Source: Hexactinellida sp. DTS-2022
Taxonomy: Eukaryota; Porifera; Hexactinellida
Assembly: GCA_028753945.1 (NCBI GenBank)
Contig: JAPNXP010000002.1
Coordinates: 12,090,001-12,154,000 of the forward strand
Length of the DNA: 64,000 nucleotides
Reading direction: 5' to 3'
The notes under the pieces are model-generated. The model searched no databases. It was not told where the DNA came from and was given only the letters and a program-made list of their open reading frames with translations. Both the position numbers and the translations under genes were made by a program. This document shows positions 1 to 64,000 of the stretch, one piece after another (the stretch's first letter is position 1; each line of letters starts with the position of its first letter).

Positions 1-362
1 AAGGGTGTGAAAATCGCATAACTTACATTCTACAAATATTTTCGATAAACCAATATGACTGTTGGACTCCCAAAATATTACTTCCTATGCGACAATAATA
101 CATTTCCTGTGTCTAGCATTAGCGGATTACGGGATAACAATGAGTAACAAAACTGTTTTAGGCCTACGCTAATTTTAACGTAAACGAAGTTTACAGTCCC
201 TATATTAAAGAAGTCCCTGATAATTGTTAGTTAACTGCCTGCAGGCATCAAAATCGCAATATTTTGCACTATCAAGCCCGAAATTATTTTATTCTTCTAT
301 CCTTCGATCGATTGAATTAAAAGGAACACTTGGAAGTGATCCTTTGAATTACATCGATAATA

Positions 363-420
363 GTTAACTCCCGTTATAACGAATTCAAAGTAGTTGAACT
401 TCGTTATAACGGGAGTTAAC
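363..420. repeat. Perfect 21 bp inverted repeat (palindromic solo end)
   Basis: Two 21 bp arms (363-383 and 400-420) are exact reverse complements around a 16 bp spacer. The arm begins GTTAACTCCCGTTATAACGA, which resembles the ends of pogo/Tigger-type mariner elements. A related single end lies near 61850-61866. It is probably a collapsed MITE with both ends and almost no interior. Confidence 0.7.
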
Positions 421-668
421 TGTATATACAAAGGAGTAATTCCTAAACGTGGATAGTATTTGCATACAACAATTAATTATTTATTAATAAAGGAAATTTT
501 CTTTAATTATCTAATTATACTATAGACTATAGTTATTCATTAAATAATATCTACGAGGTAATCAATGAATTCATTGATTACTTTGTAGATATTAAATCCA
601 CACGTAACATAGGTTCATAATGTACTCCATTATGATTAATATAGATAGAGGCTGCATTGTTACTTGGG

Positions 669-730
669 CAGTGGCGTAGCAAGGGGGTTTGCCGCCCGGG
701 GCGGACTACAATTTCCCGCCCTTCAAACTA
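669..730. repeat. Fragment of a hAT-like MITE end (GTGGCGTAGC type)
   Basis: CAGTGGCGTAGCAAGGGGG followed by GCCGCCCGGGGCGG is GC-rich against the surroundings. It matches the style of the complete 149 bp element at 13041-13189. No second end was found, so this is a truncated copy. Confidence 0.4.
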
Positions 731-762
731 TATTCTATTCAATGGTACAATTATAGCTATAC

Positions 763-1635
763 CGGATTAGAGATTCTCTACTCCGGCCGGATTCGGATAT
801 CCGGGGCTCAGTTATCCGGTTATCCGGCTAAATATGTATTTGACAAATGATACCATAATATCACATCAAGAACAAGTTCTGCTTATTCTTGATTAATTTG
901 TACATACCGTATACTAAGCATGAGTTTTCTTAGAGAGGCTTCTAAAATAGTTTATGTGATCCCACAATTGATACAGTATATGAATATGCTTCAATCGCAT
1001 TCACCTTTGGTAAATAAGATATTTTCAATAACATATTTATTTTCGATTATTATATTTTTTTGTGATCGCTTTTCCTATTAGCTTGAAAGGTTGCATTTTT
1101 TTTCAATCCCAGCATGAGTGAACTCTCACTATTTCTCACTATCTAAGAACGATTCTTTCAGAGCACTCTATAATTAATGTGATGCCAATACATATATCAC
1201 GTGGTAAAAATCCTAAAATATATAGCACGTCACCACTGTGGAATCACATAAAACATTCACATCCAGAAATTTACAAAAAATAAATAACAATAAATGAAAA
1301 TCCTCTTGTAGAAATTCTCAACAAGGTGGGCATAGTATTTTCAATCAACTAGTTCTGCTATTACACATTATCTAAATTCTACTCCAAGAATATCTATACA
1401 AGAAAAGCTGTACCAGACATTAGAACGACAGAAGAAATGAACAGTTAATGATCCTAGAGCTATGGAAATTCACTTTAAATTCGGAGAGATAGTTATTCTT
1501 TAATTCATACAAAAATACAATTGGGACCGGTATCCGGCCGGATAGTTGTTCATATCCGGTTCTGGCCGGATATCCGGTACCTGGCCGGATACAGCCGGAT
1601 ACCGGATTAGAACCGGATATCCGGTACAGCCCTAG
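763..1635. mobile_element. Putative non-autonomous hAT-like element with CCGGATATCCGG-rich ends
   Basis: Both ends are built of repeated CCGGCCGGAT and CCGGATATCCGG words. The right end read inward begins CTAGGGCTGTACCGG, a style typical of hAT ends. The middle is AT-rich and I see no transposase in it. No convincing 8 bp target duplication was found, so the exact borders are uncertain. Confidence 0.45.
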
Positions 1636-1754
1636 TAACAATGGTCTATCTAATAATTAGAACAATACATTAAATGTTTCTAAAATGTAACTTTTCGCGT
1701 TCAAGGTTGCGAAATCTTTGATAATTTCTTCAAAATCCAACTTATTGGCAATAG

Positions 1755-2255
1755 TGGGGTGGATTAGCTAAGATTTTAATAACAATTGTGCATTTTGTGA
1801 TAAAAGCATCAAATTTGTTGTGCAACTAGAAAATTCTATATATAATGATTTAAGATCGGGAGGCACCTAGAATTCGACCTCTATGGTTCCAATTGTGCCA
1901 TTTTAATGCCCATATATGGTAAATTGGTAATATGACTAAGACTCAGCTAATGAACCTTGTATTGCTTCCAAATTTATTATTTAGGTATAGGAAGTCAGCT
2001 ATTCTGAACATTTTACTGTTGGATGCTAAACTCTATCTAGTATAGAAAAAGTGTTAGCCATTTTGGTTCCAATTATGTCCATATATGGTCATGTGACTAA
2101 TAATTCCGCTATTTACGAAATAACGTTTCCAAATGTATTATTCAGGTGTAGGGACTATTAGGAAGTCGGCTATTCTGAATATTTACTGTTGGAAGCTAAT
2201 TTCTATCTAGTACAGAAATGAGTTAGCCAATTTGGTTTCATAATATAAATCTGTT
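1755..2255 (+). repeat. Left long terminal inverted repeat of the PIN-CXC element
   Basis: It pairs with 4362-4857 on the opposite strand. The match includes the words GATCGGGAGGCACCTAGAAT and TTTAGGTATAGGAAGTC. The subrepeat ending in ACTGTTGGA(T/A)GCTAA occurs twice, near 1975-2060 and 2150-2230. Confidence 0.8.
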
Positions 2256-2538
2256 TACCTCAAACAAATATTAGTAACTTTTTGTGATAAAAGCTTAAAA
2301 CTTGGCACATTCAAAGAGTGGTACCTGAACATTTTATCTGTATTCAAAAGGCCATTATAGGCCATCAACATTATATTTGTGTATTTAATATCTATCACAA
2401 CATTTTCCACTAATAACTTAACTAAATGTCAAATATTATATTAAAAATAATGAATCCTAAATTAGACCACAAAGTTGTTCAAAATATAATGTAAATAATG
2501 TAAATAATCATCATTTTATCAATCAATAGGCTATATAG

Positions 2539-4202
2539 CTAGTTCTGCGCACACTCTCCTTCACATGCACAAAGAGCAGTGCATTGCAGATTAGCTCTTT
2601 TGCATTTGCATTGGCCACGACAACCTTTTTTGCAGCCACAACAGATCAGTTCGTAACACGCTTTCGCTGCTTCGGGGAGACTAGTCCAGTTTGGCTCATA
2701 CAGTGCTTCATCACTCTTAATCCACCCCCAGTTCTCGGGTGAAGGAAGTACATGAGCTAATTTCTGTGTCTGTCCCCATATGTGCCCACCTTGGTAGGAT
2801 GCTCTTTTGCTATGTTGCTCAAGTGCAGCATATGTGGGTGGGATGGCTCCTGGTGATCGTTTCTTGGGGAACAACTTTCTTCTGGATTCATTTATCTCAG
2901 TACATGTGGTTGTGCGGTCATACATGAGTATAACAAATCTTTCAATGATGCTCAAGCACTCAAATGACACATAGCTAGGAGCCAAGCTAAACTAAGCAGG
3001 GCGTCAGTAAGCTGTGGAAAGGCCTTCCATGCTGCCCAGGCAGTTTTCTTACCATGTCCAACAAAACTTGACACAGTATCACAACCAGTCAATGCGTGAA
3101 CCATTGGAAGAGCACGTGAAGCTTCTTTTCCAAGAGCAGCACCTATTTTATGTGCAGCCAGAAAACGATACCGCTTTCCAGTTCCAAAGGCAACCCAGAG
3201 CTCAGATTGTGCTGGTAGTGTTTGTGAAACCATTATGGCAAGGACTACAACGTCTGTGTCTACTGTACGTATAAGTATTTTCTGGTGGTTTTCTGAGGCA
3301 TGTGTTGCATGTAGCAGCAAGCGAGTATCTGCCTCTTCATGGAGGCATGGCATCAATGTTACTAGATCTTTTCGAGGAGGAAAGCACAAAACTTGCTCTT
3401 CATTAGTAACAATGATTTCTTTTTCTTGTTCCTGGATGGAGCTGATGACTGATTTCGATAGGAACTCCGAGAGTTCTTTTTTATTTTCATCTACACGCAA
3501 ATAATCCTGCCAATTTCTTGGTATAGGTGCAGAGCCACTGACTCGTCTGCGCACACCTTTTCCACGTTTGGCTCTAGCAGTGCCTTTTAAGCTGTCATCA
3601 ATATACCTGTCCCATACAAGATCAAGGCGTTTTACTCGTTCAAGTTGTGTTCTGACATAGGGAATGAAAACATGATGGGCATAATCATCAAATGTTTTTG
3701 TTGTCCCCGGTTTCAACATTTGCACTGTGACAGATGCATCAATTATTGTACAGAAGAAACACAAGTCAACACCAATTTCAGAAATGTCAAACGATCTTGA
3801 TCTGGTACGCTTACAAACACCTGCTGTATCCTTACTATCAGGATAAATTTTCAGATCTCTCTTTTCAGCTCTTTTCAGCATTGTGTTGTTGAATTGCAGT
3901 TTGCAAGTTTTATGCCACTTAGCATTGTTTGCTGAAAGAGTCTCTTCAACACCATGACCATCGTCTAATCTTGCTAACTGCAAAGTTCTTGGCAGTTCTC
4001 CTAGTTCATGAAATCTGATTATATTTTCAGCCAGTGATTTGTATCCAGACAGCTTGTCAAGTTGTGTTGAGTGACTGGGACATTGAAATGGTTCATTTTT
4101 GTCATATTGACATATAACACAAAGATTCCAGTTAGTTTGAAATGTAGTGAATTGGGATGTGGATGACTGTGTTGCATCCACAAGTTTAAATATTTTGGCC
4201 AT
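2539..4202 (-). pseudogene. PIN/FEN1-like protein with C-terminal CXC (tesmin-like) cysteine tail, frameshifted
   Basis: The first part (4202-2952) starts MAKIFKLVDATQ and carries an early Cys-rich stretch (CVICQYD, later CFFC). It then shows acidic motifs EEADTR, DTDVVVLAI and TGCDTVSSFVGHGKK, spaced as in XPG-I/PIN nuclease folds such as FEN1 and asteroid proteins. The second part (2985-2539), in another frame, continues with FVILMYDRTT and ends in a dense Cys tail (CCGCKKGCRGQC, CKCKRANLQC, CACEGEC) like a tesmin/TSO1 CXC unit. The two parts overlap by 34 bases, so a single indel explains the break. From memory of the family, intact relatives are much longer between CFFC and HHVFIPYV, which suggests an internal deletion. 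It is the only gene between the long inverted repeats. Its biochemical role is unknown; it may be the element's recombinase or an accessory nuclease. Confidence 0.75.
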
Positions 4203-4265
4203 TAGTACATAGGATAAAGGCCTTCAAATACCTAGCTAATGCATTTGGAAACGATGTTCATAAAA

Positions 4266-4344
4266 TACCTTATTATAGGAAATTAACGCGAATTGCTCCA
4301 ATTCGCGTTAATTTCACGGCGCGTTAATTTCCTATAATAAGGTA
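4266..4344. repeat. 79 bp palindrome with TACCTTATTATAGGAAATTA ends
   Basis: Both ends are TACCTTATTATAGGAAATTA in inverted orientation, and the middle contains repeated TTAACGCGAATT/AATTCGCGTTAA words. A related sequence lies at 15770-15851. It looks like an end-only MITE inserted just upstream of the PIN-CXC gene. Confidence 0.7.
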
Positions 4345-4361
4345 TGTAGCCGAATTATTAG

Positions 4362-4857
4362 TCATATGACCATATATGCACAAAATTGGAACCAAATTGT
4401 CTAACTCATTTCTGTACTAGATAGAACTTAGCTTCCAACAGTAAAAATTTTCAGAATAGCCGACTTCCTATACCTATATAATACATTTGGAAACGATATT
4501 TCGTAAAATAGCGGAATTATTAGTCACATGACCATATATGGACATAATTGAACCAAAATGGCTAACACATTTTCTATACTAGATAGAGTTTAGCATCCAA
4601 CAGTAAAATGTTCAGAATAGCCGACTTCCTATACCTAAATAATACATTTGGAAGCAACACAAGGTTCGTTAGCTGAGTACTATTAGTCATATTACCAATT
4701 TACCATATATGGGCATTAAAATGGCACAATTGGAACCATAGAGCTCGAATTCTATGTGCCTCCCGATCTTAAATCATTATAAATAGAATTTTCTAGTTGC
4801 ACAACAAATTTGATGCTTTTATCACTAAATGCACAATTGTTAAGCTAATCCGCCCCA
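4362..4857 (-). repeat. Right long terminal inverted repeat of the PIN-CXC element
   Basis: Reverse complement of 1755-2255 over nearly its full length. The inner border lies near the tail of the 79 bp palindrome at 4266-4344. Confidence 0.8.
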
Positions 4858-5015
4858 GCTACAATCTCTCCTTCTATCGACAAAATGCAAGATTAGTAGG
4901 TCGAAATTGGCTCATGCTTGATCTGAGATATGTTTTCACAAGTTTAGCTTTGAAAAACTTCGCTTACATGTTACTATGCTGACACACACGGTGAGAAATA
5001 TCCTCAGAACCACAA

Positions 5016-5985
5016 TTAAGTTTGTAAGCATCTCAGAAAATCCCTGATTATCAACCATTCAAGTAAGTTTAGCGAATTGAAGTAATCTTTAGCTACATCA
5101 TTTCCATTTTCAATAGAACTTCTTATTAAGCAACGATATCCCCCGACTTCCTTTTTCAAATCCTCGCCGTTCAAATCCTCGCCGTCAAAATCATTATATA
5201 CATCCACAAGCGCATCAATTTTTTCATTAATGAAAAATTCTCTCTCAATTCATCAGAATGTCTATGCTTAAGAATACAAATCTCTTATTAACTATGTTCA
5301 ACTGCAAAAACCTCTTATCTATTTAATTCTTTAAACGGTCGATCACTTCAATAATTTCCCGTCTAATTTCTCCTTGCAGAGATAGTCCGACATCGCGGGC
5401 CTCCTCTCCATCCAATGGATACCATATTCCTATACAGTTATAATACACTTTTCAGCTCTATCATTGCTAATTATTGGGATAAAGAACAATTCTCCATTTT
5501 TCAATGCACTTTAAGTAATCCATGGTACTCAAATTTTCGCTTAGTACTCAGGCCTTGTATATCGAAGGTCACGATGCAATATTATTCTTCTTAAAGCCTT
5601 TTCTAATTTGAATTTCTTATTTAAATTATAACTAATTCTGTGCATGATATGAGCCGAACAGAGATGTAGGACTGTTATAATATTATCACCTAAGTTCTAA
5701 TTATTAGCTATAAATTCTCAACAATATCGGATATAATTTAAGATATAAAATTTGTTAAACGCTAAACATGTACTGTGTATCATAGGCTTCATAGCCCAAC
5801 TAAAATCTATCTCCACTTTCTAATTTTTAGCTCTTTGTGTTAAATAATTTTACACTCAAACACCATTTATTCAGGAAGTGCGAGATCTCATCGGTGCTAT
5901 GATCGCTACTTATCATTTGAGCTAATGGGATGGAACTGGTGGAAAACTCCGGGTGTTGTATTGTAAGGGCATATTAATATATTTT
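5016..5985 (-). pseudogene. Decayed MULE-like transposase of the OTU-element family (oldest copy)
   Basis: No long open frame survives, but minus-strand words in shifting frames match the copy at 20600-21805. They are YALTIQHPEFSTSSIPLAQMISSDHS (about 5955-5875; given here as one conserved run split by frame), then EIDFSWAM and MIHST (about 5810-5770), then LHLCSAHIMHRI (about 5690-5650). These correspond to the region after the first catalytic Asp, the second Asp (DFSW) and the C-x2-H element of MULE-type DDE transposases. The small open frame at 5207-5016 (DFDGEDLNGEDLKKE) lies downstream and may be a C-terminal piece. An end of another repeat family sits inside at 5423-5573. Confidence 0.55.
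5423..5573 (+). repeat. Partial copy of the GGTCACG-ended repeat family (family M)
   Basis: It ends AGGCCTTGTATATCGAAGGTCACG. It shares TAATCCATGGT and the preceding ~110 bp with 14740-14868, 40958-41640 and 59400-59560. Only one end of the element is present. Confidence 0.6.
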
Positions 5986-6368
5986 CTTAGAACAAGAAGG
6001 GGTTTAGAAATAAGCTAAAACTCGATAGTGAAGAGTGCGAAGACTTCGTTGATGAGTGTATAGTTTGCTTAGTACAGAAGGAAAATCAATTTACTAATTT
6101 ATATTTTCTTAACAGTAGCCAATTGTTACTTAACAGCAACAAGGCAAGAACGATATTGTATTATTGTTCATACTACCTGCCCCAAAAAAAATCATGAGAA
6201 ATTCCTCTAAATATTTGCTTAATTTTCCTAATTTACTATCTAGTTTGCATGTAATAATATTCTTGAGCTTGAATTTATGTTGGGAGACAACTATGAACCA
6301 TATATAAAACTTTGATATGTGTAGTTGATATAATGAGTATAGTATTAAAATCAGGTAATTGGTTACAG

Positions 6369-7058
6369 TTAGAATAATAAACCCGCCTTTATCTTATCCC
6401 AGGTCCAAATCATTGAAATGGCCTTTATATAGTAGGCTATGACTTGAATTATATTATCACCTGAATGTTTCCCTTTGAATCTAGTACACGCCAACATAAC
6501 ACTTTCTAACGACCATTCCAATATAAAGTGACCCGTAATGCCGATATATGATCTCATTTGGCGATTGGACCAAATGTCTAAAGTTACACAGGCGTTATGG
6601 ACCATTTTCAATTTCTCATCTATTTGAGTTTTCACATCTATCGAGTATTCGAAAGATGTTTACGACATGGCATCTGGTAGCGAGGATTAAGAGTATTAAC
6701 TAATTTCTTAAAATTTACACTCTCTAGGATGGAGAGAGCCATAAGTCTCCTGCAATGAAAGTGACCAAAGCATCAGTTGTAGAGATCTGTCGTGGGTCAT
6801 CGGAATTATTTACTTTGCAAGGATGATCGATAAAAGAAGTTGTTAAGTGCAATTGTTCTGTTTCTTCCATATTAAGAGGAATATTTATGGAGGGGTGTTT
6901 TCTTCGAACGTGCCTTATTAAATTTGTTGTAACTGCGGTACAACCAGTTATAGCACTGCCACAGTGATTGCAATTGCCTTAAAAATTCCATCGATATCTT
7001 CTGGTAGATCATTATGGTTTAATATCACAGGTAGCTTTTTGTCATATTCACTCGCCAT
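6369..7058 (-). pseudogene. BED-finger hAT transposase remnant (ZBED type)
   Basis: Read on the minus strand from an ATG at 7058 (MASEYDKKLPVI). A BED zinc-finger-like segment follows at about 6975-6890 (CNHCGSAITGC, then LIRHVRRKH). Next comes the ZBED-hAT signature LVNTLNPRYQMPCRK near 6700. The longest open stretch (6635-6369) contains VTLDIWSNRQMRSYIGITGH, the start of the hAT RNase H-like core with its first catalytic Asp. Several stops and frameshifts separate the pieces, and the C-terminal dimerisation domain was not found. It is a dead fragment. Confidence 0.65.
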
Positions 7059-7575
7059 TAACCAAACTAAAGCTAATTTGTAAAACTAAGGGAATAATTT
7101 GAAGAATAAATGGGTACTGTATATAAGGAACTATTCGTGCGTGAATTATTGCACAATCAAAACAACACAATGGAACAGTAAGAAATAATGTATCTTTGCA
7201 TAATGGTATAAATTCAAAAGCCTATGCAGGTGCTGACTTATATGCATTCTTTGAGAAAATAATCACATGAACTACTTTTGTGGTAAACTGGTAATTACGT
7301 AATCTTCATTATTATTTAGAAGCTTGAAATAGAAAGAAGTTCGATATTCGTAAATTTCAAAATAATCCTGACTTAAGCCTTTTATTAAAGGAGGACTTAA
7401 GTCCGGATTTAAGCCCTTTGGGGCTTGGCCCCATGCCTGGGTAACGGTAGAGAAACAAGAGAGTCGAGTTATACGCAAGGAATACTGTCATTGGGCTCCC
7501 GTGATAAGGTGTGAGAGAGGGAGAAGCGACAGGAACAAGTTAGTTGAGATCTAATAGCTAGGTAACGGTAGAGAA

Positions 7576-8770
7576 AAAAAATCCAAAATTACAGCCTGTA
7601 CCGACCCATGTTCCCTTGGTGGCACTATATTTTGTTGGTGGTTTATTGATAGTGCCTCCAAAGGAACATGCTGTCGGCACATGCTGCAATTTTTGATTTT
7701 TTTTCGCCAAGTCATCAACGCCTCAAGGTGTCAAGACCCATTTGTTAATCGGTCCGAGTCACAAGGAACGGTTGATCAATTTGAAGTTTGTTTCTATCAT
7801 AAACCATCTTGAGTTTGCTGCCATTCATTCATTATGTATTGATAATAAAATATATTATTAGTTATTTATTTTAGCAATGTTATCCACGGTGAGTTGAGTA
7901 AAGTCAACAAATTCCTTATATAATTATATTTTATTTAATGCATTAAATACTAATACAGTGGAACCCCGCGTATCGGGGCACCTCCGTCCAAGCGCTCAGC
8001 GCCCCGATATGAGGGAGTGCCCCGATACGAGGGAGTACCCCGATACGCGGGGTTCTAAGAAAACTCCAATATGTTTGGTTAAAACAATTAAGTTAGCACC
8101 TACACAACAAATCATACACATATAGTCCAGGGTTTTTTTTAAGGTTGAGACCTTGGTGTAATTCAGCAGCGGCTGTGGTGTAACTCAACACTGCAGCAGC
8201 TGCGGCCGACCCGAATCGTGGTGTAACTTCCCAAAATCTTGGTGGCATTTTGCCACCAAGAAGACCCTTAAAAAAACCCTGATATAGTCAAAACCTAGAG
8301 TTAAGGCTGATATTTAAGTAGTACTACACATTACAATTTCACATTATACTTTACCTACACTAGGAGTCACAAATCTATGATATTCAAGGATTTTTTTTGA
8401 AAAACTCCCCCGATTACCTCAGAACGAGTCTCTAGCGTGAGTGGATGACGCTTAGCGGCCATTACAAAGAATACTAAGCTGCTCAAAAGTAAGAGCATGT
8501 TACTCAAGAGAAATTATCTTCGGTGGAGTGCCCCGATAAGTGAATGGCGCCCCGATACGCGGGGTTATTTTTAATGGGAAATAAACCAAATTCCCAACCG
8601 ACTGCCCCGATACGAGGGGTGCCCCGACACGCGAGTGCCCCGATACGCGGGGTTCCACTGTACTACAATTAAATAGAAGCCAGCTGGAATTTATAAGTAA
8701 ATCAATATAATTATCGCAAGTTGAAACAATAGAGTAATATTTAACAAGTAAAATCAATATAATTGTTACA
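7576..8770. repeat. Interspersed repeat R, copy 1, split by a pogo-like MITE
   Basis: It contains a hairpin of the word ATGTTCC(C/T)TTGGTGGCACTAT and its complement (about 7600-7680), followed by CAAGGAACGGTTGATCAA. Inverted copies lie at 12690-13345 and, more diverged, at 38940-39290. The stretch 8663-8770 continues the repeat after the MITE. Confidence 0.7.
7956..8660. mobile_element. 705 bp pogo/Tigger-like MITE with TA duplication
   Basis: The ends are CAGTGGAACCCCGCGTATCG and its complement, flanked by TA at 7954-7955 and 8661-8662. Subterminal copies of GCCCCGATACG occur near both ends. The paralogous repeat at 12817-12828 has the unoccupied site (one TA), confirming the borders. No transposase was seen inside. 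Confidence 0.9.
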
Positions 8771-8942
8771 AGTTGAAACCATTGTGAATCCATTGGAACC
8801 ACTTTTGAGAATCTCAAATTTGTGGTTAAGCTATTTAGGCGCCATTTAATGATGACGGTAACAATTTTTGTTAAAATGAAAAAAAATTCAAATATAATAA
8901 ATTTCAATTACTTTCTACTTTCTAATAATTTTATAGAGCATC

Positions 8943-9111
8943 CTTATATGTAGACCGTCTAGAAATAGACGGTCTATAAAAGCCCATACAAATAAGCCAA
9001 AAATTTGTAGACCGTCTATAAATTCTGTAGACCACTTGCCCTGCTTTTTATGGGTAATACTAATGCATAGGGAATAAAACCTGGTCTATTTCTAGACGGT
9101 CTACATATAAG
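8943..9111. mobile_element. 169 bp MITE with 28 bp perfect inverted ends
   Basis: The arms 8943-8970 and 9084-9111 are exact reverse complements and contain GTAGACCGTCTAGAAATAG. The word TAGACCGTCTATAAA repeats inside. No gene. Confidence 0.75.
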
Positions 9112-9324
9112 ATATCTCAATTTTATAATATTTAGGAATACTAATATAGGGATATATTTCATACCCCAAAGGCTACTAAATCACAAAATGGCGACATTCT
9201 AAATTTTTAAAAAATTATAAAGCAACCACATGCTAAAATACAAGTATTATCCGAATTACAACTTACTATTTTCGTCCATAAAACGTCTATAATTGCTGGT
9301 TTATATATATTCATTCCCATTATA

Positions 9325-9888
9325 CACTGCCTGGCCAAAAGTATTCGTACACCAATATTTATTTTATGAACAGCGAGGGTTCCTAGCAAAATACTAACGT
9401 TTGGGTTCTTCTACAATAATATTTATATGAAACGATATTTTAAGTATAATAATATCGCAATTATTTTAAATTTTAATTTCTATCTAGAAGTGATAAACTC
9501 ATTAACTATATAATGAGCTAATTATATATTTAATTTCGGATAATTATGAGGCAATTAAAATATATAAATTCTGATTTCGGATTTGAATTCCTCACAATCG
9601 AACTACCCTAGGTGCTAAATATATAATCATTAGATTATTTTATACTGAGATACAGCCCCATTCCCATTGATGCCACTTGTGCCACCTGTGGCACGTGGCA
9701 ACGACACTATGCCACTTGATGGATATTTTTTGAAAATGTCCTAAAATCAATTTTTTTTAATTTATAAATATTTAGCACTAAATGTAAAGTCATTTTAGAG
9801 TATTTTAACTAGCTTTCAACATTCTGCTAAAAGAATAAAGTGTCTGCATTAAAATAAATCTTGTTCAAATACTTTTGGCCAGGGAGTG
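9325..9888. mobile_element. 564 bp Tc1/mariner-like MITE, copy 1
   Basis: The ends are CACTGCCTGGCCAAAAGTAT and its near complement, with TA at 9323-9324 and 9889-9890. It has the same length and ends as the copy at 47900-48463. The interior is AT-rich with the word GTGCCACTTGTGCC and no transposase. Confidence 0.85.
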
Positions 9889-10054
9889 TATATTCGGAAA
9901 ATGTATTCTAAGCAGTGAACGGTCACAGATCATTTAATGAGTCTATTTAGTTCATTGTATTTTCAGATCAATCATGAATTGCAAGGAAGTTCAATCAGTT
10001 CAATTAAGTATTTAACTTTTGTAAATCGATCAACTCAAATCAATATATATTTAA

Positions 10055-10400
10055 ACCTCATTTTCAGATCAAAAGTTCATTTTCAGATAAAAAACTCACT
10101 TTCAGATCAAAATTAATTTATCTTGTCTTCAACTAAATCCATATTAATTACACTAAAAGTTATACTACATGGAATCTTAGATTAAATAAAAGAAAATAAT
10201 TGCATTTAAATGTTATACGTGTAACATCAAATATAGATAATATTCAGTTCCCAAGATGAAAAACTCATTTTCAGATCAAAACTCATTTTCAGATCAGTTT
10301 CAGATCATTTCAAATTGTAGGCAGTTCAATCAGTTCAAACCATTTTCTATTGAATAGCTCAATCAAATCAGTTCAAAAATTGTTTGATTTTTCAGATCAA
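10055..10400. repeat. Degenerate TTTTCAGATCAAAA short repeats
   Basis: The words CTCATTTTCAGATCAAAA and CAGTTCAATCAGTTCAA recur irregularly. It is a low-complexity stretch with no coding potential seen. Confidence 0.6.
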
Positions 10401-11142
10401 AATGATTTGATTTCATCCTGATTCTAAGTATATTTGCAAATTATTTTCATTTTCTTATAGTTTTCTAGACTAGACTCGAATTGTATATGTTTTGTATATT
10501 TGTGGTGTCATCATTAAATGGCGCCTAAATAGCTTAACCACAAATCTGAGATTCTCAAAAGTGGTTCCAATGGATTCACAATGGTTGAACCAATATACAA
10601 TCCAATAAACCACAATAGAAGGCATGGTTTAGCTTTGAATGAAATTTAAAACTGGCCTTCTTGTTTGAAGGCCAAGTCGGGAACATACACAGCCGTATAT
10701 ATAGTAAGCCATGGGTCAACATAATAATTCAAATCGAGTAAAGTAACGTTTGTCGTGATAAACAGCTGAATCTCTCGAAAGTAAATTTTTGATGACGTCA
10801 TAAACTAAAATACAGATGACGTCTGATTAAAATAATTAATACATCAATCGATAGGTTTTCTTACGCCCTATTCAAATATACAAATTTCATGTCATGGCGA
10901 CATATAGATCAATAGTTATTACCGATAGTGTGAAAAATTAGTCGTGTGATGACGTCACCGTTTGTGTGAAAACCAACAATTTTCAAAAATGTTGTCTGGG
11001 CTTAAACTATTCCCAGTGACCTAAAGTATCAATTAAAACCTTAAAAAGTTTGGTTAGGCACTTCCTTAGATGGTTAGGGTTTACCCCGTAAAACAGAGTG
11101 TAGATACTTTGAACCTCTCTTCATCTTTTTGTTGTTATTTCA

Positions 11143-11530
11143 AGCTTAGTGTTATCCCAACATCCAACTGATCTCGTTCTTTAGTTCTAAGATCCAAACG
11201 AGTTTGTGTCTTAGTAAAAACAGAGGGGTAATTACGACAACCAGGTAGGAGCTTTGGAACAGCATCTCGGTGAATTCCAGGCATGCTACGTTTGACTTCT
11301 AACTTAGTTCCATCAGGTTGAGGACTTAAAAGTGCGTTACCACATCTTCATCATGGAAGTGTTTCAGACACACATGTACGTTTTTAATATCTTCAACATT
11401 TTCTCTATGAAGAAACGAATTCCATTGACTAACAAGTTGAGGTGGTCCATTTGGCATCTTGAATACAGGTGTAGGTGTCTCGCCAGAGTAATCACTCCTG
11501 CAGCCAGGTGCTGAACATCTATTTGGAATT
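11143..11530 (-). pseudogene. Orphan THAP domain fragment of a P-like element
   Basis: Read on the minus strand, PNRCSAPGCRSDYSGETPTP is followed by VFKMPNGPPQLVSQW, HVCLKHFHDEDV and then KRSMPGIHRDAVPKLLPGC. This has the C-x4-C, Trp and C-x2-H pattern of a THAP zinc finger, the DNA-binding domain of P-element transposases. The expected start Met is ATT (Ile). A one-base deletion near 11322 shifts the frame, and a stop follows near 11143. No catalytic region follows. THAP domains start the same way (MPNKCWAPGC) in the P copy at 33452. Confidence 0.75.
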
Positions 11531-11739
11531 ATTCTAGTAGGAGATATAATTCCAATTATTATCTACATAAACAGGTATGAAATCAACATATAATAGAGGT
11601 AGGAATTGGGATAGCATGTAAATACTAGAAGAATGTTGAGATGATGTAAATGTATCGTGAGAGTTAATTGCTATTATAAAATATAACCCTAATATCATAT
11701 ATAAATTATCCCTAAATATTATGTTTACCTAATAAAATG

Positions 11740-11806
11740 GACTTCCTTTTATCCATGGTGCAGGAAAATTAATTTGGTGAACAGGCCTTATATAACGTAG
11801 GTCACG
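11740..11806 (+). repeat. Partial family M repeat end
   Basis: It ends GGCCTTATATAACGTAGGTCACG after a TATCCATGGTGCAGG block, as in the complete copy at 40958-41640. A solo Tc1-like MITE end (GTTCAAATACTTTTTGGCC) follows at about 11903-11925. Confidence 0.6.
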
Positions 11807-12289
11807 GATTAACATATCATTTTATGTCATCATCCATTTTAGGGATCCACTAATGTTATTATACTGCTAGAAGCTTCAATGTCTGAATTCATATTATTGA
11901 TGTTCAAATACTTTTTGGCCTGACTGTAGTATATACAGTTGAAACTGGTAATTTCAACTTTCTTAGTTAATCATCTTAAACTAGGTAAAGAAAATGGCGA
12001 AAACTTAGTATTATCTCCAATCAGGACGTTTTTTGGCAATTAGGAAAATATATTGAATACAACTCGATGTGCCAAGCTTTAATTGGTGTCCAAATGTTTC
12101 TAACCCTTTTGGGGCATTTATTTATTATTTGTTAATTGCCACCCAATTTTCCTCCACCACACTTTATCCCTTAAAATTTATTAGTAAAGATATCTTCCCT
12201 AAAACTTTTCACTCTGTATTATATATTGTTTCATCATGTGAAACATTTATACCGCTTTTCAATTGCATTCTGTGTGTCAAATATCAAAC

Positions 12290-12640
12290 ATACTTTTTCT
12301 TTTTACTGTGCCGACTATACTATAGTATAGTGGCCCAGTATTGAAATCGCTGCCTTTATTATTATTATTTATATTTCTCCGTAGCAGGTGCCCTGGCCAC
12401 ACCTGTATACATTGAGGGCTAAAACTTGGCATGTATGTGCGGAGTTACCGTCTAATTTGCACCTGCGGTAGCGATTTTTGATCCAATAATTTTAACACCT
12501 ATTTAAACTAATTATGGCTCATAACATGAAATAATTAATATTGAGCTTGATAAATTTTACATGTACGGATAGAGAATTAAATTCTACACCTTTTCACAGT
12601 GCACGAATTTTTAAATTGGGTTTCGTTAGTGCCACAATAG
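12290..12640. repeat. Interspersed repeat S, copy 1
   Basis: It contains GCCGACTATACTATAGTATA, then GCAGGTGCCCTGGCCACACC. An inverted copy occupies 57990-58340. No gene is visible. Confidence 0.6.
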
Positions 12641-12689
12641 AGTTGCAAGTTTCCTTTGTTTACTAACACTTCAGTTCCATTCAAAGTGT

Positions 12690-13345
12690 TAAATCTAATT
12701 CTATTGTTTCAACTTGTAATAAATTTATTGATTTAACTTGTTAAATCTTACTCTATTGATTCAACTTGCGATAATTATATTGATTTAACTAATAAATTCT
12801 AGCTGGCTTCTATTTAATTGTAGTATTACTATACAATGGATTAAATAAAATATAATAATATAAGGAATTTGTTAACTCAACTCAAATCACCGTGGATAAC
12901 ATTTCTAAATTAATTAAACATTATATTATAATTTATTATCAATACATATGGCATTAAACTCAAGATGGTTTATGATAGAAACAATCTTCAAATTTATCTA
13001 CCGTTCCTTGTGACTCGGACCAATTAACAAATGGTTCTTGCAAAGGCGTAGCTTGCACCTAGCTTGCACCTAGCTTGCACCTATGCCGCCCGGGACGGAT
13101 ACATTTAATGCCGCTTTATGCCGCCCCTTAATATTGCCGCCCCTTAATAGTGCCGCCCCCCCCGCCCCCCCCCCCTAGCTACGCCCCTGGGTTCTTGACG
13201 CCTTGAGGCGTTGATGACTTGGCGAAAAAAAATCAAAAATTGCAGCCTATGCCGACAGCATGTTCCTTTGGAGGCACTATCAATAAACTACCAACAAAAT
13301 ATAGTGCCACCAAAGGAACATGCGTCGGCACAGGCTGCAATTTTG
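12690..13345. repeat. Interspersed repeat R, copy 2 (inverted to copy 1)
   Basis: It carries the same hairpin as 7576-7740, here at about 13240-13330. It also holds the unoccupied target site of the pogo-like MITE at 12817-12828 (ATTGTAGTATTA). A separate 149 bp hAT MITE is inserted at 13041. Confidence 0.7.
13041..13189. mobile_element. 149 bp GC-rich hAT MITE with 8 bp duplication
   Basis: It starts CAAAGGCGTAGCTTGCACC and ends AGCTACGCCCCTG. The duplication GGTTCTTG lies at 13033-13040 and 13190-13197. The interior holds CTAGCTTGCAC triplets and TGCCGCCCC repeats. Copy 1 of repeat R shows the unoccupied site near 7730-7742. Confidence 0.85.
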
Positions 13346-13709
13346 GATTTTTTCTTGCTTGTGTTGACAGATTTATGGATTTGACAAATCATTTTCAAAT
13401 CATTTGATTTGATTTAATTTCATTTCATTTCATTTCATTTCACACATTTTAGTGTTTTCTGATTTGATTGATTTGATATGATTTAATTTGATACGATATA
13501 ATTTGTTTCAATTGGAATTTTTTTTATTTGTTGTTTTATTGTCACATATTTTAATTTATTATCAAATTAATTCATTGATTTCATGAAATATTTATAGAGT
13601 GTTGTTAAGGTCCGTTTTGTTCGTTTTGAGAAGTCAACTGTAGATAGTACATTGTATTTATTTTTGCTGCTTAATTAAAGTTTTTTGTATTTATACAAAT
13701 TTATTTTAG

Positions 13710-14032
13710 GCGATTTCACACCACGTATTACAACACCTCAAGCATTTCTCACTCCAATGGGAATGGGGGAAACCCCTTCTGGAATGTCTGCTATGGGTTT
13801 ACGAACTCCAGCACCCGGAGCAATGACACCTGAACAGTTACGTGCAATGCGTTGGAATTTAGAATTAGATGAGAGAAATTGTTATATGAGTGATGATGAA
13901 CTTGAGTCTCTCTTTCCTCAAGATGGATACACGATTCTGAAACCTCCAGATGCTTATAGAAAGTTACAAACTCCTACTAGGAAACTTCAAGCCACGCCTA
14001 CACCCTCTGGAATTGCAGGATTCCATTTTCAG
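13710..14032 (+). CDS. SF3B1: SF3B1 exon: N-terminal TP-rich / pre-HEAT segment (partial gene)
   Basis: SF3B1 is the largest subunit of the SF3b complex of U2 snRNP and helps recognise the branch site during pre-mRNA splicing in the nucleus. The exon follows a TTATTTTAG acceptor and begins in phase 1. It encodes TPRITTPQAFLTPMGM, then GAMTPEQLRAMRWNLELDER, then MSDDELESLFPQDGY and TPTRKLQATPTPSGIAGFHF. The T-P dipeptides and the MTPEQL..RW..E.DERN..LSDEEL block are diagnostic. It ends after CAG in phase 0, with the donor at 14033 reading GTTCCT, a weak match to GTAAGT. Upstream exons were not found in 1-13700. The protein is diverged from vertebrate SF3B1 but clearly orthologous. Confidence 0.9.
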
Positions 14033-14169
14033 GTTCCTATTAGTTATTTCTCAGCGTTGGTATATTTCTGGTATTGTGCTTGAAATTTGTAAAGGATTTG
14101 AAAAGTTTTTATCTACTCGGAATTTCATTAAGGGCGTTTGATTAAAATACTTTTGGTTTTATAGGAAAT

Positions 14170-14868
14170 TACTAAAACATTTCTCAGAAAAGTACGACTT
14201 CATGATTTTGTATACTACAAGAATGTGTTAATGAAATTTCATCAATCTCGAATTTATGTTATTTACACTGGTTTGCGAAAAGTTTGTGACACCTCATTAA
14301 TTTTCACTGAGATAATGAGTGTATGTATTACCATATAAAGAATTATGTGCTAATAATCTCATTATCTCAAAAATTTTGTAGTTAGACCTAGAAAATGTAT
14401 TATCAATGAATAGGAAGTTACTTATTGCGGATAGATCAGCACTAGCCTAGTTTACATAAAATCGATAATTTTTGAGTTATGGCTCATTTAGGAAATTTGC
14501 ATTTCCCCGGCAACCGAGGAATGTGTCAACATTCCATTTATATTTTCGATATATTTCATTCAAGAGTTATGGCCATCGTCATTTTCAATTTTGAACATTT
14601 ATAACGCGTTTAACTATGTTAAAAGCAGGCTATAAAAACACGATAATTCCCACGAAAAATAGCGATTACGTAATCAAATGGTGATATATCACAATTCTAA
14701 AGGGTGTTATGTATCCTTGATATTCTGTTCCTAACATCCTATATCAATATAATGCATTTCTCAGGTCTGTCATTACTAGCTATTGAGACCTATTTATCAT
14801 TGTAATCCATGGTCCAGCAAAATCTACTCAGTCGTAAGGCCTTATATAACGAAGGTCACGGCGTAAGT
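14170..14868 (+). repeat. Family M repeat, nearly full copy
   Basis: It shares long stretches with 59100-59560 and 40958-41640: GGAAGTTACTTATTGCGGAT, GTTTACATAAAATCGATA and a terminal AGGCCTTATATAACGAAGGT. The left end is unclear. No coding region. Confidence 0.55.
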
Positions 14869-15485
14869 AATTGTAATACATCACCATTAGAAGTGAACTG
14901 ATTGAAGCCAAACTGGATTGATCAAAGTATGCAATTTCGGAAATAATGTAAGTTAAGTTTAAATTACCAAACTCAATATGTGCAATAAGGCAGCAGGCAG
15001 CAGTAGTTGGTTACGTTTTTTTATTGCCTGCCGCAGATTGAATGCGAAAATTATACAAATTTGTAGACACTGCAATGCAATATATTTTATAATGTGACAA
15101 AATTGTGTAACGACAGTTTAAAAATTATTTCCCATGTGCAGGGTTTAATCTATGCCCCTTGAAATTCTTTTTTTGAGAAAAAAGACCCCCAAGAGATTTA
15201 TTTCTAATTAACTATGGCGAAATGTAAATTACCCTCCTCCCTGACTACAATTGGTCTTCGTTAACCCCCCCTGAGGTAAAAGTCTAAATCCATCACTACC
15301 ATGTGACGTCATAATCCCATAAATCGGTATATTTATGTCTCATTTCATGTTGTCTTGCCATCTAAGATTGTGAGCGAATCGGATAAATACTGAAAGAGTT
15401 ATTCCCAAATATGTGCTTTTATGACGTCAGAATCCTGCTAAAGAAAAGAGAAGAAGAGGATTATTTAATATAATTGATAGTAGTA

Positions 15486-15851
15486 CAGTTCAACCCGCGC
15501 TATTCGGAATTTCGCTAATCCGAATCCTCGCTACTCCGAACAAGAGATCCCAAAATATTTTTAATATGTAGGTGGGAAAAATCATGAATATTTGTATATT
15601 ACATTGTAATTATACCAAAATAGGTCTCAGACAAGTATTTAAGTAGGCTTCAAGCCCAAATAGGCTTCCAGTCTACTTGATAGACATGGTATATCCTCTC
15701 AATCTAGTTGCACATCTGAAATATGTAGCTCGGAAGTTTGTCCATCCATTGTATAATTTTGTAAATAGCAGGAAATTAAGGTGATGGAAATTAACACTCC
15801 ATGAAATTAACGCGATTTGGAGAAATTCGCGTTATTTTCCTATAATAAGGT
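15486..15851. repeat. Solo pogo-like end and a GGAAATTAAC palindrome
   Basis: CAGTTCAACCCGCGCTATTC at 15486 follows a TA and looks like one end of a Tigger-type MITE, but no partner end was found. At 15770-15851 AATTAACGCGATTTGGAGAA and CCTATAATAAGGTA resemble the palindrome at 4266-4344. Confidence 0.45.
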
Positions 15852-16029
15852 AATCGAGTCATATTTGCGAAAGTTATTAAGGAAAAGGTTTCAATGTGAT
15901 GTCATACTCACAATATTTCGCTTAGAAAATCAATAGACCCATGTTGCTATGACAGACTACACCTATATTCCAAATTTCATCAATGCTTCGCAAGTACATT
16001 AGTAACTAAGTCAAACTATGCTTAGACGA

Positions 16030-16215
16030 GACGCAGGAATTAGACCCAAAAAATGTTGGAATTTGACCGAAAATTTGTGAAGTTGGAATTTGACCCAAAA
16101 TATAATTGGTAGTAGGAATGTGACCCAAAACTGATGTAGGAATTTGACCCAAAATAAAATTGGGAGTAGGAATTTGACCCAAAATAAATGGGGAGTAGGA
16201 TTTTTACCCAAAAGA
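16030..16215. repeat. Left terminal array of the FLYWCH-MULE
   Basis: About six units of ~25-35 bp share GGAATTTGACCCAAAA. They are inverted relative to 18100-18260. Confidence 0.75.
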
Positions 16216-16346
16216 TGTCATCAATACAACAGGATATTTAGGGATTCTGATTGAATCAATTTTGTAACTTTGCACTTCTATTTTGTTTGTTTTCACTTGA
16301 GAAAACGTCTACTATATAACGTAATACATCTTTCAGAAACTATCAA

Positions 16347-17947
16347 ATGGAATATTCTGTGGTAGAAGGAAAGAAATCAAATTCTGTGAATTATATCTCT
16401 GAGGGGTATCGATATGTCAAGTATCATGAAAATAATGGTACAATTTATCTAAGATGCACTCTCGCAAAACAGAAAGGATGTCTTAGCTTGGCGAAAATTT
16501 ACACACCAGAAAATCTCCTCATAATGACAAAAAATCACTGTCATTCTCAATGTGATTATGGAACCGATAGTATTATATTAACAAACAGAATAAAGAGAGC
16601 TGCTGAATTATCGACAGATAATTTACGAGAGGTTTTTAACAAAGAGTGTCGTGATTCCCAAGAAGGATCTTTTTTGACTTTCAAGAAACTCGAAAGTACC
16701 CTGGTAAAGAGACGTAGATTACAATTGCCGAAATTGCCATCAACTCCTGAAGATTTGGATGAACTATTGATGAATTCTCCTTACTCCAGTAACCACCGAG
16801 TAACAATTAGGGATGGAAATGAGATAGCAGTCATTTTCGCTAGTGATCTAAGCCTAGCTAAACTTATGGAAGCAGAAACAATCCATTTTGATGCCACCTT
16901 TAAAGTTGTTCCCCGTCTCTTCTACCAACTCCCAACTATTTTATAAGGATCAAAGAACACGCTATCCCTGCAATACATATTCTCATGACTGCGAAGAGTG
17001 AGCAACTCTATGTGGCCATACAAACGGCTGTTCATAATTTGGTTCCAGAATTTAGACCAACTTTTGCGATGTGTGAATTGAAAAGGCCTCACGGAATGCG
17101 TTTATCTCTATTTTCCCCTAATAGTTATCATTGGATTTTGGTTCCATTATACAAAAGCTATTTATGACAAAGTACAGAAACTAGGGCTCTGCAATTTGTT
17201 CAAACACAACAAAGCATTCAAGAAATGGATTCATCAATTGATGTCTCTACCATTTTTAACAGAAGAGGATATTCTACCGACATATCTGGATCTTGAATTG
17301 TCATTATCAGGATTAACTGATAACGAATTACAACTTGTTAGTACATTTTAAAAAATATCTCCAAGAATTGGATGAACGGAAGTGAAAATCTCTCAGTTTT
17401 CTACTACGAATTTAGCACAAACAACGGTGCTGAATCGTACCACAAATCTCTTAACGGATATATTAAAACAAATCACCCTAACATCTGGAAATTTCTATCC
17501 TCATTAAACAATATAATGGATGATTATGATTTGGAACAACGAAGGTTAGAAAATGGATAGGAAATTTCAAGGCCCCCCAAACTAAAGAATCGTTTAAAGA
17601 AAGCACTTAGAAATGAGTACAAAACAAAATACCTAAATGGCACATACACTGCATTGGAATTGGTAAACTGCATTTCTCAAACAATTGGTAGAGAAAACAA
17701 ATTGGTATTGAGCTCAGGTGATTCACTGTCTTTTCAAGAAGAAATAGATTCACCTAGTGATGAAGAATCTAATAAATCTCGCTGCAATGTGTGTCTTCAG
17801 GATAGAATAGAGAACTTTGCACTTTTACATGGAAATTTCGCGCATGCTGGGTTTTGTGAAAATTGTGCAAATGAATTAATGCGGTTAAAGCGCGAGTGCC
17901 CAATTTTTCGGGAAAAAATTGATAGCATAACTAGAATATTCCAATAA
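16347..17947 (+). pseudogene. FLYWCH-MULE-RING transposase, frameshifted
   Basis: Domain order. A FLYWCH zinc finger covers residues ~18-70 of the first open part (GYRYVKYHENNGTIYLRC, C..C, then HCHS). It is the WRKY-like DNA-binding module of Phantom MULEs. The MULE core first Asp is in ETIHFDATFKVVP (ends near 16910). The next part continues RIKEHAIPAIHILM and EFRPTFAMCELK, where other MULEs usually show MCDFE. After a shift near 17150 comes IYDKVQKLGLCNLFKHNKAF. The Glu motif is STNNGAESYHKSLNGYI (from about 17414). The C-terminal part (17654-17947) ends in a RING finger of MDM2/IAP style: CNVCLQDRIENFALLHGNFA, then HAGFCENCANEL and CPIFREKI. At least three frameshifts are present, so it is not active. 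RING-type ubiquitin ligase tails on MULE proteins are uncommon in standard annotation. Confidence 0.72.
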
Positions 17948-18099
17948 CACTGAACCTTTCCTTGGTTATAATTTTCTTTATTTTTCCTTATTTATCATCA
18001 TTCCATAATACATTATCATTTCTCTCATTCTATAATACTGTCATTTCTTTAATTTATTACACTTAATTAATTAATCATTATAAAACATGCTCTCCCAAG

Positions 18100-18260
18100 C
18101 TAATATTTTGGGTCAAATTCCTACTCCCCATTTTATTTTGGGTCAAATTCCAACTCCCAAAATTACCAAAATTATTTTGGGTCAAATTCCTACTTCAGGT
18201 TTGGGTCAAATTCCGACATCAGTTTTGGGCCAAATTCCGACTTCGGTTTTGGGTCATTTT
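18100..18260. repeat. Right terminal array of the FLYWCH-MULE
   Basis: About six units share TTTTGGGTCAAATTCC(T/G)AC. This is the reverse complement of the left array unit. Confidence 0.75.
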
Positions 18261-18289
18261 CCGCGGTCCCGCTTCGACAAGTCTTGTAC

Positions 18290-19600
18290 CGGCAAGCATA
18301 GCTCAACCAAATTCCCAACTGAAAACCCAAGCAAGTATTTATACTTGTCCAAACGACATTACCACTTCGGTACAGCGCACGCAAACAAAAGCACAACACA
18401 ATTCATTCATCTAACCTAACGAACAATGAAGAGAGTATATAAATACTTGAAAGTCTTTACTACTTTGCTATTGTAATCTTTTCCTTCTGCAAATTATTAA
18501 ACTCTACTTAGTAAAGGGCGAAAAACTTTTTATGAGTGTGTATTTGTTAGTGTGTCTCCAATCCTTTGGCCACCCAGTGTACGTACATATTGCATGTTGT
18601 TGAATTGAAACTTCCCTATGTTATTTACTTGTACTCAAGTACGAATTATTGTTATTACGAGAATTTTAATTATTTTTTTATTTCTTAATTAGTATTTAAA
18701 TCTGACAGTTTACTACTCATCGGACATCAATTTATTAAGAAAACACTTTGTGTACTGGCGCGTCACTTCCTTTACAGTTTTGAAGTGGTATGGCTACGCC
18801 GGATCAATATACTAAATGCTCGGCGACTATTCAAGCGTTATTGTTTAGTTTACCTTTCAATAAGTGGTCGTAATATACGCATCCGTTGCGCGCACATAAT
18901 TTACACTTGTTTTCTTTGTTTTTTTGTCTCTCTCCATTTCATCTTAGCACTTGTGTGTTTTGGTAAATCCCTCGATATTAGAAATGAATTGGAAAAGTGG
19001 TACGGTGCTCGCCGCCCCTGTGTTGTGTCATGCTGCTAACTCTAGATATTTCAAATGTTAGCTTATCATTTTAACACGATTTTAGATAATCCCCAAACCA
19101 CCCCAACTACTTCAAATATACAAGTATTTGGTATGCAATATTCTTTAAGAAAAGAATCTGACATATTAACAATATTATGGTTACTACAACAATGTTAGGT
19201 ATTTTAAGTAGGTCCAGGTATTTTTCATTTCCATAATCTGCGTAACTTCTATCTGAATGATCTTACTTGTGCCGATACGTATTGCCTTTTAAAGAGGGTG
19301 AATTTCATATAGATGTAAACTTTGTAAAGCAACATATACTCTCAGAATAAGACTTACCAACGAGTGCATGATATTAAAATGGTGACAAATATTAGTAATG
19401 CTTATATGAGATAAGAAAGATCGAGATAACCAAAGTTATTTAAAAAAGGTAGAGAACTACTTAGTATAACATGGAAATAAAGAGAGAACTAGTTTATTGG
19501 TTTAGGATTTAACACATTAATGATAATATATATGAATTCCTTTCACTGATACGATATTAAATTGGCGCCATTAAATATAACAGGATAGTACATCTACATA
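18290..19600. other. AT-rich stretch without recognised genes
   Basis: Only short open frames are present, such as 18785-19039, with no recognisable domain. A Tc1-like end (TTTGGCCACCCAGTGTA) lies near 18562-18580. Nothing else is supported. Confidence 0.5.
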
Positions 19601-19797
19601 TTGTGGTAAAACTATTATTGAATATAGATATCTGGGTATTCTTGGGTCCGTTAGGAAAACGTTGGATTGGATTTTCAGGGAATGGATCAACTTTTGAAGA
19701 GTTAATGAAGGTGCCAACCCAAAATGGGATATATATACGAAATATTGGGAATCATTATGAACCTATTATTTCTCTTAAATTCGAAAATAATAGTTAA
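19600..19797 (+). pseudogene. C-terminal fragment of an OTU-domain protein
   Basis: It contains DIWVFLGPLGKRWIGFSGNG, then NIGNHYEPIISL. This matches the second half of the OTU domains at 49754-50276 and 24507-24701 (DIWVxxxxxGxxWxxFSGxGAS and the catalytic-His motif NHYEP). The catalytic Cys half is missing. It lies beside the convergent transposase remnant at 20600-22772, suggesting a decayed copy of the same OTU/transposase element. Confidence 0.6.
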
Positions 19798-20599
19798 TTA
19801 TTTTTTAAATTGAAGAGTTGCAACAAAGCAGTTACAAAGATTCATGATCTGTAGCCCATTTCCCACTCTTCCTCTTTCCTGTTTTGTTAACCCAGTCTTG
19901 TAACATTTCGATAATTACCCTGCGTTTAAACATATTTTGTGCTTAAATATTTATTGCATCTAATACTTAGGTCACCTAGCATATTATCAATTATTAGCTC
20001 CTTAAACTCTGCATGGAAATAGTGACTACCAGTGATGAAATAAGAAATTGCTATTCGAGAAATAGCAATTTCCATCGCCAATTATATATTGAGTCAAGTT
20101 TGGCGAATAACTAAATAAAATATCTTCATTATCTAGAATATCATTATAGGAGTACGGTAACTCCTCGCGAAGTGAAACTTCCACTTTTACAAGTAGAAAT
20201 CTTCCAGTCTGTATGTGGAGGACAAAAGCTTGGTAGTAGACATCGTATTAGCCCCGTCTCAACTATTTCCTCATGTGTTATTATAGAGGCCACTCGCATA
20301 ACCTTTGATGCAGTTTGCGTGTAAACTAGATAACTTTTCACATTTTCATTGGACAAATTTACGCTTAATTTACATATTTTGCTTTTATTTCAACATTTTT
20401 CTTCTTAAATGTTTCAAATTCATATGATTTAGGTTGTAGATAACCGCATTACACTTTCTTTTTTCGTGACCATTCTTTAAAACTTTCCTCTTCCAAACTA
20501 TTTCTACTCTTTTATGACCTTAAAATATCTTATTCGCTCGCGGTTGAAAGGCAAATTGAAATGCTGATAACGTACTTACTATACCAGGATATAGCAATT

Positions 20600-22772
20600 G
20601 TATCAAATCTCCAGGCCTCAATTAGTTTTGGATTCCAAAATATTTAATTAACTTAATTAACAATACGCATCGAATTCTCCACAATAGCGGTACTAAGATG
20701 CTAGTCTTGTTCTTATCCGCTACACTAATAGGTCCTAAGATTATTCCACTCCATAAAGGTAATTTAGGTAGTAGAATGTTAACAAGTATTCTATTAATTT
20801 CTATAAGCTCAGGATTATCCCAAGGATTTGGATATGCATTTTTTCCTTGATTATTGTTGATCGAAGAATTGCAATTTTTGCAATATTTACAAAGTTTTTG
20901 CTGAAAGGGATTTTCTCTGTATGTTAACTATCCTTGTTAATACTACCAGTATTATTATCATCCATACGTTCGCGTTCTTCCACCAAATATTCATTAGTCT
21001 CTAAGGAGTTTACGGATTTATTACTAATGTATGTTTCTAACAAATGAGTATGTGTCTTTACTATTGCACTTAAAGACTACTCATAAATACAATGCATAAA
21101 GATTTGAATAAATTATTGATACTTGTCATTTCAATAGCGCGTACAATAAATCCGATACAATGTAAAATAGTTTTCTCACATCTTTTTGTAGTTTGAATTT
21201 TATTTATATGAAATCCTATCCTGTGTTTTAAATGAGCCGAACATAAGTGAAGAATTACTTTAAAGTCCGTTTCATTAACTGCAGAATTTACATCTACCAT
21301 ATTCCAACACTTATGGAGATAAGTATCTATATCACACTTGAGAAATACTACAAGAACTGTGAATCAAAACCCAGCTGAAATATGTTTCAACTTGTGAAAT
21401 GTTTAGATCGCCCAGTATTTTGTTTGCATCAAGGGACGATTTGTGCAAAAAATAACTTATTTCAGCACTGGTGTGTCCTGAACTAATCATTTCTGCTAGT
21501 GGAATTGGACTAGTGGAGCAAGTAGGATGTCTTACAGTAAGAGCGTAATAGAATACTTTCTAGGGGGGGTTCTATTTCCTAACAATTGATCCTGTGGCAT
21601 CTAAGTGAAGAACAATTCTTGTATCTTTAAACAATTTCAATATTTTGATTTGATCTGCAGTGTACATATGTACAATAAAAGGATTATGACTTAATGACTG
21701 TATGTAACCTCTAACATGAAGACCACTAACACTATTTCTATAATACTGTTGTAAGCTAATTAACTCAGCCCAGTTATCATTAGAATACCTCTGTAAACTA
21801 CACAAACCAAATTTAGCTTTTCGCAGAACTGCAGAACTTCTAACCTTATTTAGGTCACCATAATTAAGTGCTATGTTTTGTGTTCTCTACAGAACCAAAT
21901 TGATCATAGAAATAAGCATTTACAGATCTATCTGTTACCCCTCTAGCTACTTATAACCTATGCGAATGTGATAAATTTCGTGAGTGCACATTTGTATGAT
22001 CGAAATGCTTTCCAGATTAGGTTCCATAAACACATACTCCACAATAATATTATCACCAATTTTACATTATAACGGCTCTTTCTTTATTACAAATGTAAAT
22101 TTAAACAATCTTTAAAGTTACAGGCTGCTTTAGCTCTAAAAAAACAGCTATTTTGTTTTCTACTACTAAGTTTATTAACCTTTTTATATTGAAAAGAAAG
22201 AACACACACAAAATTTCCCTCTATTTTTGAACTAAATAAATTGGTTCAATCTTTAGCTAATACTACAAAGTCTCCATGAATTAATGTAACACTTTACCAT
22301 TCCATTCCACTTAAAATTCACCATAGATTTCCTCACTAACCACGGATTGTTCAACTATGACTTCATTACCCAGAGTACTGTCATCTACTGATGGCACTAG
22401 CAATTTGGACTCGGGGATTTTGGAGGTAATATCAATTTCAGGATGCGGGTCATCGGTAGATGAAAATACCGGGACTTGTTGATCTGAAGAAGAAGAGGTA
22501 TGATGCATTTAGGTACAGAGATTCATGCTTAAAGTATCTGAACTTTCTCGACAGGTTAGAATAAACCTAGTGAATAAATCTAGTTTTTGGACTGTGATAG
22601 CTATATATGAATTCCCGAATAGCTTTAATATCCTACAACTAATGTTTTCAACTAAAATCCATGCTTCCACTAAGTTATAATTTCGCCTGATTAGTCGAAT
22701 CCATTGCATTGACTCCATTAGACAGCAACTAAACTCTTTCGACGGTTCGTGGAGTTTGTCATCCACTAGCAT
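20600..22772 (-). pseudogene. MULE-like transposase of the OTU-element family, decayed
   Basis: Minus-strand pieces in order. 22772-22311 are N-terminal segments of unknown fold, broken by an in-frame stop at 22509. 21805-21572 reads YSNDNWAELISLQQYYRNSV and then IVLHLDATGSIVRK, the first catalytic Asp. YALTVRHPTCSTSPIPLAEM follows at 21560-21500. At about 21400-21370 comes ETYFSWVLIHSS, where the older copy at 5985-5016 has DFSW. 21300-21070 gives FKVILHLCSAHLKHRI (the C-x2-H element) and RAIEMTSINNLFKSLC. Finally LPLWSGIILGP lies near 20760-20700. The last motif matches LPLWTGIILS in the copy at 51639-50437. The order D, D, C-x2-H fits a MULE-type DDE transposase. Frameshifts and stops make it inactive. 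Confidence 0.6.
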
Positions 22773-23410
22773 GAACTCACAACTAACAAGCTGACACTCT
22801 AAGCTGAAAAATTAAATTGCTTCTAACCATAGACTATTATTACAGTTTAGGAATGACAAAAATGGCTATCAGTCCTCCCTGTTTGGGGAGGAGAAGAAGC
22901 TATCTTAGACATCAGACCGTAAATTTGGCAGTCATCGCAACCAGATGCCAATAAACCTACCAAACTCATCAAGTAGAAGAAAGGCAGTGTATCATTTATA
23001 GTGAGATATCATTAAATTATAAACAAAGGACATAATAAATTCTTATCAATGGTATTATTAGAGTTGACAACATATTCTACATTATGGATATTGGATAGGT
23101 ATAGTATATGCAAATCATCATTGTAAGCCGATTTAGTGAAATTTATGTTAATAATATTTTTTCAAAAATGAATATTTGTTTTGAAATTTACATGCCAGGT
23201 CTAAATTTGAGCGAAAATTGCTAAGTCCTTTTAAGGAATTTTGACATTTGGGATGATATATGGGTTGTCACAACTTTCATCTTTCCGCTGATGTGATAAT
23301 TTTCACGTACAGCGTAACCTTTTGAGTTTTTAGCATAAACGTGAGGTCTTCGAATTTCCGTTAAGATAACACTCGTTATATAAAACGAGTGTGAAGTTGG
23401 CTTAGTATTC

Positions 23411-23975
23411 AACCGAGCACACTTTAAATCTCTATTTGATCCGCTTCCTGTCATCCGATTGATTCAAATTTGGTATCATTAGAAAGACTAGCGAAATAGG
23501 TTCCATTAGATATGAAAATTAATTTCAAAATTTCAAAAATTCCCTTAAAAAAAATATATTTACAAATTTTTTTTCGAGCACACTTTAAATCTCTATTTGA
23601 TCCGCTTCCTGTCATCCGAATGATTCAAATTTGGTATCATTAGAAAGACTAGCGAAATAGGTTCCATTAGATATGAAAATTAATTTTAAAATTTCAAAAA
23701 TTCCCTTAAAAAAACAAATTTTACAATTTTTTTTTCGAGCACACTTTAAATCTCTATTTGATCCGCTTCCTGTCATCCGAATGATTCAAATTTGGTATCA
23801 TTAGAAAGACTAGCGAAATAGGTTTCATTAGATATGGAAATTAATGTAAAAATTTCAGAAATTCCTTTTAAAAAAAAATTTTACAAATTTTTCTTCGAGC
23901 ACACTTTAAATCTCTATTTGATCCGCTTCCTGTCATCCGATTGATTCAAATTTGGTATCATTAGAAAGAGTAGTA
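23411..23975. repeat. Left array: about 3.7 units of ~155 bp
   Basis: Each unit starts CGAGCACACTTTAAATCTCT and contains TTTGATCCGCTTCCTGTCAT and ATTAGAAAGACTAGCGAAAT, followed by an A/T-run spacer. Unit borders are at about 23417, 23574, 23738 and 23898. Confidence 0.85.
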
Positions 23976-24223
23976 ACTTACCTTTGTGTACAAATACATT
24001 GTAAGTCGTAAGGGCTCTACATAAATGGGACTTGTTATTTTGGAAAAAATTTCAATGTAATTAACCAATGTAGTGACGAATTGTAAACAAGATCATTAAA
24101 AAAAACTATTTATACAAAGAAATTATACTAACTATCATATTTCCCAAATTTATATTCATTCATATCATATATATCATCACTCAACAATCACCACTGCTTC
24201 AGGCAACTTTTACTTAGTTCTGT

Positions 24224-24705
24224 ATGGAATCGTTCCAAGGTAAGTTCCATATAAAAAAAATTAATGTGTAAATAGAAGCAATAAATCCTATTCTGTATTA
24301 TTTCTTTAGAATTACCTCATGATCTACAACAATTCGTAGACATAATAACAAACAGGTCGAAATCATTCCCCTTGTTGAAAAAAGACCTCTCTAATAGTCA
24401 TACACTTCCGAATTCTGTTTGGGGCAAGCAAATTTCCGAGGTCGGTTATTAATTATCGTAAAACAAAAGATTACCTAATCAAATCAAATATGCGCAATAA
24501 TAAGACTTGGGGTACAGACTTGAGTTATTCACTGTGGCCATGCTTTTTAAAACTGATATATGGGTGTATACAAGTGACCTGGGCAATAAATGGATGGTCT
24601 TTTCAGGAAACGGGGCCAGTTTGGATGAAATAACAAAGCCAGCTAATCAGGCTGGATCTTTATACATTAGACATAGTAGCAACCATACGAACCTATTTTA
24701 GAATT
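24224..24705 (+). pseudogene. OTU-domain gene remnant with a small intron; catalytic Cys segment lost
   Basis: A start exon (24224-24239, MESFQ) ends at a consensus donor GTAAGT. After a 70 bp intron with a TTTCTTTAG acceptor, exon 2 begins at 24310 (ELPHDLQQFVDIITNRSK, then LLKKDLSNSHTLPNSVWG) and meets stops near 24450. The open part 24507-24701 encodes RLELFTVAMLFKTDIWVYTS, then KWMVFSGNGASLDE, the second half of the OTU fold. The family box GDGNCLF with the nucleophile is absent, so an internal deletion is likely. The final His motif is altered (SNHTNLF instead of NHYEP). Confidence 0.6.
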
Positions 24706-24845
24706 ATATCAATGCTAATTTTTTGGTATATTCGTATGTTTAATTAGCTTAATACTATTTTTCATTCATTCATTAAATACTACCAGGTACTCTCTTACTA
24801 TTCATTCGGCGCACAATTCTGTATTGAAATAATAATAATATAGAA

Positions 24846-24975
24846 AAAAATTAAAAAGATAAAAAACACAAAAAATAAAACAACTACAAATTAATTAAAA
24901 ACACAAAAAATAAAAAAGTACAAAAAAATTAAAAACACAAAAAATAAAACAACTACAAAAAAAAGAAAATATAAC
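24846..24975. repeat. A-rich tandem repeat (~45 bp units)
   Basis: The phrase AAAAACACAAAAAATAAAAC recurs three times with ACTACAAA spacers. Confidence 0.7.
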
Positions 24976-24988
24976 AAAAAATACAAAC

Positions 24989-25275
24989 AAGCTCTATCAA
25001 CATCTACATCAACTCTATCAACATCTACATCAACATCTCTATCAACATCTCTATCAACATCTCTATTAACATCTCTATCAACATCTCTATCAACATCTCT
25101 ATCAACATCTCTATCAACATCTACATCAACATCTCTATCAACATCTCTATTAACATCTCTATCAAGATCTACATCAACATCTCTATCAACATCTACATCA
25201 ACATCTCTATCAACTCTATCAACTCTATCAACATCTCTATCAACTTCTCCATCAAAATCTCTATTAATTGCTACA
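24989..25275. repeat. 12 bp minisatellite (ATCAACATCTCT)n
   Basis: About two dozen units of ATCAACATCTCT occur with point variants ATCAACATCTAC and ATTAACATCTCT. The array is inside the OTU element. Confidence 0.9.
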
Positions 25276-25489
25276 TCAACAAACTATATTGACAACTAAT
25301 TGTTAACAAAATTAAGTTTCAATTTAGCATAATTAAAGGTAAAGTGATTATATATGTATAAACTATCCCATTTTATCAATTTTTTGTATTAAATGACTAT
25401 TGAATGAATTACGATTATTAAACAGCCAAACAAAATTTACAATATATTATTCATATTGATATAATATTAGAATAGTCTCTATTCTTCGA

Positions 25490-26040
25490 ATGATACCAAA
25501 TTTGAATCATTCGGATGACAGGAAGCGGATCAAATAGAGATTTAAAGTGTGCTCGAAAAAAAAATTGTAAAATTTGTTTTTTTAAGGGAATTTTTGAAAT
25601 TTTGAAATTAATTTTCATATCTAATGGAACCTATTTCGCTAGTCTTTCTAATGATACCAAATTTGAATCATTCGGATGACAGGAAGCGGATCAAATAGAG
25701 ATTTAAAGTGTGCTCGAAAAAAAATTTGTAAATATATTTTTTTTAAGGGAATTTTTGAAATTTTGAAATTAATTTTCATATCTAATGGAACCTATTTCGC
25801 TAGTCTTTCTAATGATACCAAATTTGAATCATTCGGATGACAGGAAGCGGATCAAATCGAGATTTAAAGTGTGCTCGAAAAAAAAATTGTAATTTTTTTT
25901 TTAAGGGAATTTATGAAATTTTTAAATTAATTTTCATATGTAATGAAACCAATTTCGCTAGTCTTTCTAATGATACCAAATTTGAATCAATCGGATGACA
26001 GGAAACGGATCAAATAGAGATTTAAAGTGTGCTCGGTTGA
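25490..26040. repeat. Right array: about 3.5 units of ~155 bp, inverted
   Basis: Units end AGATTTAAAGTGTGCTCG and contain ATTCGGATGACAGGAAGCGG, the complement of the left array. Confidence 0.85.
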
Positions 26041-26095
26041 ATACTAAGCCAACTTCACACTCGTTATATAAGTTAGAAAAATATTATGAAAGTCT

Positions 26096-27308
26096 CTACT
26101 GGCCCTCTTCCACCTGGAAGACTCGTTGACACTCCTGTTGTAGCGTTATCTCGGTACATTGGTAGCAAGTTTGTAAATGGCGGCATGTCATGATAAGTGT
26201 ATCTGCTTCCTGTACTAGACACGCTCGACAAGCTGTTACATTGCCTGTATTTTTATGCATATTTGTGGATGCAGCTATATCATCAATTTCAGATGTAATA
26301 TCCACTTCTCCATTATTAATAGGTGGGAATAGATCCTCAAGGTCCTTGAATTTTGTTTTATATTTGATAACAAATTGCCTTCAAACAATCCATGGAATTC
26401 ATTTCTCCTTGTGATAACTTTATTTGAAGCTTTGCAATGATGAGTTCTTTCTGGAGGACTATTGGTACTAGGATTATGACGAATATCGAAATTGTTATCT
26501 ATCCTCTATCGTTTGTTGTAATTATTTTTTTCAAATTCCAAAAATTTGGATTATGTAACCTGAACCGTTTCTTCAAGGTCGAATGAAAACTCTCCAAATC
26601 GTTATTTGTACGTTTTACATTTTTGTGAACTGATAGTCTCGCTGCTCCAATCTGTTTCAACCAGTATTTCTCGTAATAAAGCAATCATTTTTCCAACTTT
26701 TCGTTACCTAATTGAGATAAGATTGGTTTCTCGTGTTTAAGGTCGTGATACACTAAGTTGTTTAATACGTCTTTTATTGGTTTAATACGTATTATACGTA
26801 TACCTTACAAATAATATCGAGCTCATGGAATTTGCTTTGAACAACTTTTGGTTTAATCGTTGTTCTTTTATAGTTAATCGACTCGTAGTTTTGTTTGTAT
26901 AGTACAAATATTATTATTTGCTAGAAGTTGTATTTACAACAAGAATTACAAATATTCTATTGTATTTACTTCGAAAACATCCCTGGTTGATATTGTATTT
27001 AACGTATAATACGTACTTGTGGATTTGCGTATTACGTATTATACGTATTATACGTAACAACTTAGGTGATACATATCCACAATTTTATTTGAAGGAAGTA
27101 ATGGTGAAGACAATAATAATTCTGCCCATTTCCTAAATTCTTGATTCGAAGTATACAAATTCGATTTACCATTCTTCAGTATTCCAGTATTATATACTGC
27201 TTGATCATGATGGAATTTGCAGCCACTACTTCTGAGTCTTATTCTCATAATCCATTCATTCTCGCCCCTCACGAAGCCGTTTGATCCAATCCTTGATATT
27301 TTCGACAA
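26096..27308 (-). pseudogene. Second MULE with a RING-like tail, broken
   Basis: Minus-strand order. 27308-27048 contains SSGCKFHHDQAVYNTGILKN, then NQEFRKWAELLLSSPLLPSN, the post-catalytic C-x2-H/helical region of MULE transposases. 26684-26499 has TNNDLESFHSTLKKRFRLHN, the catalytic Glu motif. 26305-26096 has CRACLVQEADTLIMTCRHLQ, then TCYQCTEIT, a RING-like Cys/His tail whose last Cys pair is weak. The first Asp and the DNA-binding domain were not found. An AT-rich palindromic insert (about 26745-27075) separates the first two parts. The architecture is the same as the MULE at 16347-17947 but the sequence is different. Confidence 0.65.
26745..27075. repeat. Palindromic insert rich in ATACGTATTATACGTA
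   Basis: Inverted words TAAGTTG...TTTAATACG and ACGTAACAACTTA face each other, and ACGTATTATACGTAT recurs near both ends. It interrupts the second MULE. Confidence 0.45.
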
Positions 27309-27317
27309 ATAACTAGC

Positions 27318-27490
27318 ATTTCTATAGCAAAATACTTATATGGAGCTGAGTTACTCGTAACTGAAGTGGTTTTTATTTATGTTTAAATTTCATTTCTGAG
27401 CTTATGGGTCTTTTAAAATTCAAACACTTCCTTATATGGCAGTTCAGTTACCAGTAACTGTGCTCCATATAAGTAATCTGTTTCTATAGA
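27318..27490. repeat. Hairpin MITE with CTATAG ends
   Basis: CTATAGCAAAATACTTATAT (from 27322) pairs with ATATAAGTAATCTGTTTCTA (to 27489). Inner arms GTTACTCGTAACTGA and TCAGTTACCAGTAAC also pair. No gene. Confidence 0.6.
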
Positions 27491-28147
27491 CTATTTCCAA
27501 GTCAACTAGAATCTTTTTTAGGTCTCGAAATTCGTCAGATTGCGATTTCGATATGGATTATTTACTAAAGTTTCAAATCTGAAACCACTTTGCTGAAAAT
27601 ACACTATATGCGTACTCTAACCATGATACTATGAAGTTATTATAATTAGATAACTAGAAACAGTAGACTTAAACCTCTAATTATTTTGTTAGCGATAGAT
27701 TAAAGTTTGTTATGAACAGCGCGCTTTGCATTCTAGGTGGCTTGGCGACAAAACACAACCACCGATTATATACATAGTCTTTTAGAAACATGCTGTTTAA
27801 GTAATTTTGGCCGGGTATTGTTTCTTCTTGCAACCTATTGTAGGTAAGGAAAATCATTAGTTGAAGCTCTTAACCGATATTTAATCGATGTAGCTATTTT
27901 ATTTAGTCTTCGGATATACTTCAATTACTGTTATTTATTTCGACGACTTGTACAAATTCAGATAAACGACGCCTATTTAATTTACTAAATTTAACTTAGT
28001 ATTCTTCAAATGAACTTTACTCATTATTATCACAACATATTTAATGGTTGAATATGTGTGATAATATAAATTCCTAGGATTTATTGAATGTTGGATTAAA
28101 TTGTTGAAGTACATTGTAATATACTTTTATGTTTATTTATTTCTTAG

Positions 28148-28471
28148 ATCGATGAGAAACCTTCAACTAAACATTTTTCTGACCAACCATCTGGTAATCT
28201 CCCTTTCCTAAAACAAGAGGATATTCAGTATTTCGGTAAACTTCTAGAGGATATTGATGAAGAGATTCTCCCTCCTGAAGAGCAGAAGGAAATAAAAATA
28301 ATGAGACTTTTGTTAAAAATTAAAAACGGTACCCCTCCAATGAGAAAGTCTTCACTTCGGCAAATCACTGATAAATCTAGGGAATTTGGTGCTGCAGCTT
28401 TGTTTAATCAAATTCTACCGCTTTTAATGAGCCCTGCTTTGGAAGACCAAGAACGCCACCTTTTAGTTAAG
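28148..28471 (+). CDS. SF3B1: SF3B1 exon: p14-binding region to first HEAT repeats (partial gene)
   Basis: It continues directly from the exon at 13710-14032 in phase 0. It encodes [20 protein letters not shown], then [38 protein letters not shown] and [20 protein letters not shown]. The [15 protein letters not shown] and [17 protein letters not shown] blocks are hallmarks of SF3B1, at the junction between the N-terminal partner-binding segment and the HEAT-repeat superhelix. It is exactly 108 codons and ends LLVK before the donor GTAATAAC at 28472. The next exon, expected to start near VIDRILYKLDDL in animals, was not found in the remaining 35 kb, so it is either small and unseen or beyond the window. 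Confidence 0.93.
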
Positions 28472-28680
28472 GTAATAACTGCTTGGTTGTCTATTTTCTT
28501 ATATATTTTTCATTCACTATAATCCATGAGGCCGATTGACAATTTTACCTTTCGACGACTCAACCTATAGTGTTTTAATAGCCGTTAAGCGAAGCAAAAA
28601 ATCAAGATACACATTTAACTAGATTGGTTCCAGCCATTTATCTGACAGTAGAACTCGGTTATAACTTATGACATAGCCAG

Positions 28681-28805
28681 CAGGGTTGTGTCAACTCAAT
28701 TTGAGTTGGCAGAATCAACTCATTTTCTTGAATGAGTTGAATGAGTTGGTAACAGCAAAATGAATGAGTTGTTTTGCCAACTCAAAACGAGTTGATACAA
28801 CCCTG
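28681..28805. mobile_element. 125 bp hAT MITE (CAGGGTTG ends)
   Basis: It starts CAGGGTTGTGTCAACTCAAT and ends GAGTTGATACAACCCTG. The flanks share TAGCCAG, an imperfect target duplication. The interior is repeated GAATGAGTTG. Confidence 0.75.
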
Positions 28806-29015
28806 TATTAGCCAGTGTTCGGGAAAAAACGCCGTTTTCTGGACTTTTCTGCCTTTTTTTATTGACTGTCTTACGCATAATTAATATATTTAATTGACAG
28901 TGCGGAAACTATCGTTACTATCTACAGTCAATTAAATGCTTATTCGACAACTCTTTCACATGGTTAGAGGTAATTACTTTTAAATGATTTTTTGGGTTTG
29001 AAGAATTCCTCAATA

Positions 29016-29433
29016 CAGTACATATTGGATATAGTGATAATGGTGGGGACATCTGATTTGTGGCCAAATTATCACTATATCCAATATATCACTATATCCA
29101 ATATATCACTATACCCATTATATCACCATATCCACTGTTTCACCGCATCTAATATATGACTGTATACATTGTCAATACTTTTATTCTGAAAAGAATAATC
29201 AAATTCCTTATCAAATTCAAGTGGTAACGATATTTATACTGTAAAATATGAAATTATGGGATCCAAGGAAGGTCAAAAATCCAATATTCTTGTGTAATCT
29301 ACATAAATTATCACTATATCCAATAATGATATCACTATAACCAATAAAATTTGTATGGGATTTCCTCGGGGGCGCACCTAAAGCTGCAAAATTATCACTA
29401 TATCCAATATATCACTATATCTATTATGTACTG
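29016..29433. mobile_element. 418 bp TA-flanked MITE with ATCACTATATCCAATAT repeats
   Basis: The ends are CAGTACATATTGGATATAGT and ATCTATTATGTACTG, with TA at 29014-29015 and 29434-29435. Tandem ATCACTATATCCAATAT units fill 29070-29160 and recur near 29300-29420. Confidence 0.7.
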
Positions 29434-29729
29434 TACCACACTTGATTAACATTAGGGACCCACCAGGGGCGCCGGAACTCATTTGTATCAGAGTGGATAT
29501 ACTTCCCGTTATACATGAACTATTTAAAAAAATTCAATAAGACTAATATCGAGAATACACGTTATTTGTTTATAAGGAATAACCATAGCCTACTCTATAT
29601 ATGCCCCAACAGTAAAAAAACCATGGATATTTTAGAAGTCATAACTCGTAATTGAATTCAATATTGTAGTAATTACAATAATAAATACACGTTAACAACA
29701 GTTACTAAGTTTGAATAATAATTCTATAA

Positions 29730-32700
29730 TCAAGAGGTTCTAGACTTCTTTGCGCTCTTAACTTTACTGTCAGTTGTTCTGGGACGAGATAGTTTATTGA
29801 GCTTTCGAGTAGTTTGCCTTTCTCTTGATAGTGATACGACGGTAGAATTGAAATTTTTAACTTTATTGGCAATTATGCAGTTAGACGTTATGGTTAAAAT
29901 TCGTTTAAGATAATCCCATCCAAAGAGGTTGAAATTTGGGCATTTGTTTCTCCAATGTTCGCATTGAACATCTTCTAGCGATTTTATTGAGAGGTTCACA
30001 AAGAATTTTCTTTGATGATCCAGCAGCGAATTGAAGTAGCAGATCATTATCCAACTCAATTACTCTAAATATTTTCCAAACTAATACTACAGCGTCTAGA
30101 ACAACATCAGATGGCCACTTCAGATTTCCTCGATCAATTAAATCTAAAATTTTGTATTTTGAATCCATAAGTTCGTCGAAATGAAGATATTTATCCTCTG
30201 TCAAATAGATCATACAATTAGTGCAAGGACTAAGATGCTTCCATAATTGCTGAACCGTATAACCTCCAATAAAGGCTAAAGACTGTAGAGATTCAAGGAT
30301 TACAGACGAGTAAATATTGATATCATATGGAGTATTGGTACATGTATCAGGTTGAGTGTCATCAGTTGTCGCAGAAAATGAGCTTATGAAATTGGCCAAA
30401 GTTAATTCATTTGAGTGTAGATTGGAAAATAAATTTAAGATAGTAGATACCTTGAGCCGTCGCTCACTCTCGAGGACTTGGCAATAAGAAATGTGGTAGT
30501 TGGCTCCTGACATCATTCGATATAAACCGATATGATGTTCTAATGCGTCTGTTTGCAAAAAGTAACTCAAAAAGTAAATGAATCCACATTCCATTGTAAG
30601 ATAATTAACTATTCTTGGTAACGCAAGACAGGAGTGCTTCACAGGGCTTTACATAAATCATTGATTTTGATTTTAAATCAAAATCATTCAAAAATTCGTG
30701 ATGTAAAAATCAATCAAAATCAAATCATTCAAAATGTGAGATTGAAAAAATCAATCATCAAATCATTTTGATTCACCACAAAATCATCAAAAATCAAAAT
30801 CAAATCATTTCCAATTACGATGATATAATTTTTTTTGTTACTCCCGACCGAATACTAATTTACACACAATAACTGATTTTTTTATAGGTGATCTAAGAAT
30901 CTTAATCAATATAATAGCTATGATATAAATACAGTACATGTAACTATTAATTAGTAATCCTTTTCAGATGTACCTATTAAAAGGTCAAAATAACTAATTC
31001 CGAGGAGACTAATAAGCGGAGTCGATAGTAATAGTGTAAACGTTAGTATATTTCACACATTAAACCGGAGCAATCTAAGTATAAGGGTATTGGGTTGTTC
31101 CTGGTCAAACTTTGGATTCGATTTAGCTGAGTGATTGTAGTTTCAAACGGGGGTGAAGTGGAACGATAAAATATACATAGACCCGCAATTGTATTTAACG
31201 TGTTCATACTACTATAACCTGCTGAAGTGGAAGAACATATAACATAAATATGGGTTAGTATTACTTAGTAAATTATTAACAGAGCAGAAAAATGATTTGA
31301 TTTAAATAAAAATCAAATCATTAACTTTTCACAAATCAATCAAAATCAAATCATTCTAAAAATGAAATGGAAAAAATCAATCATCAAATCATTGAATGTT
31401 ACCCAAAGATCAATCATAAATCATTGATTTGATTTGAAAAAAAATCATCAAATGATTTATGTAAAGCCCTGGTGCTTCATACTGGTAAACGTCTGAGGAC
31501 TAAGTTTTACATCTTTTTCTGGAAGAGATTTCCAATGATCTAGCCAGTCAACTACTTTCGCTAAAAAGCCAAAGCGTACGTCATTGAAGTAAAATAGTTC
31601 GGAAAAATCATCATTGAGACAGATATTCCTGTTTGACCTGTTAATATTAAATAGTTTCCATAGTTGATTAATAACATCAATAAAATCTGATGTATGGGTC
31701 TGGAATATCTGACGACTGGATAAATTCTGAATTTTTATGGCCGAACTGGTGGATTCGCAAAATATTCTCAGAGCAAGGTTAACATTTTGTCGTTCGAAAG
31801 ATGTCGGCCAGCAAGACTTTGTAATTCATCTAGGAGCCAGTTTGGCACATTTGTACTGCTCTTCCCTATACCAAAGTCGAATGTCCTCAAAAGAAGCGGT
31901 GTTCAATTATTGAAAGTCATGAAAGTCTGGATACTTAAGTATTTTGTCATGGTTCTTGACGTTAAGCCAGTTATTGCGAATAGATTTTAAGATATAAACG
32001 AAGTCAAAGATGAAAAACAAATTACGAGTGGAATCTAACGGATGTGGTACAACAAGTTGGAGTGTGTGATCAGGAGAAATAGTTTAAATAGGTTGACGAT
32101 CAGAGGATAGGCATCTGTACTTATTACTTGAACTGAGAGGTTACATTGTTCGATATCATTTATCACGGATTGAACTATAGGGAATAATTGTTGTGCACAA
32201 GAACTAAAAAAACTAATTATTGTAGACCATTTTTTAAACAAGCTAGATACCATAATAGAGAAAACTTTCCTTGTCGGGTCATTCGGATCAAGATGACCTC
32301 CAATAATATGTCCAGCCTTGTAAGTAAGATCAGACTTTACATGAATCTCATCCATTTGTAAAATTACATTCTTTTCTTGAGGTTTAAAGTTTGCAGTTGC
32401 TTGCTTAAGAAATGTAGTAAACTCATTATCCAACCCGAATGAAGAATACAGTTTTTGGATCGTATTGAAATGGGGTAGATCGATACATTCAAGAGACTGT
32501 AGGAAGTTATAATATGTTGAAGATATGAGGTGTGCTTTAAGGGCAATGATTTGAGTAATTGTATTATATCTGCGCCTATTCATCTGAATGCATAGATTTC
32601 GGAGTTGGCAAACTATAAATTGGAGCGAAGGAAGAAAAGGAGCATCATTGGATATATCGACGATGTCTACCTTTGAGTGGTCTTCAATACTAGATATTGC

Positions 32701-33452
32701 ATTATGAAGAAGAGCATTGGCTTAAGCTATCATATCTCTAGGTTGGGATATCTTTCTGGAAGAACGATATATTTTATTTACTAATTCTGTAAGCAGAGTT
32801 TCGATTTGCCTGACATCAGAAATGCAGTCGATCCCTCAGGGTATTTCTTTGCACTGGAAGAAACCTCGTGCTGTCAACGTAGAGTCAATGATCAAAGCTA
32901 CTTCTACTCTAATAACTCCCTCTGATTTACATGGATAAATGAAGTTTACCATATCTTCTTGTAACCACACAAGCCAAGGATCAGGATAGTTAGAATTTAT
33001 TTTCTCCTTCAGGTCAGAAAAACTATTGACATCAAACATTTCCCTTCTGTATCTTTTGTTTCGAGACTAAGATTACGAGCGATAATAAATAATACTTCTT
33101 CCTTAGTTTCATGTGAGAAACGAGATGCTCGCGATGTCTGCGTAGAAGATAAATAGATAGGACAGCCAGGAAGAAGTGAAGGTATAGCATCTTTAACTAA
33201 AAGAGGTCTGTGTCGTTTGAGGTACTTGATTTCTACGCCGTCATTAATTATAAACGTATAGTCAATGTCTTGTTTGAGGAAATATTTTATACACACATAT
33301 AATGTCTTAGGAGGATTAAGATGTTCTCTGTGTAACGCGTTTAGCCAAGCTTGACGTAATTCTGGGTCTTCGGGAGATTTGTATACGGGTGTATAGGCAT
33401 CATTCGGTTAGTAGTTTTTACATCCAGGAGCCCAGCATTTGTTTGGCATACT
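29730..33452 (-). pseudogene. THAP9/P-type transposase (element A), interrupted
   Basis: It starts at 33452 with MPNKCWAPGCKNY and an immediate stop. The THAP finger continues YTPVYKSPEDPELRQAWLNA and VCIKYFLKQDIDYTF, where the zinc-binding His of the usual C-x2-H is Tyr. After PSLLPGCPIYLSS come the frame segments 33039-32836 (MFDVNSFSDLKEKI) and 32583-32035. The latter holds VILQMDEIHVKSDLTYKAGH, the P-element RNase H-like first Asp, and STDAYPLIV. The C-terminal part contains LQTDALEHHIGLYRMMSGAN, the P-family motif equivalent to THAP9. It runs up to the MITE at 31471 and resumes below 30642 in the same frame (QTFTSMKHSCLALP spans the junction when the MITE and one duplicate are ignored). 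A further shift near 30000 joins the Lys-rich C-terminus. It is inactive because of stops, shifts and the insert. Confidence 0.8.
30642..31471. mobile_element. 830 bp hAT MITE inside the P transposase
   Basis: It starts CAGGGCTTTACATAAATCAT and ends ATGATTTATGTAAAGCCCTG. The 8 bp duplication GTGCTTCA lies at 30634-30641 and 31472-31479. The subterminal region is rich in AATCATTTGATTT words. There is no transposase. Confidence 0.92.
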
Positions 33453-33813
33453 CTCAGTCGATGTCGATATGAACCAAAAATATCTAATATATATTGAAAA
33501 TGAAGAATAGATTAGAATGGAGATTAGGTTAGAACAGGTACAAAAGATTGGCCAAAAGCATGCATATATGAAGAAGAAAATTCGTTGTAAAGTAAAATAT
33601 AATGAAAATATTGTGTTAAATGTAGTAACACAAAATTCGCAAATATTAATTATGGTTGTGTTTATCCTATTATATTAATAATTGTATACCCATAATAAAT
33701 TGCAAGTAAATTAGCCTTAGATGGCGCAAAATATGTTATGACTTCTAGTCCATCCTTGGTTACAATTATTCCTTCAGTTGTTGGGCCATATATAGAGTAG
33801 GCTGTGGAATAAC

Positions 33814-34443
33814 TTTATAAGGAACTCCAGGCTGAGATAGAATTCATTATTACATTTACGTACATATATATAATTTATTTCTAAATTTACTAAAATTATT
33901 TCTAAAAGATTAATTAAATATTGTCAAATGGAAACGTTACAGTGTTAATTAAGTAACTCAGTAGTTAAAGTTATTAATTAATCGCTAAGTACTGTCCTAC
34001 AATGGAATATTTAGAGCGCAATAAATTAAGGAACCGATAAGGAAATTTGAATTAGTGTTCGTTATATAAAAAAAGTGTAACTAAAAGAAATTATATATAC
34101 CATTAATTAGAAACCTCCATAGGGGTTATAGATAACATATACTTGTTATACGTTCTGATTGTCTATGAACTTACAAAAATTTGGTGACAAATTGCGAACA
34201 AATCTAGAAGAAAATTGTATCTTGAATAACAGCAATTACTTTTGTTAATTGAATAAAAATATTGATTTGAATATTGAGCATTAACAGGGTGGGTTAAACC
34301 CTCCCTAAATAATTAGGGTGGGTCCACGCCCACCCTTCCACCCCAGTTTCAGCGCCCCTGGGACCCACTCTCAAAGCTCCTAATCAACAATCGGTGGTAC
34401 TAGAAGAGTAGAATTCCTTTATAATATCTGTCTCTTTCAAATA
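33814..34443. other. AT-rich spacer without genes
   Basis: I see no coding frame or paired repeat beyond scattered AT runs. Confidence 0.5.
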
Positions 34444-34942
34444 CAGTGGAACCTCTATAAGTGGGGAGCATGGGACGGGGAAAATTTCAATTGCCCCCCA
34501 TTCCCCGGTTATAAAATTCAATTGGAAAACATTATATATGCTATATTATACAAAGTATTCATATAACACACACATTAATGCACGTTATAGTTATTATTTG
34601 TATATTATGACAATTTAGTTAACTGCTGATCTACACTAGGTGATTTCTTCTAAAAACATCAGAGTAGATCAATCGAAAATATTTTTTCTGTAGAACTTTA
34701 GAGTCGATTTATTGGAAATATTGTATTATTTTATAAGAATCATGTTAGGATTTGTCCATTCCTCCCATTTATGGAGGTTGTTTTGTATGCAGATAAAAAC
34801 TCCTTGAAATTTATGGTCCCCCATTCCCCACTTCCCCGCTTATAGAGGTTCATTTGTATGGATATATACGAATATGGTAAAAAAATTCCCCACTTATGGA
34901 GGTTCCCCATTTATAGAGACCCCACTTATAGAGGTTGCACTG
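34444..34942 (+). mobile_element. ~500 bp pogo-like MITE, copy 1
   Basis: The ends are CAGTGGAACCTCTATAAGTG and CTTATAGAGGTTGCACTG. TA lies at 34442-34443 and 34943-34944. It is almost identical to 37845-38344 (inverted) and 57369-57868. Subterminal words are CCCCACTTATAGAGG and AATTGCCCCCCATTCCCC. Confidence 0.93.
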
Positions 34943-35059
34943 TAGAAGACTTTTCCCAAAAAACCGGACTTTTCCCATAAAAACTGTTTAAATTATGTTA
35001 TATCGTCTTTTTATTGTTGAATTCGGGAGCGAAGTTAAATTTCCGATAAATTGATATTT

Positions 35060-35455
35060 CACATGAGCATATTTGGGAGAATTATTCCATAGCAACGCTG
35101 GAATGTATCAGGAATGTGTCAAAAATTCCATTCTCCAATTGTCTCCTTACCCAATCGAGTGATCCCACTTTCGACTCCAATCAACTACCTGAGTATAATT
35201 ATACACATACCGATCTTGTAAAACGTAATTTGATAAAATTATTCGATATTTATGGTAAATCACGGTGAATCTCGAATAATTTTATCAAAATAAGTTTTAC
35301 AAGGTCGGTATGTATATAATTAAACTCAGGTAGTGGAGTCGAAAGAGGGGTCACTCGATTGGATAAGAACACATTTGGAGGATGGAATTTTTGACACATT
35401 CTTGGTACATTCCAGCGTTGCTATGGGTAAATTCTCGGAAATATGGTTAAGTGAT
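35060..35455. repeat. Foldback element with ~180 bp arms
   Basis: CATAGCAACGCTGGAATGTA (35086 on) pairs with TACATTCCAGCGTTGCTATG (to 35425). The arms also share GTGTCAAAAATTCCAT, CCAATCGAGTGA and TTTTGATAAAATTATTCGA. The spacer is about 25-40 bp. The open frame at 35333-35560 is one arm read through. Confidence 0.8.
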
Positions 35456-36589
35456 ATATCAAATTATGAGACACTCTTTCAATTGCCTCAATATCCAAAA
35501 ATGTTCGCACTACATCAAAGTACATGTGTACAAATTTTGGTGCTTTTATCAAAAAAATGAACAATCTGTTGAAATTTTATCTCTATACCGCTAGACTACT
35601 TGTACATTTCGAAAAATCTGTTTCTGTTCATTCTAGTTGTATTTTTTATGTGATCATATGACCCACCAAAAAATCAACTCTATTTCTTAAGTTGTCGCAG
35701 AATAACTTTTCTAGTATAAATAAATTGCAGATGATCTATAATTTTATAGCGTGCTTCACATTAATTAAGGAATCCCAAACAATCGTTTAAGTACATATGA
35801 GAAAAACCATCTATTTATTCACTCAAAGTTTTTTCTTCTGCTGAACTTTCCACAACAAGGTTTTTCAATCTTTGAAGTTAATTAAGCACGCTAGACCATA
35901 GAACAGTATAGCCATTCTTAGGCCTTTATGATAATGAAAACGAACATAATTATTTTACCCTACTATCACATACAAGAAAGCATTGTATATTGAATTATAA
36001 TCGTGATCAATATCGCTTGCAAGAAGCTGAATCAGCTAACTGCTCCGTCTCAATATTTACTCTAGATATGCATTTCTGGATAAGATGAGCATCAAATAGT
36101 ATACTGCTCGCAACAAAGAAGAAATTGGGAAACAAAATTCTTGTATTGGACTAACACAAGGGGTGACAAGTTTTTCCACATCAGAATCTCCAACCTCTCT
36201 ACAAAAAACAGTAACAATTGCTGAACAATGATCTTTGAACACACTGGACAATTCTTTCAACAAAATGAACTTGAGGTAGGTGAGAACTTCTTCGAATTGC
36301 TAGCCTGACAAATATATTGGAATGTATAGTTTAAACGAACCTCAAAATTAACATGACTTATAGTTCAAGTTTAAAAAAATTGCAACTAAAGTTATATAGA
36401 TGATCATTGTTTCTACTATCAGATAGAGAGCTTTACATTAACTGTGTTGAAGGATGTATTGGGGCGACTTCCTTCTTCACTAGCCGAATGAAACGGCATG
36501 TAGAAGAGAGCACATAAAGAAGATAAATCAGCATTATCTAGTGAACTGAACAATTATTCTTATCCATCAGCTTGTATCATTGACGAAAT

Positions 36590-36970
36590 TTACTTGATTC
36601 AGAGGATCAGAGGTGACAGTCTAACTTTCGCGTTATATATGTTCAACATTGGTACATGATGATACCCAGACCTAGTTAAATAAAATATATCAAAATTATA
36701 ATAGGAATGTTGACACATTCCTCGGTTGTCAGGCAAATGTATAATTCCCAAAATGAGCCATAACACCAAAACTATAATTGTTGTGTAAACTAGACTACGC
36801 CTCATCTATCCGTAATAGGTGACTTCCTATTCATCGATAGTATATTTTGTATGCCTTACTTTGATACTTTTTGAGTTTATGAGTTCAGTACCATTTACGG
36901 AATACGAGTTAATTATCTCATAAACTCAACGATCATGGTTAAATAATTTAAAAATTATAGTAATTCTGAA
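36590..36970 (-). repeat. Family M repeat fragment, inverted
   Basis: ATCCGTAATAGGTGACTTCC and TTCCTCGGTTGTCAGGCAAA are complements of parts of 14400-14520 and 41285-41395. Confidence 0.5.
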
Positions 36971-37124
36971 TTTTTTTCTGTTTTAACCAATTAACTAGAT
37001 ATTGAGCTGGTAATCTGTTTACCATAAAAGTATTTTGAATTAAGAAGGTCTGATTGTAATTTCAGATTCTACATTTAAGAATTACTCTTGCTGACAATTT
37101 TCTGAACAATCCCACAATTTTTTA

Positions 37125-37625
37125 CTATTGGTTGTTGTTTTCTAAAAGTTTCTGTTTTTTCAGTTGATAGTATTCCTTCTGCTCCTCTATTATGGCTAAT
37201 TGTGCTGAGAAACCTCCATTTGTTTGCAGAGTACTTCTTGCTGTACTAGAGGAAGTAGATCAGAGGCTGATAATGACTTCACTGAAGATCTTTCGGCGCT
37301 TCTCTCACGTATGCGGGTACGTAATCCAACAGTAGAACAATTGTTTACAAAAACTTCTGGTGCTTCGAGGATCATCTAACTTGATTCAATAACAAGTTCT
37401 TCAGGTAGGGAATTTGATGGTCCTTCGAATATACTGTACTTCCCGTAATTCCACTAAATGCTGGTGTACCCTCTAGCATCTCTGTTACCCTCTCCATTGC
37501 AGTGGTTGACAAGTCTTTGTCAGCAAGCAAGGATAAGTATAGCTTCGTCATCTATTTCTCCAACTGCATTTGGTCCTCCTCCTGTCTGTCTTGCTTCTCG
37601 ACGAGTTAAAGAATTAAAATTTAAA
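37125..37625 (-). pseudogene. Myb/SANT-like accessory protein remnant of a Harbinger-type element
   Basis: Minus-strand words in shifted frames: LTRREARQTGGGPN followed by EIDDEAILIL, then SLPEELVIES, then TRIREKRRK and AQLAIIEEQKEYYQLKKQKL before a stop at 37125. The REA.QTGGGP motif followed by an acidic segment and a C-terminal coiled coil is the pattern of Myb/SANT-like proteins that accompany Harbinger/PIF transposases (NAIF1-like). The N-terminal Myb helices were not found and no Harbinger transposase is visible. At least three frameshifts. Confidence 0.55.
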
Positions 37626-37844
37626 AAATACACAAGCTATTACAATAGCATTCCATACACTGCACTAATATGCTATGCTGTTACATTCCCATGTTGCATT
37701 ACAATCCCTAACTCAATATCAAATGCGTTTAGATTCACCTCCTTACAGGGTTAATTTGACCCTATTATGGCGGTGAAATGTATTAACAGTGGCTCTATTA
37801 AACGGATAATACTGTAGTAACAAATTTACTAACAATATACAATA

Positions 37845-38344
37845 CAGTGCAACCTCTATAAGTGGGGTCTCTATAAATGGGGAACCTCCATAAGTGGGGA
37901 ATTTTTTTACCATATTCGTATATATCCATACAAATGAACCTCTATAAGCGGGGAAGTGGGGAATGGGGGACCATAAATTTCAAGGAGTTTTTATCTGCAT
38001 ACAAAACAACCTCCATAAATGGGGGGAATGGACAAATCCTAACATGATTCTTATAAAATAATACAATATTTCCAATAAATCGACTCTAAAGTTCTACAGA
38101 AAAAATATTTTCGATTGATCTACTCTGATGTTTTTAGAAGAAATCACCTAGTGTAGATCAGCAGTTAACTAAATTGTCATAATATACAAATAATAACTAT
38201 AACGTGCATTAATGTGTGTGTTATATGAATACTTTGTATAATATAGCATATATAATGTTTTTCCAATTGAATTTTATAACCGGGGAATGGGGGGCAATTG
38301 AAATTTTCCCCGTCCCATGCTCCCCACTTATAGAGGTTCCACTG
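37845..38344 (-). mobile_element. ~500 bp pogo-like MITE, copy 2 (inverted)
   Basis: It is the reverse complement of 34444-34942 with only a few differences. TA lies at 37843-37844 and 38345-38346. Confidence 0.93.
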
Positions 38345-38410
38345 TACTAATTATTTAAATATTAGCTGAAATTCTTAGTGGAGAATTGATCTCGATAATG
38401 TTTGGCAGCC

Positions 38411-38649
38411 ATATGGCCAGTATCCTCAACCTCAAACCTTAACTAAGTAGTATCCAGTATTCTCAACCTCAACCTTAACAAAGTACGTACTTAAGACGTA
38501 CTTAGTTAAGTATGTACTTAAGTACAACAATATTTCTTAGTAAATACGACTTTAGTATGTACTTAACTAAATACGAACTTAGAACGTACTTAACTTAAGT
38601 ATATACTCAGTACTTAAGTATTAAGTGATCTTAGTGAATACTGGCCCTG
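38411..38649. repeat. Short element of TACTTAAGTAC palindromes with GGCCAGTAT ends
   Basis: ATGGCCAGTATCCTCAACC at the left faces GTGAATACTGGCCCTG at the right. The inside is repeated ACTTAAGTACGTACTTAGT-type words. It is probably a hAT-like MITE, but no target duplication was confirmed. Confidence 0.5.
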
Positions 38650-38939
38650 AAGTCTTAGTAAACAATGGTAATTTGCATATCAATTGCAATGTAAACTGAG
38701 TCCAATTTGAAAATTCGTGCACAGTGAAAAGGTGTATAATTCAGCTCTCTATAGAATGCACATAAATTGAATAGTCGGGAAATATTTATTCTACTTTTTG
38801 TGGCATTAAACAGGTGTAAAAATGTGTCAAAAAAATGTTTTAATAATCGTGACCTCAGGTGCACATCTGTAATTCATGAGACACAACTCCTGAAAATTTA
38901 AGTTCTTAGTTAATAAAATTCTGTTCTGTGGAGGGGATA

Positions 38940-39290
38940 CAGATAAAAATCCCAAATTGCAGCTGTGCCGACAGCATGTTCCTTTGGTGGCTAGTTAATT
39001 CATAGTGCCTCGAAAGGAGCATGCTGTAGTTACAGCTGAAACTTTCGATTTTTTTCTCCCTGTCATCAACTCCCAAACTTTTCAAGACCCATTTGTCAAG
39101 TGTTCACGAGCCACAAGGAACGATTGATAAATTCAAGTTTATTATTATCTTGAAATATCTTTGAAATTAATGCCATTCTTTAATTATGTACGTATAGATA
39201 ATAAATTATATAAATAGTTAATTATATTATCAATGTTATCCACGGTGAGTTGATTTAAGTCAACAAATTCATTTTTTTAATTTATTTGCT
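38940..39290. repeat. Interspersed repeat R, copy 3
   Basis: GCCGACAGCATGTTCCTTTG, CAAGACCCATTTGTCAAG and CACAAGGAACGATTGA match copies 1 and 2. The P-like element B begins right at its end (39296). Confidence 0.65.
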
Positions 39291-40957
39291 TTAATCATAG
39301 CCTACTCTATAACAGGCCTCACAATAGGATGTGAAATTTGTCCAGGGATGCAGAGGTCGACGGGACTAACAAATTTCAATATATATCACTCGTACTTTGA
39401 AACCATTAATATAGGGTATATATAATGATGCATATTCAATCTCTTTAATTATTTGTTACATAAACAGAATTGATAATTATAACAATACACATTTATTCAT
39501 TTAATTAAACACTTAAACAACACAAATTACATCTAGAATATGCTGTAATATTACTCCACATACAAAATTTTCTGAGAGAATCTTGTGTTGTATCTAACGT
39601 CTAGACGAATTATTTCCTAAAGATATAAAATATTAAATAAACTACAGACAACAAAGCTTATACTGTACTATTTTTGAATTTTTTAAAGTTTTCTCTTCTC
39701 CATCCCCTTGGTTAACAATAATGAATTATAATTTTTAACTTTATTGGCTAAAAACAGTTAACAATTACGAATATAAGCTTCCGAAGAATAAAACAACCAT
39801 TTACTGCACAAGAAGAACAGGTAATATTCCATAAATCATAATTACCGCTATCCAAAATAGAATTTGATGCTAGATCGACAAGAATCTTCCTGGATGGTCC
39901 TCCCAATAACATCGTCAACAGTTCATTATTACTTTCAATCCTAACAAAAATCTTCCAAACAATCACAATACATTCCAGCACTATCTCACAAGGATATTTC
40001 AAAGATCCACGGTCAGAGAGGTCTAATAGCTTAAACTGAGAAATAGACAGACCATCAATAATGAGATCTTTATCAACAGTTAAGAAATCCCGACATCTAC
40101 CACATGTCTCACTACGTTTCAAGTACTGGTGTATTGAATAGCCTGCAATAAATACTAAGGATTGAAGTACTTGAATATTACATTCGATGGCAGAGAGATC
40201 TGATATTGTGCTCAAAAATGGATCTAGGTCAACTTCATTGTTAAAATCTATACTATCAGCAGAAGAGAAAGATTTAATGAACTCTTGTAGAGAGGACATG
40301 CTAAAGACAATCTGTTTAGAAAACAAGTTCAAGATATTGGAAACTTTCAGGCGAGGTTCTGATTCTAAGATCTGAAGATAATAAATATGATAATTGGCAC
40401 CAGACATCATACGATAAAGACCGAAATGGTGCTCCAATGGGTCTGTCTGTAAGAATGAAGTTAAGAGGTAAGAATAACCACAGTTTCCAGTTAGGAAATG
40501 TGTTATTTGAGGTAGCACGAGACAGGCATGTTTTAAGCTGTTAATGTCTGCTTGCTCAATTTTCCACCTTTCTCAGGGAGTGATTGCCAAGCCTCTAACC
40601 AATAAACTATGCGAGTTAGAAAAATAAATCACTCATCATCAGATGTCAAAGGCTTAGACAACGGATCATTCAAACTGATATGCTTATACGGCATATTCAC
40701 ATTAAATATTTTCCACAGAGATAAGAGAATACTATCAAATTCAGAAGTGTGAGATTTGAATACTGGAGATCGTTGATCATTCTGAATAGCTAGGGCAGCA
40801 ATAGTGGATTCATGAACAACTTTTAGCACCAACTTACATTTTGACGTTCTAGAATAGATGGATAACAAGATTTCAAAGTCAAACGTGGAGCTAGCTTTGC
40901 CAAGCTATCCCTCTCAGAATGATATAGCATACGAATATCACGAAAAGAAGCATGACA

Positions 40958-41640
40958 CGTGACCTACGTTATAAAAGCCCTATGTACCAACTTTGTGAAA
41001 CTGGACCATGGATTAAAGGAAGGCTATTGATAAATAGGTTATTTATCGTTATCTAAATAACTAGTAGTGATAGACCTCATGAATGTTATATAACTATATA
41101 GGAACATGGTATCAAGGTATACATAACACCCTTCAGAATTGAGCTTTGTCATCATTTGATTAAGTAACGATTTTTTGGTGGGTATTATCGTGTTTTTATA
41201 GCCCGTATTACCTCATAAGGAATTAAGTGCTAATTATCTTATTATCTCAAAAATTATTGTAGTTAGGCATATATTATTAACAATGAATAGGAAGTTACCT
41301 ATTGCGGATAGATCAGTACTAGCATAGTTTACATAAAATCGATAGTTTTTTAGTTATGGTTCATTTAGGAAATATACATTTCCCTGGCAACCGAGGCTAT
41401 AAAAACACGTTAATACTCACCAAAAATAGCGATTAAGTAATCGAATGATGACATAGCTCAATTCTGAAGGGTGCTATGTATACCTTGATACCATGATCCT
41501 ATAGTTATAGAACACTAATGAGGTCTATTACTACTAGTTATTTAGACAACGATAAATAACCAATTTATCAATAGCCTTCCTTTAATCCATGGTCCAGTTT
41601 CACATACTTGGTGCATAGGCCTTATATAACGTAGGTCACG
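40958..41640 (+). mobile_element. 683 bp family M element, complete, inside P element B
   Basis: It starts CGTGACCTACGTTATAAAAG and ends CCTTATATAACGTAGGTCACG. CATGACA flanks both sides (40951-40957 and 41641-41647). With a one-base offset the duplication would be 8 bp (GCATGACA). It has no gene. It is the only copy in the window whose two ends and duplication are clear, so it defines the family. Confidence 0.8.
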
Positions 41641-42370
41641 CATGACATAATTTCAAAGGATTAGCGCATTGATCGATGTTAATACAGTTTAGATCTGGAT
41701 AAGAAAATAGTTTGCCATCAGATTGTTGATTTAACCAATTATTTCGTATTGTTTCCAGAATATGAACAAAGTCAAATGTAAGATAAAGGCCTCTGTCTTT
41801 GTCACAAGGATGTGGTACCCGGTCTCCAATTTACCAATAGGGGAAAACAATTTGAAAATTTTCACGTTAAGGGGATAATTGTCGGTAGAGATTATCTGAA
41901 CGAATAAACCACAATGCTCAATGTCATGAATACAGGATTTGATTACGCCAAATTACTTTTCAGCTATTACAGAAGCACAAGGAAGTAGACGGACAATACA
42001 AGACCACTTTTTATATAAACTGGACACCATATTAGCGAAAACTGTTTTTATAGAATCATTAGCATCAATAGTGGATCCAAAAATCTTCCCTCCTTTGTAT
42101 GAAATATCCGATTTGACATGTATTTCGTCCATTTGTACAATTACATGCTTTGTTCAGCGGAAAACGATTGAGTAGATTGTTTAAGGAATGAGAAAAATTC
42201 ATTTTCAAGACCAAAGAATGAATATAACTTTCCAACGTATTGAAATGTGGCAGAGATAAGCAAGACAAACCCTGAAGGTACTTATAAGACGCAGGTAAAA
42301 TTTAATGTGTTTTAAGAGACAAAATTTGGGTTAAAATATTGTATCGCCGTCTATTTTTGAAGCTGACAGG

Positions 42371-44953
42371 CAGGGGCGGCGCCAGCACAGCCCACTTGGG
42401 GGGGCGAAAGGGGGGCGGACCAATGCACGGGAGGGGCAAACCCAATAGTTGTAAACATTCCAAAAATACACATTCAAACCAAAGTCGATAATTTAAATAA
42501 CAAACTAAGTTAAATCATCTGTCCTATAATAGTATACGGTGGGGCAGTTCAGAAAAACGGCTAATTATGGACTCTCTGTCCAGGGCGTACAGCATTTCCG
42601 CATTAACATTAAGCACTCCTATATTAGACAAGCGAGTGTTGCTCATTGTCGAGCGAAGGAAGTTCTTGATCCTCTTCATAGCACTAAAGGAGCGTTCTGC
42701 TTGCGCTGAGGTGATCGGAATAGTGACAGCGATGTGCAACACCTTGTCCATCACGCTTAAAACACGTTTGTGGGGCTCGATGAAGTTGAGCATTTCTATT
42801 AGGTCTGAGGGAAGATCGTCACCTCCATTCTCAAAAGTAATGCGCAATAGGTCGATCTCAGTCTTCACGGCGTTCTGTTTCTTTGCCAAGCCATAAAATT
42901 CACACATCAACAAAATTTGTTCAACGTTGAGAAACGATTCACTTACGGGCGTCAACGCACAGATTCCGCCGTAGACTGCCTGATTCTCCTCCGATAGAAA
43001 TCTTCTCTGCAGCTCCACCAAACTCTTGTTGCACATGGGAACAAATACTTCTCGCCGGTAGTCTTCAGACGAATTTAACGCTGCTGGGGAACCAGGAATT
43101 GTTCGAAGCCGGCGCACATGGAGCTGAGGAATATCACCTGCCTGAACAATATCCTCCGCCTGCTTGTAAATGTCGTCCCATACTTCGTCTACGCTTGGAA
43201 TCTCAGGCCTCTTCAGCCATCTGCAGACCGTTTTGATGGCTTGCAGGGCCTTTTCCAGAGTCTCACTTTTCCCTTGGAGTTCTACACTAGCATCCGCACA
43301 AATTTTTAGCAAGAACTTAAAAATGCACAAGTGGATTACAAAACTGGTATTGAGCTGAGCCATGATGCACCGTGCAGTGGCACCACGTTCCCCGGAAACG
43401 TCCATGAGATCCTCTAGAGTCTAGAACATCGATCACTGCGGCAAGTGTGGTCGAGAGAGTCTCACAGGCATCGTGCCGACACAGCCAACGTGTATCAGAA
43501 AGAGAGGGTATCTCACGCGGTTGGGTATGAGGAAAGCGGGACTTCTGAGCCTTGATGTACATTTCATGGACTTTCGGCGAGGAGAGGAAGTTATGTAGTG
43601 ACTGCAGCAGTGTGAAAAGGTCGTTTGCCCTGGCTATATTGTGCACAACATCGACAATGACCAAGTTCAATCTATGGGCAAAACAATGCACATAAATTGC
43701 ATGAGGGCAAAGCTCACGGATTCGCGTCTGGACTCCAGAGCATCGTCCACTCATTACAGCTGCACCATCAAAACACTGTGCGACACAACCAAGAAGGTCA
43801 ATTCCACAATCACGAAGACTTTTAAGCAAAGTTTCGCACAAACCAGCAGCGGTGAGATTCTCACAGGCGGTGAAACTGAGAAATGACTCTTTGATGACAT
43901 TCCGAGAGTGGATCCCATCCTCCTGCACTACGTATCTCAACACTAGTGACATCTGCTCCTTGTGACCAGTATCACGAGATTCATCAGCGATGATGGCGTA
44001 GTAGTTCCCACTCGTTTCAGCTGCTATTTGCTCCCTGATTAACCCAGCGGCTGCATGGATGATATTATCCTGGATACTGTGGTGCGCATACTTCGCATTA
44101 TGTGGGCCTTCTTGCAGCTTCCGAGCAACAATAGGGTCATGGCGAGCCACAAGATCCAGGATCGCAAGGAAATTCCCCTTGTTAATGTGAGAGGGCTCCT
44201 CTTCAGATTCTCGATGACCTCGGAGAGCAATCGCCTGCTTACAGCACAAAGATACAACATCGACAACCGCACCGATGTAGTGGCGGTTTTGCTTGATTAT
44301 CTCCTCGTTCTGGTCACTCAACATGGCCGCGATGTTTCTCGAATCGTCCAGTTTCCACTGCATCCAGGCCGCCATTGCGTGCTTGTGCGTATCCGAACTG
44401 TTGTCTCTGAAAACTTCTCAACTGCCTTTCTCCAATTGCTGAATCCATTCGTACACCAAGCTAAACTCACAATGCCCCGGCCAAAATGTCTGCAGGCATG
44501 ACAAAAGGCAGACTCACGTGTTTGAAAATACTCGAGCCAAGGAGAATCCGTAAACCATTCCTTGCGAAACCTTCGTTGATGCGAGTCTGCTGGGGACTTG
44601 AGCAACTCCACTTGAGTGGGGCCCTCTCTGGCTGTCTTAGATATATCGTTGGGTGCACTCTCTGAGCTGATCGCATCATCTGGAACTATATCAAAATGAG
44701 ACCTCTTGGAAAAGAAGCTGTGAGTGGTTGCGAACGTTTAGACATTAATATTTTGTGGAAAGAGTGCTAATTAATAAATAGTATACAAATATTTAATATG
44801 AGATAAACAATGCATGATACAGCTCAAACAACATTGATTTTTAGAGGGAAAATATTTCGGAAGTTTGCGAAATCCCGCCCCCCCACAGGGGGGGCGGATC
44901 AAAATCGCGGGGGGGCGGCCGCCCCCCCCGCGCCCCCCCTCGCGCTGCCACTG
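42371..44953 (-). mobile_element. 2.6 kb hAT element, near-complete, GC-richer than its surroundings
   Basis: It starts CAGGGGCGGCGCCAGCAC and ends CGCGCTGCCACTG. The exact 8 bp duplication CTGACAGG lies at 42363-42370 and 44954-44961. The right end has poly-G/C runs. The coding part is much GC-richer than neighbouring DNA. It encodes one transposase on the minus strand. Confidence 0.92.
42524..44745 (-). pseudogene. hAT transposase of the ZMYM1/TTF-finger type, frameshifted
   Basis: The ATG at 44745 opens MSKRSQPLTASF; a lost base near 44710 shifts the frame. A TTF-type zinc finger follows (EWFTDSPWLEYFQTRESAFC, then HACRHFG; about 44565-44490). A second shift lies near 44360. Then 44375-43317 carries the catalytic core: AIIADESRDTGHKEQMSLVL (first Asp), VAQCFDGAAVMSGRCSGVQ (second Asp) and HCFAHRLNLVIVDV. 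After a third shift near 43400, 43405-42524 holds the helical insert and the C-terminal dimerisation motif TSAQAERSFSAMKRIKNFLR (catalytic Glu in AERSFS), ending at 42524. All domains are present, so only three small indels inactivate it. It is probably a young copy. Many plus-strand open frames here are shadows of this gene. Confidence 0.9.
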
Positions 44954-46108
44954 CTGACAGGTAATAAATTGGAACCTGAAAACTTCTGGACTATTAAGCA
45001 ATTCGTCATCTGACATTATATCATGGAAATTGTCAATAACTTGTTGAATTTGGCTTTGCAGATTAAATAAGAGAATCGTTGGAATTGGTACAGCAATTTT
45101 TTGAGGTTTCACAAATAAGAGGAGGAGTATAAATTTCGATTAATTACATTTCAGGTTGGCTTGTATCATTTAAAGAAATTCGAGAAATTGGCAGAATTTC
45201 ACCTTTACGAAATGCTTTTACGGACAATTCAAATCCTACGACTAAGTAAAGTTAACTAATATTTTTGTTTTGTTTATACCAGGGCGCATAAATATCAAAG
45301 TATTTGGATTTGGATACCAAAGTAACCATGTTTTTAAAATAGAAAGAAATGATAACTTATCTTGCAAGTCCTGGAAATTGCTGATCACAAACTTGTGATT
45401 TTCTTCGTTCTGAGATGTCAGGCTTGGAGTCATTTCTTGGGAGAGGAATTCATCATCTTTGGATTGGAGAGATAGACGACTACGCTTGGTGGTAGAGTGT
45501 GAGGAATAGTAAGTCGGGCAGCCTGGTAGAATAGATGGTACCGCATCTTCTTTGAGCTTTAGGCAGTTTCGGGGTATTTCACGAAAAGTGCCATCACAAT
45601 TAGGTACCTTATGTGTATATTCAATATCTCCCTCTCTGAAGTGCTTGGAACAAACCTAACCATATTAACTGTGGCTTAACTACGAAAAGTAGGGTTAAGG
45701 TTAATTTGGCATTAGTTTAAAATTTAAATCAAGTTCTAATTGTTATTATCTTTTCAGCAGTATCCATATAAACCTAGAAATTCGTAAGAATAGGTTCCAA
45801 TCTGTATCCACTGTATTTTTATTATGAGGTTTATATACGCAGGGTTCTTTTGGAAGTATCTAAACAATCGCATGATAAACTAAGGCAACAGAAATCACTG
45901 CGTACTGAGTTACAATTTACTAAGTGCCCTAGCGTTAATGAATATTTAGATGTAATTTCTCCTAATTTCAAAATATTAATATTTTTAGATTTTTATTCAC
46001 CAATAATTGTTAAATATTCTACGGACATTATATTATTTTAATCTAAAACTTCGATTTCTAGCCTTTCCCATACGATATTTCTGAGCTACACACACTATTT
46101 AGTACACT

Positions 46109-46184
46109 ATGCCCAGCCACTGTTCTGCTCCTGGTTGTAAAAGCAATTATGACAATGAAGAGCGAGTACCAGGTTTCAAGATGG
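46109..46184 (+). pseudogene. N-terminal half of a THAP finger, plus strand
   Basis: MPSHCSAPGCKSNYDNEE is followed by VPGFKMEENF and then stops. The C-x4-C start matches the THAP domains of elements A, B and the orphan at 11530. It is in the opposite orientation to element B and has no C-x2-H half downstream, so it is an independent fragment or a first exon with a lost remainder. Confidence 0.55.
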
Positions 46185-46934
46185 AAGAGAATTTTAAGCA
46201 AAGTTGCTGAACTTAATACTTTTTTTTTAGGCACGCAATTTTGAAATATCTAATTTTAGCTTCTTTAATAGTATAATACAGCACGTTACAATTTTTCCTG
46301 AGCACAGTATTTATTAGAAAGGGTTGAAAATTCATAGAAATAATGTTTAGTGTCTGATACAACTGCGCAAATTCACTGTAAGCTTTTGAAACTTTTGAGT
46401 CACAATTTTCTGCCACTTTTGTCCGGATCACCTGTTTTATTGGTTTTTTGGTGTATTTTCGAACGAAAACACTCTCCATATTTGCAAAAAATACATAATC
46501 CACGATACCAAGGTATAATTAAATCACTTTGATTTTGGGATCAATGTAGGAATTTTTAGCCAGTATCAGTAGGTTCATTTTGAGGTATAAATTGTTTAAA
46601 CCCCGCGGGATAAAATTATTGTTAGTTTGAATTGTGTGGAAGTGGCACAATCTAGAGTTTGAAACTTAGTTAAAATACGATTCCAATAGAATTTAGTTGC
46701 AAATGTGGCTTGAAATTGTTAACAAATATTTCTAGGAGGTTAGAGCTAAACTCTAAAACCCACGTTTGGGAAGTTGGTTTTCTAATTTACATGATTTGTT
46801 GTCACATGCCACCACCCATGGCCTAATTAATATACGGCTAGATATGTCACCGAGAAGGCCATAAAACGAGAAGGCCAGTTTCTAATTTTCATTTTAGGAT
46901 AAATTTTGCCTCCTATTGTTGTTATTTGGGTTAT

Positions 46935-47030
46935 ATATTGGGTAATCAACCATTGCGAGTCCAATGGAACAACTTTTGAGAATCTCAGATTTGTGGTTAA
47001 GCTATTTAGGCGCAAAATTTGCTTCGTCAT
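46935..47030 (+). repeat. Third copy of the 85 bp repeat seen at 8774 and 10507
   Basis: CTTTTGAGAATCTCAGATTT and GTGGTTAAGCTATTTAGGCG are shared. Confidence 0.7.
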
Positions 47031-47154
47031 CAATATTGGTCACATCAAAATTACCATATATGGTCATGTTGAAATCCGTGACACTTGGGGTCCTAAAATG
47101 TATTATATACGTATAGAAAGTCAGGTATTACAGTATTTTCTAATGGTTATGTTG

Positions 47155-47320
47155 CAGTGTAAACGCGAGATTGGTGTGAACGCGTGTACACCAGTGTACA
47201 CGCGTTCACACCAACTTGTCTGGTGTACACGCGTTCACACTGGTGTAAACGCGAGATTTTATTAACTTTAGTTAATCTCGCGTTTACACCAGTGCCAACG
47301 CGAGATTGGGGATTTATTAT
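47155..47320. repeat. Hairpin MITE of GTGTAAACGCGAGATT words, copy 1
   Basis: Nested palindromes of GTGTACACGCGTTCACAC and GTGTAAACGCGAGATT form a long hairpin. A related inverted copy lies at 56195-56510, with the shared flank TAAATAACTAAGTAACGTGG. Confidence 0.75.
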
Positions 47321-47789
47321 ACTTGTGGTTCATTTATATTAAATAACTAAGTAACGTGGTATTTGTTGACCATGCTAAGCAGGATTATTATGGGAATCAA
47401 TTTATTGATTGAGTGTCGGTTATTTTTCTATAATTGTAGTTGGCCAGTACTATTTAATAATATTATATTCAAGTAGTGTCCAATAATATTATAAACCACC
47501 AACTGCGCATAATAGTGTCACTGGTCCGAGGGTAGTTAGACCCAATTAAGTGGCGACTGTATTAGGTACGCAAATAACAGTCTAAACTGGATTATAAATA
47601 ATGACGATTATCACTTTTAAAATATTGTCTGATGATAGCATAAACAAATAGTGATCGCATCAGAATGTTCAAAGTATTTCCTGCTATTGCATTGTTGCCT
47701 AATAGAATTGAAGTATGACATCTGTTTGATGTATGCGCTGGTTTGTGATCACATAAACTGTAACTGTTAACAAAATTGCAAAGTTGCTT

Positions 47790-47797
47790 ATAAATAG
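47790..47797 (+). promoter_or_regulatory. Possible TATA box of the integrase gene
   Basis: TATAAATA lies about 70 bp upstream of the ATG at 47863. In AT-rich DNA this can occur by chance. Confidence 0.3.
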
Positions 47798-47899
47798 ATC
47801 AATGGGCGTATTCCTAAGATGTCTTATTTGTGAATACCGTTTGAATCGACTGGAATAGTAACATGTCCAGGAGTGAATTCGACAAGTCACTCTTAACTA

Positions 47900-48463
47900 C
47901 ACTGACCGGCCAAAAGTATTTGAACAGCAATAATTTGTATTTTACATTCAGGCTTCTAGCAACATAATAACATTGGTAGATTATCCAACACAACTCTTTA
48001 CATAAAGCGATATGTAAAGTATAATAAAATAGCAAAAGATTTGAATTTAAATTTATATGGAGGTGTTAAACTCATTAACTATATAATTAGCTAATTAAAT
48101 ATATAATTTCTGATCATTAAGATGCATTGAGAATATAGAACTTCTGATTGCAGATTTGAATTCCACATGTTCGAATTACTCTAGGTGCATAATTTCAAAT
48201 CAATACGATTATATTCTACTGATATACAGCCACATTACATTTTGTGCCACTTGTGCCACAATTGGCACATGGCAGAGACACTTATGCCACTTCATAGATA
48301 TTTTCTAAAATTACTTGAAATCACAATTTATATATATTTATAACTATAGTAAGATATATTAACGTCATTTCAGAGTAGTTTAAACATTAGTTAATTAGTT
48401 ACCAGACGACCTTTGTGTCTGCATTAAACTTCCAATTGTTCAAATACTTTTGGCTGGTTAGTG
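47900..48463. mobile_element. 564 bp Tc1/mariner-like MITE, copy 2, inside the integrase gene
   Basis: The ends are CACTGACCGGCCAAAAGTAT and TACTTTTGGCTGGTTAGTG. TA lies at 47898-47899 and 48464-48465. It has the same length as the copy at 9325-9888. Codon phase is kept across the empty site. Confidence 0.9.
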
Positions 48464-48826
48464 TATATCGACGGAGCCATCAAGTGCTACTTTTACGCGA
48501 GCTGATATAGCTATTAAAATCACTTTACTCCAAAGTACCAAACCATCCGTCCTCCAGAAGAATGAACTTTCCAGATGGCAAAGGGTTCAGGACCGTTTTG
48601 AGTTGGTGTCATATCAGGGAACAAGTATCCTGTATCTTAAGGGCAAGAAAGATGGAATATCCAGAATAGTGTTGGCAATAGAAGAGCTGTACGATAAATT
48701 GGCCTCGCTTCATTGGCTCGAAGGTAACCATACAGGTAGAACCAAGCTCTACAAGCACGCTGCTCTGAAATATCATGGCGTGACAGAAAAGATTTGTGGG
48801 CTTTTTGTAAAAACTTGCCATGTATG

Positions 48827-49360
48827 ACGAGTGTGAAGTTGGCTGAATATTCGACCAGCACAACTTCAGTCAATAAGTTGACTAACTTGCTGACATCAGA
48901 TTTAAATGATTTCTGCAGCATTCGAAAGAGTAGAAACCTACGTTTATGAAACTAGCATTACAATTTTTAAAAGAATTCATTTTCGACAAAAATAATTGAC
49001 CCCTGACCCGCACTAGTTGACCCACTTTTTAATATACTAATACTAAATTATCAAGCGCTGAAATTATGCATGTAAACTCCAGAGACATCTACGTTTATGT
49101 TATAGAAATTTCATCAAAAAATATAATGTACTTTTTGAAATATTTACGTTTGAATATTCAAGTTGTCAAAATCGAGTCGCCATAAAATCCTACTATGTAT
49201 ATATGCATACAGCTAGCAATAGCGTCAATTCCAGTTTGACGTAGCGTCGTAGACAGTTAGAAGTGATTAAATTAGATCACAAGCTTCAAGATGATATGCT
49301 ATTACGTATTAATAATTCCTTATGAAGAGGATAATGTCAACTCCCGCCTCTCATTCTATT
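48827..49360 (+). repeat. Left ~525 bp TIR of the OTU/transposase element
   Basis: It pairs with 53425-53946. Shared words include ACTAACTTGCTGACATCAGA, GTTGACCCACTTTTTAATAT and ACTCCCGCCTCTCATTC at the inner end. Differences are few. Confidence 0.9.
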
Positions 49361-49753
49361 AATAAATTTGAGGTATTTCAAAGCATGTAATCAATCACCC
49401 AAGTCCCGCAATAATAGTAAACGGGCTAATTTACTCCATCAATTAATTAATACTAAATTTTGTAGACTGAATAGCCTTTTTCACAAATGGAGGGAGAGTA
49501 TTGTTTTAATTATTGCAAGGAGATGACCTCGGTCATAAATACGATAATAAATAATTTGATAGTTTAATTAATTGGATGACTTATTAGATTTCAAAGATTA
49601 TACAAAGCATTGATTATATAATTCAAAATTCTACATAAAGTGTACACAAATATCATTAATACACTTATAAATTAATCGTTAATCATTAATCGTTAATCGT
49701 TGTCCACAGAATTAAAATAGAATAACCATAAATTGCGCGCGAAAATAAATTAT

Positions 49754-50276
49754 CTAAAACTTCGTCTCTATCTCCTTATCTGATAATTCCAAGACTGGTT
49801 CATAATGATTACCAGTATGTACAATGTAAATAGATACAGTGGTGTTGGCGGGTGGTGTATTAATTACCTGATCTATACTAGCACCTTTTCCAGAGAAAAC
49901 ATTCCATGTGTTACCCGTGTCTTTCGAAAAGACCCAAATATCTGTCCTAAATAAGAGACCTGCTGCAAATAATTCTAAATCTCCGCCCCATTTGGCATTA
50001 CTCTTCATACCAGTTTTAGCCACATAATCTCCGATATTTCTGTAAGTATTTGGGTATTTATTATTATTTCACACATATTACTCTTAATTTATTTATCATA
50101 CTATCAACGATAAGTTTCCGTATTTCGTGACAATTATCCGAACAACCCGTAATCCAATATGCTATAGAAGAAAACAAACAATTTCCATCTCCGGGGACAC
50201 AATAAGTCTTGCTAGGTACATACTCAATCAGTGGTCTCTTTACATTACTGTTAATCTTGCTATGTACTGGCGACAT
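49754..50276 (-). CDS. OTU-family cysteine protease (deubiquitinase-like), two parts
   Basis: The first part (50276 to about 50082) carries PSKTYCVPGDGNCLFSSIAY, the catalytic Cys box (D-G-N-C) of OTU proteases. It then reads WITGCSDNCHEIRKLIVDSM. The second part (about 50039-49754) carries IGDYVAKTGM, NAKWGGDLELFAAGLLFRTD, TWNVFSGKGAS and the catalytic His in HTGNHYEPVLEL. Between them is a ~42 bp gap with a GTAATA donor-like site and a CTTACAG acceptor-like site. The phase I read is off by one base, so either the splice points differ or there is a small indel. OTU enzymes remove ubiquitin or related modifiers. In this element it may protect the transposase or blunt silencing, but that is inference. 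Related OTU pieces lie at 19600, 24224 and 62259. Confidence 0.75.
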
Positions 50277-50436
50277 TAAAATTCAGATTATGACAAATAT
50301 CTATCTGACCAGGTTGGGAGAGTGGCTTATAGGGTGGAAGGTCGTAATTCATTGTACAAATTTCAATTATATCGATGTCAGTGATAATATCAACATCAGC
50401 TGCCTGGAGGACCACATCAGGGGCTGTGGATACGAC

Positions 50437-51639
50437 CTATTTTTCTAGAATTCTCTTTTTTCGCGGAAATTCAGAGTCCAAAATCTTTCTCTTTAAATCT
50501 TTAGCTCTTTTTGACTGTACATTATAATTTAAAGTTTGATAACATTTTTCAAAAACTTTATCTACATTATCTACATCTGGGGTTATATAACTCCTATGAA
50601 TTTTGCTCCTCCGAGACCATTCCTCCTTACAATCTTCTTCATTAGGTACTTCTAGTTTACGCTTCTTTGCTTTAAATATTTTAGAAGCCAAGGGATGAAA
50701 TCCAAATTTGAAAGCAGAAATTATATCATGAATATTACTATGCATTGTACGAATAAAATTACCAGGTCTGATGTGTATATTAGATTCGAATATTGGATGT
50801 TTAACTATCCTAAACCAATTTTCTGCTATGGCATCACTTGCTTTAGTTTCTTCTTGATTACCAGTTCGAGATAATATAATTCCAGTCCATAAAGGCAAGA
50901 TTGGCATATAGTATGTTAACAAATATTCTAAAATATGGGGACAATAAGAGCCATTTAGCATACTAATTTTATCAGTTTTTAAATCATTACGATTCTTAGT
51001 TACTAGTGAATCAAAATGTCTACCAAAGGGTGATTTAGCACGATATGTAGTGACGTTTTCTACTTGCGTCAAAAGTTGCGTGCAATCATCTTCAGGTGGT
51101 TCCACATAGTCAAGTTGATATAGCATGTCGCCTCTAACTAAACCATTTAATTCCACTAAACTGGAGCTGACAGTATCTCTATAATACTGTATAGATAAAA
51201 TATTACTTAATCCTACGAAAATCCTATTTATCTCTTGCATACTTTTTGCTTTTAAAATTACAGCAAACAAGTGTAAAATAAATCTATTCCACTGTTCCAA
51301 ATCTATCATGTTTTCAAATTTCAAAAAGTTTTCAAAATAATTTGGTCTTCGGTAACCATAAAAATTGCAACCATCAACCCATAATTGAGCCTGGCTATTG
51401 TTGTAATAATAGTATGCTTGTGTATTACTAATATTAGTACTATTGCTAAGATCAAATGAAACACGCTCGTCCTTTTGCTTAAGTTCATGGTAGGTAACCA
51501 AGTCAGATGCTGAGGAAGACCAAATTAACAATAACCTGTCATCCTGCAAATCAGGTTCAATGGATTCCCATGAAATTTCTTCACGAACTACACGGCTAAG
51601 ACTAGATAGGGACACACATAGGGATATTTCTCGCAGCAT
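50437..51639 (-). CDS. MULE-like transposase, C-terminal part (400 aa) without the Asp-bearing core
   Basis: The protein runs from MLREISLCVSLSS to SEFPRKKRILEK. Its middle (FAVILKAKSMQEINRIFVGL) aligns with RAIEMTSINNLFKSLC of the remnant at 21300-21070. TYYMPILPLWTGIILSRTGN aligns with LPLWSGIILGP there. KASDAIAENWFRIVKHPIFE is a plausible catalytic-Glu motif of MULE type (compare TNNDLESFH and NNGAESYHK in the two other MULEs here). The C-terminus is basic, with KAKKRKLEV and RKIL(D) segments. The first ~130 residues do not show the LDATGSIV and CSAH motifs of the relatives, so the catalytic Asp segment is missing or replaced. The open frame is long and uninterrupted, which suggests recent function or young age. 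Confidence 0.6.
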   Translation of the reverse strand: MLREISLCVSLSSLSRVVREEISWESIEPDLQDDRLLLIWSSSASDLVTYHELKQKDERVSFDLSNSTNISNTQAYYYYNNSQAQLWVDGCNFYGYRRPNYFENFLKFENMIDLEQWNRFILHLFAVILKAKSMQEINRIFVGLSNILSIQYYRDTVSSSLVELNGLVRGDMLYQLDYVEPPEDDCTQLLTQVENVTTYRAKSPFGRHFDSLVTKNRNDLKTDKISMLNGSYCPHILEYLLTYYMPILPLWTGIILSRTGNQEETKASDAIAENWFRIVKHPIFESNIHIRPGNFIRTMHSNIHDIISAFKFGFHPLASKIFKAKKRKLEVPNEEDCKEEWSRRSKIHRSYITPDVDNVDKVFEKCYQTLNYNVQSKRAKDLKRKILDSEFPRKKRILEK

Positions 51640-51764
51640 AACAGAGGTCTGTAACGAATGCTAACCATTCAGGGCGGAGAGAGTCGAGACTTAAACTAAC
51701 GAAAAATGACATATTTTGAGAGGTGGAATCAGGATTAATTTATCGTTCTAACAATTCACGGATA

Positions 51765-52091
51765 TTATTGGGAATTATTCTTCCATTTCAAATAGAGTTT
51801 AACGCGTTTAGCTTGACTATTACGTCCATGAACTTTCTTAGAAATTAATCCCCAAATTGAATCTGCGACACTAGGACTGGTAGAAAGGGAATTCATAATC
51901 TCACTGTATGATTGTGATGTGGATTCAACATATAAAAGTAATTGCTGGAGTTCTGGAGGTACTAAAAAAAAGAGAGTTAAATGAAAATAGGGAATAGTTA
52001 TGCATATGGTATTTTCCTGAAAAAGTATCGTGGAATTACCTCCACCCAGATTATTACTAAAGAAAAATGCGGCACATACTATGCCCAGCAC
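51765..52091 (-). CDS. Probable N-terminal part of the same transposase, unknown fold
   Basis: It contains PPELQQLLLYVESTSQSYSE, then VADSIWGLISKKVHGRNSQA and a basic RVKLYLKWKNN end. It lies upstream of the 400-residue frame with a 125 bp gap on the same strand. The first third is hydrophobic and may be non-coding read-through. No named domain was recognised; a DNA-binding role is only a guess from the basic end. Confidence 0.4.
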   Translation of the reverse strand: MLGIVCAAFFFSNNLGGGNSTILFQENTICITIPYFHLTLFFLVPPELQQLLLYVESTSQSYSEIMNSLSTSPSVADSIWGLISKKVHGRNSQAKRVKLYLKWKNNSQ

Positions 52092-52420
52092 ATATTCAGA
52101 TAATTCGGTAATTAGAAGCGATTGTTAGTTCATACTTAAATGATTAGTCAGGAATAATATCATAATAATTTAATTAATTAAGTGAATCCAATATATTTAT
52201 TTTAACATTGGACATAAACGAATATTGTTTGAAACGAAAGAGTAGAACGATATATATAAAATAGATTTGGGCCCTAGATAAACATATCAATAAATTTACT
52301 TTTAGAAAAGCTGGTTCCAGGGAAAGATGTGTTGAAATTTCGAGCCATGTATCGTGGAGTCGTAAATGTAAATCTAAATTGTAGAAACAATTAATCAATA
52401 TAATAGAAGTCAATATAATA

Positions 52421-53154
52421 CAGGGGTTTTTAACTTTTGCATCTGTGAAAATTCGCACGAACACCTTAATGTTCATGGGATAAATTTTATTGTCAGAACT
52501 CTTATATAATTAACAAAATATTGATGTAGAGTTGGAACTGCTTTTTTCAAGAACTAGAGAAACCCTAGGCTAAGATTTTGAGAGACAACAGGTCCAAAAA
52601 TCCAATCTATTCACTTCACAATTGATGATGCCAGTATATATTGTATTTTATGAATAATTAAATAATTTAAAATACTAATCCATGAAGATAATCGTTTCGT
52701 GATCCCTCCCAAGGAGGCCTTTGCGATCCTCAGTAGGGATGCACCGGATCCACTTTTTTGGATCCGGATCCGCTTGGAAAGAAAATACAGTTATATTAAG
52801 TTTGTAGTAATTGATATATGGTAAAGTAAAACTTCGTTAGTATGAAGACATTAAAATTGTCTCAATCTGTCAATCAGAGATATTTAATTAATTTATGTCT
52901 CCTATTACTTCATGAAAATTATAATAAATTTGAATTGGCGTAGAGTATGTCACTATTGAATAGTTTTTGTAAGTAATTAGAGGTTACTTGGATGAATATA
53001 ATTAATTAAATAGTTGATACACATACAGATTCGGATCCGGTGGATCCGGTAACCTCATCTCGGATCCGGCCGGATCCCGGATCCTCCACAAATGGGGAAA
53101 TCCGGCCGGATCCAGGATCCGGTGCACCTCTAATCCTCAGGTTGAAAAGCCCTG
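52421..53154. mobile_element. hAT MITE (CAGGGGTTTTTAAC ends) hosting a second MITE
   Basis: It starts CAGGGGTTTTTAACTTTTGC and ends GGTTGAAAAGCCCTG. The duplication ATATAATA lies at 52413-52420 and 53155-53162. Without its guest it is about 327 bp and belongs to the same family as 61098-61537. Confidence 0.88.
52734..53132. mobile_element. 399 bp hAT MITE (TAGGGATGCACCGGATCC ends)
   Basis: It starts TAGGGATGCACCGGATCCAC and ends GGATCCGGTGCACCTCTA. The exact 8 bp duplication ATCCTCAG lies at 52726-52733 and 53133-53140. It is the innermost insertion of the stack. Confidence 0.93.
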
Positions 53155-53424
53155 ATATAATATATGTAAAACCATAAATCTTATGTAATTAGAAGAAACG
53201 AACCTCAAGAGTCAATACTCACAAGTCAAAGTTAGAAATGGTAAAGTTTCTTGGCTGTATTTGTATTGGATCAATCAATCGCGCGATTAGATAAATAAAA
53301 TAACTGCGGGCTTTGAATATGATTTCGGAAATTAAAAGTTTCGTTTTGATGATGAAATAGTTTATTGATTCAATAAGCAAACAAGCATTAAATAGTGTTG
53401 CTATATCAAAGGACTATTCAAAGA

Positions 53425-53946
53425 ATGAGAGGCGGGAGTTGACATTATCCTCTTCATAAGGAATTATTAATACGTAATAGCATATCAGCTTAAAGCTTGT
53501 GATCTAATTTAATCACTTCTAACTGTCTACGTCAAACTGGAATTGACGCTATTGCTAGCTGTATGCATATATACGTATATAGTAGGATTTTATGGCGACT
53601 CGATTTTGACAACTTGAATATTCAAACGTAAATATTTCAAAAAGTACATTATATTTTTTGATGAAATTTCTATAACATAAACGTAGATGTCTCTGGAGTT
53701 TACATGCATAATTTCAGCGCTTGATAATAGTATTAGCATATTAAAAAAGTGGGTCAACTAGTGCGGGTCAGGGGTCAATTATTTTGTCGAAAATGAATTC
53801 TTTTTTAAATTGTAATGCTAGTTTCATAAACGTAGGTTTCTACTCTTTCGAATGCTGCAAAAATCATTTAAATCTGATGTCAGCAAGTTAGTCAACTTAT
53901 TGACTGAAGTTGTGCTGGTCGAATATTCAGCCAACTTCACACTCGT
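53425..53946 (-). repeat. Right ~525 bp TIR of the OTU/transposase element
   Basis: Reverse complement of 48827-49360. An incidental open frame runs from here into the integrase gene (53852 onward); its first 31 codons are TIR sequence. Confidence 0.9.
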
Positions 53947-55585
53947 CCATGTATGTCACTTAAAGAAAGCCAAGAAGTCTCTTAAGAGTGTATTTGTGAA
54001 ACCCATCACATCCACCGATTTCCTCAGCAGGGCACAGATGGACTTGATCGATATGAGCGATCAAAATCTCGAGGTCAACTTGTCCGCTGATGGGGTTACA
54101 CCCTACAAATATCTGTTAGTCTATTTGGATCATTTTACCAACAAGATCAACCTGGTTCCGCTTAAACGTAAGTCGGCAGAAAAGGTTGTGAGAGTTTGCT
54201 CGATTTCTTTTGTGACTCTGGACCGCCACACATTCTCCACTCAGACAATGGTAGGGAGTTCTCTAACAATCTCCTCTTCACTACCCTAGCAACGAAATGG
54301 CCAACAATAAAATAGTCCACGGAAAACCCAGACACCCAGAGTCCCAGGGTGCTGTGGAAAGAGCTAACCGCGATATCTAAGACGGCCTTTTCGGAATGAT
54401 GCGAGATAACAACAACGACCATTGTTGGGTGAAGTACCTAAGGTGGGTACAGTGGAATCATAACACCAGCTATCATACTGCTATCCGGATGACTCCTTAT
54501 GAAGCTGTCTATAACAAGAAGCCGCCGATGGGACTAACGAATATTGGCATACCCCATGAATTCTGGCCAGACATTAATACTGAAGATGATATCGAGGTCT
54601 TCCAGAGGAACATTGTACAACCTGGTCTTGCAGAGGTTCTAAACGCAGAGTTAGAAGTAAGCGAGTATCAATCGTATTCGTCTATTCCATCTCCTCTTTC
54701 GAAATTTCCCACTCAAATCGACGAGTACGAGAATGATATTTTGACAGCTATCCCAGTTGGGACAATTGTCAGTGACAATTTGGTGTCCTTTCATTCAAAT
54801 ATCACACTCCACCACCTCTATTAAGTTCCTTTGTCTCCGAAAACCAGATTTCAGATGAATTACTTGCGTGTAATTATTACACATCTACAAGATCTCCGTT
54901 AACTTCACCAGATCCTATTCAGGATAGTTGTTCGATTTCCACTCTAGACTGTGTTGTTTGTGGAGAAGTAACTTCTGGTGCACACACATGTCCACGCTGT
55001 TTTGGCTTCATCCACATCATATGTGGAAGGTCTGAGGGAGAAGAAGGCTACGGAAGCAGTGTAGTGTGACCCGCGTGTGACTTTTCATCCAGAAAAGAAA
55101 AGTGCAACAAGATGAGGGCTGGTATCAAGCGCTGTCAGGAGAAACAACAAGACAGAATGCTTAATACTGCCTCGAAGAAATTCAAGGATGCTGTAGTGGG
55201 AGATTCAGTATTAATCCCTATCTCCCGGCCTTAAAAGATGCACTCATTGGGTCCTCGCAACATCCTTGGATGTATTACGAGTAGAGATGAATCTACATAC
55301 TCCATCGGCACGACTCAAGGAACACTGGCCGTTAATTATAGTCGTAATCAATTTGAATTATGTCCAGCTAACATTCTCTCGTTGGATTCCGTTCCTCCTG
55401 TAACGATTACCCAGACAGAGGCAATGCAGAGTGCTTCTTTCGGTATTTCTAGCAGTTCAGCTTGCAGATGTAAGCATTGCAAGACTCAGAGATGTCCCTG
55501 CAAGAAATCAGGTCGAAGCTGCAATACCAAGTGTCAAAGGGGACACGTATGTCTTAACAAACATGTTGAGTCATCTAATCCTTAG

Positions 55586-56190
55586 TAGAATTTCGTAGTG
55601 CTAATAGTTGGAAGTTTATCCGTTAAGTAAGTGTATCATTGCTCCTAATAAAAGCAAATTATCGATTGATATTCCTTGATGTATTGGTATGCTAGCTATT
55701 ATAAGTAGTAATACAGAGTTCTGCTACCTCGCGTAACTTATAATAAATAAAAGTAATAAATCTCTATTCATTGATAAATTAAAATTTATTGATCCAGGAA
55801 ACACCCTTATAGCTTGTACGGTGTACCAACATTTATAATTAGTACTAAATGAAAATAATTAAGATAAGGAAATTAATGAGCGAGTTGGTATGTATAATAT
55901 ATTCCTTGACTTTGCCAGTTTAGAAGAATTACTGGAACAGTTGCAAAGAACGAGATGCAATGCATACTATTTCTTATCCAATGATACATTCAGGGTTACG
56001 TAAAGGGAGGAAAATACTTCAGACCCATTCAATTACACAAGATTTCAAAGGGTATACAGACAAAAATGAGAGCTGTGTATAAAGTGCACTTGGGTCTACG
56101 TATAATAAATAGTACACACACTTATAATAGAATCCCACAGGGAATAAAATGATTCCCATTCCCATAATAACCCTACCTAGCATGGACTCA
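55586..56190. other. No recognised gene
   Basis: A short stretch near 55950-56070 (SYPMIHSGLRKGRKIL on the plus strand) reads protein-like but is too short to place. The rest is AT-rich. Confidence 0.35.
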
Positions 56191-56194
56191 ACAA

Positions 56195-56510
56195 ATTGTG
56201 TTACAGTTTATGGACGTGCCTGGTGTATCCCGTGCACACTGGTGTCCCGCGTGCACGCCAGGACTTTCTTCTGGTGTGCACGCGGATACACCAGTGTGCA
56301 CGCGTGTACATCATGCACGTCCATAAACTGCAACATACCACGTTACTTAGTTATTTAATATAAATGAACCACAAGTATAATGAATCCCTATTCTCGCGTT
56401 TGCACTGGTGTAAACGCGAGATTAACTAAAGTTAATAAAATCTCGCGTTTACACCAGTGTGAACGCGTGTACACCAGTCTCGCGTTTGCACTGCAACAGT
56501 TGTAATCATT
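56195..56510. repeat. Hairpin MITE of GTGTAAACGCGAGATT words, copy 2 (inverted)
   Basis: It contains CACTGGTGTAAACGCGAGAT, GGTGTGCACGCG and GTTTATGGACGTGC/GCACGTCCATAAAC arms. It shares the flank CCACGTTACTTAGTTATTTA with 47155-47320 in reverse orientation. Confidence 0.75.
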
Positions 56511-57368
56511 TTATCTCAAATCGTTTCTGAAATATCAACAGGTGTGAAATGCGTGATTTTTCCCCCCTTCTGAGGGGTAAATGCCCATAACCTATCGAAT
56601 AATGTTTGGATCGTGTCGTATAACGTCTCATTATGTGCGCAAATGCTATACCCATCTTTGTAAAAACAATTTGGGGTGTTATATAATACATAATTGTATA
56701 TTTGAGGGCCTTGAGTTGTGAAAATATGACAAAACAGACAAAACGATGGTCATAAATTGGTCATAACTCATGATATATTAGTGGTAAAGTGTTGAAACCA
56801 AATCCTACATATAGATAAGAAGCTTACGCATTGATATGAAGATTACAGGAATTATTCTGTAGTCCAATTTCCCACAGTAATATAAGATCACCGGGTACTG
56901 GCATAGCCTTCAACTTCTTTTATGCTCCTAATTTCCTAATTTCCTTATTTTTGACATTTTCCTGAACTTTTCCTTTATATTTTGACCTGTAGATTCCGAA
57001 TTTTCGATTTATGACACAATATATGGCAGTGAAAAATTTCATAACCTCTTAAGAATCTGAAATTCGGAGAAATTCGTAGGCCACAGCCCTAAAACGCTTA
57101 TAATACCACGAATAACTATCAGAAAGTTCTAAAAATTTCTTCAGGGGTAACTTACGATCCATCTTCAGACGGTTGATCAATAATTGAAAAGAATTCGCTA
57201 CTAAATATAATGTCCGACAATCGGGATTTTACCGAGTTCCCTAGCGTTAAAACGGTAAAATGGTATAGAATGCATTATTATACCCTATATTAATGGCTCG
57301 AGTCACAAGTTAAATGAATATATTTATTACAAGTTGAAATAACAATATAATTAGATTCAATATAATTA
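56511..57368. other. No recognised gene
   Basis: Scattered short frames only. No paired repeat was recognised. Confidence 0.5.
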
Positions 57369-57868
57369 CAGTGGAACCTCTATAAGTGGGGAGCATGGGA
57401 CGGGGGAAATTTCAATTGCCCCCCATTCCCCGGTTATAAAATTCAATTGGAAAAACATTATATATGCTATATTATACAAAGTATTCATATAACACACACA
57501 TTAATGCACGTTATAGTTATTATTTGTATATTATGACAATTTAGTTAACTGCTGATCTACACTAGGTGATTTCTTCTAAAAACATCAGAGTAGATCAATC
57601 GAAAATATTTTTTCTGTAGAACTTTAGAATTGATTTATTGGAAATATTGTATTATTTTATAAGAATCATGTTAGGATTTGTCCATTCCCCCCATTTATGG
57701 AGGTTGTTTTGTATGCAGATAAAAACTCCTTGAAATTTATGGTCCCCCATTCCCCACTTCCCCGCTTATAGAGGTTCATTTGTATGGATATATACGAATA
57801 TGGTAAAAAAATTCCCCACTTATGGAGGTACCCCATTTATAGAGACCCCACTTATAGAGGTTGCACTG
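57369..57868 (+). mobile_element. ~500 bp pogo-like MITE, copy 3
   Basis: Same ends and interior as 34444-34942. TA lies at 57367-57368 and 57869-57870. Confidence 0.93.
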
Positions 57869-57989
57869 TATTACAAGTTTAAACAATAGAATTATATTTA
57901 TGTTTTACTTATTCTGAAGTGTGAGGAAATAGAGGAGATGGCACTCCAATTATGGCAAAACCTCGGTTAATTGATAATTTGTGCTAGCC

Positions 57990-58340
57990 AAAAGGTGTAT
58001 AATTTTATTATCTATCCAATATGTAAATTTTATCAAGCTCACTATTAATTATGACATATTATGCGCCATAATTAGATTAAATATGTGTTAAAATTATTTG
58101 ATCAAAAATCGTAACCCCAGGTGCAAATTAGACGTTCACTCCGCACCTACATGCCATGTTCACCCTCAATCTATAAATTTGTGGCCAGGGCACCGTCTAC
58201 GGAGAAAAAATAAAAATAAATGCTTGATTTCAATACTGGGCCACTATACTATACTAGTACAGTTGGCACAGCAAATTGAATAAAATAAAGGCAGTGATAT
58301 TAGAACTGGGCCACTATATTATAGTATAGTCGGCACAGTA
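57990..58340. repeat. Interspersed repeat S, copy 2 (inverted to 12290-12640)
   Basis: CCCCAGGTGCAAATTAGACG, GGCCAGGGCACCGTCTACGG and two copies of TACTGGGCCACTATA-type words occur, the latter within a ~100 bp direct duplication at about 58230-58335. Confidence 0.6.
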
Positions 58341-59018
58341 AAATCAAAATTGTTAGAAACAATCAATAGTTAGAAGAATTGAATTGTAAATTGGCATAAA
58401 GTACATATACAAGTTCTACTAGAAATAGAATTAAATAACGTGTAAGGCTCAATAAGAAGGAAAGTTAGTTATCCTATGTAGGTTTCTTCTGTTTTATACT
58501 TCCTTACATTGTCAAATCTTAATGAATAGTACTAATCTTAGTAAATATTGACTTTATACCATAGACTCCTTTAGATAAGGACTGGAACGTCGCGATCTCG
58601 GGGTTTTAACTTGAGTCTGAGAGGCTCCAATTTTATAATTGAAAAAGCATTAGGTTTCCGGTTTCCAAATGTGATTTTTGGCACATAAGGGTAACTTTTG
58701 GCATCCGCCAACAACTTGGAGTTTCCACTCAAAATTTCTCACACCTCGACAAGCTATGAAGTAATTGTCACATATCGAGAACTCTGAAAATTCATTTAAT
58801 TGCACATAACTTCCGCCCTCTAAGATTATATAAAAATCTCAAAATTTAATAGAACATGCACATTAATGATGCGGACACGTTCATTACACCAGATCACTAC
58901 TATGCTTACTCATTATCACATGACGTGATCATTAAAATTTCACTTTGTTAAATTTGACTATTTAGGCCTATTTACGCTTTGTATTCAATATTAGGAGTAT
59001 ATAAACCACATACCACCA

Positions 59019-59077
59019 GCGAAGCGGTTGATGTGTGTGGTTGTATTCTGCCGCGAAGCGACCTAGCAAGCGAAGCG
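59019..59077. repeat. Three GCGAAGCG words in 59 bp
   Basis: GCGAAGCG occurs at 59019-59026, 59053-59060 and 59070-59077, in a GC-rich island with inverted CCACATACCACC/GGTTGATGTGTGTGG-like arms. Confidence 0.6.
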
Positions 59078-59094
59078 AGCTAGTTGATAGAAAA

Positions 59095-59560
59095 TGTATT
59101 ATCAATGAAAATCAAGTTACCAATTGCGGATGGATCAATACTAACATAGTTTACATAAAATCGGTAGTTGAGTTTGGCTCAATTTAGGAATATGAATTCC
59201 CGGGCAACCGAAGAATGTATCAACATTCAATTTGTAATTTCGATATATTTCATTCAACCAGTTATGGACATCCTCATGTTCCAATTTTGAACGTTTATAA
59301 CGCGTTTAACTATGTTAAAAGCAGGCTATAAAACACGATAATTCCCACGAAAAATAACGATTTCTTAATCAAATGGTGATATATCACAATTCTAAAGGGT
59401 GTTATATATGCCTTGATGTCATGTTCCTAACTTCCTATATAATTAAAAGGCATTTCTCAGGTCTGTCATTACTAGCTATTGAGATAAAAAATTCACCGAT
59501 TTATCTTTGGCCTTTAGCTAATCCATGGTTTGGAGTAGTGGTAAGGCCTGTTGCATGATA
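59095..59560 (+). repeat. Family M repeat, partial copy
   Basis: It matches 14400-14860 over most of its length, including GGCTATAAAACACGATAATT and CATTACTAGCTATTGAGA. The GGTCACG end is missing, cut near AAGGCCTG at 59545. Confidence 0.6.
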
Positions 59561-60119
59561 TTTTGAGACGCATGAGATTTTGAGACATACTACTAGCAAA
59601 CCATGGATGTGCTATTAGAAATTATACAGTGATATTTTGAGACACTACTATAAAAGTAATTTTCTATTTAATATCACTTTTTCATTCTGAATTTAAGATT
59701 CTAACAATTTTAAGACGATAGAAAGATAAAGCAGAGACATAGATGGCTATTATATATTGTTTTGACACGCTGGTATTTACCAATTTCTGAGCGATTACCT
59801 GTTTTGAACGACTCACTATATTTTATATTATATGTGCAATATGTATCCCTTTTAAATTAACTTATATTACTGATATTTATAGCAAGTTAAACCAGTACCT
59901 CAATTTCCAATGTATATCTGATTTGACTAGTTTTCCTAATCTACTAATTTCCCAATTCAGCATATGGTTATAATACTAACAATTTCAGAGACACAACTTT
60001 AATTAAGTAAAAACAAAAACAACTATTACAAACAAACAGAATAAACATACTAAATTAATATAAACGAAACTTAATAATAAATATATAAACTAATAAAATA
60101 CTCAACATTAAAAAATTTA

Positions 60120-60335
60120 TTATAATAACCCCAACAAACCCCCCTTCTCCTCCACAACGTCCTCTTCCTATCCTCCCTTCTCCTCCACCTCCTGCTCCTC
60201 CTCTCCCGCAATAACTCCCTAAGAGTTAGAATTTCCCCATCCGTCCAAAATATCTTCTCCTCCCATGCCCTTCTCTCCCCTTCCAAAAGCCCTCCTCTCC
60301 CCTTCCCAAGCCCTCCTCTCCCCTTCCCACTTCCG
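60120..60335. repeat. C/T-rich low-complexity stretch
   Basis: Repeated CCCTTCCCAAGCCCTCCTCT and CTCCTCCACC words. The Arg/Glu-rich minus-strand frame here is a composition artefact. Confidence 0.7.
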
Positions 60336-60420
60336 CAAATAAAATAACAGTAAATATAATAGTAACATTTAAATGATGTAGCTTTGTTAGCTTTTACTTA
60401 TAGTTATTAACTTTTCATAG

Positions 60421-60667
60421 CCAACATACGAAATTATTATACACAGTGTCAATTACGTCAATTGCCAGCAGTACTTTATCTGATTACGATTAACAAAATA
60501 ATAGAAAAAATATTTTAGACCAAATTTGTTGTTATTTTAGGTAAGTTTTTTACCTATTAGTTAAAGTAAACTTTGTATTCCCCACATACGAACTTATTAT
60601 TCACAGTGTCAATTACTTCAATTGCCAGCACTTACCATATCTGATTACGATTAACAAAATAATGCAA
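60421..60667 (+). repeat. Direct duplication of an ~85 bp segment
   Basis: CAGTGTCAATTAC(G/T)TCAATTGCCAGCA and CTGATTACGATTAACAAAAT occur at 60445-60505 and 60605-60665, about 160 bp apart. Confidence 0.75.
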
Positions 60668-61097
60668 ACAAAATATTTCAATCAAAATTTGTTGTAGTCA
60701 AATAAACGATTTTTTTTTTATGTTTAAACCTTTTTATTTTTCCTGAATTTCACTAATATATTCCTAGATTTCTGACGACTTATGGTTACTATCCTGCCAA
60801 TTCAATTGCTAAATGAAATAATCACAACGATTAACTTATTTCTAAATGTATCATACTTAAACTGGGAGAATGTCTAGAAAGAGATATACCCATATTTATA
60901 ACATAAATATAAGGTAAAGATTTTTTCAATCAGTTTTGATTGTATTAGCCAATTACTTTTTGGGGCCTCCTCCTTTTCCCCACACAGCCGCCCTATCCTC
61001 TCCATTCATACAGTGGAAACTGCACATCTTTATCCATTCAATCGGCACAAATTTTTATTTAATTAGCCTTCGTTCGTATGTCTTCGTTCGCATAACA

Positions 61098-61537
61098 CAG
61101 GGGTTTTCAACCTTTTGTACCATGCGACCCCTTTTACAGATGTGGAAAAGCTCGCGACCCCCACAATGTTAATATGAAAGTTTTTATTAATGTGTAATAA
61201 GTATTCCTATTGTTTAATTAAATCGATGCACCTCAAGTTTCAAGCAAATTCTGACAATTATGAAATAACTACAAGGCTATATAAAAATCATCTCGAATCC
61301 CTGAACCTCATTGCGTAAATATTGCATGTACATTACACATGCAGCACTGCATTTTTAAGTACATGCACAATGTCTACACATCATAAGCATATCAATGTGG
61401 ATAATTTAAATAAGTTTTGACTTATATCTCTGTAGATTTCAACGATTTTATGTAAAATTTCCGGAACTTTTCGCGACCCCCCTATAAAGCCTTCGCGACC
61501 CCCTTGGGGGTCGCGCCCCCCAGGTTGAAAACCCATG
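61098..61537. mobile_element. 440 bp hAT MITE with GCATAACA duplication
   Basis: It starts CAGGGGTTTTCAACCTTTTG and ends GGTTGAAAACCCATG. The duplication lies at 61090-61097 and 61538-61545. Subterminal words are GCGACCCCC and CTTGGGGGTCGC. Same family as 52421-53154. Confidence 0.9.
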
Positions 61538-62258
61538 GCATAACAGAATGAGCATCGCATTGATGTGCCCTGATAATGCGGTTCCCAGTATACAAAAAAG
61601 GAAAATAGGTTAAGTTACACTAAATTACTCAAACATAAATCAAACACTATTACAGTGCTCCAAGTCGGCTATAAATCGGTTTCTAACAAAGTTCAATTGT
61701 CCGGACATCCTTATATTTGACTATACTATAGTCAAATAAATCGATATAATGAAATCTCTTTTTAACGAAGATATTTCTTACCCCATAAATTTCTGAGTAA
61801 TTAATTTTAATCAGCTTATTACAAATATGAAATCGATGTCAGCACTTCGTTATATCGGGAGTTCACGTACTTAATAATATACGATGTAACAAAGTTATTT
61901 CGTGTATGGTGGACTTACTAATTAGAAACTAATTAATTACTTAGTATAAATTATATTAGTAGATAATAAAAAATGTTATGACTCACTTGATTCCACAGAT
62001 AATTTACCTACACACTAGTCGTCAGTCTTTCGCATCGTAAATCGTAGATAACAGCTTGTCTTTCGCCACTGGGGATATGCCGTTGCAGGTCACGTTTCCA
62101 TTATCTGGGCTCGCCATGATTGGGATTACGTTGCCTGAATACCCTCGAGCAGACGTCCCCACAAATTTCGATGTACCTTGCCTTTTACGCTTTCGTAAGA
62201 GTTTTGTGAGCTGTTATTCAATCGTTTGGACATCATCTAAGATAGTTCCATAAGTCTT

Positions 62259-63653
62259 TTAATCCGTGATCAGCATTGATACGACAGGTTGATAGTGATC
62301 GAAGTAGTTTTGGATATAAAGGATGGCTGTAGGGTTATCTGTGGCCTGTGTAAACTCCAACGCACCTCGCGAATTACTGAGTCTTGTAGACATCTGCAAT
62401 GTAGACATCTGCATCAAGAATAGCAGAAGCAGCATAAATTTCCACATCTGCTCCCCAAATGGATTCACGATTAATAAGTCTTTGTTTGCTAAGGTATTCA
62501 CACGGTATCGTTCGTTTGGTTTTAAAATACCATCCTAGTTTATTTGTTCCTTCACTGGCGATAAAGCGAGAGATGATGGAGCGAAGATTTAGGTGGCTGG
62601 TTTCACTCCACTAATTATTTGGATATGCATCGAAATAGACAATTACCATCTCCTTCCATATGTCCCGCTTAGCTAGGTTCAAAATCGAAAAGTAACTTCC
62701 CAACGGTATTAAATGGTTGTCAACAAACTGATTCAAATGATTATCCCAACATATCACATTTATTACGCTGCCAATTTTCATCTATCACTGTGATCCTTGG
62801 GTCCATCATTGTGTCGTATGGATTACGGAGCAGAACTGCGTCGTGAAATGATTCCCATAGCATTGTGTTTAGATAATGCATTCCCTAAAATATCAATTTG
62901 TTTACAATTTAATTAATATAATAGTAATTTATTGTCATAACCTGCTTTGGTATACTAAACAAACATACTAATTTTAATTGAATGGGTGGTATGAGTGTAT
63001 TGTTAGATTATTTAACTTACCACAAAATACAGTACTTTATGTGTGTATCTAGCACGTTGGGTATCTGTATAGCTGGGGTAGAGATCTGTTGTCCATCCGA
63101 GTATTATCTCAGTATTATCATAATATCTCTTTCTACAATAAATGGGTAAAATGATAATTTGTAGTTATCTTATGAATCATTGTTAACTTACACCTTCCTC
63201 TTTTTTCCACCATCCAAATACTCGAATAGCATCGTGTTGGGAGTGTAGCTGTGCGCTTTGTATAACAAGTGGTCCAGCTCTTCATGTAGAGGAGTCTTAA
63301 AGGTCTGCCCACGTATATTCTGCTTTAGGATTTCCTACAAATTACAACATTGTAAGAAAATTTATGGAATGTTACAAATATTCTGGATTGACGTCAATTG
63401 AAGGTGTAAAGCGAAAGGAATATTTTACTATTAACACTATTTTATCCTTTTAATAACAACTCAATCACAATGAATTTACCTGTGAGGTGTTGATTCCTAT
63501 GCTAGTATCGAGGCTTACTTTTTTCTTAATATTCTTGGGACTAGAGGATCTTTCGAAGTAGGGTATTGTGGTATGGATTGGAATTTTTTTGTCCTTCTTC
63601 GTTCCTAAGTAAGTTTTAGAAATTGTAACATGGCTTTCTGTTACTTTCGACAT
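62259..63653 (-). pseudogene. Four-exon OTU-domain gene with short introns, last exon decayed
   Basis: Exon 1 (63653-63480) encodes MSKVTESHVTISKTYLG and on, and ends CAG before GTAAAT. Exon 2 (63334-63192) encodes EILKQNIRGQTFKTPLHEEL and on, with donor GTAAGT. Exon 3 (63132-63021) encodes KRYYDNTEIILGWTTDLYPS and on, with donor GTAAGT. Exon 4 starts at 62884 (GMHYLNTMLWESFHDAVLLR). Acceptors are TTTGTAG, TATTGTAG and ATATTTTAG, introns are 59-145 bp, and the phases (0, 2, 0) agree. Exon 4 then shifts frame near 62747, giving DNHLNQFVDNHLIPLGSYFS. It shifts again to MEGDGNCLFRCIS (catalytic Cys box), hits stops, continues WGADVEIYAASAILDADVYI, and after another shift ends with IQNYFDHYQPVVSM (His motif). 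The conserved OTU order is clear, but the frameshifts make a functional product unlikely. No transposase was seen beside it. Confidence 0.65.
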
Positions 63654-63729
63654 CGTGTAAGGCCCGAGATATTTCGTTTGTTTCTTTGTTTTTGGGCATG
63701 TGTTTTTGTTTGGGCATGTTGGTATAGAT

Positions 63730-64000
63730 CAGGAGTTCTTAACCTGGGGGAAATTTAAGGGGGAAATCAATTTAGACAAAATTAATAATAATAATGAAAC
63801 TTAATAAAATAAAATATTATAGACTATATATTTTATCTACATAGGTCATTTCAAAAGTACTGATCACCAATCATATTGAAGTTATGCTCTATGGTTTGCT
63901 AAATATGTAACCAGCAGACATCCAAAAGTTTGTTTGTTCATGGCTACTTTTTTCCTTATACAAATGAAGGGGGAAATAGGGTAGAGTGAACAGGCCAAAA
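63730..64000. repeat. Possible hAT-like element running off the window
   Basis: CAGGAGTTCTTAACCTGGGG at 63730 resembles hAT ends, and GGGGGAAAT words repeat up to 63990. The other end is outside the window. Confidence 0.35.

Follow-up and report, generated by a model that had tools for sequence, protein, structure and literature searches.

In animals, the Ginger1 transposase has a C-terminal OTU (or Ulp1) domain, and the available part of the paper describing it proposes an active role of such a domain in transposition, for example through DNA repair (PMC2836005). The available text of the VTD study proposed protection from degradation for Helitron enzymes and stated that transposon OTUs had not been tested (PMC9741609).

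Here we analysed a window, meaning a whole stretch of 64,000 nucleotides (positions 12,090,001 to 12,154,000 of contig JAPNXP010000002.1), from the glass sponge Hexactinellida sp. DTS-2022. The element at 48827-53946 is a decayed cut-and-paste DNA transposon copy, non-autonomous because most of its catalytic core is deleted and its OTU is broken. A sister copy (L029, on contig C16) is 6,298 bp long and has the tips of the window element, two TIRs of its own that are 99.2% alike and the target-site duplication (TSD) ATTTGAGA. The features of the window are the following:

23385-26064: second element with the same tips, with 161-bp tandem repeats in both arms like those of the OTU element L035
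48818-48826: left TSD CCATGTATG, an exact 9-bp copy
48827-53946, coding strand minus: element, a deleted copy of 5,120 bp
48827-49364: left TIR with the tip ACGAGTGTGAAGTTGGC, from self-alignment (the aligned arm starts at 48826)
49754-50023, minus: OTU remnant comprising the WGGDLE box and the His box (PF02338, E 1.1e-4)
50064-50276, minus: OTU remnant with the Cys box, GDGNC (PF02338, E 0.0028)
50437-51639, minus: frame of 400 aa, an N-terminal part joined to a transposase C-terminal part by deletion
51277-51281, minus: junction of a 1,596-bp internal deletion, with a 5-base overlap, from alignment to L029
51765-52091, minus: remnant of the N-terminal region, matching by eye the beginning of the L029 frame of 403 aa
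52726-52733 and 53133-53140: 8-bp duplication ATCCTCAG of the nested insertion, positions counted by eye
52734-53132: nested insertion of 399 bp with tips TAGGGATGCACC, absent from L029, from alignment to L029
53415-53946: right TIR, from self-alignment (the aligned arm ends at 53947)
53947-53955: right TSD CCATGTATG, an exact 9-bp copy

The first-pass annotation had described exact borders, and the 9-bp duplication and the ACGAGTG tips bear this out, but its TIR length of 525 bp is corrected by self-alignment to about 535 bp, the two arms being 95.6% alike in an alignment of 544 columns. The 17-base tips are identical at both ends of the element. With up to three mismatches allowed, the tip occurs at 4 sites within the window against a mean of 0.02 expected, and the exact 17-mer is found at 150 sites in the 112-Mb genome, the reversed control being found at 0. 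When the flanks of the 48827-53946 insertion were rejoined with one copy of the TSD, a single frame (...KTCHVCHLKK...) ran across the site, confirming that the interrupted frame rejoins in register. The element sits inside an integrase-like mobile gene, and the name integrase was given to the flanking frame by eye alone, since Pfam scans of the pieces flanking the element returned no match. Exact TSDs of 8 or 9 bp flank 9 of the 12 elements inspected, among which L001/L002 has none; none was found for L043 either, and an 8-bp TSD with one mismatch flanks both L035 and the second element of the window.

Alignment to the sister copy revealed that the window lacks L029 positions 3764-5359 (1,596 bp), the stretch that encodes DATG, EIDYSW and CSAH, and this deletion took away D1, D2 and the CxxH of the core. 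The 400-aa frame had been taken for a long intact transposase-like frame and proved to be a product of this deletion, its residues 1-122 and 118-400 corresponding to two blocks separated by about 1.6 kb in L029 (C16:1461900-1464688), with most of the core missing. The Cys and His boxes reported for the OTU do match PF02338, both scoring just below the curated cut-off, but the OTU is broken, its matches being split into three pieces, one of which has 5 stops. An intron in the short gap between the two OTU frames was rejected because the same stretch is one open frame in L029, and a working copy in the window was rejected on the core deletion and the broken OTU. The 399-bp nested insertion is presumably hAT-like, judged from its tip and TSD size. 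Rfam found nothing at gathering scores in the window.

L029 is not a single open frame either, since it has two overlapping frames of 403 and 946 aa. Six longer relatives have a single frame each, measured stop to stop as 1,255 aa in L030, 1,260 aa in L031, 1,349 aa in L039, 1,245 aa in L040, 1,251 aa in L042 and 1,254 aa in L043; among the best 150 of 448 core candidates, at least seven matches have a frame length of exactly 1,255 aa. Of 6 proteins from 5 elements, 5 carry an OTU close to the C-terminus according to Pfam (E 6e-10 to 0.018, four of them above the curated cut-off), the sixth being the N-terminal frame of L029, and PF02338 matched 13 of 13 OTU regions scanned alone. In the longer relatives the OTU is the C-terminal end of one frame of 1,245-1,349 aa and no separate gene, so that the earlier reading of OTU and transposase as two genes, made on a copy without most of the core, gives way to one fused protein. 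These relatives very probably encode a transposase of about 1,250-1,350 residues, comprising an N-terminal region, a zinc-type domain, an RNase-H-like DDE core and a C-terminal OTU.

The co-occurrence of the two domains was followed across the genome with a core query of 167 aa (best 150 of 448 candidates scored) and an OTU query of 231 aa (best 150 of 741). Among the core matches so scored, all 19 in frames of at least 1,190 aa had an OTU match within 4 kb, 18 of them in a frame of equal length, which was taken as the same frame; for frames of at least 850 aa the counts were 30 and 26 of 32, and for frames of at least 600 aa 40 and 29 of 48. The corresponding counts for all 150 scored core matches were 86 and 29, some of the cores without an OTU being artificial misses of a comparison between the best 150 of 448 core and the best 150 of 741 OTU candidates. 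For places drawn at random on 16 of the 18 contigs, the rate of an OTU match within 4 kb was 1.1%. The 100 listed of the 150 tips form 22 opposed neighbouring pairs less than 15 kb apart. Among these listed tips, all 8 pairs of at least 4 kb hold a listed OTU match and 4 of the 8 a listed core match, and 0 of the 14 pairs below 4 kb hold either. The first-pass annotation had asked whether tip-bearing elements contain both genes, and OTU and transposase do occur together in TIR-bounded elements, including the OTU in 8/8 of these larger pairs; since other TIR-sharing elements have the OTU, it is neither unique to this copy nor missing, together with the transposase, from full-length elements. 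Nine of the 22 pairs among the tips listed measure 2,811-2,813 bp. A complete reading of one of the nine showed broken pieces of the core of the element family and placed it within a larger inverted repeat of units of about 190 bp.

Asp102, Cys105, Trp173, Glu178 and His234 are invariant in an alignment of 13 OTU rows, which are 25-98% identical to the first and include near copies (L047 of L045; L042 and L032 of L031); the OTU of L033, whose frame stops inside it, was dropped. The core alignment (31 rows) was drawn from 39 loci with a core match by leaving out three shorter than 200 aa and five near copies. Among rows with a residue at the site, it keeps D1 in 27/28, D2 in 30/31, Cys in 29/31, His in 31/31, Trp in 22/23 and Glu in 18/19. 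Selection was assessed in five close pairs by Nei-Gojobori style counts. For L031/L042 the ratios were 0.05 in the OTU (3 replacement and 15 silent changes), 0.21 in the core and 0.39 in the N-terminal region, and for L030/L040 they were 0.165, 0.22 and 0.295, respectively. L039/L041 gave 0.96 in the OTU and 0.47 in the core, L041 having GDRNC instead of GDGNC; the L045/L047 OTU had 5 replacement and 0 silent changes, and the L030/L043 OTU 2 changes only. Four distant pairs were saturated or nearly so by the same counts. The OTU is under purifying selection in two of the five close pairs, and the other three do not help.

The fusion, the cut-and-paste borders, the conservation of both active sites and the constraint on the OTU in two close pairs are established, and a mechanism can be proposed as follows. 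The zinc-type domain, which looks like WRKY/GCM1, probably binds the long TIRs, and the DDE core, which is RNase-H-like and bears the CxxH and the W that mark the MULE/hAT group, would cut and join DNA with staggers of 8-9 bp. The OTU may strip ubiquitin either off its own transposase or off repair proteins of the host at the DNA cuts, whereby the transposase would escape degradation or the break would be repaired favourably; as part of the same protein it would act in cis, present with every transposase molecule. We give a ubiquitin role of the fused OTU about an even chance. Because several near-identical open copies exist and the OTU is constrained in the informative pairs, the deubiquitination proposal, whether by transposase protection or by repair steering, is testable in one polypeptide.

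The position of the OTU at the extreme C-terminus, after a variable linker, would also suit a domain that is not directed at ubiquitin, but cuts the transposase polyprotein into a DNA-binding/DDE part and an OTU part, or binds non-enzymatically. However, known OTUs are isopeptidases, and Asp, Cys and His are kept in 13/13 OTU rows, which a binding-only role would not need; we consider this alternative unlikely. Transposons commonly capture genes, and the OTU could be a passenger captured by chance and retained merely through in-frame fusion, a reading favoured by L041 with its altered Cys box and its OTU ratio of 0.96 against L039. It is nevertheless quite improbable, as, leaving near copies aside, relatives with 25-47% OTU identity to the first row retain the domain, and it is more constrained than the core in both L031/L042 and L030/L040. 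That the 400-aa frame of the window and its OTU are two separate working genes is scarcely credible: the frame is open and starts with ATG, but it arose by the 1,596-bp deletion relative to L029 and is without D1, D2 and CxxH, and this reading is refuted by the split blocks in L029, by that deletion and by the broken OTU.

In its TSD, TIRs and catalytic pattern, and tentatively also in its zinc-type domain and fold, the element works like a MULE/Foldback transposon, which is a likeness and not a demonstrated membership. Its TSDs of 8-9 bp fall within the MULE-type size (8-11 bp), and the MULE-type DDE triad with a CH motif and a W between D2 and E is present. WRKY/GCM1-type zinc domains are typical of MULEs, and the zinc-type domain of the family resembles WRKY domains weakly. 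For the core a MULE would have an IS256-like fold, and the core model resembles DDE transposases weakly. The core spacing is 74 residues between the Asp residues and 220 before Glu, compared with 68 and 135 for Muta1 as calculated from positions in the available part of the publication (PMC5225508). With the E limit set at 1, none of 15 members matched the Pfam MULE family PF10551, which was also absent from the 6 Pfam-scanned proteins of 5 elements. By hhalign against 10 of the genome's own PF10551 MULEs, the probability was 0.2% (E 0.26 and 0.28), and D1 and D2 were in register in one comparison. The first AlphaFold model (699 residues) had a pLDDT of 50.1, and therefore only residues of about 21-130 were used. 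Foldseek returned no PDB match at 1e-3 or better and one match in the viral library, the bracovirus protein O92526, at E 6.1e-7 although with an rmsd of 27 A; a PDB sequence search with the core profile gave nothing at E up to 1, and IMG/VR scans with the core and OTU alignments gave no relatives. Sequence tests do not place the element among MULEs, so the MULE label given at first agrees with the TSD, the TIRs and the catalytic pattern and finds no support in PF10551 or the profiles.

Two nuclear-receptor DNA-binding domain matches, from a family not known outside animals, indicate an animal host; a wnt search gave nothing in this genome, nor in its 14 control genomes. The genome contains at least 150 OTU matches (best 150 of 440 candidates), and frame lengths of 227 aa (29), 226 aa (10) and 228 aa (5) recur among the matches listed. 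L078, one of the 227-aa matches, is preceded at 0.7 kb by a frame in which a GPY-like motif was seen by eye, and Pfam gave no integrase support for that frame. The L078 OTU aligned with 9/9 OTUs of the element family over 158-211 columns (53-74 bits), including in 6/9 the WQ..KC..L.L.F stretch ahead of the Cys box; the L080 and L081 OTUs, also from this genome, scored 22-32 bits when aligned with the family, or 36-39 bits with L078. This comparison comprises one integrase-like (Ginger- or Gypsy-like) repeat and two comparators, host or transposon, and from such alignments we raise only tentatively, as a rather doubtful idea, that the OTU might be a transposon-specific module moved between unrelated transposase lineages. 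If so, different transposons would share a deubiquitinating device needed for transposition. Within 5 kb of the genome's PF10551 MULEs (150 listed), 1 of 150 listed OTU matches was found, against 1.3% for random places, and thus no link between stand-alone OTUs and PF10551 MULEs was seen among the matches listed.

Among known systems, Mutator-like elements, including Phantom, Muta1 and Tm1, share with the present family 8-9 bp TSDs, long TIRs, a DDE core with a CH motif and a W between D2 and E and, more tentatively, an N-terminal zinc domain, whereas mosquito MULEs have 416-554 aa against about 1,250-1,350 aa here, according to the available portions of the sources (PMC5225508, PMC3169594, PMC6446971). 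The present family further differs in having no PF10551 match (15/15 members) and a fused OTU. Rehavkus and Foldback NOF form one class, MULE-NOF. As far as the available text of the reports extends, Rehavkus/Foldback elements resemble the family in a 9-bp TSD, long TIRs, one ORF and perhaps, for some copies of the family (L035, L043), tandem repeats in or before the TIR, and differ in the PHD finger reported for Rehavkus (PMC6446971, PMC4079207). Pfam, searched up to an E of 1, gave no PHD finger in the 6 proteins scanned from 5 elements, and the word OTU is absent from PMC6446971. Rehavkus is marked by a minisatellite beside its 3' TIR; the arrays in the family, from the elements scanned, are 335 bp x 2.0 in L043 (6393-7047) and 156 bp x 6.5 in L035, and no such tandem array was found in the window element 48827-53946. 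Helentrons, as described in the available text, are likewise animal DNA transposons with a deubiquitinase-type domain, OTU or VTD, but encode a rolling-circle RepHel protein rather than a DDE transposase (PMC9741609). The first-pass view that an OTU lies outside the standard MULE picture holds insofar as no report of MULE, Rehavkus or Foldback elements with an OTU was found in the available portions of the open-licence PMC literature, and fails insofar as an OTU-transposase fusion has been published for Ginger1 (PMC2836005). Ginger1, from the same portion of that paper, is alike in having a DDE transposase with a C-terminal OTU in an animal, but its integrase is of Gypsy type with GPY/F and its TSDs are CCGG/CCGT, whereas the TSDs of the present family measure 8-9 bp and its core shows the CxxH and W marks together with a long helical insertion; membership in Ginger1 was rejected on the TSDs, which are of 8-9 bp and of other sequence, not CCGG/CCGT. 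The OTU-transposase fusion has its closest precedent in Ginger1, and the presence of an OTU in animal DNA transposons has it in Helentrons; beside Ginger1 the present family is a second DDE-transposase lineage with an OTU protease inside the transposase itself.

Besides the main element (the decayed, TIR-bounded DNA transposon at 48827-53946), the window holds a second tip-bearing element and further insertions:

23385-26064: second element, with 17-base terminal tips identical to those of the main element
42524-44417, minus strand: hAT-like frames, with a DUF4371 match in 43317-44417 (E 5e-21)
52734-53132: nested, GGATCC-rich insertion of 399 bp, with duplication ATCCTCAG

Each arm of the second element contains 161-bp tandem repeats, and since these, together with its 12- and 35-bp repeats, are found again in L035, an OTU-bearing relative of the main element elsewhere in the genome, we read 23385-26064 as probably a deleted, foldback-like derivative. 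It is flanked by TATATAAA and TATATAAG, with CACTCGT, the end of a tip, immediately to its left. The nested insertion is presumably hAT-like, and we also read the minus-strand frames at 42524-44417, one among several further transposon remnants within the window, as hAT-like.

Elsewhere in the genome, tip-bounded units of 2.8 kb (L001/L002) account for 9 of the 22 pairs of opposed neighbouring tips <15 kb apart, among the tips listed. The single such unit read sits within a larger inverted repeat of ~190-bp units, perfect over 309 bases outside the tips. At L003:1501-1541, a 41-bp element made of two tips and the 7 bases separating them is bordered by an intact 9-bp duplication, TTGGAATAT.

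Whole-genome searches for host-gene domains returned two matches to the nuclear-receptor DNA-binding domain and none to wnt; the 14 control genomes of the wnt search gave no match either. This pattern may be compatible with an animal that branched early.

An OTU frame also occurs on a putatively integrase-like repeat:

L078:1483-2166: OTU frame of 227 aa, downstream of a GPY-like motif

This frame length, L078 included, recurs in 29 of the 150 OTU matches listed. A MULE transposase at L057:1-1767 (PF10551, E 1.1e-14) carries a RING finger at its C-terminus (PF13920, E 2e-10), which is a further domain of ubiquitin-system type borne by a transposase in the same genome.
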